From an uncultured Lachnospiraceae bacterium (GTDB taxonomy: Bacteria; Bacillota; Clostridia; Lachnospirales; Lachnospiraceae): a stretch of DNA of 39,540 nt. The stretch covers positions 1-39,540 of the forward strand of contig CAMNCY010000005.1 of NCBI GenBank assembly GCA_946534785.1. Direction: 5' to 3'. Shown here one piece after another: positions 1-39,540 of the stretch. A program made the translations under genes and the position numbers. The notes beneath the pieces were generated by a model, which saw only the letters and a program-made list of their open reading frames with translations, ran no database searches and was not told where the DNA came from. Each line of letters opens with the position of its first letter. The stretch's first letter is position 1.

Positions 1-369
1 CTCGCCGGTATCTTCGTTCAGGAACATGTCCAGCCGGCATACGGGAAGGAGCGTTTCGTACAGGGGACGGTTCAGGATCATTTCCTCCAGCTCCTCCGGG
101 AAGCCGAAGAGCTTCCGGTAATCTTCCTGTTCCAGGTATTCCCGGATCACTCTGGTCAGGATCCCGTAAGCTGTCTCGCCGGCCTTCCGGACAAAGGCAA
201 GTCCTTCCGGCGTAAGCGCCTTCGGGAGATACAGGAACTTGATGGGAATGCCGTGGTAGGCGGCGCCGCTTGTCAGGACCGCTTCCGCTTCCCTTTTTCC
301 GCTTTCCTCATGACCTTCTGCATCCGCCTTATAAAGCTCCAGGATCTCATTCTGCAGTGTCAGCTTCAT
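1..369 (-). CDS. N-terminal part of a probable ATP-grasp / glutathionylspermidine-synthase-like protein (cut by window edge)
   Basis: The reading frame opens with ATG at 369 behind a GAGGG-type ribosome binding site and runs uninterrupted off the left edge, giving 123 residues. It starts inside the last codons of uvrC (23 bp overlap), so the two are probably co-transcribed and translationally coupled. The visible part is a soluble, mostly helical N-terminal region with the segment [16 protein letters not shown] followed by PVCRLDMFL. That pattern resembles the pre-ATP-grasp region of circularly permuted ATP-grasp proteins of the glutathionylspermidine synthase type, where an R-x-D motif precedes the nucleotide-binding core. 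The catalytic core is outside the window, so the family assignment is tentative and no substrate can be named. Confidence 0.5.
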
Positions 370-2275
370 GTTCTTTTCCCTCTTCTGCGTTCTTTTCGTG
401 AAAATACCGGTATATGACCTCCGCCTGCTTCTGCGGGATCCCGGGGACAGCCGCGATCTCTTCTGCCGATGCCGCCGCCATCTCGTCGATAGAGCGGAAC
501 TGCTTCATCAGGGCCTTCTTCCTCTGGGGGCCGATGCCCGGGATATCATCCAGCCGGGAACGGATCTGGGCCTTGCTGCGCAGGGACCGGTGGTACTCGA
601 TGGCAAAGCGGTGCGTCTCGTCCTGGATCCTCGTGATCAGCTTGAACCCCTCGCTTTTCGTATCGATCGGCAGCTCCGTATTGTGAAAATACAGTCCCCT
701 TGTCCTGTGGTTATCATCCTTGACCATGCCGGCGACCGGAATGTCCAGTCCCAGCTCCTTCAGTACGGAAAGGCAGATGTTGACCTGGCCCCTTCCGCCG
801 TCCATCAGGATGAGGTCCGGGAAGCGGGTAAAGCTTCCCAGGGAAACGTCCATGTTCCCCTCCTCCAGCTCCTTCCGCTCCTCAATGCCGTGGGTAAAGC
901 GCCTGGTCAGGACTTCCTTCATGCAGGCGTAATCATCCGGCCCTGCCACTGTTTTGATGCGGAACTTGCGGTAATCGCTCCGCCTGGGTCTTCCTTTTTC
1001 ATACACGACCATGGAACCGACGTTGGCAAAACCGCTGATATCGGAAATATCATAGCTTTCCATGCGGTCCGCCACGGAGAGTCCGAGGAGCTGTGCGATC
1101 TCATGGACCGCGCCGATCGTACGTCCTTCTTCCCGGCGCATTCTTTCCTTATCCTTCTTCAGGATGGCTTCGGCGTTCTCTCCTGCCAGTTCGACCAGTT
1201 TTTCCTTCTGTCCCTTCTTCGGGACCAGGATCGTGACCTTTCCTTCTTTCCTTGCGCTGAGCCATTCTTCTATGACTTCCCTGTCCTCGATCTCCTCCGG
1301 CAGCATGATGGTCCGGGGAATGAACGGCGTGCCGGCATAGAACTGCTTGATGAACTCGGACAGGATCTCCTGCGTGGTCTTGCCGCCGACATGGTTCATA
1401 TAGAAGTGCTCGCGCCCGATCAGTCTTCCGTCCCGGATGAAGAAAGTCTGGATGACCGCGTCGGCATCGGCGTTCTCCGGTTCTGAAGCGATTCCCAGGA
1501 TATCCTTGTCCTCGCCTTCGCTCTCTGTCATCTTCTGCTTCTGGGAGATCTGTTTTACGCTGTTTAAAAGATCCCGCCAGCGGATCGCCTCTTCAAATTC
1601 CAGGTCCTCGGAGGCTTTCTCCATTTTCTGCGTCAGGTCCTTTATGATGAGGCCATAGTTGCCGGAAAGAAATTCCAGGGCAAGGTCCACCTTCTCCCGA
1701 TACGCTTCCGGGCTGATCCCGTCTTTCACGCAGGGGCCGCTGCAGCGTTTCATATAATAATTCAGGCAGGGCCTTTCCTTCCCGGTATCCCGGGGAAGGA
1801 CTCTCCTGCAGTCTCTTAAACCGTACATGCGGTTCAGAAGTTCGATCGTGTCATGGACCGCGCCGGCACTGGTAAAGGGCCCGAAATACCTGGCTTTGTC
1901 CTTCTTCCTCGTGCGGGAAAACAGGATCCTCGGGAATTCCTCTCCCGTCGTGACCTTTATATAAGGATAGGTCTTGTCGTCCACGAGCAGCGTATTGTAC
2001 TTGGGACGGTGCTCCTTGATCAGGTTGTTCTCCAGGATCAGCGCCTCCAGCTCCGTATCCGTCACAATGTACTCAAAATACGCGATCTGCCGGATCATAC
2101 TGTCGATGGCGGGCCCTCTTCCCACATTCGCCCGGAAATAAGACCGGACACGGTTGCGCAGGATCTTGGCTTTGCCGACGTATATAATGGCGTCTCTCTC
2201 ATCGTGCATGATATAAACGCCGGGCCTTGCAGGCAGCTTATGAAGTTCTTCTTTGATATCGAATTTCTCTGACAT
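347..2275 (-). CDS. uvrC: UvrABC system protein C (excinuclease ABC subunit C)
   Basis: UvrC makes both incisions around a DNA lesion after UvrA-UvrB loading in nucleotide excision repair. The 642-residue product has the family's usual length and order. A GIY-YIG nuclease domain (GVYIM about residue 19, IYVGK shortly after) makes the 3' cut. A UvrB-binding UVR helix pair lies near residues 205-235 ([12 protein letters not shown]). An RNase-H-like domain beginning YDISDISG makes the 5' cut, and tandem helix-hairpin-helix motifs ([12 protein letters not shown] and [12 protein letters not shown]) close the protein. I chose the ATG at 2275, which starts [11 protein letters not shown]; an in-frame TTG lies 30 bp upstream. 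Neither has a strong ribosome binding site. It lies downstream of ftsH on the same strand, after a 252-bp hairpin-rich gap. Confidence 0.96.
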
Positions 2276-2380
2276 GTTTCTGTGTTTCTGTATTGCCTGC
2301 GGCAATATGATGTATGCAGCGGTGTACTTATCCTGTGCGCAGCCGGGCGGTGCACAGCCGGTCTTCCGGCCTTCCGGCTT

Positions 2381-2424
2381 GGGGACGGAGATTCCGGCCC
2401 GTTCGGGCTATTGTGGTTGTCCCC
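2381..2424. repeat. GGGGAC-bounded stem-loop in the uvrC-ftsH gap
   Basis: GGGGAC at 2381-2386 pairs with GTCCCC at 2419-2424, enclosing a second hairpin (GCCC-GTTC-GGGC, 2397-2408). No gene is visible in the gap on either strand. The GGGGAC arm is shared with the REP-like repeats at 6025 and 7230, so this may be a diverged relative, although the rest of the sequence does not match them. Confidence 0.35.
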
Positions 2425-2458
2425 TTCGCCGAACTCACTATTTGGGAACGGAGAAAAT

Positions 2459-2496
2459 GTGCCGGACGGGTGACTGTAGTCATCCCTTTCCGGCAC
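2459..2496 (-). terminator. Probable intrinsic terminator of ftsH
   Basis: A hairpin with outer stem GTGCCGGA (2459-2466) and TCCGGCAC (2489-2496), and an inner stem GGGTGACT/AGTCATCCC with one bulge, starts about 30 bp after the ftsH stop. On the minus strand it is followed by ATTTTC, a modest T-rich tail. Confidence 0.6.
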
Positions 2497-2527
2497 CATT
2501 CTTTATAAAAGTTGAGAATATCAGTTA

Positions 2528-4693
2528 TCAATCATTATCCGGTCCCAGGATATCATCCAGCGGGACATCGGAAAATCTTCCGCGGACGGAGGACGACCCC
2601 TGTCCCGAAGGTGCTTCCCACTGCGGAGCGGGCGCCTCTGTAGCAGGCTCGGAAGTCTCTGCTGCAGGCGCAGGCGTCTCCGGTGCAGGCTGCTGCGCAG
2701 ACGCGTCTTTACTCTCAGGCTGCTGCGCGTCCTCTTTCTTCTCTTCTTCCGGAAGGCCCTTGACTTCCCGGTAGAGCTTCATGAACTGCTCGCCGGTGAT
2801 CGTCTCTTCCCGGATCAGGTACTCTGCGATCTTGTCCAGGGCATCCAGGTTGTCCCGAAGGATCTCTTTGGCCTTTGCATAGCACTCTTCAATGATCCTT
2901 CTGACCTCTTCGTCCACGGCTGCCGCGGTCGTATCGGCACAGTTAAGGGCAGCGCGTCCTTCCAGATACTGGCTCTCGATCGTGGCAAGGCCCATGAGGC
3001 CGAACCTCTCGCTCATGCCGTACTGTGTCACCATGGAGCGCGCGATGGCCGTCGCCCGTTCGATGTCATTGGAGGCGCCAGTCGTAATGCTGTCGAATTT
3101 CAGTTCTTCCGCGGCGCGTCCGCCGAGGAGGCCGACGATCATATCGTGAAGTTCATCCTTCGAGTTGAGGTAATGCTCTTCCTCGGGGACCTGCATCACA
3201 TAGCCGAGAGCGCCCATGGTACGGGGCACGATCGTGATCTTCTGTACGGGTTCCGAGTTTTTCTGGACCGCATTGATCAGCGCGTGGCCGACCTCGTGAT
3301 AGGAAACGATCCTGCGTTCCTTCGCGTTCATGATGCGGTCTTTCTTTTCCTTACCGACAAGGACCTGCTCAACTGCGCCGAAAAGGTCCTTCTGGCAGAC
3401 ATATTCCCGGTGTTCCTTGACCGCGTTGATGGCGGCCTCGTTGATCATATTGGCAAGATCGGAGCCGACCGCGCCGCTCGTTGCAAGCGCAATGGCATCC
3501 AGATCGACGGTCTCGTCCATTTTGACGTTCTTCGAGTGGACTTTCAGGATCGCGACACGTCCTTTCAGGTCCGGACGGTCGACGATGATACGCCGGTCGA
3601 AACGGCCGGGACGCAGGAGCGCCTTGTCCAGGATCTCCGGACGGTTCGTTGCGCCGAGGACAAGAATACCCTTCGTGGAATCAAAGCCGTCCATTTCCGA
3701 AAGGAGCTGGTTCAGGGTCTGTTCTCTTTCCTCATTTCCGCCGCCGTACTTGGAATCACGGCTGCGGCCGATGGCATCGATCTCATCGATGAAGATGATG
3801 CAGGGAGCGTTCTTGGTCGCTTCCCGGAAAAGGTCCCTGACACGGGAGGCGCCGACACCGACGTAGAGCTCGATGAAATCCGAACCCGTCAGGGAGAAGA
3901 ACGGAACATGGGCTTCTCCTGCAACCGCCCTGGCAAGCAGGGTCTTGCCGGTACCGGGAGGTCCTACGAGCAGGGCTCCCTTGGGGAGCTTTGCGCCAAT
4001 CTTCACATACCGGCCCGGATTATGCAGGAAATCCACGACTTCCACAAGGGATTCCTTGGCTTCATCCTCTCCGGCGACATCCGCAAAGGTAACGCCGGTC
4101 TCTTTCTGGACATATTCCTTGGCCGTACTTTTTCCAACGCCCATAAGTCCGCCGCCGCGGCCCATTCTCCGGAAAAGGAGCGAGAGCAGGACCCACATCA
4201 GGACGATCGGCAGGATATACGTCAGGATCCCGGTGATGATCATGGAAGAAACATCCGGGACGGTTGCCTTCACGCTGATGTCATGATCCAGGAGAAGATC
4301 CGTCAGGCCTTCGTCCTCCACCCTGCCCGTGTAATAGCGGAACCGTGCGTCTTCATTGTCCACGTCCGGCGTTTTGGGCGCGATGTTGATCCTGTCGCTG
4401 TCAAATTCGACCCTTGCAACTTCGCCGGCTTCCACCATGTTGATGAATTCCGTATAGGTGATCTCCGTCGTGCTGCTGCCGGTACCGCGCATAAAATAGC
4501 TGATCAGGAGCAGCATGATGAGCGTTGTGACCAGGAGGACAAAGAAATTCTGCCCCGGCTGGCGGCCGTTCCTGCCGCTTCCGCCGTTTCCGGACTCGTT
4601 CCGGTTCCCGTCATCTTTTTCATCATCATCCCCGAAACCGAACAGATCAAAGCGGAGGATCCTCCCGATTCCGGAAATCAGTTTATCTTTCAA
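2528..4693 (-). CDS. ftsH: ATP-dependent zinc metalloprotease FtsH
   Basis: FtsH is the membrane-anchored hexameric AAA+ protease that degrades misfolded membrane proteins and short-lived regulators. The 721-residue product has a first membrane helix near residues 50-69 and an extracytoplasmic domain. A second helix follows ([13 protein letters not shown]). The AAA domain has Walker A GPPGTGKT near 243 and Walker B IIFIDEID near 298. The zinc-binding HEVGH motif lies near 465. The start is a TTG at 4693 with GAAGGAG about 8 nt upstream; another in-frame TTG 27 bp earlier has no ribosome binding site in front of it. After the peptidase domain comes an unusually long Pro/Ala/Glu/Gln-rich tail of about 75 residues ending [10 protein letters not shown], probably disordered. 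A strong promoter lies upstream at 4736-4764, so it likely leads its own transcript. Confidence 0.97.
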
Positions 4694-4735
4694 TATATTT
4701 TCTCCTTCTATGGCATACAAAAACTCTGAATATAC

Positions 4736-4764
4736 ATTATAATGACGATGTCTGACAGAAGCAA
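4736..4764 (-). promoter_or_regulatory. Sigma-A-type promoter of ftsH
   Basis: On the minus strand TTGCTT (4759-4764) and TATAAT (4736-4741) are separated by 17 bp, about 45 bp upstream of the ftsH TTG start. The -10 box is a perfect consensus. Confidence 0.7.
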
Positions 4765-4837
4765 TTGCAAGAAAAAAAAGATTTTATAAAATCTAATTTA
4801 TACTGTCAAATCCGGAACCCTATTTTTCAGGAGGATC

Positions 4838-6049
4838 ATGAACACCATCAAGCTTTATGACGAAAACGCTTACGCAGTGGAATTCACTGCCTCTGTAGTA
4901 CAGGCTGTGCCGCTTTCCGGAGCAGAACGGCTCCTTGTCATTCTGGACCGGACGCTGTTTTTCCCGGAGGAAGGCGGACAGACGCCGGACTCTGGCGTTC
5001 TTGAAGGTTTTCCCGTGACCGATGTCCAGATAAAGGACGGCGTTATTACGCATACCATTGCCTGCGGCGACCCCTCCCTTTTTCCGGAGGGAAAGACCGT
5101 CTGCGGGAAGATCGACTGGGAGCACCGTTTTTCCAATATGCAGAACCATACCGGCGAGCATATCCTGTCCGGCATCCTGCACTCGGTATACGGTTATGAG
5201 AACGTGGGCTTCCGCCTGAGCGAGAACACCGTAACGCTGGACACCTCCGGTCAGCTGGATGATGAACAGATCCGGGACCTGGAGCTTAGAGCCAACCGGG
5301 TCGTCTGGCAGAATCTTGCCGTTACGGCAGCCTATCCTCCCGCGGAGGAACTGGAAAAGCTGGAATACCGCAGCAAGATCAGCCTTACGGAGGGCGTCAG
5401 GCTCGTGACGATCCCCGGCGTCGACGTCTGTGCGTGCTGCGCGCCCCATGTTGCCCGCACCGGAGAGATCGGCCTGATCAAGATCATCGGGGTCCTTCAT
5501 AATAAGAAGAATATGCGTCTTACCATCGTCTGCGGAAAGCGGGCGCTGGAGGAAATGCAGCTGCGCCAGACGCAGCTGGAAGAGATTTCCCATCTGACCA
5601 GCCGTCCCGCTGACGATGCCGCTTCCGGCGTACATAAGCTGCTGGAGGAGATCTCGCAGCTGAAGGAAAAGGTGACTGCGGCAGAACTGATACGGGTCAC
5701 CTCCATCGTGAAGCAGCACAAAGACGAACTGGAAGCATCCGGTGCGGAGATTACATCCTCCTGTATCTTCCTCTTTGAAAAGGAACTCTCCCCGCTGGCC
5801 CAGAGAAGCCTCATGAACGGCCTCTGCGACCTGGGCGTACGCTTTGCCGGCGTCTTTACGGGGGATGATGAGACAGGCTACCGGTACCTGATCGGAAGCC
5901 GCGCTGACGACGCGAGGGTCCCCAATGCCGTTCTGAAAGAACGGTTTTCCGCCAAGGGCGGCGGAAAGCCCGAAATGGTGCAGGGATCCGTTTCCGCTTC
6001 CGAGGAGATGATCCTCGCGGCGGTTGAGTCAGGGGGACAGGTCCGCTGA
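4838..6049 (+). CDS. Alanyl-tRNA editing protein, long AlaX type (tRNA-SAD plus DHHA1)
   Basis: This is a free-standing relative of the AlaRS editing domain, expected to hydrolyse mischarged Ser- or Gly-tRNA(Ala). The 403-residue product begins with the beta-barrel domain (LFFPEEGGQTPDSG). The zinc site is visible as HTGEH in NHTGEHILSGIL near residue 105 and as the later CACCAPHVARTGEIG. The C-terminal half is a DHHA1-like domain ending in a glycine-rich loop (KGGGKPEMVQG). The start has AGGAGG four bases upstream of the ATG, a slightly short spacing. The last eight or nine codons and the TGA stop lie inside a palindromic repeat beginning at 6022, so the natural C-terminus (around EEMILAAVE) has been replaced by repeat-encoded SGGQVR. 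Confidence 0.9.
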   Translation: MNTIKLYDENAYAVEFTASVVQAVPLSGAERLLVILDRTLFFPEEGGQTPDSGVLEGFPVTDVQIKDGVITHTIACGDPSLFPEGKTVCGKIDWEHRFSNMQNHTGEHILSGILHSVYGYENVGFRLSENTVTLDTSGQLDDEQIRDLELRANRVVWQNLAVTAAYPPAEELEKLEYRSKISLTEGVRLVTIPGVDVCACCAPHVARTGEIGLIKIIGVLHNKKNMRLTIVCGKRALEEMQLRQTQLEEISHLTSRPADDAASGVHKLLEEISQLKEKVTAAELIRVTSIVKQHKDELEASGAEITSSCIFLFEKELSPLAQRSLMNGLCDLGVRFAGVFTGDDETGYRYLIGSRADDARVPNAVLKERFSAKGGGKPEMVQGSVSASEEMILAAVESGGQVR

Positions 6050-6153
6050 CTCATGCGTTACGTTATAACAGGCCACGAAGCGCGATTTTATCGCGCTTCG
6101 CGGCTTATTCATTGGGCACAATGAGTCAGCGGACCTGTCCCCCCGTCTCAACC
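6022..6153. repeat. REP-like / MITE-like palindromic element
   Basis: Two 33-bp arms, 6022-6054 and 6121-6153, are inverted copies with only two mismatches. Each arm is itself a hairpin: TGAGTCA, a loop carrying GGGGGACAGGTCC (or its complement), then TGACTCA. Between them sits a perfect 11-bp stem, CGAAGCGCGAT (6076-6086) with ATCGCGCTTCG (6090-6100). A third copy of the hairpin unit lies at 7230-7258. The GGGGACAGGT core and paired inverted layout are typical of REP sequences mobilised in trans by IS200-like (RAYT) transposases; no transposase is present here. The left arm overlaps the 3' end of the preceding gene. Confidence 0.8.
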
Positions 6154-6176
6154 GCCCGAAAGGAATTCTCCTTCTT

Positions 6177-7031
6177 ATGACTGCTCTCTATAAAACGAAA
6201 GCGCCGAAGGATCCGAAGCTTTTCGGCACTGTCATGATGCTCGGCGCCTCTCTCTGCTTTTCCACGGGCGGGATCCTCATGAAGCTGATCCCCTGGAATC
6301 CCCTGGCCATCAACGGGGTGCGGAACCTGATCGCCGCGTTTGTGATCGGCCTGTATATCCTGGCAACGCATCACCGGCTGAAGTTCAATCCGACAGTCCT
6401 TGTGGGCGCCATCTGTATGGCCGGTGTCACGACGCTGTTCTCGATTGCCAACAAGCTGACGACCGCGGGGAATACGATCATCCTGCAGTATACGGCACCC
6501 ATATGGATCGTTCTTCTGATGTTCCTTTTCTTCGGGAAGAAGCCGGACAGGACCGCAGCCATTTCTATCCTGATCGTCTTCGCCGGGATCCTGTGTTTCT
6601 TCTTTGAGGGGCTTTCGACCGGCAGGTGGCTGGGCGACCTGATTGCCCTGTTGTCCGGCATTTTTTATGCGGGCGTCTTCATGCTGAACAGCTTTGAAAA
6701 GGGGGATGCCCTGTCCTCTGTTTTCTTCGGACAGCTGGCCTGCGGGATCTTCCTGTCACCGACGGTCCTTTCGGAGACGGATTTTTCGCCGGACGTACTC
6801 CTGTGCATCTTTCTTCTGGGTGCGGTGCAGGTCGGCCTCGCCTACATTTTCTTCACGACTGGGACAAAGTATACGGATCCCGTGACCGCCTCCATCATCA
6901 ATGCACTGGAACCGATCCTGAACCCGGTACTGGTCGCCGTTTTCTACGGCGAGACCCTGGGACGGCTTTCCTTTACCGGCGCCGCCATCGTCCTGTGCGG
7001 CATCCTTTACTACAACCTGAAGAATGCCTGA
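6177..7031 (+). CDS. EamA/DMT-superfamily permease
   Basis: The 284-residue product has about ten hydrophobic segments in two halves, the layout of EamA-type drug/metabolite transporters. The first helix carries GASLCFSTGGILMKLIPW and the second repeat ends with TDPVTASIINALEPILNPVL, a conserved EamA segment (glutamate in ALEPIL) before the last helices. Substrates of this family include amino acids, nucleosides and other small metabolites, and nothing here narrows that down. The ribosome binding site is poor: AAAGGA is about 14 nt upstream of the ATG at 6177. The gene sits between two REP-like repeats (6022-6153 and 7076-7258), with a strong terminator at 7275. Confidence 0.88.
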   Translation: MTALYKTKAPKDPKLFGTVMMLGASLCFSTGGILMKLIPWNPLAINGVRNLIAAFVIGLYILATHHRLKFNPTVLVGAICMAGVTTLFSIANKLTTAGNTIILQYTAPIWIVLLMFLFFGKKPDRTAAISILIVFAGILCFFFEGLSTGRWLGDLIALLSGIFYAGVFMLNSFEKGDALSSVFFGQLACGIFLSPTVLSETDFSPDVLLCIFLLGAVQVGLAYIFFTTGTKYTDPVTASIINALEPILNPVLVAVFYGETLGRLSFTGAAIVLCGILYYNLKNA

Positions 7032-7075
7032 TATGCAGAAAAGCATAAACGAAGGGTTATATGACAAAAAGAGTT

Positions 7076-7258
7076 GGTGACTCACGAATATTTTTGTGAT
7101 TTCGCTTACGGATCTGCGACCGCTCCTCTTTAACTACGGACGAATTCACTTTCCGGCACCGGATGCAGATGTGTCTTCTGCAAATCACAGGACTTTCGCA
7201 GCCAAAGCACCCAAAAAAGCCCCGGGGTGTGAGTCAGTGTACCTGTCCCCGTGACTCA
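7076..7258. repeat. Second REP-like repeat region
   Basis: TGAGTCA (7230-7236) and TGACTCA (7252-7258) flank GTGTACCTGTCCCCG, a diverged third copy of the hairpin in the 6022-6153 element. GTGACTCAC at 7077-7085 mirrors the GTGAGTCA at 7229, bounding about 140 bp without any gene. I see no other feature in the interval. Confidence 0.55.
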
Positions 7259-7274
7259 TAAAACCGTAAACGAA

Positions 7275-7317
7275 GCAGCCGCACCGATTTCTCAGTGCGG
7301 CTGCCTTTGTTTATTTT
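7275..7317. terminator. Intrinsic terminator, usable from both sides
   Basis: The 10-bp stem GCAGCCGCAC (7275-7284) pairs with GTGCGGCTGC (7295-7304). On the plus strand CTTTGTTTATTTT follows, and on the minus strand TTCGTTT. It separates the DMT permease from the leftward small membrane-protein genes. Confidence 0.75.
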
Positions 7318-7343
7318 ATGCCGATTCCGGCATTATTCCGTTC

Positions 7344-7442
7344 TCAGGCGAGGGCCAGAACGGTAACAACGATAAGTGCGATCAGGCTGACGACCATCAG
7401 TATTGTCGCGACCTTTCCGATCTTGGAACCATTGTCTTCCAT
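7344..7442 (-). CDS. 32-residue single-pass membrane peptide
   Basis: ATG at 7442 is preceded by AAAGGAGGATCATAAG, one of the best ribosome binding sites in the window (AGGAGG, 8-nt spacing). The frame encodes a short polar start (MEDNGSKIGK) followed by a continuous hydrophobic stretch of about 20 residues (VATILMVVSLIALIVVTVLA) and a TGA stop. The product is therefore a predicted one-helix membrane protein with a charged cytosolic or external tip. It lies 50 bp downstream of the 148-residue membrane-protein gene on the same strand and is followed by the 7275 terminator, so both probably share the promoter at 8014. I do not recognise the family. Small size means chance cannot be fully excluded, but the ribosome binding site and clean hydrophobic profile argue for a gene. 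Confidence 0.65.
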   Translation of the reverse strand: MEDNGSKIGKVATILMVVSLIALIVVTVLALA

Positions 7443-7492
7443 CTTATGATCCTCCTTTCTGTCAATACTCTGAAAAGCATTAACAGAGGGGA

Positions 7493-7939
7493 TCAGTGGT
7501 TATTATCCTGTTGGTGGAGAATATAAGTAATGATATAGCTCTTCCGGGACAGTTTCCATTCAGTCTCTCGGCAATATCCCGACTCTTTCAGCCGGATAAG
7601 GAACCACAGCAGAATAGCAAACAGAATGTACCATTCCGTCTCCGGGTCATTCCTTCGGCTCCTGCTCCTGTTCTCGTCTCTTTCCAGGGCTTCCCGGATG
7701 GTCTTCAGGGCGGAGTGTTCCCGCGTGATATACCCTGCCGGATGCTGCACGTCCGTTGCAAGACGGATAACGGGAGGGCAGGTGCGGGTGGCGGATCCGC
7801 CTGTTTCAAGTGTTTCTTCGAAAAGAGGACAGCCAGAGTCCGGGCTGCAGGGATTATACCAGGCATCCGTCGACAGGATGAAAAAAGCCGCAAGGACCAG
7901 AAGGATCCTCGTCATGTTTTCATAAAATCTCCTGCTCAT
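7493..7939 (-). CDS. Hypothetical two-helix membrane protein
   Basis: The product has 148 residues. A hydrophobic segment near residues 11-26 (ILLVLAAFFILSTDAWY) could be a signal anchor. A charged middle part is rich in Arg, Glu and Asp (ALERDENRSRSRRNDPE). A second hydrophobic helix follows (EWYILFAILLWFLIRL), then a basic C-terminus. Four cysteines lie in the first half (NPCSPDSGC and others), consistent with an external loop if the first helix crosses the membrane. I do not recognise a family. Support comes from a near-consensus promoter at 8014-8042, a CAGGGA ribosome binding site, and the downstream small membrane peptide and terminator. An overlapping plus-strand frame exists but lacks such signals. 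Confidence 0.6.
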   Translation of the reverse strand: MSRRFYENMTRILLVLAAFFILSTDAWYNPCSPDSGCPLFEETLETGGSATRTCPPVIRLATDVQHPAGYITREHSALKTIREALERDENRSRSRRNDPETEWYILFAILLWFLIRLKESGYCRETEWKLSRKSYIITYILHQQDNNH

Positions 7940-8013
7940 GTTTTTCCCTGATGCCTGCTTTCTGTATACTCTGTCTTTCCAAAAGAGGCCGCCCGCGCGG
8001 TGGATACCCGGAT

Positions 8014-8042
8014 ATTATAACACGCCAACCCCTCATGGACAA
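8014..8042 (-). promoter_or_regulatory. Sigma-A-type promoter for the small membrane-protein genes
   Basis: On the minus strand TTGTCC (8037-8042), a 17-bp spacer ending TGT, and TATAAT (8014-8019) form a near-consensus promoter. It would give a leader of roughly 65-70 nt before the ATG at 7939. Confidence 0.65.
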
Positions 8043-8158
8043 TTTCCCCTGCCGGGATATATACTAATTGATGTTGGAATATATGCGGCAATTTGAATCA
8101 GGGCAGGATGATCCTTTATATGACCGCCGGATCCTGCACAGGGAGGATGTAAAAGACT

Positions 8159-9622
8159 ATGAACGCAATCGGTTTTGACTCTGCAAAATATCTGGAACTT
8201 CAGTCGGCACACATCAAGGAACGCATGTCCCATTTCGGCAAGCTCTATCTGGAATTCGGCGGCAAGCTTTTTGACGATTATCACGCATCCCGCGTGCTGC
8301 CCGGTTTTTCCCCGGACAACAAGCTGAAGATGCTGGAACAGCTCAAGGACAACGCGGAGATCATCATCGTGATCGGAGCGGATGCCATTGAACAGAACAA
8401 AGTCCGCGGAGACCTCGGCATCACTTATGACGACGACTGCCTGCGCCTTAAGAAGGCTTTTGAAGAGCGGGGCTTTTATGTCAGCAGCATCGTCATCACC
8501 AAATACACCGGCCAGCCGGCCGCCGACAATTTCCGGCATCGTCTGGAATCCCTCGGGATCCGTTCCTATCTGCACTATGTGATCGAAGGCTATCCCTCCA
8601 ATATTCCGCTGATCCTCAGCGACCGCGGATACGGCAGGAATGAATATATCGAAACGTCCAGGGACCTGGTCGTCGTTACGGCTCCCGGCCCCGGCTCCGG
8701 CAAAATGGCGACCTGCCTCTCCCAGCTCTATCAGGAGCATCAGAGAGGAAACCGGGCCGGCTATGCAAAGTTCGAGACCTTCCCGATCTGGAACCTGCCC
8801 TTAAAGCACCCGGTCAATCTGGCCTATGAAGCGGCAACGGCCGATCTCAACGATGTCAACATGATCGACCCCTTCCATCTGGAGGCCTACGGCGAAACGA
8901 CCGTCAATTATAACCGCGACGTGGAGATCTTCCCCGTCCTCTCCCAGCTTTTCGAAGGGATCATGGGCGAATGCCCCTATAAGTCCCCTACGGATATGGG
9001 CGTCAACATGGCCGGCAACGCGATCTGCGACGACGAGGTATGTAAGGAAGCCGCACGGCAGGAGATCATCCGCCGCTATTTCGAGAGCGCCTGCAATGTG
9101 AAAAAGGGAGATGCTTCCCGGCAGGAGCTGTATAAGCAGGAGCTTTTGCTCAAGCAGGCCGGCATTACGCCCCAGGACCGTCCCGTCACGGCCCCGGCGC
9201 TGGAGCGTGCGGAGTCTTCCGGACATCCTGCTGCCGCTATCGAGCTCTCCGACGGCCGTATGGTGACCGGCGGCACCTCGGATCTTCTCGGCGCCACTTC
9301 CGCCTGCCTGATGAACGCACTGAAAGAATATGCGGGAATACCACATGAAGAGCATCTGGTATCCGCTGAATCCATTGCGCCGATCCAGCGCCTGAAGACA
9401 GAATACCTCGGCGGACATAACCCCCGCCTTCACAGCGATGAGCTGCTGATCGCGCTTTCCATCAGCGCCGCCAGCAACCCGCACGCAAGGCTTGCCATGG
9501 AACAGCTCCCGAAGCTTCGCGGAAACGAAGCCCATTCCTCGGTCATTCTTTCCGATGTGGATGAGAATCTTTACCGGAGGCTCGGGATCCACCTGACCTG
9601 CACGCCAGTTTACGAAAAATAA
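8159..9622 (+). CDS. DUF1846 family protein
   Basis: The 487-residue product matches the DUF1846 family in length and landmarks. These are the opening MNAIGFDSAKYLELQSAHI, the segment VIGADAIEQNKVRGDLGITY, a glycine-rich loop TAPGPGSGKMATCLSQLY near residue 180, and the later MGVNMAGNAI. Family members are cytosolic and of undetermined function. The glycine-rich loop suggests nucleotide or phosphate binding, but that is inference. GGAGG lies 12 nt upstream of the ATG. A weak promoter candidate is TTGAAT at 8093 with TATATG at 8117 (18-bp spacer). Two hairpins after the stop end the transcript, so the gene is probably monocistronic. Confidence 0.9.
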   Translation: MNAIGFDSAKYLELQSAHIKERMSHFGKLYLEFGGKLFDDYHASRVLPGFSPDNKLKMLEQLKDNAEIIIVIGADAIEQNKVRGDLGITYDDDCLRLKKAFEERGFYVSSIVITKYTGQPAADNFRHRLESLGIRSYLHYVIEGYPSNIPLILSDRGYGRNEYIETSRDLVVVTAPGPGSGKMATCLSQLYQEHQRGNRAGYAKFETFPIWNLPLKHPVNLAYEAATADLNDVNMIDPFHLEAYGETTVNYNRDVEIFPVLSQLFEGIMGECPYKSPTDMGVNMAGNAICDDEVCKEAARQEIIRRYFESACNVKKGDASRQELYKQELLLKQAGITPQDRPVTAPALERAESSGHPAAAIELSDGRMVTGGTSDLLGATSACLMNALKEYAGIPHEEHLVSAESIAPIQRLKTEYLGGHNPRLHSDELLIALSISAASNPHARLAMEQLPKLRGNEAHSSVILSDVDENLYRRLGIHLTCTPVYEK

Positions 9623-9624
9623 TA

Positions 9625-9654
9625 CAGTGCACCCGGCACCTGCCGGGCGCACTG
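9625..9654 (+). terminator. Hairpin after the DUF1846 gene
   Basis: CAGTGC (9625-9630) pairs with GCACTG (9649-9654), enclosing a CCGGCA/TGCCGG inner stem. There is no T run, so it may protect the 3' end or assist the stronger terminator that follows. Confidence 0.45.
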
Positions 9655-9667
9655 CCTGTAAAACCGA

Positions 9668-9716
9668 AAAAAACTGCCCGCTGCCTGTGCATAAAAACAG
9701 GCAGCGGGCAGTTTTA
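9668..9716. terminator. Strong intrinsic terminator of the DUF1846 gene
   Basis: An 18-bp stem pairs AAAACTGCCCGCTGCCTG with CAGGCAGCGGGCAGTTTT across a loop of about 10 nt. A T-rich tail follows on the plus strand and the mirrored A tract would serve the minus strand. Confidence 0.85.
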
Positions 9717-9740
9717 CTTAACCAAAAGAAGTGCTATAGT
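9713..9740 (+). promoter_or_regulatory. Candidate promoter of the structured RNA at 9747
   Basis: TATAGT at 9735-9740 is a good -10 box. TTTACT at 9713-9718, 16 bp upstream, is a weak -35 and overlaps the preceding terminator tail. Transcription would start near 9747. Confidence 0.4.
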
Positions 9741-9746
9741 GAAAAA

Positions 9747-9851
9747 CATAGACCGCCGGTTCCGGGGAGGTGTGGCCGAACGGCCATGGCTGGTTTTCAG
9801 AGCAAATAATCAGAGGACCCGTTGAAAGACTCAGCCGCCGGCGGTCTTTTT
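9747..9851 (+). ncRNA. Candidate structured small RNA of about 100 nt
   Basis: A 9-bp GC-rich stem closes the whole element: GACCGCCGG (9751-9759) with CCGGCGGTC (9838-9846), followed directly by a T run. Inside are two further helices. One is TGGCC-GAAC-GGCCA (9773-9786). The other is a long arm in which GGCTG (9788-9792) pairs with CAGCC (9832-9836) and TTTCA (9795-9799) with TGAAA (9823-9827). The nested, fully paired layout plus a -10 box in front and U tract behind look like a free-standing RNA gene. It does not match the hallmark sequences of tRNA, SRP RNA, 6S RNA or the common riboswitches that I know. Alternatively, only its 3' end is real and acts as a terminator for comB on the other strand. 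Confidence 0.4.
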
Positions 9852-10545
9852 ATGCCATCGGGTATTTTACCGTGATGAGCTTCCCCTCTTCGTCCTTTTT
9901 TGCGCAGATGGCAAAATCAAAGATATCCCGTCTGATGCAGAGCCAGAAATCCTCTGTGGGGTAAATATTCTGCCGCAGGGGATCGAAGAAATGATCGCCC
10001 CCGTCATACTGCAGCGCCTTTGTGCGCGTCTCCATGTCGATCTTTGTTCCCTCCAGGATCGAGCGGATATATTCCGCACACAGAACATCCTCTTTGGCCG
10101 TCCGGATCCCCGCATTGCCCATGGCAACGATGGACACGATCTCCGGGTCCTTCCTGCGGATATACTCCGCCGTTGCGCGCGCGTTCGTCAGCGCGGCCGC
10201 CAGGATCTCATCCGCATGAACGGCATTCACCATGCCCTGCGTTCCCGCACTGGTGGAATGGATGATGCGCCTTCCCGTAAAGTCGACCTCTTTTACCTGG
10301 GAAGGGGAATTGCCGAACTCGCACCCCTCCACACGGGCACCGCCCCGCTCGCCGATCAGGATATAATCGGGATGCTCCCGTTTCATGGCAAAGGCATCCT
10401 CCATATCCCCGATGGGATAGATCCTGTCCGCACCGCCCTGCAGCATGTAGCCCTCCAGAGAATAGGCCCGGAAAACATCGATCACCACCGTCAGCCCCTG
10501 CGCTTTTTTTGCGCCCTCTATCAGTTCCAGTATCTGTATTTTCAT
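9850..10545 (-). CDS. comB: ComB-family 2-phosphosulfolactate phosphatase
   Basis: ComB removes phosphate from 2-phosphosulfolactate to give sulfolactate, the second step of coenzyme M synthesis in methanogens; many bacteria carry homologues. The 231-residue product shows the family landmarks. These are VVIDVFRAYS near residue 20, GERGGARVEGCEFGNSP with the NSP motif, HSTSAGTQG in place of the usual TTNGT loop, and AMGNAG further on. The start ATG has AAGGAGAG about 11 nt upstream. The gene is divergent from coaX and ends against the candidate RNA at 9747. No ComA-like synthase is visible in the window, so the physiological substrate here may differ. Confidence 0.85.
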   Translation of the reverse strand: MKIQILELIEGAKKAQGLTVVIDVFRAYSLEGYMLQGGADRIYPIGDMEDAFAMKREHPDYILIGERGGARVEGCEFGNSPSQVKEVDFTGRRIIHSTSAGTQGMVNAVHADEILAAALTNARATAEYIRRKDPEIVSIVAMGNAGIRTAKEDVLCAEYIRSILEGTKIDMETRTKALQYDGGDHFFDPLRQNIYPTEDFWLCIRRDIFDFAICAKKDEEGKLITVKYPMA

Positions 10546-10675
10546 GACCGTCTGCTCTCCTTATCCTGTTGCCGGTTCTGTCCCCGGCATCCGTTACGTT
10601 TTCCGTACTGTGCCGCTGCGTGATCATCCATAACAAACATACCCGAACAGCATATCATATCCCGCGCATTTTCTG

Positions 10676-10704
10676 TTGAAGAATTTTCGGACGGATGCGA
10701 TACT
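10676..10704 (+). promoter_or_regulatory. Candidate promoter of coaX
   Basis: TTGAAG (10676-10681) and GATACT (10699-10704) are 17 bp apart, with TGC immediately before the -10 box giving an extended -10. The leader would be about 30 nt to the coaX ATG. Confidence 0.5.
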
Positions 10705-10740
10705 GAAACTGACCAGAGACTGAAAAAGGAGGCAGAAAAC

Positions 10741-11541
10741 ATGATCCTTGCAATAGACGCCGGAAATACACATATCGTGATGGGCTGTGTCGATGACAGC
10801 ATCGTTGTCGGAAAGGTCATCCAGTTTGCGACGGACCCCGATCTTTCCGCCTACGAATACGCCGTGAAAATGAAGGCGGTCATGGATCTTGTGGAGATCG
10901 ATCCGCGCGCCTTTGACGGTGCGGTCATCTCCTCTGTTGTACCTTCTGTAACACCTATCCTCTCCAAGGCAGTCGTCCTGGTGACCGGACATACGCCCCT
11001 TGTGATCGGGACCGGCGTCAGGTCGGGCCTTCGCATCGAACTGGATGATCCGGGAAGTGTTGCAAGCGATCTGGTCGCCACGGCTGTTGCCGCAAAGGAG
11101 GAATACCCGCTGCCCGCAATCATTATTGATATGGGAACGGCCACGAGCGTGACCGTTGTCGGAAAAGACGGCTCCTATAAGGGCGGCTGCATCATGCCGG
11201 GCTGCAGGATCTCCCTGGATGCACTCTCCCAGGAAGCCTCCCTTCTTCCCTCCATCAGTTTCGAGCCTCCGAAGAAAGTGATCGGGACCAATACGGCTGA
11301 TGCCATGAAGGGCGGGATCATCTTCGGTGCTGCCGGCGCTCTCGACGGCGTGATCGACCGCTTCGAGAAAGAACTGGGAGAAGTCGGGAGCATTATCGCG
11401 ACCGGCGGCATGGGACGTATCGTCACGCCCTTCTGCCGGCATTCGATCACGATCGACAACCGTCTTCTTTTAAAGGGACTCGGCTATATCTGGAAAAACA
11501 ATCTCAAGACCCGTCCGCGCAGAAAAAACGCGCAGCCCTGA
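10741..11541 (+). CDS. coaX: Type III pantothenate kinase
   Basis: CoaX phosphorylates pantothenate in the first step of coenzyme A synthesis; unlike CoaA it is not feedback-inhibited by CoA and needs a monovalent cation. The 266-residue product has the expected length. It begins with the ASKHA-fold phosphate loop DAGNT (residues 6-10) and has the second signature DMGTATSV with the following GCIMPGC. The glycine-rich adenosine loop ATGGMGR is near residue 222. AGGAGG lies 8 nt before the ATG. It ends with a lysine/arginine-rich tail (RPRRKN). It is divergent from comB and convergent with mrp. Confidence 0.95.
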   Translation: MILAIDAGNTHIVMGCVDDSIVVGKVIQFATDPDLSAYEYAVKMKAVMDLVEIDPRAFDGAVISSVVPSVTPILSKAVVLVTGHTPLVIGTGVRSGLRIELDDPGSVASDLVATAVAAKEEYPLPAIIIDMGTATSVTVVGKDGSYKGGCIMPGCRISLDALSQEASLLPSISFEPPKKVIGTNTADAMKGGIIFGAAGALDGVIDRFEKELGEVGSIIATGGMGRIVTPFCRHSITIDNRLLLKGLGYIWKNNLKTRPRRKNAQP

Positions 11542-11588
11542 CAGCGCCCGGTGAGGGCCGCAGGGTGCGCGCAGCGTGTCCGATATTT

Positions 11589-11615
11589 TTCCCGGGATAC
11601 GGGAAGACTTTTCTT
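11589..11615 (+). terminator. Weak intrinsic terminator of coaX
   Basis: TTCCCG (11589-11594) and CGGGAA (11600-11605) form a short stem followed by GACTTTTCTT. It reaches the stop codon of the convergent mrp gene. Confidence 0.4.
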
Positions 11616-12417
11616 ACAGGGCAGGCAGGACCTTCTCCAGTCCCTGGATGCCGAGTCCGTCATAGTATTCCATTTTTCCTTCGTCCATGACTTCCGTAAG
11701 GGCAGGATCCACGGGCAGTTTATCGATCAGTACCGTGCCGACCTTTGCCGCGGCTTCTTCCACATGGGACTTTCCGAAGATGTGCAGCTCCTCTCCGCAG
11801 TGAGGGCACTTCACATAGCTCATGTTCTCCACGATGCCCAGGATCGGGATGTTCATCATGGCCGCCATGTTGACGGCCTTGGTGACGATCATGGAAACCA
11901 GGTCCTGCGGGGTCGTTACGATGATGATGCCGTCAATGGGAAGGGACTGGAAGACCGTAAGCGGGACATCTCCCGTTCCGGGCGGCATATCGACGAACAT
12001 ATAATCCACATCGCCCCAGGCAACATCTGTCCAGAACTGCTTTACAACACCGGCAACGACCGGGCCTCTCCATACCACGGGCTGGGTCTCATCCTGCATC
12101 AGGACGTTCATAGACATGATCTTCAGGCCCGTAGCCGTTTCCGCGGGATACAGCACATTTTCATTTCCGCCCACATCATTGCTGTCGACATGGAACATCT
12201 TCGGGATGCTGGGTCCCGTGATATCGCAGTCCATGATGGCAGTCTTATATCCGCGGCGCATGCTCCAAAGAGCGCACAGGCCGGTAACGGAGGACTTGCC
12301 GACACCGCCCTTGCCGCTGACGACACCGATCAGCTTCTTCACGTGGCTGCCGGGATTGGCGTCCACCTTGAAATTCGCCTGCGGCATCGGGATCTTTTCC
12401 TTGTTCTCTTCACTCAT
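11614..12417 (-). CDS. mrp: Mrp/NBP35-type iron-sulfur cluster carrier ATPase
   Basis: This P-loop ATPase family carries or inserts [4Fe-4S] clusters into apoproteins in the cytosol. The 267-residue product has the deviant Walker A GKGGVGKSS at residues 35-43, the switch CDITGPSIPKMF, the VDMPPGTGD motif, and a C-terminal CPHC pair near residue 202 that would bridge a cluster in the dimer. It lacks the N-terminal DUF59 domain of some homologues, which is normal for the Clostridia form. GAGGAAAG precedes the ATG. It is the last gene of an apt-xth-mrp cluster (34-bp gap from xth). Confidence 0.93.
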   Translation of the reverse strand: MSEENKEKIPMPQANFKVDANPGSHVKKLIGVVSGKGGVGKSSVTGLCALWSMRRGYKTAIMDCDITGPSIPKMFHVDSNDVGGNENVLYPAETATGLKIMSMNVLMQDETQPVVWRGPVVAGVVKQFWTDVAWGDVDYMFVDMPPGTGDVPLTVFQSLPIDGIIIVTTPQDLVSMIVTKAVNMAAMMNIPILGIVENMSYVKCPHCGEELHIFGKSHVEEAAAKVGTVLIDKLPVDPALTEVMDEGKMEYYDGLGIQGLEKVLPAL

Positions 12418-12451
12418 CTTTCTTTCCTCATTTCATTCTGTCTTGTATTTC

Positions 12452-13216
12452 TCACGGCGTATCGATCAGGAGCCCGACGGGGCAGTGATCCGATCCGTAT
12501 ACATCCGTATAGATCATGGCATCCTTCAGCTTATCGTTCAGCGCTTCGGAGACGATGAAGTAGTCGATCCGCCAGCCCGCGTTCTTCTCTCTTGCGCGGA
12601 AGCGGTAGGACCACCAGGAATAGACCTGCTCCCGGTCCGGATAGAAATATCTCCAGGTATCCGTGAATCCGTTTGACAGAAGGACAGTCATCTTCTCCCG
12701 TTCCTCATCCGTAAAACCGGCGTGTCCGCGGTTCGTCTTCGGGTTCTTCAGGTCGATCTCCTTATGCGCCACATTCAGGTCGCCGCAGAAGATCACGGGC
12801 TTTACCTTCTCCAGCTCCTTCACATAAGCCAGGAAAGCATCCTCCCAGGTCATCCGGTAGGCGAGACGCTCCAGCTGTTCCTTGGAATTCGGCACATACT
12901 CCGTGATCAGGAACCATTCCGGAAACTCCACGGTAATGACGCGTCCTTCATGGTCGTGCTCCTCGATCCCGAGGCCGTACCGGACGCTTAACGGCTCCTG
13001 TTTTGTAAAAACAGCCGTCCCCGAATACCCTTTCTTCTCCGCGTAATTCCAGTATTCGTAATATCCGGGAAGGTCCATTTCGATCTGTCCCTCCTGGAGC
13101 TTCGTCTCCTGGAGGCAGATCACGTCGGGATCCTCCGCCTTTATGAATTCATAGAAATTCCCCTTGCCGGTACAGGCGCGCAGCCCGTTCACATTCCAGG
13201 AGACCAGTTTCTTCAT
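12452..13216 (-). CDS. xth: Exodeoxyribonuclease III (AP endonuclease)
   Basis: This enzyme cleaves abasic sites and trims 3' ends in base excision repair. The 254-residue protein has the exonuclease III fold signatures: [11 protein letters not shown] at the start, LQETKLQ with the metal-binding glutamate, [30 protein letters not shown] and the terminal catalytic GSDHCP. The ATG at 13216 has GGGGAAAG upstream. An in-frame start 57 bp earlier would overlap apt and adds non-family residues, so it was not used. It starts 26 bp after the apt stop. Confidence 0.95.
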
Positions 13217-13242
13217 AGATCTTTCCCCTTTGTCCGGACGGC

Positions 13243-13767
13243 TTATTTGCCCTCGTAGGCAATTGCGGACCATACCGGGTACGGCTCCAGGAACGCGCGG
13301 CCGTTCAGTCCCTTGAGTTCCATCAGGACAAGGACACCGACAACAACGCCGCCGAGTTTTTCCACGAGCTGAATCATGGCCTTGGCCGTTCCGCCTGTTG
13401 CCATCAGATCGTCCACGATCAGGACCTTCTGGCCGGGCTGAATGGAATCCTCATGGATCTCGATCGTTGCCGTGCCGTATTCCAGGTCATAATCCTGGGA
13501 GATCGTCTTCCAGGGAAGCTTACCCTTCTTGCGGATCAGGACCATGGGCTTGTGCAGATTGTAGGCGATCGGCGTACCGAATACAAAGCCTCTGGACTCG
13601 GCACCCACCACAATGTCAAAATCCACGTCCTTTACCAGATCCTGCATGCTGTCGATCGCAAGCCGAAGACCGTCCGCATCCTGTACGACCGTGGTGATAT
13701 CGCGGAACATGATCCCCTTCTCGGGAAAATCCGGTATTGTCCGAACATAATCCTTAAGATCTTTCAT
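13243..13767 (-). CDS. apt: Adenine phosphoribosyltransferase
   Basis: Apt salvages adenine with PRPP to form AMP. The 174-residue product has the standard bacterial length. The PRPP-binding motif [12 protein letters not shown] lies in the second half, and the family opening [20 protein letters not shown] and the segment [11 protein letters not shown] are both present. GGAGG lies 10 nt before the ATG at 13767. A TATAAT on the minus strand at 13879-13884, with a poor -35, may be the promoter of the apt-xth-mrp cluster. The frame continues upstream into non-family residues, which were excluded. Confidence 0.96.
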
Positions 13768-13933
13768 TGTGTTTATCCCTCCAAATCCATTATAATCATA
13801 GAAACCGCTGTTCCCGTAAGGCCGGGATCCGCCTGCATGGTCTCCCCCGATCCTGCGGGGGCTGATCAAACAATTAAGATTATACAGGCAATCGTCCTGT
13901 TTTAAAAGAAGCAGAAAGGAACCTTTTACTTTT

Positions 13934-14992
13934 ATGGAAGATATCAATATAGCTCTTCTGATCGATGCGGACAATGTGAGTTCCAAATACATTGCCCTTA
14001 TCCTGAGCGAACTGTCCAAGTACGGCAAGATCACGATCCGCCGCATGTACGGTGACTGGTCGCAGGACCGGCTGCATTCCTGGATGCGCTGCTCCTCCGC
14101 CTATTCCCTGACGCCGGTCATGCAGCCCAACAATACGCCGGGTAAGAACGCCTCGGATATCGGCCTGATCATCGATGCCATGGACATCCTTTATACCGGT
14201 GAGGTGCAGGGCTTCTGCATCTGCTCCAGCGACGGTGACTTCAACAAGCTGGCCACAAGGCTCCGTGAAGCGGGCAAGGTCGTCATCGGCATGGGCGAGA
14301 CCAAGACGCCCGAATCCTTCCGTGTCTCCTGCGAGAGATTTATTTTCCTGGATGTCATCGGAAGCAATGATTCCGATGACGAGCCGGACGTTCCCGCAAA
14401 GTCCTCCAAGACCAAGGGCCGCAAGAAAGCAGCCGCAACCGCCAAGAAGAAGCAGGCTGCCGCAGCCGCCGATGTGCCGGCTGTGACCGCCGAACCGGAG
14501 ACCGATCCTTCGGATGCTTCGCCGGATGAGGAATCCGTCGGCTTTACCGACCAGACCACCATTGAGAATGCGATCGTCAAGATGATCACGGACAACAACG
14601 CAGACGGCAAGGAAACGGGCCTTGGCGAGATCGGATCCCGCCTGGTCAAGCTGTTCCCCGATTTCGATATCCGCAACTACCATTACAGCAAGCTTTCCGA
14701 GTATTTAAGCGACTTCCCGTCCCTCGCCATCGTGAACCGGGACAACAACGTCTGGGTCTCCTTAAAGAGCACCTCGGACAGCGAAGTCGAGCGGCAGATC
14801 CGCATGATCTTCGGCCGGCACAATACCGACGACATGAATATCAGCCAGCTCAAGGAAGAGCTGGAGGAAATGAATCCGAACCTGAACGCCACGATCCGCA
14901 AGAGCGGCGTGACCCGGTTTTCCGTATACCTGAACCGGAACATTCACTCCGTCCAGGTGAACGGAAGACATGTGAATCTGCTGAAGCAGTAA
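13934..14992 (+). CDS. NYN-domain ribonuclease-like protein with a LOTUS/OST-HTH domain
   Basis: The 352-residue product has an N-terminal NYN (PIN-like, LabA/DUF88) domain. Its acidic residues are visible: D11 and D13 in LLIDADNVS, D75 and D81 in SDIGLIIDAMD, and D100/D102 in SSDGDF. An Ala/Lys-rich low-complexity linker follows (residues about 150-175, KAAATAKKKQAAAAA), then an acidic stretch. A LOTUS (OST-HTH) domain at about 198-275 includes the segment FDIRNYHYSKLSEYL. A further C-terminal block of similar helix-strand character covers about 280-345. NYN domains are usually metal-dependent RNases and LOTUS domains bind RNA, so RNA turnover is likely; targets are unknown. AAAGGA lies 13 nt before the ATG. 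Confidence 0.9.
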   Translation: MEDINIALLIDADNVSSKYIALILSELSKYGKITIRRMYGDWSQDRLHSWMRCSSAYSLTPVMQPNNTPGKNASDIGLIIDAMDILYTGEVQGFCICSSDGDFNKLATRLREAGKVVIGMGETKTPESFRVSCERFIFLDVIGSNDSDDEPDVPAKSSKTKGRKKAAATAKKKQAAAAADVPAVTAEPETDPSDASPDEESVGFTDQTTIENAIVKMITDNNADGKETGLGEIGSRLVKLFPDFDIRNYHYSKLSEYLSDFPSLAIVNRDNNVWVSLKSTSDSEVERQIRMIFGRHNTDDMNISQLKEELEEMNPNLNATIRKSGVTRFSVYLNRNIHSVQVNGRHVNLLKQ

Positions 14993-15009
14993 AACAGATC
15001 CGCATAAAA

Positions 15010-15038
15010 GAAGCGGCCCGTCCGGCCGCTTCTTTTTT
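15010..15038. terminator. Bidirectional terminator between NYN and hydrolase genes
   Basis: GAAGCGGCC (15010-15018) pairs with GGCCGCTTC (15024-15032) over a short loop, followed by a run of seven T on the plus strand. An upstream AAAAG serves the minus strand. Confidence 0.85.
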
Positions 15039-15056
15039 TACGCTTATTTTTCCATA

Positions 15057-16064
15057 TCAGTAATCATCCGAGAACGGATCGATGTCCTTGATATTGTCAT
15101 GCAGGATCCAGGGAGAAATATCGTCCAGGAAGCTCTCCACCTTCTTCCAGTAAACCTCCGGCTGCATGACCACCGACTGGACATGCCGGGCGCCCGGGAT
15201 CCAGAGGAAATCCTTTTTACAGGAGGCGGCTTCAAAAAGCCGCGGCATCATATCGGCAGGAACGAAATCATCATCCTCGCCGTGGATGAACAGGGTCGGC
15301 GTCTCGGATGCGGCCACGCTCTTAAGGGGCGATGCCTTGGCCAGGTCATAATGGGCGCGGGCAAAGCAGATAAGGCGCACGAGCTGCAGCATAACGGGCG
15401 CCGGGATAAAGGCGTTGTCCAGGCCCCGGTAAACGGACGAGAACACTTCCATCGCCGAAGTGTAAGCCGCGTCGGAAATGGCAGCCAGCACCTGTTTCGG
15501 AAGCGTCAGCCCCGTTGCCATGCATACGGTGGCAGCACCCATGGAGATACCGTGCAGGATGATCACCGCTTCCGCGTCCATCTGCAGGATGAAATTGATC
15601 CAGCGCTGCAGGTCATGACAGTCATGGTATCCCATTCCCACATAACTTCCTTCGCTTGCGCCGTGTCCGCGCAGATCAGGAAGCAGCACGTTCATGCCGT
15701 ACTCTTCATAATACCGTCTCGCATAGAGCCCCATGCTCTCCGCACTGTCCGCATAACCGTGCACACAGATGGCGTACCGGTGGCAGTCCGGATTGGAGGC
15801 CTTGATATAGTTGCCGTGCAGCTGCAGGCCGTTATCGGACAGGATGAAGACATCCTGGCGGCGGACATGTCCGTTCATCCAGCTGCGTCCCGCAGCATAA
15901 TCCTTCTCCAGGGGCCGCAGGTCCAGTCTGGGATCATGCTTCTTCGGCACCAGGGCAAATTTGTAGAAAAAGGCAGCTGCACCGGCAAGGGAGCCTGCTG
16001 CGGCGAGCCCCGCCATTCCCAGTACCGTTCCGAATATATCCAGTCCCGATCTTTTCTGTGCCAT
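15057..16064 (-). CDS. Membrane-anchored alpha/beta hydrolase
   Basis: The 335-residue product begins with a hydrophobic, Gly/Ala-rich segment at residues 11-34 that should anchor it in the membrane. The catalytic domain is of the serine aminopeptidase/esterase type: oxyanion region CVHGYADS, the DLRGHG motif, nucleophile S174 in HGISMG, acid near D266 in HGEDDDF, and H294 in GARHVQS. Substrate is unknown. GAGGAC lies upstream of the ATG. It starts 29 bp after the stop of the PAS/HATPase protein on the same strand, so the two are probably co-transcribed. Confidence 0.88.
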   Translation of the reverse strand: MAQKRSGLDIFGTVLGMAGLAAAGSLAGAAAFFYKFALVPKKHDPRLDLRPLEKDYAAGRSWMNGHVRRQDVFILSDNGLQLHGNYIKASNPDCHRYAICVHGYADSAESMGLYARRYYEEYGMNVLLPDLRGHGASEGSYVGMGYHDCHDLQRWINFILQMDAEAVIILHGISMGAATVCMATGLTLPKQVLAAISDAAYTSAMEVFSSVYRGLDNAFIPAPVMLQLVRLICFARAHYDLAKASPLKSVAASETPTLFIHGEDDDFVPADMMPRLFEAASCKKDFLWIPGARHVQSVVMQPEVYWKKVESFLDDISPWILHDNIKDIDPFSDDY

Positions 16065-16093
16065 TCTTTGTCCTCTTTATTCCTTCCGTCGTG

Positions 16094-18190
16094 TCATGCC
16101 AGCGGCAGGTTTACTCTGATGTCGAACTGCGAGCCCTGACCGACACTGCTGTGTACCTGAATGCTGCCGCCCATAAGACTGATGATCCTTCTGGCTGCGG
16201 AAAGCTCTCCCGTGGGATCGTCAAACAGTTTCGGCAGTTTTTCATCCGCAATACCGGTCCCGGTATCCGTGATGATGAAACGGTAATAGACTTTATTCCG
16301 GACGGCGGGGTCCGCGCTTGCATGGAACAGGATCTTACCGCCCTGGTTCGTAACGGCGACCGCGTTCTCCAGCACCGTAAGGAAGGCCAGCTGGAGTCCT
16401 GCCCGGCTCCCGATCACTCTGTCCGGAAGATTTTCCGCCGTCTCGCAGGAGAAGATAATGCCCCTCTCCCTGCACTGGGGCCAGATCACTTTCCTGACCA
16501 TGTCGATACAGGCGACCATGGAGAATTCTGCCGTCTCCGCGCTCCGTGCGCCCGGATCGAGGGAGGCGACTTCGATCAGGTCCTCCGTCATGGCGGGAAG
16601 GGACTCTGCGATCAGGGCCGCTTTCTCCGCGTACTGCGCTGCCCGGGCAGCATCCGTTTCCTTCTGCTGCATATCGATCAGGCTCCGGATGCTCTGGAGC
16701 TGTCCCGACATCATATACTGCATTCTCTTAAGACATTTATCCTTTTCCTTCATCCGGAGGATCCCGTCCCGGTCCTTCTTCTGCAGGGAAAGCTCCTGGT
16801 CGCGCAGATCCGACTGCAGGTGCTCGATCTGTCCCTGCAGGGCGCTGATCCTGGCAAGGAAGCCCTGGCGGTTCCCCTCCGCGGCGGCTTTTTCCTCCTC
16901 CGCTTCGGTTTTCAGCGCCTGTTTCTCCGCCTCCGCCTTTTCCTTCAGCTCTTCCATCTCTTTGAGATGTTCGGCCTCCAGTTTTCCGGCCTGCTCTTCC
17001 AGCGCTTTCCGGGTCTTCTCCTCCGACTTTCCGACTTCTTTTTCCAGACGGAGGATCCGCTCCGTATACTGTTTTTCGTTTTTCTTTGCCGTCTCTTCGC
17101 GGCTTTTATTCTTCTCCTGCAGGCTCTTTAAGGCTTCCTGGGCCGCTTCACGAAGGCTCTCGGCCTCTTCGATCTGCTTTGCCGCATCCGCCCTGGCCTC
17201 ATCGATCCTGCGCTGTGCATCGTCCTCATTTCTCTCGGCTTTTGCCAGGATCTCCGCGACCTTCTCCTGCGATTTCTTCTCGGCCTTCCGGACCAGCTTC
17301 TCCGCCTTGCTTACGGCCTTGCGCACCGCCTCGTCTGCCTTCTCCAGGCTCTCTGCGATGATGGCGTCGTCTTCCTTCTTCTGCAGTTCCCTCGCTTCGT
17401 CCTCCGCCTTTCTGCGGACCTTTTCCTCATCCCGGAGGATCTCCGTGATCTCCTGGAAAATGATATAGAGCATGTTGGTCCCGCCGTCCTTAACGAGGGA
17501 GACCACAGCCTGGGCGGGAATGCCGGTCCCGTCCACATGCTCCAGCATGACCCTGACCGTTACCGGTTTTGCTTCCTTCAGGACATTGAGCCTGGCAACC
17601 GCCGTCATGACCTTCTTCTGGTCCTCATAGGGCATGATGAAGAACGGGTTTTCCCCGACCTTGTCACGGAAGATCTTCTTATTGTATCCAAGCCGCCGGC
17701 TGAACCACCGGTTGTAATGCCTCACATGCAGGATCGCGGCTGACGGATTTGCAAGGATCAGGACACCGCTCGGCACGTTTTCGATAAAGCCCTTGATCAG
17801 GGCCGGCTCCGTACGCGTATACTTTCTGGACATGCCGACATAGACCAGCTCGTAACCGATGCTGGCCTTGTGTATGGAAAGTGAGCAGCGAAGGTTCAGG
17901 GAAGCATCCTCATCCTTGGGGATCAGATTGACATCGTAGACGACCGTATTCGTATCGCCGCCGGCAGGCGCCGACTTGATGGAGGCCACATCGACCTTAT
18001 ACTGGACAGGATCCTTCTTCAGCTGTTCCTCCAGATACTGGAGGATCTCCTTGTGCGTGCGAAGGTGCAGGATCTCATCCGGCGTGACCCATACGATATC
18101 GTCCGAAAGAAATGCCAGTATCTCTTCCGCGTCCTTTCTGCTAAAATAATCAGTGATAAATTGTTTTCCATAATCGATAGGTGTCTGCAT
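16094..18190 (-). CDS. SnoaL-like/PAS/coiled-coil protein with degenerate histidine-kinase core
   Basis: The 698-residue product is soluble, with no membrane helix. Residues 1-120 look like a SnoaL/NTF2-type sensor domain. Residues 130-250 are PAS-like (IENVPSGVLILANPSAAIL, then FQEITEILRDEEKVR). A very long Glu/Lys/Ala-rich coiled coil fills 250-490. The region at 490-545 sits where a DHp domain would be but reads MSGQLQSIRSL, without the phospho-acceptor His. The last 110 residues form an HATPase domain with N box LENAVAVT (607-614) and G1 box DTGTGI (642-647). The G2 region GELSAARRIISLMGG lacks the usual GLGL. It may be a pseudokinase or partner protein. No ribosome binding site precedes the ATG, and an extended -10 box lies just upstream. 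An alpha/beta hydrolase gene follows 29 bp downstream. Confidence 0.85.
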   Translation of the reverse strand: MQTPIDYGKQFITDYFSRKDAEEILAFLSDDIVWVTPDEILHLRTHKEILQYLEEQLKKDPVQYKVDVASIKSAPAGGDTNTVVYDVNLIPKDEDASLNLRCSLSIHKASIGYELVYVGMSRKYTRTEPALIKGFIENVPSGVLILANPSAAILHVRHYNRWFSRRLGYNKKIFRDKVGENPFFIMPYEDQKKVMTAVARLNVLKEAKPVTVRVMLEHVDGTGIPAQAVVSLVKDGGTNMLYIIFQEITEILRDEEKVRRKAEDEARELQKKEDDAIIAESLEKADEAVRKAVSKAEKLVRKAEKKSQEKVAEILAKAERNEDDAQRRIDEARADAAKQIEEAESLREAAQEALKSLQEKNKSREETAKKNEKQYTERILRLEKEVGKSEEKTRKALEEQAGKLEAEHLKEMEELKEKAEAEKQALKTEAEEEKAAAEGNRQGFLARISALQGQIEHLQSDLRDQELSLQKKDRDGILRMKEKDKCLKRMQYMMSGQLQSIRSLIDMQQKETDAARAAQYAEKAALIAESLPAMTEDLIEVASLDPGARSAETAEFSMVACIDMVRKVIWPQCRERGIIFSCETAENLPDRVIGSRAGLQLAFLTVLENAVAVTNQGGKILFHASADPAVRNKVYYRFIITDTGTGIADEKLPKLFDDPTGELSAARRIISLMGGSIQVHSSVGQGSQFDIRVNLPLA

Positions 18191-18196
18191 GTGTTC

Positions 18197-18205
18197 ATTT
18201 TAGCA
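18197..18205 (-). promoter_or_regulatory. Extended -10 promoter implying a leaderless transcript
   Basis: On the minus strand TGC-TAAAAT (18197-18205) ends six bases before the ATG at 18190, so transcription should begin at or near the A of the start codon. A perfect 12-bp palindrome, CACATATATGTG (18224-18235), covers the -35 area and could bind a regulator. Confidence 0.4.
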
Positions 18206-18323
18206 CAATCAAAATCATATGCGCACATATATGTGAAATTATGGGACATGGCGTCCGGCCCCTGTCCGTACGGCTGAAGAAGCCGCGGGATGCCGCCGGC
18301 GGTTTGAAAGGAGCAGATTTTCT

Positions 18324-18620
18324 ATGGAAGATACAAACAGACCCGTCGATGAAATGATCGAAGAAGACGGCATCATCACCCTGACCGACGAAGACGGGGC
18401 GACCGTCGATTTTGAATTCCTGGATCTTCTGAATTATGAAGGCGCCTCCTATGCGGTAGTGGTGCCCGTAGAGGACGAGACCGATACCGTCCAGATCTTC
18501 CGCGTGGAAGACCCGGACCAGGAAGAGAACACCTTTATCCCCGTTGTGGACGAAGAGACCGCAATGGCTGTCTTTGAGCTTTTCAAAGAAAAGAATAAAG
18601 ACGACTTTGATTTTGCATAA
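18324..18620 (+). CDS. DUF1292 family protein
   Basis: The 98-residue, strongly acidic product matches DUF1292 (YrzB-like) proteins, which are widespread in Firmicutes and of unknown function. The core is visible as ITLTDEDGATVDFEFLDLLNYEG, then YAVVVPVE, then VQIFRVED and the closing VVDEETAMAVFELF. Usual length is about 90-110 residues. AAAGGAG lies 10 nt before the ATG. In many Clostridia the gene neighbours the Holliday-junction resolvase and Fur genes, which are absent here. It ends only 9 bp from the stop of the convergent lipid kinase. Confidence 0.92.
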   Translation: MEDTNRPVDEMIEEDGIITLTDEDGATVDFEFLDLLNYEGASYAVVVPVEDETDTVQIFRVEDPDQEENTFIPVVDEETAMAVFELFKEKNKDDFDFA

Positions 18621-18629
18621 GGCTCTGCC

Positions 18630-19616
18630 TCAGAAAAGGAAACGGAGCTGATCCTCTGCGGTCCCGAGACGGATCTCAGAAGAGCGGCATACCGGTTCCC
18701 CGTCTGTCTGCACCCATGCCGGCTGATCGGTCCTGATATGGACCCGGCCGGCTTTTTCCATGTGCACACAGTCAAAGGAGACGTGCCTTCCCTTGTAGGC
18801 GCTGGGAAAGATCCGGAAGAACGCCGCGGTATGGGAAGGATTGCCGACACAGATATCCAGAAGGCCGTCCGTATCGTCCGCATCGGGGCAGAACATGAAG
18901 CCGCCTCCTTCATAGCGGTGCTCCATGCCCACGCAGAGAAGGGTGTGGGGCCATTTCAGGATCCTTTCGCCATCCAGCTCCATTTCCGTATCGAATTTCC
19001 GGAAGGAAAAAATCAGCCGGATCGCCACTGCAATATAGATGAGCTTTCCCAGATGGAGCTTATTCAGGACGCTCTTTAAGGGTGAGACCATGACCTCCCG
19101 GCAGATGGCGGCATCAAATCCGATCCCGCATCCGCTGTTGAATCTCCTGGTAAAGGGCTTCTCTTCCGGTGCCGCTTCCTTCCCGCTTATGGGATCGATC
19201 CGCCCGCAGGACTGCAGAAATTCCACTTCCCCGACATCCATCAGGCGGACCGTATCCGCCCGGAGGATCCGCTCCGCATTTCTGCACGGATCCATGTCCA
19301 TCCCCAGTTCCCTGGCAAGATCGTTCGCGGAGCCTGCGGGAATAAAGCCCACTTTCGTATTCTTCAGGTCGCGGATCCCGTTGACGGCCTGATTGAGAGA
19401 CCCGTCTCCTCCCACGATCACCAGCGTCGTTTTCTTTCCGTCCCCGGTCAGTTCCCGGCAGATCTCTTCAATACCCTTTTCGGGCGTTGAAAAATGCACC
19501 GCAAAGGGCTTCCCGCTTTTCCGGAAGACGTCCTCCGCTTTCTCCCAGTTCTTTCCGGTATGTCCTGACGCTCCGGAAGGATTGACCACAATATGGAATA
19601 CTTCGTCCTGATTCAT
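18630..19616 (-). CDS. Diacylglycerol kinase / lipid kinase family protein (YegS-DgkB type)
   Basis: These enzymes phosphorylate diacylglycerol or related lipids using an ATP-binding fold shared with NAD kinases. The 328-residue protein has the nucleotide loop GGDGSLNQAVNG near residue 70, preceded by HIVVNPSGASG at the start, and then the PAGSANDLARELG segment. The C-terminal domain has the family's NSGCGIGFDA and a closing TDGEP-type loop (WVQTDGEPV). I used the ATG at 19616 because it lies just before the first conserved strand; an ATG 33 bp upstream is possible, and neither has a strong ribosome binding site. The gene is convergent with the DUF1292 gene. Confidence 0.9.
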   Translation of the reverse strand: MNQDEVFHIVVNPSGASGHTGKNWEKAEDVFRKSGKPFAVHFSTPEKGIEEICRELTGDGKKTTLVIVGGDGSLNQAVNGIRDLKNTKVGFIPAGSANDLARELGMDMDPCRNAERILRADTVRLMDVGEVEFLQSCGRIDPISGKEAAPEEKPFTRRFNSGCGIGFDAAICREVMVSPLKSVLNKLHLGKLIYIAVAIRLIFSFRKFDTEMELDGERILKWPHTLLCVGMEHRYEGGGFMFCPDADDTDGLLDICVGNPSHTAAFFRIFPSAYKGRHVSFDCVHMEKAGRVHIRTDQPAWVQTDGEPVCRSSEIRLGTAEDQLRFLF

Positions 19617-19674
19617 TTTATTTCTTATCCCCGCACTGCCATTATGCATGAATTCTGTTAGAATATAAGATACT

Positions 19675-19696
19675 GTTTCCGGAAAACGCCGGAAAC
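19675..19696 (+). promoter_or_regulatory. Hairpin in the upstream region of the chromate transporter genes
   Basis: GTTTCCGG (19675-19682) and CCGGAAAC (19689-19696) form a perfect 8-bp inverted repeat, about 38 bp before the TTG start. It may be an operator or a 5'-leader hairpin; I recognise no known regulator site. Confidence 0.35.
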
Positions 19697-19733
19697 GGGA
19701 AATGAATGACCGTCTTTACATGGAGGTACTGTT

Positions 19734-20288
19734 TTGAAAGAGCTTCTGGATCTGTATCTGGCGTTTATGAAGATCGGCGCCGTCAATTTCGGCGGCGGCT
19801 ATGCCATGCTTCCCCTTCTGGAACGGGATCTTGCACAGAAAAAGGGATGGGTCACGACCGATGAGCTGATGGACTATTTCGCGATCGGCCAGTGCACGCC
19901 CGGCATCATTGCCCTGAATGTTTCCACCTTTATCGGAAGCAAACGAAAGGGGACCCTCGGCGGCATCGTCGCATCCCTCGGGTTCCTCAGCATCCCGATC
20001 CTCATCATCCTGGTCATCGCCGCGTTCCTGACCAACTTTGCCGATCTGGCCATCGTGAAGAACGCCTTCGCCGGCATCCGTGTCTGTGTCTGCGTCCTGA
20101 TCCTGCAGGCCGTCCTCAAGCTCTGGAAGAAAGCGATCGTGGACCGGACGACCCTGATCCTGTATCTTGTCATCTTCCTGATGATGATCTGCTCCGGCTT
20201 CCTTCCCTTCTCCGTTCCCGCTGCCGTTCTCGTGATCGCAGCCGGCGTCTTCGGCATTTTCTTCGGGAAAGGAGGCGCCAGAGCATGA
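19734..20288 (+). CDS. Chromate transporter family protein, first half
   Basis: This is a short CHR-domain membrane protein of 184 residues. The CHR signature is clear: FMKIGAVNFGGGYAMLPLLERDL, then GWVTTDELMDYFAIGQCTPGI. Several membrane helices follow. Short CHR proteins function as pairs of antiparallel halves encoded by adjacent genes, as here. The annotated role is chromate efflux, although the physiological ion in anaerobes is unproven. The start is TTG at 19734 with GGAGG seven bases upstream. The stop overlaps the next start (ATGA). Confidence 0.92.
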   Translation: MKELLDLYLAFMKIGAVNFGGGYAMLPLLERDLAQKKGWVTTDELMDYFAIGQCTPGIIALNVSTFIGSKRKGTLGGIVASLGFLSIPILIILVIAAFLTNFADLAIVKNAFAGIRVCVCVLILQAVLKLWKKAIVDRTTLILYLVIFLMMICSGFLPFSVPAAVLVIAAGVFGIFFGKGGARA

Positions 20289-20857
20289 CCTATATAAGAC
20301 TTTTCTTCGAATTCTTCAAGACAGGCCTTTTTGCCGTCGGCGGAGGGCTTGCCACGCTCCCCTTCCTGTATGAGATCTCTTCACGGACCGGGTGGTTTAC
20401 GACGGCCGACATCGCGGATATGATCGCGATCTCCGAGTCCACTCCCGGTGCGATCGGCATCAACATGTCCACCTATGCGGGATATATGACGGGCGGGGTC
20501 CCCGGCGGCATCATCGCCACCCTGGGCCTGGGCACGCCGTGTATCATCATTATCCTCATCATATCGAAGTTCCTGAAGAAATTCCGCGATAACCCCTACG
20601 TGGAGAAAGCCTTCTACGGCCTCCGTCCGGCATCCATCGCCATGATCTCCGCTGCCGGGATCAACGTTGTTAAGATCGCTCTCTTCAATTTCCCCGCTTT
20701 TTCGGCATCCGGAAAACTCCTGGACCTGATCTCCCTGAAGGGATGGATCCTTGCCATTGCCCTGTTCGCCGCCATGAAGAAGCTCAAGTGGCACCCGATC
20801 GTCTTTCTTGCGATCTCTGCGGTCGTGGGCATCATCTTTAAATTCGGCGGCGCCTGA
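20285..20857 (+). CDS. Chromate transporter family protein, second half
   Basis: This 190-residue CHR-domain protein is the partner of the preceding one, starting in a 4-bp ATGA overlap that implies coupled translation. The signature is FFKTGLFAVGGGLATLPFL, followed by GWFTTADIADMIAISESTPGAIG. Multiple membrane helices follow, ending VVGIIFKFGGA. The frame is open well upstream of this ATG, but that part is the first gene read in another frame and should not be counted. A long terminator hairpin follows at 20889. Confidence 0.92.
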   Translation: MTYIRLFFEFFKTGLFAVGGGLATLPFLYEISSRTGWFTTADIADMIAISESTPGAIGINMSTYAGYMTGGVPGGIIATLGLGTPCIIIILIISKFLKKFRDNPYVEKAFYGLRPASIAMISAAGINVVKIALFNFPAFSASGKLLDLISLKGWILAIALFAAMKKLKWHPIVFLAISAVVGIIFKFGGA

Positions 20858-20888
20858 GCCGCAGCCCAGAGCACAGAATGCAGACAGG

Positions 20889-20929
20889 GCCCCGTTATGC
20901 GCCGGCCGGCGCATAACGGGGCTCTTTTT
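20889..20929. terminator. Bidirectional terminator between chromate transporter and dehydrogenase genes
   Basis: A perfect inverted repeat, GCCCCGTTATGCGCC joined to its complement by only GGCC-type bases (20889-20922), is followed by TCTTTTTATG on the plus strand. It serves two convergent genes. Confidence 0.88.
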
Positions 20930-20936
20930 ATGTTTT

Positions 20937-21923
20937 TTATGCCTTCAGCATGGTCGGACAGGTACCGGTCTCCTTCATGGAAAGAATTCCTTCAATACCG
21001 CATTTTACCATGCTCTCGATGGCTTCCGCCGTATAAAAGGCCATATGCTGCGTCATGATGACGTTCCGGAACTGGTGCAGGTAGAACCAGTCCCTGTTGG
21101 CGATGATGTCCGTCCTTCTGTCCCTGTGGATGATCCCTTCTTCGCCTTCGGCCGTATCCATGCCGAGGGCACCGATCTTCTCGGTCTCGATTCCTTCGAC
21201 GAGGGCCTTCGTATCGATCAGCTCCCCCCTTGCGCAGTTGACGAGAATGACGCCGTCCTTCATGGCAGCGATCTCCTTATGACCGATGATATGAAATGTT
21301 TCCGGGATCAGCGGCATATGGAGCGTGATAATATCCGACTGCGCAAAGAGTTCCTCCATGGAAACATATTCCGCAATGGCGGCCGCTTCTTCGTTCTGAT
21401 ACACATCATACGCGATCATCCGGCATCCGAAGCCCGAAAGATTCTTTAATACCTGACGTCCGATCCGTCCGGTCCCCATCACGCCGACGGTCAGGGAGTT
21501 CATATTCCTCCCCATGAGTCCCTGGAGGGAGAAATCGTTGACATACCCTCTCCAGAAGGCCTGTTTATAATTCCGAAGACACATCAGGATCATCATGACG
21601 GTAAAATCCGCCACGCCGTTCGGCGCGTAGTTCGCATTGCAGACTTTGATCCCCAGTTCCTCTGCTGCCGCAAGATCGATATGGTTATAGCCGATCGTCC
21701 TGGTGGAAAGAAAACGCACGCCGTTCCTGTGATACTGTTCCAGGAGCGCCCGGTCGATCAGCCCCTGCCCGAGAAAGGACACTCCTTCACAGCCTTCCGT
21801 CAGATCCGCATTGTCCGGACCCGGGACCGCTGAGGAGCGGATGATCTCGATCCCGTGCTCTTTCGCCAGCGCATCCAGATACTCTTCCTCGTCTGCCCTG
21901 ACTTCAAATGCCATAATTTTCAT
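20937..21923 (-). CDS. D-isomer-specific 2-hydroxyacid dehydrogenase (D-lactate dehydrogenase-like)
   Basis: The enzyme should reduce a 2-oxo acid such as pyruvate to the D-hydroxy acid with NADH. The 328-residue product has the NAD-binding GTGRIG at 150-155, the catalytic arginine in NCARGELIDT (R232), an acidic residue in DTAEGEEG (about 259-261), and the catalytic histidine in TQHMAFYT (H293). The TQHMAFYT and TRTIGYNHIDL segments favour the D-lactate dehydrogenase/VanH branch over glycerate or formate enzymes. AGGAGG lies seven bases before the ATG at 21923. It follows the HAD gene by 61 bp on the same strand. Confidence 0.9.
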   Translation of the reverse strand: MKIMAFEVRADEEEYLDALAKEHGIEIIRSSAVPGPDNADLTEGCEGVSFLGQGLIDRALLEQYHRNGVRFLSTRTIGYNHIDLAAAEELGIKVCNANYAPNGVADFTVMMILMCLRNYKQAFWRGYVNDFSLQGLMGRNMNSLTVGVMGTGRIGRQVLKNLSGFGCRMIAYDVYQNEEAAAIAEYVSMEELFAQSDIITLHMPLIPETFHIIGHKEIAAMKDGVILVNCARGELIDTKALVEGIETEKIGALGMDTAEGEEGIIHRDRRTDIIANRDWFYLHQFRNVIMTQHMAFYTAEAIESMVKCGIEGILSMKETGTCPTMLKA

Positions 21924-21984
21924 ACTGAAACCTCCTATGACATTCCCTATGCCCATTCAGGCATGCCCGCGTTATCTTTATGCC

Positions 21985-22728
21985 TTACATGCTGTCGGAT
22001 CCTTTCTGCAGGATCCTGTAAAGAAGCGCCGGAAGACCCTCGTCCCCATCCAGGGCAAAATCCGGTTCCGGAAGCGTTTCTCTGGTCCCTTCCTCTGCCG
22101 CATAGGCCGGTACCTGTCTCCGGATCAGGACTGCATGCCATCCGGCGTTCTTTGCTCCTTTGATATCGGCCGCCGGGTCATCCCCGATGAACCAGCAGTC
22201 TTCGTTTGCAAGGCCGAACCGTTCCGCATAGACTGAAAAGATCCGGGGATCCGGTTTGTGGATCCCGACATCGTCCGATGCCATCACATGATCCTCCGGG
22301 ATCAGGTCCGAGATCCCCAGGGCCCGGTATTTATCCCTCTGGTGTTCCGATCCGCCGTTGGTGATAATGCCGAGGAAATACCCCTGCTCCTTCAGAAACC
22401 GCAGGCTCTCTTCCATGGCAGGCCGAAGGCGGAGATGTTTCTGGCAGCTGACATATGCCCGGTGAAAGGCAGCTCCCTCCTCATCGCTGATGGTGACGCC
22501 CATTTCCCGGAAGGTCTTCACGTTCCGAGAAACGTTCATTTCCGCCTCCGTGATCTCGCCCCTTTTGCAGCGGTAGAACTCGATATCGCTCCACTTGCGG
22601 CTGACGGCAAAAAGCTTCTCGAAATCCATGTCAAACCGCCCGCCGAAAGTCTCTTCGTAAGCCTGCAGATACGGGTCGGAGCGCAGGTACAGCGTCCCGT
22701 CTATGTCAAATACAAACGCCGCCATCAT
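21985..22728 (-). CDS. HAD-superfamily hydrolase
   Basis: The 247-residue product has all four HAD motifs: nucleophile DIDGT (D8, D10), ITNGG, K in KPDPRIF and GDDPAAD. A helical cap lies between motifs I and II. It resembles the YjjG/phosphoglycolate-phosphatase-like class of small-molecule phosphatases; the substrate cannot be told. Its start overlaps the stop of the ABC-3 permease gene by 4 bp (ATGA), which implies coupled translation. A second in-frame ATG follows immediately, so the start is uncertain by one codon. Confidence 0.88.
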   Translation of the reverse strand: MMAAFVFDIDGTLYLRSDPYLQAYEETFGGRFDMDFEKLFAVSRKWSDIEFYRCKRGEITEAEMNVSRNVKTFREMGVTISDEEGAAFHRAYVSCQKHLRLRPAMEESLRFLKEQGYFLGIITNGGSEHQRDKYRALGISDLIPEDHVMASDDVGIHKPDPRIFSVYAERFGLANEDCWFIGDDPAADIKGAKNAGWHAVLIRRQVPAYAAEEGTRETLPEPDFALDGDEGLPALLYRILQKGSDSM

Positions 22729-23570
22729 TCATATCCTTTCAGCTTCGCGATCAGGGTAAAGACCAGGAATACCACGATGTCCGCCGCGACGATCGTCGAG
22801 CCGACGGGCGTCGAGAACAGGATGGAGCAGGTCATGCCCACGAGGGCGCAGCACACGGAAATGACCGCGGAAATGATCACGACTTTCCGGAATCCGTGGA
22901 ACAGGCGCATGGCGGAGATCGCGGGGAAGATCACAAGCGCCGAGATCAGAAGGGACCCCACAAGGTTCATGCCCAGCACGATAATGATGGCGATGATCAC
23001 GGCGATGATCAGATTGTAGCGCTGTGTGGGAACACCGGTAGCCCGCGAGAAATCCTCATCGAAGGTGACGGCAAAGATCCGGTTGTAAAGCAGGATGAAC
23101 GCGGCGATGACCAGAATGGAGAAGATCACGCAGATCCGCACCTCGCTCTTTTTCAGTGTCAGGATGGAGACGGAGCCGAACAGTGTCGTGCATACATCCC
23201 CCGAAATATTGGCCGACGTGGAGAAGCGGTTCATGATCAGATATCCGATCGCCAGCGCCCCGACGGAAAGCATGGCGATCGCCGCATCTCCCTTGATCTT
23301 GGCATTCTGCCCCGTCCGAAGAAGCAGGATGGCCGTCAGGATCGTGACCGGCATGACGATCAGCGTATTATTGGAAAGATTGAAAACAGAGGCCACGGCC
23401 ATGGCGCCGAAGGCCACATGGGAAAGACCGTCGCCGATGAAGGAATACCGCTTCAGGACCAGGGTCACCCCCAGAAGTGACGAACAGAGGGCGACCAGCG
23501 TCCCCACAACAAAAGCATATTTGACAAAAGGATACTGCAGGTAGTACTGCAGCTGTTCAATTACAGACAT
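22725..23570 (-). CDS. ABC-3 family metal transporter permease (ZnuB/MntB type)
   Basis: The 281-residue protein has about eight membrane helices and ABC-3 landmarks: KRYSFIGDGLSHVAFGAMA near the N-terminus, then the GVPTQRYNLI loop and NLVGSLLISALVIFPAISAMRL. Such permeases import Zn2+, Mn2+ or Fe2+ with an ATPase and a binding protein. Neither partner is next to it: the upstream neighbour is divergent and a HAD hydrolase follows. The ATG at 23570 has GGGAG seven bases before it; a GTG one codon earlier is possible. An inverted repeat CTGATGG/CCATCAG (23612-23638) lies upstream and might be an operator. Confidence 0.9.
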   Translation of the reverse strand: MSVIEQLQYYLQYPFVKYAFVVGTLVALCSSLLGVTLVLKRYSFIGDGLSHVAFGAMAVASVFNLSNNTLIVMPVTILTAILLLRTGQNAKIKGDAAIAMLSVGALAIGYLIMNRFSTSANISGDVCTTLFGSVSILTLKKSEVRICVIFSILVIAAFILLYNRIFAVTFDEDFSRATGVPTQRYNLIIAVIIAIIIVLGMNLVGSLLISALVIFPAISAMRLFHGFRKVVIISAVISVCCALVGMTCSILFSTPVGSTIVAADIVVFLVFTLIAKLKGYE

Positions 23571-23710
23571 CACACCGCTCCCGTGTAAGAATAATCATGG
23601 TGAATCGGTCCCTGATGGGGTATACTTGTTACCATCAGAAACCTCGGAAAAATACGACTGCCCCCAGGGCAGATATATGTTCATTATAGAGCATACCAAC
23701 CGGAGATAGA

Positions 23711-24961
23711 ATGAAGAATTCCAACGACAAGAAAACATTTGCCATCGACCGCTTCCTGTTCCTGCTGGCGGACCGCTACCTGTTCCGGATCAGCATCGCG
23801 CTCCTTCTTCTGGGCTCCGTCCTCCTGCGTTATAAGCTGGCGCCGGAGATCCGGATCTCGGCAGACTACGACATGTATATCGCGGGATGGCCGGCCATGT
23901 ACCGGGAAATGGGCTTTGTCGAGGGCATGTCCCATACGATCGGCGATTATTATGTCCCATTCAACATCATGTATGCCATCATCGGTCTCTCCCCGTGGGA
24001 GCCATGGGTCCTGGCCTCGGTCTTCTCCTGCACCTGCGACTACATCGGCGCCTTCTTTATCTATAAGATCGCCGGGATCCTCCTTACGGAGAAGAACGCT
24101 TCCCATGCGGACATCAAGGCGGCCTTTATCGGGACACTCTCGCTGTACCTTCCCTTTGTTTTCATCAACAGCGCCCTGTGGAAACAGTGCGATTCCATCT
24201 ACATCTGTTTTGCCCTGGCCTCCCTTTATCTTCTCCTGAAAGATAAATACGCAGCCTCCTTTATTTTCCTGGGCATCAGCTTCGCCTTCAAGCTGCAGGC
24301 GATCTTCTTCATTCCTTTTTACCTGACCTTCTATATGATCCGGCGCAGGTTCTCCGTCCTGCAGTTCTTATGGCTTCCCTTCGTATATCTGCTGGCAGGG
24401 CTTCCCGCCGTATGGTGCCACCGCGGCATCAAGGCCACGTACCTCACCTACTTCATGCAGACACTGGAGGGAACAGAGGGCTCGGAAGGGTACGGCCTTG
24501 TCGCCATCTATCCGAACCTCTATAACCTGGGACTGGACGACTTCCTGGAGACCTTCTCCCTGCCGGCGGTCATCTTCACTGCAATGCTTCTGATGCTCTC
24601 CATGATCCTGGCATTCAGGCTGAAGGAACGATTTACCTTCACAAATATGGTCTACCTGCTCGTCTGGCAGATCTGGACCTTCAACATGTTCCTGCCTTCC
24701 ATGCACGAGCGGTATGATTACGGTGCGGTCCTTCTGATCAGCATGCTGGCCTTTATCCTGCCGGAGCGCTCGCTCCTTGTTGCCGCGCTCCTGAACGTCG
24801 GCTCCTATATCACCTATCTTACCGCCTGCAACCTGCGCAGCATCCCGATCCCGGTGCTCTCGCTCTTTTATATCGCAGGGTACTTCTACATGTCGTGGGA
24901 GCTGGTCCTGCTTTACCGGGGAAGGCCGGGCGTTTTCACCCGGACGACCGCAAAATCGTGA
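23711..24961 (+). CDS. Gpi18-like mannosyltransferase-family membrane protein (GT-C)
   Basis: The 416-residue product is polytopic with about ten hydrophobic segments. A conserved-looking acidic loop after the first helix (SADYDMYIAGW) would be the catalytic Asp region of a GT-C enzyme. The motif SALWKQCDSIY corresponds to the W-x-Q-x-DSIY signature of the COG5542 (Gpi18-related) group, and PSMHERYDYG matches its MHERY motif. It probably transfers a sugar from a lipid-phosphate donor outside the membrane. CGGAG precedes the ATG. The last 49 bp overlap the 3' end of the convergent GT39 gene. Confidence 0.82.
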   Translation: MKNSNDKKTFAIDRFLFLLADRYLFRISIALLLLGSVLLRYKLAPEIRISADYDMYIAGWPAMYREMGFVEGMSHTIGDYYVPFNIMYAIIGLSPWEPWVLASVFSCTCDYIGAFFIYKIAGILLTEKNASHADIKAAFIGTLSLYLPFVFINSALWKQCDSIYICFALASLYLLLKDKYAASFIFLGISFAFKLQAIFFIPFYLTFYMIRRRFSVLQFLWLPFVYLLAGLPAVWCHRGIKATYLTYFMQTLEGTEGSEGYGLVAIYPNLYNLGLDDFLETFSLPAVIFTAMLLMLSMILAFRLKERFTFTNMVYLLVWQIWTFNMFLPSMHERYDYGAVLLISMLAFILPERSLLVAALLNVGSYITYLTACNLRSIPIPVLSLFYIAGYFYMSWELVLLYRGRPGVFTRTTAKS

Positions 24962-26709
24962 AACTGTGAAATTTCGTACAGATCCCCGTCGTAGGCGGGG
25001 ATCTCTTCTTTATGGATGACCAGAACGTCTTCCGGATGTTCCGAAAGCTCTTCCATGTCTTCCGGGATCCCGAAGACCCAGTGGCCGAAGGAAGTCGCAA
25101 CGCGGAACTCCTCGTTATTGTCCCGGTAGACGGCCGTGTTGATGAATTCCTCCGCCGGTGTCTGCAGGTAAAACAGCGCCGGCATGAAGGGCGCCGCCAC
25201 ATGGCGGTACGTGGAATAGGCGGTCCCGTCCTCTCCCCGCACCGATTCCGCATAGACGACCGCATCGCCGTAGCCCGGCATGAAGGACTCCGCGGAAAGC
25301 TCCCGGTAGGCCGGTCCGTAATAGGCCCTTGCAAACAGCGCAAAGCCGGCGGCCATGACCAGGACGACAACTGAGGCAAGAACGGGCAATGCCCGTTTCC
25401 TGCCTTCCTGTTCCAGAAGGCGGGCTGCCCGCATCATCATACCGAGTCCCCTGGTGTGGAAATAGATCAGGGGAATGAAGATCAGGGTCATCCGGTTGAT
25501 ATCCGGCTCAATGAAGAGCGTGAACAGGACGGATACCAGGATCAGGAAGGAAAAGACCGCATCCTCCTGATATTCCTTCTTGCGGAACAGGTCCCGGAGA
25601 TGCCCGGCAAGCCCCAGGATCGTCACCGGGAAGGTAAATTCATAGAGCGTCGCAAAACCGGGCACGTAATTGCACAGGATCTCGGCCTCGTCCGTTCCCC
25701 TCGTAAAGATCCCGAAAAGATATTTCAGGTTATAGGGAAGGTTCTGCAGGACCTGCTGCGGGGTATAGAATACACTTCTTGCCGCCGTGAATTTCGGCAC
25801 GGAAAAGCACAGGATCTTCATTTCCGGAAGGTCCAGGTAGTTGACGATGTAAAACACAAGCAGCGGTGCGAATACAATGAGAAAGATCACCATACTCAGC
25901 AGCATCTGCTTTACGGTAAGCCTTCTGTGCCGGATGCTGTAGATACAGATCAGGAGAAGGAACAGCGGCACGGTCACCGTCGCCGACCCGTAGGCATACA
26001 GGCACACCGCAAAGACCGCTGCCGAGAGCAGGAAGGTCCCTGTCCTGCCGCTCCGTTCCCCTTTCAGGAAGAGCAGAATGGCAAGTACAAGCCAGAAAGG
26101 CAGGGTATTGGAATCCAGCGCCCAGCGTGAGAGAATGATATGCCAGGGGCAGACGGCCAGGAAGGCCGTCCCCGCAAGGGCCGCCGCATCGCCAAGAAGC
26201 ATGCGGACAACAAAGAAAAACAGGACCAGCGTAAGGACGCCCGCAATCGCCGGCGTAAGCCGGAGGGAAAATACCGTCGCCCCGAAAAGCTTCGTCGTAA
26301 GGACGGCGAGGTAGACCATTAAAGGACTCCCGCCCCCGGACCCCCAGGTAATGGGATAGACCGGCCAGCTGTAACCGTTCCGGTCGATGCCGCTGGTGGC
26401 CAGCGTCCAGGCGTCATACCCGATCGAAGCTTCATCCTGGTTCAGGCCGTAGGGGATCCCGCCAAGAGCGTAAAAACGCAGGAAAGCACCCGCAAGGATG
26501 ATAAGAAGTGCCGGTATCAGGACGCGTGCGCCCGCCGGCCCCTTCGTTTCCGAAGGCCGTTCCGTTCCCGCAGGCTTTCCGTCTGCCGAAGGCTCCTTCA
26601 TTCCCGCAGGCTGATCCGCCGTATTCCCGCGCCGCATCAGGAATGCTGCGCATAAGACCGCTCCGGCTGCGTAAAGCAGGAGCGCAAAAGTGTTAAAATA
26701 TCTGATCAT
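24913..26709 (-). CDS. GT39/PMT-like membrane glycosyltransferase
   Basis: The 598-residue protein has an N-terminal helix, a Pro/Gly/Lys-rich cytosolic loop (about residues 28-65), then many membrane helices and a C-terminal extracytoplasmic domain. The catalytic loop is recognisable as YGLNQDEASIGYDAW, the D-E pair of PMT/ArnT enzymes, followed by the PLMVYL helix and the RLTPAIAGVL segment. These enzymes use polyprenyl-phosphate sugars. GGGAG lies nine bases before the ATG. Its coding end overlaps the convergent Gpi18-like gene by 49 bp, so both have real, different C-termini in the same DNA. The acceptor is unknown. Confidence 0.87.
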   Translation of the reverse strand: MIRYFNTFALLLYAAGAVLCAAFLMRRGNTADQPAGMKEPSADGKPAGTERPSETKGPAGARVLIPALLIILAGAFLRFYALGGIPYGLNQDEASIGYDAWTLATSGIDRNGYSWPVYPITWGSGGGSPLMVYLAVLTTKLFGATVFSLRLTPAIAGVLTLVLFFFVVRMLLGDAAALAGTAFLAVCPWHIILSRWALDSNTLPFWLVLAILLFLKGERSGRTGTFLLSAAVFAVCLYAYGSATVTVPLFLLLICIYSIRHRRLTVKQMLLSMVIFLIVFAPLLVFYIVNYLDLPEMKILCFSVPKFTAARSVFYTPQQVLQNLPYNLKYLFGIFTRGTDEAEILCNYVPGFATLYEFTFPVTILGLAGHLRDLFRKKEYQEDAVFSFLILVSVLFTLFIEPDINRMTLIFIPLIYFHTRGLGMMMRAARLLEQEGRKRALPVLASVVVLVMAAGFALFARAYYGPAYRELSAESFMPGYGDAVVYAESVRGEDGTAYSTYRHVAAPFMPALFYLQTPAEEFINTAVYRDNNEEFRVATSFGHWVFGIPEDMEELSEHPEDVLVIHKEEIPAYDGDLYEISQFHDFAVVRVKTPGLPR

Positions 26710-26788
26710 ACTGTTATACTCCCGGTATAGGAACAGTTTAGTCTATTTGCCCTGTCCTGTCTAATACCGGTGCAAGGAGAATGTAGTA

Positions 26789-27640
26789 ATGCTTCGTTTC
26801 ATCAAGATCACAGACATCCAGGATCCCGCCGTCGATCCCTATGAAAGACTGTCCGAGCCGCAGCTCTATCACTATTACGAGCCGGAGCCCGGTATCTTCA
26901 TCGTAGAGAACCTGCGCCTTATCGAGAGGGCGCTCCATGCGGGATATGAGCCCGTTTCCGTCCTGCTTTCCGAAAAGCTCCTGCGGCACGGGACCGCACA
27001 GCCCGTACTTGCTTTAATGGAGGAGCTCATGCCAAAGGACCGGGAAGACCTCCCCGTCTATACAGCGGATGAAGAGATCATGTCCGCCATGAGCGGCTTT
27101 TCCCTGACAAGGGGTGCATTGTGCGCCATGCGAAGAAGACCCCTCCCGTCCGTGGAAGAGGTCTGTTCTTCGGCGAAAAGGATCGCCGTCTTAGTCAATA
27201 TTGAAAATCCCACAAACACCGGTGCCATTTTCCGGAGCGCTGCCGCCCTGGGAGCAGACGCCGTCCTGCTTGCTCCGCCCTGCAGCGATCCGCTGCAAAG
27301 GCGCGCGGCCCGCGTCAGCATGGGCACGGTCTTCCAGGTCCCCTGGGCCGTGATCCCCGCAGCAGACTGGCCGGAGAAGACCTTCGGGACTTTTGCAAAG
27401 CTCGGCTTCAAAAGCGCCGCGCTTGCCCTGAAGGAGGATTCGATCACGCTGGATGCGCCTGTCCTGAAAACCTGTGACCGGCTTGCCATCCTCCTCGGAA
27501 ACGAGAACTACGGGCTTCCCGATGAGGTGCTTTCCCTGTCGGACCACACCGTGATCATCCCCATGGGAAACGGTGTGGATTCCCTGAACGTAGCAGCCGC
27601 AGCGGCTGTCGCCTTCTGGGAACTGCGGCGCCGGAACTGA
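26789..27640 (+). CDS. TrmH/SpoU-family RNA 2'-O-methyltransferase
   Basis: The 283-residue product has a short N-terminal substrate-binding domain and a SPOUT knot domain. Motif 1 is NIENPTNTGAIFRSAAALG, with N and R residues typical of ribose methylation. Motif 2 is LLGNENYGLPDEVL, and motif 3 is IIPMGNGVDSLNVAAAAAV. It uses S-adenosylmethionine to methylate rRNA or tRNA; the target nucleotide cannot be told. AAGGAG lies nine bases before the ATG. Three tandem 33-bp repeats begin at the stop codon. Confidence 0.92.
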   Translation: MLRFIKITDIQDPAVDPYERLSEPQLYHYYEPEPGIFIVENLRLIERALHAGYEPVSVLLSEKLLRHGTAQPVLALMEELMPKDREDLPVYTADEEIMSAMSGFSLTRGALCAMRRRPLPSVEEVCSSAKRIAVLVNIENPTNTGAIFRSAAALGADAVLLAPPCSDPLQRRAARVSMGTVFQVPWAVIPAADWPEKTFGTFAKLGFKSAALALKEDSITLDAPVLKTCDRLAILLGNENYGLPDEVLSLSDHTVIIPMGNGVDSLNVAAAAAVAFWELRRRN

Positions 27641-27738
27641 CCCCGGGGTTACAAAACTCCGGGGCCGGGGCTAAACCCGGGTTACAAAACTCCGGGGCCG
27701 GGGCTAAACCCGGGTTAGATAACTCCGGGGCCGGGGCC
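27640..27738. repeat. Three tandem 33-bp GC-rich repeats between convergent genes
   Basis: Units occupy 27640-27672, 27673-27705 and 27706-27738. Copies 2 and 3 differ at a few positions and copy 1 differs mainly in its first bases. Each unit contains a CCCGGG palindrome, then ACAAAACTCC, then GGGGCCGGGG. The array fills the gap between two stop codons and could fold into several alternative GC-rich hairpins, perhaps acting as a terminator or barrier. Confidence 0.9.
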
Positions 27739-27753
27739 GATCCGGCTTACGGC

Positions 27754-30420
27754 TTACGGAAGCTCCGCAAGCGCCGTGACCGCGCCTTCCGCATCCACCG
27801 TCACCTCCATGATCTGCATGGGAAGATCCGGCCGGGGAAGTTTTTCCAGCCACTGTTTCACACTCTCACTACCGATGGGATATTCAAGGCAGATGGCGTC
27901 GCCTTTGACCGTATACCAGGGACTTCCGTCCTCCATCTCATCCGTGATCTCCGCTTCCTGAAGCCAGAGCGTTCCGGCTTTCTCATCATAGCGGACGACT
28001 CTTGCGGGGAAGGTCATGCTCTTTGCCAATGCTCCGGGCAGTGCGTTTCCGTAGTAGCGGTGAAGATCGAATTCTGTCACATACCCGTCACTCTTATCCC
28101 GCATCAGAGAGTTCAGTGCACCGTCCCCGTTGTTGATCTGTTCCAGATGCAGGATCGTATCCCCTTCCGTCAGGTAGAACTCCATCAGGTAATCTCCGGC
28201 GCTTCCCTTCATGCCGGTCTTTTTCACAGTCGCCTTATCGACACTGCGAAGGGACAGAAGATCCGGCGAATGCCATTCGTCGGCAAAAAAGCGTTCCAGG
28301 CTGTATTCGAGGGAGATGTTTTCCTCCTCGTCATAGATGATGAAGGTCCCGTCATCGTTGAAGTATACAAGGCGGGTATGCCCGCTTCCTTCCGGATCCC
28401 GGCAGATCCACATGCCGTACATGAATCTGTTGAACTCCTCTTCTGACATAAGAGAGACCTGCTTTGCCGCAACGGGGTATCCCGCCAGTGTCATTTCCGG
28501 CACACCGTCCTCTCCGTCATTGAGATGCATGTAGTTATCCTCTCCGAAGGTATAGGAACCCCACAGTCCGTCTTTGGACGCTGAGATCCGAAGCTCCGGA
28601 TGCCAGGGGAAGGTGACGTTTGCCGTGATATATTCCCCTCTGTTCAGGATCCCGTCGAACAGGACCTCGCCCGGAACGATCCCTGCTTCCTGCATATAGA
28701 CGGTCTCCGCGGTGTTCGGATCGTCCTTGCTTCTTTCCAGCCGCACACGGAGTCCATCCTGGTAGGAAGTGATCTTTGCTTTGTGCTGCTGCGTATCTTC
28801 ATCACTGTTCCTTCTGGAGATTTTCAGGTCTTCGACCGGGTTCTTCATGGATCTTTCCGGCAGGTCGTACTCCAGCCGCAGGAAGGCGTGGCTGTCGATC
28901 CGGGTAATGCCGATGATCTCTCCATCCTTATTCAGGCGAAGACGGGCATAGCATCCGTTCTCCTTCGGAACGGGATAACCATAATAATCCCCGTTCTCCA
29001 GGTCAGACCACTTATAGAAGGCCGCATCTTCCATAAATGCGCGCTTTCCGTCCTCCCATTCCACGTCCTCGGAAATCGGAAGCCGGTACGTCTTTTCCGC
29101 CCTGGGCGTCTGCATTTCATCTGTCCCCAGCTGCTGCCAGAGAAGATCATCCCTGTCCTCCGAGAGCCATACGATGCCTTCGAGCTGTGTTTCATAGTCC
29201 GTCTCCGCCAGCATGATCCCGTCCTCTCCGTTTCCGGGAAGGAAGGAGTATTCCATGCCGAGAAGCGCCCAGCCGTCGTAATACCAGGCCGCATCCACGG
29301 GAGAATTCTCTTCGCAGGCAACAATGCCGAACACGCCGTCCGCCACATATTCCGCCGTCTCATAATTACGGCGGTATCCTGTTTCGGTATCCTTGTCCAG
29401 CGTGAAATCCTCGGCAAGGAGGATCCAGTCTTCCCCGTCATAGATGGACAGATCTCCCTTTTCGTTCAGGGTCCTGTCGCCTTTCAGATATTTTGCCGCT
29501 GCGATATTTCCTTTTTTATCAATATACAGCCGCGGAACGGGCCAGTCGGGATCCCCTGTGCCGCGGATGGCTTTCAGGCTCTCCTCCTTGCCGGCTTCGG
29601 CCGTATAAGCCTCGGCACTGTCCAGATAATTTCCGGCTCCTATCCGGTATTCATGAACGATGCCGATCCTGCCTTCATCTTCCAGGAACTGGCCCGGTGC
29701 ACCCATTCTTCCCCCGTCCTCGTCTTCTATGGTGCCCAGAAGGACGGCTGCCTCTTCCCCGTCAAAGGGTATTTCCCAGTAGGCGTATTCCGGATGCTCA
29801 TTATCATAGCTGACCGTCATCAGGTACAGGGCCCTGTCCGTGATCCCGGTATAGCTGCAGGACTCTTCAAAGCCCAGTTCGCATACTTCTTCACCGTCTT
29901 TGTAGATATGGAATAAGCTCCCCTCCCGGTCGTAAACGATCTCCTCCTCGAGAGCAAGATAGCCCGAAGGAGAAATGCCGCGGATCGTTCCCGCCGCGAT
30001 ATGTTCCGCCTCCCCGGTACCGATCTTATACCGGAAGACCTCCCTGTGGCCGTTCATCCATTCGTTCAGGTACAGGCTGCCGTCCGAATAATACAGTCCG
30101 CCGCAGCCATAGTCGGAAAAGGCCTTCTCCACCTTTTTCGTTTCCGTATCATAGTACATGATATCGGAGGATCCGCCGGCAGCGTTGAAAAGCTCCAGGA
30201 AGGAATTTCCCGAGATCTGCTTCTTAAGTGCCTCCGGACCGTACTTGCGGAAGTACACCCTGCTGCCGGCACGGACGAAATTCCCACCGTTATTCTCGAT
30301 ATCTTCCGCCTCTGTGTAGATCTTTCCGCCGGCCCCCTTTTCCTTTGCCAGAGCCTCTGTCCCCGATGCCGTAAAAAGGAAAAGCAGGATCGCCGAAAGT
30401 ATCAGTATTCTTTTTTTCAT
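27754..30420 (-). CDS. Large secreted protein of unknown function
   Basis: I chose the ATG at 30420 because GGGGGA lies just upstream and the product then begins with a textbook signal peptide (MKKRILILSAILLFLF, cleavage near EALA). The 888-residue product is rich in Asp, Glu, Gly and Tyr. Its first half has recurring short strands such as IMYYDTETKKVEKAF, GGLYYSDGSLYLNEW and VFRYKIGTGEAEHIA. That suggests a beta-propeller of the kind seen in DUF5050-like extracellular proteins. The second half is also beta-rich with no motif I recognise, and there is no cell-wall anchor or membrane tail. It stands alone between convergent repeats and the azl genes. Role unknown; surface binding or sensing is possible. 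Confidence 0.8.
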   Translation of the reverse strand: MKKRILILSAILLFLFTASGTEALAKEKGAGGKIYTEAEDIENNGGNFVRAGSRVYFRKYGPEALKKQISGNSFLELFNAAGGSSDIMYYDTETKKVEKAFSDYGCGGLYYSDGSLYLNEWMNGHREVFRYKIGTGEAEHIAAGTIRGISPSGYLALEEEIVYDREGSLFHIYKDGEEVCELGFEESCSYTGITDRALYLMTVSYDNEHPEYAYWEIPFDGEEAAVLLGTIEDEDGGRMGAPGQFLEDEGRIGIVHEYRIGAGNYLDSAEAYTAEAGKEESLKAIRGTGDPDWPVPRLYIDKKGNIAAAKYLKGDRTLNEKGDLSIYDGEDWILLAEDFTLDKDTETGYRRNYETAEYVADGVFGIVACEENSPVDAAWYYDGWALLGMEYSFLPGNGEDGIMLAETDYETQLEGIVWLSEDRDDLLWQQLGTDEMQTPRAEKTYRLPISEDVEWEDGKRAFMEDAAFYKWSDLENGDYYGYPVPKENGCYARLRLNKDGEIIGITRIDSHAFLRLEYDLPERSMKNPVEDLKISRRNSDEDTQQHKAKITSYQDGLRVRLERSKDDPNTAETVYMQEAGIVPGEVLFDGILNRGEYITANVTFPWHPELRISASKDGLWGSYTFGEDNYMHLNDGEDGVPEMTLAGYPVAAKQVSLMSEEEFNRFMYGMWICRDPEGSGHTRLVYFNDDGTFIIYDEEENISLEYSLERFFADEWHSPDLLSLRSVDKATVKKTGMKGSAGDYLMEFYLTEGDTILHLEQINNGDGALNSLMRDKSDGYVTEFDLHRYYGNALPGALAKSMTFPARVVRYDEKAGTLWLQEAEITDEMEDGSPWYTVKGDAICLEYPIGSESVKQWLEKLPRPDLPMQIMEVTVDAEGAVTALAELP

Positions 30421-30525
30421 GACTTTCCCCCGCATGCCCCGTTTCCGGAGACCTTCATGATTGTGATCCCCGTGCCGGAGCCTTCTGCCGCATTCAGACA
30501 ATAGTATCAATTCTACATACAATTA

Positions 30526-30547
30526 TAGGGGCAGATACCTGCCCCTA
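30526..30547. repeat. Palindromic hairpin downstream of azlD
   Basis: TAGGGGCAG (30526-30534) pairs with CTGCCCCTA (30539-30547) over a 4-nt loop. It is 80 bp past the azlD stop on the minus strand and lacks a clear T run, so it may be a terminator without a tail or a short REP-like palindrome. Confidence 0.5.
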
Positions 30548-30627
30548 CAAGTTGATTACACAAATATTCGCCATCTGATCGACAGTCCGGCGCGGCACCA
30601 TGCGCCTGCCGCCGCACACCTGCGGTA

Positions 30628-30957
30628 TCAGAACACCGCCTGCACCAGGACCATATACAGGACCGTCCCACCCAGGATGCTCAGGATCGTATTTCTCTTC
30701 CATACATGGAGGCCGATGACGACCGCCGCGGCCAGGGCCTGCGGGATCCAGAGGGACACGTCGGAAAAAGAGGTCTGCCTTAAGCAGTACACGACCAGCA
30801 TGCCCATGATGGCATAGGGAAGGACCCTCCCCAGATACAGGATATAGTCCGGGATCTTTCTTTTTCCGGAAAAAACAAAGAACGGCAGGAACCGCAGAAG
30901 AAAGGTGACAAAGGCGATGACCAGGATCAGGATCGCAGCGTGCGGTCTGTTACTCAT
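30628..30957 (-). CDS. azlD: AzlD-family amino-acid exporter small subunit
   Basis: The 109-residue protein has about four membrane helices and the AzlD look: FVTFLLRFLPFFVF near the N-terminus, then ILYLGRVLPYAIMGMLVVYCL. AzlD works with AzlC to export branched-chain or related amino acids. Its ATG lies inside the last codons of azlC (8-bp overlap) with AGGAGG nine bases upstream. It is the last gene of a cluster that begins with an amino-acid binding protein at 35050. Confidence 0.92.
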   Translation of the reverse strand: MSNRPHAAILILVIAFVTFLLRFLPFFVFSGKRKIPDYILYLGRVLPYAIMGMLVVYCLRQTSFSDVSLWIPQALAAAVVIGLHVWKRNTILSILGGTVLYMVLVQAVF

Positions 30958-31747
30958 ATTCCGGGCCCTCCTCTTTGTTCATTACGGCCTCCTTCCCGGG
31001 TCTGTCTTCATCCGCGGGCTGCGCTTTTCGTGCGGCTGCGTAGGGAACCGATAAAAGGACGGTGATAAAGAGCATGGCCGGGATCAGAAAGCTGCTCTCT
31101 CCGAACAGGACAAGGCACAGGATGCTTGCCAGAAGGCCGGACAGGGCGGGCCGGTGGTCCTTGTTCGTCAGCCACTGCTCCGTGAATACGGTGATGAACA
31201 GGGCCGTCATGGAAAAATCGATCCCCTCGGAATTGAAGGGAAGCGCGCCGGCCATCAATGCGCCGATGACGCTCCCGCTGACCCAGTAGGACTGGTCGAA
31301 GAGGGATACGAGAAAACAGTAAAGCCCCGCATTTTCCGCCGGGATATCCGCATCATCGCAAAGGAGGGAATAGGTCTCGTCCGTCAGGCCGAAGATCAGG
31401 TAGGGCCGGAATTTCCCCATATTTCCGTATTTTCCCACCATGGAGATCCCATAGAAAAGATGCCGCGCATTGACCATCAGTGTCATCAGCGCAGACGTAA
31501 GAACGGAGGCGCCGCCGGCAAGAAGGTCCACCGCCACATACTGCATGGAACCGGCATAGATGAACAGGCTGCAGGCAAAGGTCCAGAGGGGGCCGTAGCC
31601 GTTATGGCTCATCAGGATCCCAAAGCCCATCCCCACGATTTCATAGGCCGCGAAGACGGGAAGCGTCTTTAAAAACGCCTTCATGACGATCTTCGACGGT
31701 TTTTCGTTTCTTGTCTCTGTATCCACAGGTTTCCTTTCACCGGTCAT
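30950..31747 (-). CDS. azlC: AzlC-family amino-acid exporter large subunit
   Basis: The 265-residue membrane protein shows AzlC signatures: LPVFAAYEIVGMGFGILM, SLFIYAGSMQYVAVDLL and MTLMVNARHLFYGISM. The family exports branched-chain amino acids and other hydrophobic or toxic amino acids; in B. subtilis AzlCD gives azaleucine resistance. The start overlaps the stop of the racemase gene by 4 bp (ATGA), implying coupled synthesis. Coupling of an exporter to a racemase and an importer is unusual and suggests that the exported species is the racemase product. The N-terminal 20 residues are hydrophilic and the C-terminus is acidic/basic (about 25 residues). Confidence 0.92.
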   Translation of the reverse strand: MTGERKPVDTETRNEKPSKIVMKAFLKTLPVFAAYEIVGMGFGILMSHNGYGPLWTFACSLFIYAGSMQYVAVDLLAGGASVLTSALMTLMVNARHLFYGISMVGKYGNMGKFRPYLIFGLTDETYSLLCDDADIPAENAGLYCFLVSLFDQSYWVSGSVIGALMAGALPFNSEGIDFSMTALFITVFTEQWLTNKDHRPALSGLLASILCLVLFGESSFLIPAMLFITVLLSVPYAAARKAQPADEDRPGKEAVMNKEEGPEYE

Positions 31748-32568
31748 AATTCGATCTGCACCGAGGTCTTTTTCAGGATCCTTACGCTTCCGCCAAGACG
31801 AATGTTTCCGTCAGGATCCGCAAAGACAGAAAGGCTGCCACCCGGCTGCCGGAGCGAGATCTCAACGGATCTGTTATCCCGTTTTGCCAGAAAGGCGCCC
31901 ACGGCGCTGGTGCCGCTCGCACAGGAATTCTCCCAGAAAAGCGTATCGGCGGCCGGCACATACACAAGAGGTGTCAGCCTCCCGTCTTCCTCGTCCAGGA
32001 ACATAAGGCCCGCGGCGTCGGCATTCAGTTGCCGGCACCACTTCGGGGCAAGTTCTTCTGCTCTTTCCTTCCATGAAGGATCCGTGAGGATGACATGGGC
32101 GATCCCGTCAAAGAAAACGACGGGAAAGGGTCCGCCCTCCGGGAAGGCGACCTCCCGGATGCTGCAGGATCCGGGCATCTGCACGATGGCTTTCCGGGCA
32201 ACCTGATCCGCGCTTTTATCTGCGTCCTGATCCGCACCGGGGACTTCCCCCGTGATTTCCACACGTACCGGCTCCTTTGCGCCGGAGCAGCGTACCAGGT
32301 ACGATGCACGGGGCTGTCCGTCTTTCACGTCTTTCATGGCTGCGATCACGCCCGCGCTCATGGAGGCGTTTCCGCAGAACTCTCCCCCGGCCATGTCCAG
32401 TGCGATATCACAGCCTTCCTTTTCGGAAAGAAAGCCCACCTGCTCGCAGCCGGGCTCGGCCTCCATCAGGAGGGAGGCCGTACGGGGCCGGTCTTTCGGC
32501 AGGATGGGCGTATTCACAAGGATCGTTATATTTCCGGTCGGATCTGCAATGTAATAGTCGATTCTCAT
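31744..32568 (-). CDS. DapF/CntK-type two-cysteine amino-acid racemase
   Basis: The 274-residue product has the two-domain diaminopimelate-epimerase fold signature of two catalytic cysteines at mirror positions: C65 in [13 protein letters not shown] and C216 in [13 protein letters not shown]. Both are intact. Overall divergence from DapF (no CGNGxRC, no ACGTGAC) points instead to the cofactor-independent racemase group that includes the histidine racemase CntK. It would invert the alpha carbon of a free amino acid in the cytosol without PLP. An insert at about residues 108-125 is Asp/Ala/Lys-rich. The start overlaps the ATPase stop by 4 bp and its stop overlaps azlC by 4 bp, so it is locked between importer and exporter genes. 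The substrate cannot be told from sequence. Confidence 0.83.
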
Positions 32569-33323
32569 CTCTGGTAGTTGCGCAGGAACTGCTTCGTCCG
32601 CTCCTGCTGCGGATCTCCGAACACGGCCTCCGGATGGCCCTGCTCCACGATAACGCCTTTATCCATGAAGATAACGCGGTTGCTGACCGCCCGGGCAAAG
32701 GGCATTTCATGGGTCACGACGACCATGGTCATCTTCTCTTCCGCAAGCTGGCGGATGACCTTCAGGACTTCACCCGTAAGTTCGGGGTCCAGGGCACTGG
32801 TCGGCTCATCGAAGAACAGGATCGAAGGCTTCAGCGCAAGGGCACGCGCGATCGCGACTCTTTGCTGCTGGCCGCCGGAGAGCTGGCAGGGATACGCATC
32901 CGCCCGGTTCTCCAGATCCATTTTCCGGAGAAGCTCCATGGCTTCTTCCCGCACTTCTTCCTTGCTCCGCTTCTGCACATGGATCGGAGCATCCATGACG
33001 TTCTTCAGCACGGAATAATGCGGAAACAGATTGAACTGCTGGAATACCAGACCGAAATACCGCTTGATCTCGTTCAGTTCTCTGTGGTGCACATATTCGG
33101 CGGTGCCGTTCCCGTCTGTTGTGACCGCTGCTTTGTCCATATACCGGATCTCGCCGGCGTCGATCCTCTCAAGGAAGGTCGCGCAGCGAAGGAGCGTGCT
33201 TTTGCCGGAGCCGCTGGGCCCGATGATGCTCACGACCTCGCCGGCGTCAACATGGAGGCTGATATCCTTCAGGACTTCCAGTTCGCCGAAGGACTTCTGA
33301 ATTCCGCTCATCTGTAAGATCAC
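32565..33323 (-). CDS. Polar amino-acid ABC transporter ATPase (GlnQ/HisP type)
   Basis: The 252-residue ATPase has Walker [11 protein letters not shown]-loop FQQFNLFPH, signature [15 protein letters not shown], Walker [13 protein letters not shown] and the switch histidine in VVVTHEM. The [10 protein letters not shown] and [13 protein letters not shown] segments place it in the polar amino-acid uptake group. The start is GTG at 33323 with GGAGG nine bases upstream; an ATG four codons later is a weaker choice. It lies 15 bp after the permease gene and overlaps the racemase gene by 4 bp. Confidence 0.95.
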
Positions 33324-33338
33324 TTTCCTTCACCTCCG

Positions 33339-33986
33339 TCAGTTATAATAATTCATTGCCTTTTCGATCCGTTCCATCACAAAGGCAACGACATAGTTCG
33401 CGATAAAGTAGAAGATGCCCGCGATGATAAAGGGCATGAAGGACGTCTGGGACGCCGCGATCTGTTTTGCCAGAGAGAACATCTCATTATACGCCAGCGT
33501 AAAGGCAAGGGAAGTATCCTTGACGAGCGTGATGATCTCGTTGGTGATGGAGGGCAGGATCGTCTTGATGACCTGCGGCAGGATGATCTTGAAAAAGGTC
33601 TGCACCTTGCTGTATCCCAGTACCTCCGCCGCTTCGTACTGTCCCTTGGGGATCGCTTCGATACCGCCGCGGTAGATCTCGGCAAAATACGCCGCATAGT
33701 TCATGGAAAAGCCGAGAATGATGGCGGTAAAACGGTATCCGCGGATCGACCAGCCGAAAATGTAATAGGGCCCAAAGTACCACATCAGAAGCTGCAGCAT
33801 CAGGGGCGTTCCGCGCATGATGGCGATATAGATCTTGGTGATCCACTGCACGACGGCAATGCGGGACCTGCGGAGGAACATGACGCCCATACCCAGAGGA
33901 AGGGAAAACAGAAGCGTCAGGAAAAAGATAAGACACGAGCGGAGCATGCCCGCGCCCATCGAGGTTAGCATGGTGGAAAGACTCAT
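33339..33986 (-). CDS. Polar amino-acid ABC transporter permease (HisM/GlnP type)
   Basis: The 215-residue protein has about five membrane helices. The ATPase-coupling EAA loop is visible as GQYEAAEVLGYSKVQTFFKIILPQ. The MRGTPLMLQLLMWYFG segment is the usual polar amino-acid permease N-terminal landmark, and YAAYFAEIYRGGIEAIPKGQ precedes the loop. A single permease implies a homodimer. AAGGAG lies eight bases before the ATG. A terminator-like hairpin separates it from the upstream binding-protein gene. Confidence 0.95.
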   Translation of the reverse strand: MSLSTMLTSMGAGMLRSCLIFFLTLLFSLPLGMGVMFLRRSRIAVVQWITKIYIAIMRGTPLMLQLLMWYFGPYYIFGWSIRGYRFTAIILGFSMNYAAYFAEIYRGGIEAIPKGQYEAAEVLGYSKVQTFFKIILPQVIKTILPSITNEIITLVKDTSLAFTLAYNEMFSLAKQIAASQTSFMPFIIAGIFYFIANYVVAFVMERIEKAMNYYN

Positions 33987-34020
33987 GGATCGTACTCCTT
34001 GGAATCAGTGACATCCGTGT

Positions 34021-34052
34021 AAAAAGTTCGGGCCGATCGCGACCGGCCCGAA
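34021..34052 (-). terminator. Intrinsic terminator between binding-protein and permease genes
   Basis: TTCGGGCCG (34027-34035) pairs with CGGCCCGAA (34044-34052) over an 8-nt loop. On the minus strand five T (34021-34025) follow after one C. Partial read-through would give more binding protein than permease and ATPase. Confidence 0.75.
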
Positions 34053-34117
34053 GCTCTTTTCTTCCTAAAAGTTCTTTTCTTCTTAATTCAGAATGTGATG
34101 TTCATCCTGCGGAGAAC

Positions 34118-35050
34118 TTACTTGTTTTCTCCCGCGATCAGGAAGGAACCTGCCGTCATATCGATGGCGATCGCATCGATCGCACCGGCCTTCAGATCGT
34201 TGAAGGCAATGGTATAGGTCTCATAGACCCTAAGCTCGGAGAAAGTGGCGGCAAGGTCCGCCTGGGAATCCTCCAGCATGTCATAGGCGGAAGTGGCGGT
34301 CTGGACGCCGACGATCTTTCCTTCCAGGTCTGCCAGAGTCTTGATGCCGGAATCCGCGGCGACAAGGATGCCCTGCGTGTTGTTGGAATAGGTGAGGCCC
34401 CATGTGTAATCGTCCTCACGGCCTTCCTTGGTGAAACCGGACCAGATGCAGTCGCAGCTTCCCGCATTCAGTTCCATATCCTTGGCGTCCCAGTTGAAGG
34501 GAACCGCTTCGTAGCCCCAGCCGAGATATTCGCAGACTGCCTGGCAGAGCTCTACGTCAAAGCCGCCGACCGTGCCGTCATCCTGCAGATAGGAATACGG
34601 AGGATAATCCAGATCAAAGCCATGCTTGAAAGTATAGGAGCTGTCGCCCGAGCCTTCTTCGGGAAGGGAAGCGGTATCGATATCCGCTGCATCCAGGCAG
34701 AGGTAATCTTTGATATCCGGATATTTCTCGCCGATCTCCGCATAGGTGCCGTTTGCGACCAGCGCCTTGACTGCGCCGCTTACCTGCTCTGCCAGCTCAT
34801 CATCTCCCTTGCGGAAGCCGATGGCGTAGGACTCGACGCCGAGATCCTCATCCAGGAATACATAAGCACCTGTACTCTCCTCTGCGGGAGCCTCCTCAGC
34901 TGCTTCTTCTTTTGCTTCTTCCGCAGGCTCTGCGGCTTCTTCCTTAGCCTCCGGAGCAGGTGCACCCTGTGTCGGTGCCGCGGAACCGCAGCCGGCAATG
35001 GCAGCTGCCGTAAGTACCGCTGTCAGTAACAGCGCAAGATTCTTTTTCAT
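34118..35050 (-). CDS. Amino-acid substrate-binding lipoprotein, apparently circularly permuted
   Basis: This is the 310-residue binding protein of the adjacent amino-acid importer. A lipoprotein signal ends IAGC (C21), followed by an Ala/Glu/Pro-rich linker (about 22-60). Residues 62-118 (YVFLDEDLGVESYAIGF, KGDDELAEQVSGAVKAL, NGTYAEIGEKY) are the piece that normally ends family-3 binding proteins. Only then comes the usual beginning (FDLDYPPYSYL near 145, GGFDVELCQAVCEYLGW), the carboxylate-binding arginine near R211 (FTKEGREDDYTWGL) and LEGKIVGVQTATSAYDML. The protein stops at 310 after IDAIAIDMTAGSFLIAGENK, exactly where the moved piece should follow. All parts are present once, so a working but permuted fold is expected. 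GGAGG lies nine bases before the ATG; a promoter is at 35123. Confidence 0.9.
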   Translation of the reverse strand: MKKNLALLLTAVLTAAAIAGCGSAAPTQGAPAPEAKEEAAEPAEEAKEEAAEEAPAEESTGAYVFLDEDLGVESYAIGFRKGDDELAEQVSGAVKALVANGTYAEIGEKYPDIKDYLCLDAADIDTASLPEEGSGDSSYTFKHGFDLDYPPYSYLQDDGTVGGFDVELCQAVCEYLGWGYEAVPFNWDAKDMELNAGSCDCIWSGFTKEGREDDYTWGLTYSNNTQGILVAADSGIKTLADLEGKIVGVQTATSAYDMLEDSQADLAATFSELRVYETYTIAFNDLKAGAIDAIAIDMTAGSFLIAGENK

Positions 35051-35122
35051 AAATCTGATCCTCCGTATCTCAAACTGGGCAATGCATTTTGCATTTGTGC
35101 TTTTGTGCGTCAGGTGAGTACC

Positions 35123-35151
35123 ATATTACCACGTTAACACGCTAAAGGCAA
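35123..35151 (-). promoter_or_regulatory. Candidate promoter of the importer-racemase-exporter cluster
   Basis: On the minus strand TTGCCT (35146-35151) and TAATAT (35123-35128) are 17 bp apart with TGG before the -10 box. A GTTAAC-centred near-palindrome lies in the spacer. The leader is about 65 nt and contains the hairpin AATGCA-TTT-TGCATT (35082-35096). Confidence 0.5.
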
Positions 35152-35205
35152 GAGTCAGAAGGCGAGTCAGGAGTTGAGCCGAGGGTTGAATCAGGGGGCG
35201 AGTCA
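35152..35205. repeat. Short degenerate GAGTCA repeats after carB
   Basis: GGCGAGTCA occurs at 35161-35169 and 35197-35205, and GAGTCAG at 35152-35158, with related degenerate copies between. The second GGCGAGTCA contains the carB stop codon (TGA on the minus strand). It resembles the outer TGAGTCA arms of the REP-like repeats but lacks their GGGGACAGGT core. Confidence 0.4.
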
Positions 35206-38200
35206 CAGCGGTGATACGCCGATCGTCATTTCCTCCAGGACGTCCAGCAGCACCCGCACCGTATCGAGAGATGTGAATGTAGTGACCCTGTGCTCCTGCG
35301 CGCATCTGCGGATGGCCACGCCGTCCTCATAATGAACGCCGGATAGGATCGCACGCGTATTGACAACGTAGCTGACGTAGCCCGCACTGATGGAGTCCAG
35401 GATCTCCCTGCTGCCCTCGCTGGGCTTATGACGGAGTTTCGTCCGGATGCCGTGCTCCTTCATATACAATGCGGTCATGGTCGTCGCTTCCAGATTGAAG
35501 CCCATGTCATAGAACCGTCTCGCCAGCGGCAGCGCTTCTTCCTTATCTTCGTCCGCCAGCGTGAAAACTACGGTCCCGTAATTCTGGATCTTCATGCCGG
35601 AGGCAAGGAGGGCCTTGTACATGGCACGATGGAGTTTGGTATCGTACCCGATGGCTTCCCCGGTGGACTTCATCTCGGGAGAAAGATAGGCGTCCATGCC
35701 GGAAAGCTTCGAGAAGGAAAACACGGGAACCTTGACGAACCATTTGTGTCCCGGCTTCGGATCAAGTTCCGTGATTCCCTGGTCCTTTAAAGACATGCCG
35801 AGGCTGACCCTGGCCGCGATATCGGGAAGGGGGAAGCCTGTCGCCTTCGAAAGGAACGGGACTGTCCTGGAGGAACGGGGATTGACCTCAATGATATAGA
35901 CTTCCTCGTTTTCATCCACGATGAACTGGATGTTGAAAAGTCCGCGGATCCCGATCCCCCGTCCAAGACGCCTGGTATAATCCCGGATTTTCTCCTGTAC
36001 CTTCCGCGATACGCCGAAGGTCGAATAGACACTGATGGAATCCCCTGAATGAATCCCCGTCCGCTCGACCAGTTCCATGATGCCCGGAATAAAGACTTCC
36101 GTCCCGTCGCAGACGGCATCGACCTCCAGCTCCTTTCCGCTGATATAGCGGTCCACGAGCACAGGCTTGTCGATCCCGATCTCTACGGCAGTCTGCAGGT
36201 AGTGCCTGAGGTCCTTTTCCTTGGAGACGATCTGCATGGCGCGCCCGCCCAGGACGAAGCTGGGACGGACCAGAACGGGGTACCCGATCTCTTCCGCCGC
36301 ACGCACGCCTGCTTCGATATCCGTAACGGCCATACCCTTCGGCTCCGGGATTCCCAGTTCTTCCAGGAGCTTTTCGAAAAGATCCCGGTCCTCTGCTCTT
36401 TCGATTGCCGCGTTGTCCGTCCCGATGAGCTTCACGCCCCTCTCGGAAAGGGGTCCTGCCAGATTGACGGCCGTCTGCCCGCCGAGAGTCGCAATGACAC
36501 CCACCGGTTTTTCCAGTTCGATGATGTTCATGACATCTTCCACGCACAGCGGTTCAAAATAGAGCTTATCGGAGGTCGTATAGTCCGTGGAAACAGTCTC
36601 CGGATTGTTGTTGATGACGATGGCCTCATAACCGGCTTCCCGGATCGAACGGACCGCATGGACCGTCGAATAATCGAATTCAACACCCTGCCCGATCCGG
36701 ATCGGCCCCGCTCCCAGGACGATTACGCCGGGCTTTCCGGAAATGACCGACTCGTTCTCTTCCTCATAGGTGGAATAGAAATACGGGACATAGCTTTCAA
36801 ATTCCGAAGCGCAGGTATCGATCATCTTGTATACGGGGAAGATTTTCTCCTTTTTCCGTAATGCGAACACTTCTTTTTCAGAGACGCCCCAGGCTGCCGC
36901 AATGGCGGCATCGGAAAATCCCATACGTTTAGCTTCATACAAAGTGCCGGTATCGGGGCCGCTTTTTGCAAGTGCCCTTTCCTCTTCGATGATGTTTCCG
37001 ATCTTATCCAGGAAGAACCGGTCGATTCCGGTCTCTTCTGCGATCCCCCCGGCGGTCGCTTCATGGCTGATCCCTGCCGCAGCGCCCCTTCGCAAGAGTT
37101 CTGCGACTGCGTAGATCCGCTCATCCGAAGCCTTCCGCAGCTCCTCCCACAGAAGCTCCTCCGGTGCCATATCAAATGCCGGGAGCCGTAAATGGACCGT
37201 CCCGTTCTCCAGAGAGCGCACGGCCTTCAGAAGGCTTTCCTCAAAACACCTCCCGATACTCATGGTCTCGCCGGTCGCCTTCATCTGCGTTCCCAGGCTG
37301 TGGTCTGCTTCCGTGAACTTGTCAAAAGGGAACCGCGGGATCTTCGTTACGACATAATCCAGTGCGGGCTCAAAGCAGGCCGGCGTATTCGCAAGCCGGA
37401 TCTCGTCCAGGGTATATCCGACGCTGATCTTTGCCGACACTCGGGCGATGGGATATCCGGAGGCTTTGGAAGCAAGTGCCGAGGACCTGGAGACACGGGG
37501 ATTGACCTCGATCAGGTAATAGCTAAATGAAGCCGGATCCAGTGCGAACTGTACATTACAGCCCCCCTTTACCTTCAGGGCGCGGATTATCTTCAGGGCA
37601 CTGTCCCGCAGCATGTGATATTCCCGGTCCGTGAGTGTCTGGGAAGGACACACGACGATCGAGTCCCCGGTGTGGACACCGACGGGATCCAGGTTCTCCA
37701 TATTGCAGACCGTGATCGCCGTATCCTGTGCGTCGCGTATCACCTCATATTCGATTTCCTTATAGCCCTTGACGCTTTTCTCGACCAGGACCTCGCTTAC
37801 CGGAGACAGGGCAAGTCCTGCTTCCAGGAGCTGTTCCAGCTGCTCCTCGTTATCCGCAAAGCCGCCGCCGGTCCCTCCGAGGGTAAAGGCAGGCCGCAGG
37901 ACAACCGGATAACCGATTTTCCGCGCCGCTTCCTTTCCTTCTTCCATGCCGTGCACCACGATCGAAGGAAGCACGGGTTCCCCCAGGCTTTCACACAGCT
38001 TCTTGAATTCCTCCCGGTCCTCCGCCATTTCAATACTGGCGGAGTCGGTCCCCAGAAGCTCACACCCGCACTCGGCAAGGATTCCTTTCTTCTCCAGCTG
38101 CATGGCAAGATTGAGTCCTGTCTGGCCGCCGATTCCCGGAAGGAGCGCGTCCGGCCGTTCCGTCCGGATGATCCTTGCAACATACTCCAGATTCAGCGGC

Positions 38201-38400
38201 TCCATGTAGATCCTGTCCGCAACGGACGTATCGGTCATGATCGTTGCCGGGTTGGAATTGCACAGGATGACCTCGTAGCCCTCTTCCTTCAGGGCAAGGC
38301 AGGCCTGGGTTCCCGCATAGTCGAACTCGGCGGCCTGTCCGATCACAATGGGTCCGGAGCCGATCACCATGATTTTCTTCAGATCCGTTCTTTTAGGCAT
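35203..38400 (-). CDS. carB: Carbamoyl-phosphate synthase large subunit
   Basis: CarB makes carbamoyl phosphate from bicarbonate, ammonia delivered by CarA, and two ATP, for pyrimidine and arginine synthesis. The 1065-residue protein is full length. Two homologous ATP-grasp halves are visible: the first opens with KIMVIGSGPIVIGQAAEFDY and the second with VIVLGAGPIRIGQGVEFDYS at about residue 555. ATP-grasp loops RPAFTLGGTGGG and RPSFVLGGRAM and the EVNPR metal-ligand motifs in both halves are intact. An oligomerisation region lies between them and an MGS-like allosteric domain at the end (RAILSGVHYEDG, FTSLDTVRVLLD). It overlaps carA by 8 bp. The stop lies within a repeated GAGTCA motif. Confidence 0.98.
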   Translation of the reverse strand: MPKRTDLKKIMVIGSGPIVIGQAAEFDYAGTQACLALKEEGYEVILCNSNPATIMTDTSVADRIYMEPLNLEYVARIIRTERPDALLPGIGGQTGLNLAMQLEKKGILAECGCELLGTDSASIEMAEDREEFKKLCESLGEPVLPSIVVHGMEEGKEAARKIGYPVVLRPAFTLGGTGGGFADNEEQLEQLLEAGLALSPVSEVLVEKSVKGYKEIEYEVIRDAQDTAITVCNMENLDPVGVHTGDSIVVCPSQTLTDREYHMLRDSALKIIRALKVKGGCNVQFALDPASFSYYLIEVNPRVSRSSALASKASGYPIARVSAKISVGYTLDEIRLANTPACFEPALDYVVTKIPRFPFDKFTEADHSLGTQMKATGETMSIGRCFEESLLKAVRSLENGTVHLRLPAFDMAPEELLWEELRKASDERIYAVAELLRRGAAAGISHEATAGGIAEETGIDRFFLDKIGNIIEEERALAKSGPDTGTLYEAKRMGFSDAAIAAAWGVSEKEVFALRKKEKIFPVYKMIDTCASEFESYVPYFYSTYEEENESVISGKPGVIVLGAGPIRIGQGVEFDYSTVHAVRSIREAGYEAIVINNNPETVSTDYTTSDKLYFEPLCVEDVMNIIELEKPVGVIATLGGQTAVNLAGPLSERGVKLIGTDNAAIERAEDRDLFEKLLEELGIPEPKGMAVTDIEAGVRAAEEIGYPVLVRPSFVLGGRAMQIVSKEKDLRHYLQTAVEIGIDKPVLVDRYISGKELEVDAVCDGTEVFIPGIMELVERTGIHSGDSISVYSTFGVSRKVQEKIRDYTRRLGRGIGIRGLFNIQFIVDENEEVYIIEVNPRSSRTVPFLSKATGFPLPDIAARVSLGMSLKDQGITELDPKPGHKWFVKVPVFSFSKLSGMDAYLSPEMKSTGEAIGYDTKLHRAMYKALLASGMKIQNYGTVVFTLADEDKEEALPLARRFYDMGFNLEATTMTALYMKEHGIRTKLRHKPSEGSREILDSISAGYVSYVVNTRAILSGVHYEDGVAIRRCAQEHRVTTFTSLDTVRVLLDVLEEMTIGVSPL

Positions 38401-39496
38401 GAGACGCTCCTTTCTCCATCCGCTTCATAAAATCATCAAAAAGGCAGCATGCATCATGGGGCCCGGGCGCACTTTCGGGATGGAACTGGACGCTGAAGAT
38501 TCCCTCCTTTTCGCTCATGACACCCTCCACGGTACCGTCTAGGAGATTACGATGGGTCACGGCAAGCCCCGTCCCCTCCAGGGAGGACTCTTCCACTGCA
38601 TAGGAATGGTTCTGGGAGGTGATCAGGATCCTCCCTGACCGCAGATCCCGTACCGGGTGATTCCCGCCGCGGTGGCCGAATTTCAGCTTATAGGTCGACG
38701 CGCCCAGGGCGAGGGATATGATCTGGTGTCCCAGGCAGATTCCGAGGATGGGGTATTCTCCGCGAAGGTCTTTTACCAGTTGAATGCCTTCCTTCACATC
38801 CTCCGGGTCTCCCGGTCCGTTGGAAAGGAAAACACCGTCCGGCCGGATCCTCCTGATCTCTTCTGCCGTCACATTCCAGGGAAACACGCTGACACTGCAG
38901 CCCATGCGGACAAAGGAGCGTATGATATTCTCCTTCATGCCGAAATCAACAGCGGCGATGTGATACTTCGCATCTCGGCAGATATAATTGTCCCGCATCT
39001 TCCTGCTGACTCTGGACACCGCATTCTTCGGTAGCAGAGCCTTCTCCAGGATCGAAAGGCCTTCTTCCAAAGGCAGGTCCGCATCGGCGATCAGTGCCTT
39101 CTGCGTTCCCTCTTCCCGGATCTTCCGGACGATCCGCCTGGTATCCGGCCCTGAAATTCCCGGTATCCCGCACTCTTTCATGACCTGCGAAAGAGACTTT
39201 TCGCTCCGGAAATTGGAGGGACGGTCATTGTAATCCCGCACGATAATGCCGCCGACGGAAGGATATGCTGTTTCATAATCCTCCCTGTTCATTCCGTAAT
39301 TGCCGATCAGGGGGTATGCCATTACCACGAACTGATCCGTATAGGAAGGATCCGAAAAGATCTCCTGGTAACCTGCAGGGGATGTATTGAAGACCAGCTC
39401 GCAGATTCTTATCCCCGTATCTTCTCCGAAGCCTTCCCCGTAAAACATACTGCCGTCCGAAAGGATCAGCTTTCTTTTCTTTCCATGCCAGATCAT
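38393..39496 (-). CDS. carA: Carbamoyl-phosphate synthase small (glutaminase) subunit
   Basis: CarA releases ammonia from glutamine and channels it to CarB. The 367-residue product has the N-terminal CarA domain (LILSDGSMFYGEGFG, FNTSPAGYQEIFSDPSY) and a C-terminal class I glutamine amidotransferase domain. The catalytic cysteine is in LGICLGHQ, and the His-Glu pair is in FHPES. NGPGDPED marks the oxyanion region. I chose ATG at 39496, with AAGGGA close upstream, because it fits CarA N-termini; a TTG 30 bp earlier also has a GAGGAAAG site and cannot be excluded. The upstream control region of the operon is mostly outside the window. Confidence 0.97.
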   Translation of the reverse strand: MIWHGKKRKLILSDGSMFYGEGFGEDTGIRICELVFNTSPAGYQEIFSDPSYTDQFVVMAYPLIGNYGMNREDYETAYPSVGGIIVRDYNDRPSNFRSEKSLSQVMKECGIPGISGPDTRRIVRKIREEGTQKALIADADLPLEEGLSILEKALLPKNAVSRVSRKMRDNYICRDAKYHIAAVDFGMKENIIRSFVRMGCSVSVFPWNVTAEEIRRIRPDGVFLSNGPGDPEDVKEGIQLVKDLRGEYPILGICLGHQIISLALGASTYKLKFGHRGGNHPVRDLRSGRILITSQNHSYAVEESSLEGTGLAVTHRNLLDGTVEGVMSEKEGIFSVQFHPESAPGPHDACCLFDDFMKRMEKGASHA

Positions 39497-39540
39497 TTCA
39501 TTCCCTTTCCGATAATTTTCTCTCAAATCTGTCTTTCCTC

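Follow-up and report, generated by a model that had tools for sequence, protein, structure and literature searches.

Sequence evidence for a naturally circularly permuted family-3 amino-acid-binding protein in an importer operon of gut Clostridia

Introduction

The window analyzed here, a 39,540-nucleotide stretch of DNA from an uncultured Lachnospiraceae bacterium, carries a gene whose product resembles GlnH/HisJ-type amino-acid-binding lipoproteins with its parts in an unexpected order. This raises the question of whether a binding protein of this family has undergone circular permutation in nature and, if so, how the rearranged gene arose and what it does. Natural circular permutations are usually found between distant relatives, in which the event is inseparable from later change. 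An initial annotation of the locus proposed that the gene encodes a circularly permuted binding lipoprotein, and this proposal is supported here by sequence matches, relatives, a phylogenetic tree, and predicted secondary structure. The features of the gene and its operon are collected in Table 1.

Table 1. Coordinates of the permuted binding-protein gene, its parts, and the neighboring operon features in the window
Feature	Residues	Position	Strand	Basis
Permuted binding-protein gene	310 aa	34118..35050	-	open frame; SBP_bac_3 match
Putative signal peptide with lipobox-like IAGC (18-21), Cys21	1-21	34988..35050	-	read from translation
Ala/Glu-rich tether	22-61	34868..34987	-	variable length in relatives
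Family-3 closing segment, placed first	62-118	34697..34867	-	phmmer, GlnH match, model, window search
Closing segment elements	strand 63-80; helices 84-99 and 102-108			AlphaFold2 model
Joiner, old C-terminus to old N-terminus (21 residues)	120-140	34631..34693	-	translation, alignment
Ordinary N-terminal and middle parts, including Arg211 and Asp297	141-310	34121..34630	-	Pfam, phmmer, alignment
Terminator-like hairpin, 11 pairs then TTTTT, z -2.66		34027..34052	-	between binding-protein and permease genes
ABC permease		33339..33986	-	BPD_transp_1
ABC ATPase, polar amino acid type		32565..33323	-	profile matches
Histidine-racemase-like gene (HisR/CntK, DapF-type)		31744..32568	-	NF052224, NF033599, both below cut-off

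Segment order in the 310-residue protein

The whole protein scores well above the curated cut-off for the Pfam family SBP_bac_3 (PF00497; 91.3 bits against 26.4), with residues 143-259 corresponding to profile positions 3-98. The end of the profile, positions 97-129, maps upstream in the same gene (window 34721-34975) and reaches 23.9 bits by itself in the genome search, which is below the cut-off. Since profile positions 97-129 precede 3-98 instead of following them collinearly, we file the protein as a permuted SBP_bac_3 variant and not as an ordinary member. A phmmer comparison with 4OHN likewise yielded two matches in swapped order, residues 137-307 aligning with 16-189 and residues 66-110 with 199-243, the second being weak when taken alone (i-Evalue 0.72). 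Searched alone, the closing segment corresponded to GlnH 178-220 of 226 residues (E 3.8e-7). These matches agree with the proposal that the segment that normally closes the protein lies ahead of the usual opening. The unpermuted relative L075 aligns with 4OHN 21-243 in a single collinear stretch.

A search of the window located residues 62-118 and residues 139-310 (34121-34636) once each, in that order, within a single open frame; the next-best window match of either segment had an E-value of at least 1.9. The frame terminates at a stop codon after FLIAGENK, precisely where the initial annotation had placed the end of the protein and where the closing segment would normally follow. Taken together, the sequence matches confirm the permuted order and support a natural circular permutation of a family-3 (type II) amino-acid-binding protein. 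Cys21 is retained by at least 90% of the alignment's 35 permuted rows, and the protein would be a lipoprotein anchored through this residue. The motif GSGD in the joiner is invariant across the same 35 rows. One permuted protein, in L043 (2419-3246), lacks the lipobox Cys found in the others and may be secreted or otherwise anchored.

Recurrence of the permuted order in relatives

Most of the records considered here are metagenome-assembled, and the permuted order might on that account be read as an artefact of assembly or binning. However, among the 43 loci fetched by similarity in a contig scan for relatives, the closing segment comes first in 36 (L038-L073) and last in seven (L074-L080). 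The permuted order was found in records from many projects, including L058, whose record (Lachnospiraceae bacterium FE2018) is not marked as a MAG, and G357, which belongs to another family. Furthermore, the joiner measures 21 residues in all 37 permuted rows counted, and the window's own joiner has the same length; in this count L058 repeats L009, and the canonical row L026 was not caught by the search pattern. Because the order recurs across these loci, it is not an assembly accident, and the artefact explanation, which the initial annotation had named as one that could overturn its proposal, was rejected as having practically no probability.

Of 62 genomes in the window's genus, 6 carry the permuted gene, counting the window's own, and 8 an unpermuted gene at 71-76% identity, the segment order having been verified on fetched DNA. 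None of the 62 carries both forms at E<=1e-20. Permuted matches occurred in 2 of the 150 genomes sampled from the family (the window's genome and G081); the 28 other loci fetched from this sample (L010-L037) comprised 27 canonical genes and L030, which gave no closing-segment match. In the order sample, the window's genome and G357 had the permuted gene (2 of 392), and the phylum sample contained the permuted gene only in the window's own genome (1 of 398). In the order and phylum samples, only matches at E<=1e-60 were considered, and at most five candidates were scored per genome.

Predicted structure

AlphaFold2 predicted the helices and strands expected of a binding protein, in permuted order, and in the predicted models these elements correspond one-to-one with those of the unpermuted sister. 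Confidence in the permuted model is intermediate (pLDDT 73.9, pTM 0.64), with residues 192-212 below 50, and this also reduces its Z. Fold comparison ranked type II amino-acid-binding proteins highest, and the best 50 of the Foldseek rows span 158-193 alignment columns. When the permuted profile was matched to PDB sequences, no solved structure with the same order appeared among the best 60 of 93, each of which starts its best stretch at profile position 106 or later. A separate observation concerns PDB 5JKQ chain A (PfVFT1), which, unlike the ordinary rows, aligns over 208 residues from residue 81 of the permuted model onward, including part of the moved segment; 5JKQ was not among the best 50 rows of either later fold search.

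The predicted elements also bear on a different interpretation of the N-terminal segment, which the initial annotation had recognized as incompatible with its own. Residues 62-118 could form an additional domain, with the trap completed by another chain or working without closing helices, and the 21-residue joiner would be long enough for a swap between chains. Nevertheless, neither the protein nor the window contains a second copy of the closing segment that could replace it. The segment is also as conserved as the rest of the protein, with invariant columns throughout residues 65-119 in the 35 permuted rows, and its secondary-structure elements pair one-to-one with the sister's. We therefore regard an additional domain as very improbable and retain the circular permutation.

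Phylogeny and origin of the permutation

To place the permutation, a binding-protein tree of 80 rows was built with both parts put in ordinary order and the joining peptide excluded. Omitted from it were L058 (identical to L009), L060 (5' end cut), L030 (no closing-segment match), L105, L081-L089 (from genomes of L090-L102 or already included), and the identical rows L097 and L099-L102. All 38 permuted rows group in a single clade (100/99) that lies within the unpermuted rows, and the nearest rows to it are the unpermuted L010 and L075 (96/96). The permease tree gave a different picture: the permuted loci are not united in a single clade, three changes are required, and L064, L066, and L067 fall among unpermuted loci. 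Constraining that tree to one permuted clade was not rejected (p-AU 0.238). With three changes instead of one and this p-AU, the permease tree was dropped as support for a single origin. Because the permuted clade is not repeated there, exchange of genes between operons is possible.

Circular permutations usually arise by duplication and trimming, and a tandem duplication followed by trimming, as first proposed for this locus, is a plausible origin here. The sister rows have extended tails, LCLKPEGQE in L010 and LCLKPSSEQ in L075, and the joiners of permuted proteins open similarly, as with LCLTPEGIDE in L042. This likeness, too short for proof, hints that the joiner begins with the old C-terminal tail, as would fit a tail read into a second copy; it would also fit a cut-and-paste event in which the 3' part of the gene moved to a position just behind the tether with no tandem duplication, fusion, or trimming. 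Two further observations are favorable to such a direct move, namely a 21-residue joiner with no visible remnant of a signal peptide and the absence of a two-copy intermediate, none of the 119 loci containing two closing-segment copies. Set against the usual route, we consider cut and paste somewhat unlikely and prefer duplication and trimming.

The following course of events would account for these observations. A single circular permutation would have occurred in an ancestor within a group of gut Clostridia, plausibly through duplication and trimming, with the break point falling after the middle part's last helix and before the strand returning to the first lobe. The old termini would have been sealed by the 21-residue peptide. 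The permuted chain would most likely still fold and close as the ordinary two-lobed trap and would supply the adjoining permease and ATPase with an amino acid, perhaps histidine. As the anatomy of the protein implies, the lipid anchor, formerly on the first lobe, would now lead from the second lobe near the hinge. Overall, it is highly probable that a family-3 lipoprotein gene was permuted once in gut Clostridia and that its product is likely an ordinary trap feeding the neighboring importer.

Selection and sequence divergence

The permuted gene is under purifying selection. Values of dN/dS between the window gene and 40 permuted rows (including four duplicates) range from 0.043 to 0.153 and are rough because synonymous sites are near saturation (pS 0.49-0.72). 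Arg211 and Asp297, which presumably bind the carboxylate and amino group of the amino acid, align with the conserved R and D of 4OHN in the phmmer comparison and are invariant in the 35 permuted rows. In contrast to the joiner of constant length, the tether separating the Cys from the core is anywhere from 6 to 61 residues long among the 34 permuted rows with the Cys.

A comparison of 37 permuted with 16 unpermuted rows, leaving out L073, L077, L079, and distant canonical rows, revealed nearly fixed differences at nine positions: 74, 140, 209, 218, 227, 229, 258, 300, and 305. In the model, the two long strands, 63-80 and 215-231, hold four of these, and the last helix, beside the new C-terminus, holds two.

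Comparison with known binding proteins

The closest known counterparts of the permuted operon are the unpermuted sister operons (L010, L075, L074, and L090-L097), which share the adjoining permease and ATPase, the binding-protein family, and, for most, 73-76% identity in the main part of the protein. They differ in having the ordinary segment order and no 21-residue joiner. 4OHN from Streptococcus pneumoniae, GlnH, and HisJ share the family-3 type II fold and the conserved Arg and Asp, whereas their C-terminal segment comes last and identity is only about 28-32%.

Treponema pallidum offers a described case of natural circular permutation in a lipid-anchored binding protein encoded beside ABC genes, namely TpMglB-2 (Tp0684), for which the name 'Type Ic' was proposed (PMC4990184). 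Its authors report that binding and closure are kept and discuss tethering as a possible reason for the permutation. TpMglB-2 differs from the present case in its type I sugar-binding fold and in the portion moved, which there is the N lobe's first three strands, transferred to the C-terminus (PMC4990184). The Pfam family and top fold matches of the permuted protein are type II, which places it outside Type Ic. Another possible precedent is the Plasmodium falciparum protein PfVFT1 (5JKQ), whose structure is cited in PMC13199436. This eukaryotic protein has 13% identity, and the fold alignment suggests that it might be a natural permutation in a eukaryotic trap and thus a prior type II case. 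Our searches of open-access literature yielded engineered permutations of type II, family-3 binding proteins and no natural one. The statement that no natural permutation had been described hence stands for family 3 within the open-access literature, whereas more broadly a type I case exists (PMC4990184) and 5JKQ is a possible type II precedent.

The permuted type II protein complements TpMglB-2, whose authors raised tethering as a reason for permutation (PMC4990184). TpMglB-2 has no close unpermuted orthologue for comparison because identity to its unpermuted counterpart is 13%. Here, the permuted and unpermuted forms share about 74% main-part identity, head the same operon, and are found in separate species of a single genus. 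Since these closely matched forms show nine near-fixed differences besides the order and the joiner, effects on folding, closure, anchoring, and docking are directly testable in pairs. The locus also carries a warning for annotation, in that a profile expecting one order splits the permuted gene into two broken pieces.

Membrane anchoring and a kinase fusion

A long frame, L073 (1-1738), is cut by its short contig, which belongs to the MAG that also carries the permuted L061. The frame contains a partial Ser/Thr kinase (Pkinase 35.8 bits, cut-off 31.7), then a hydrophobic stretch, and finally the permuted binding domain at its end. The hydrophobic stretch is probably a membrane span, and we read the binding domain as tethered to the membrane by the same new N-terminus. 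This single case calls for caution, given the cut contig and a long branch of 1.41 in the 80-row tree. In a search of the 62 genus genomes for a second kinase fusion, the domain of L073 had matches in 14, all in open frames of at most 348 aa; with no further fusion in these genomes, a wider kinase-fusion family was rejected.

A more far-reaching account joins these elements. The recent single permutation might have moved the anchor to the second lobe beside the hinge and displaced the ordinary gene in the same operon; the trap might then have been reused through its new N-terminus as the extracellular sensor of a Ser/Thr kinase (L073), with selection keeping the new tether. We consider this account unlikely. 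If true, the new tether would alter the closing of the receptor, its docking, or its signalling with a partner.

Operon context and putative ligand

The permuted and unpermuted forms both head one type of permease-ATPase operon. Across the 35 permuted loci L038-L072, a permease like that of the window follows the permuted gene in all 35, and the ATPase gene comes next in 33, the other two loci ending before its position. The racemase-like gene lies downstream in 30; the remaining five end too early to tell. The unpermuted loci L074-L080 all have permease, ATPase, and racemase-like matches, that of L077 for the racemase-like gene being on the other strand, and L090-L097 have the same arrangement except L094, which ends 523 bases past its ATPase gene. 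This shared arrangement around both forms indicates that the permuted gene occupies the place that the ordinary gene has in close relatives. Between the receptor and permease genes of the window lies a strong terminator-like hairpin, a feature frequent in operons whose receptor is produced in excess. Most likely, the 310-residue protein serves an amino-acid importer as a functional lipoprotein receptor.

The identity of the amino acid is more finely balanced. Histidine is perhaps the ligand, a fair guess because 4OHN is the best match and the neighbor is racemase-like. 4OHN was solved with histidine bound and is both the best sequence match of the permuted protein and the best fold match of the unpermuted sister. 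The chances are about even, however, that the ligand is another amino acid and that the racemase-like gene encodes a diaminopimelate epimerase-type enzyme of other specificity. That gene scores below the cut-offs of the racemase models (NF052224, 133.6 bits against 400; NF033599, 106.8 against 300) and is therefore not assigned as a histidine racemase; it has no Pfam match. Proteins of arginine, glutamine, and cystine types are also among the best sequence matches, and the permuted locus of G199 (L098) has no racemase-like match within about 3.7 kb after its ATPase gene. Weighing on the side of histidine are the two matches to 4OHN and the recurrence of the racemase-like gene downstream of the permuted loci.

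Two minor features were observed near these operons. Beyond the operon, towards the locus end, L042 (6612-6815) and L045 (6603-6815) each give another, weak match of the main part (35-38% identity) in a further binding-protein-like stretch. Additionally, the window encodes a 922-residue protein at 27754-30522 with a sub-threshold Pfam match only.
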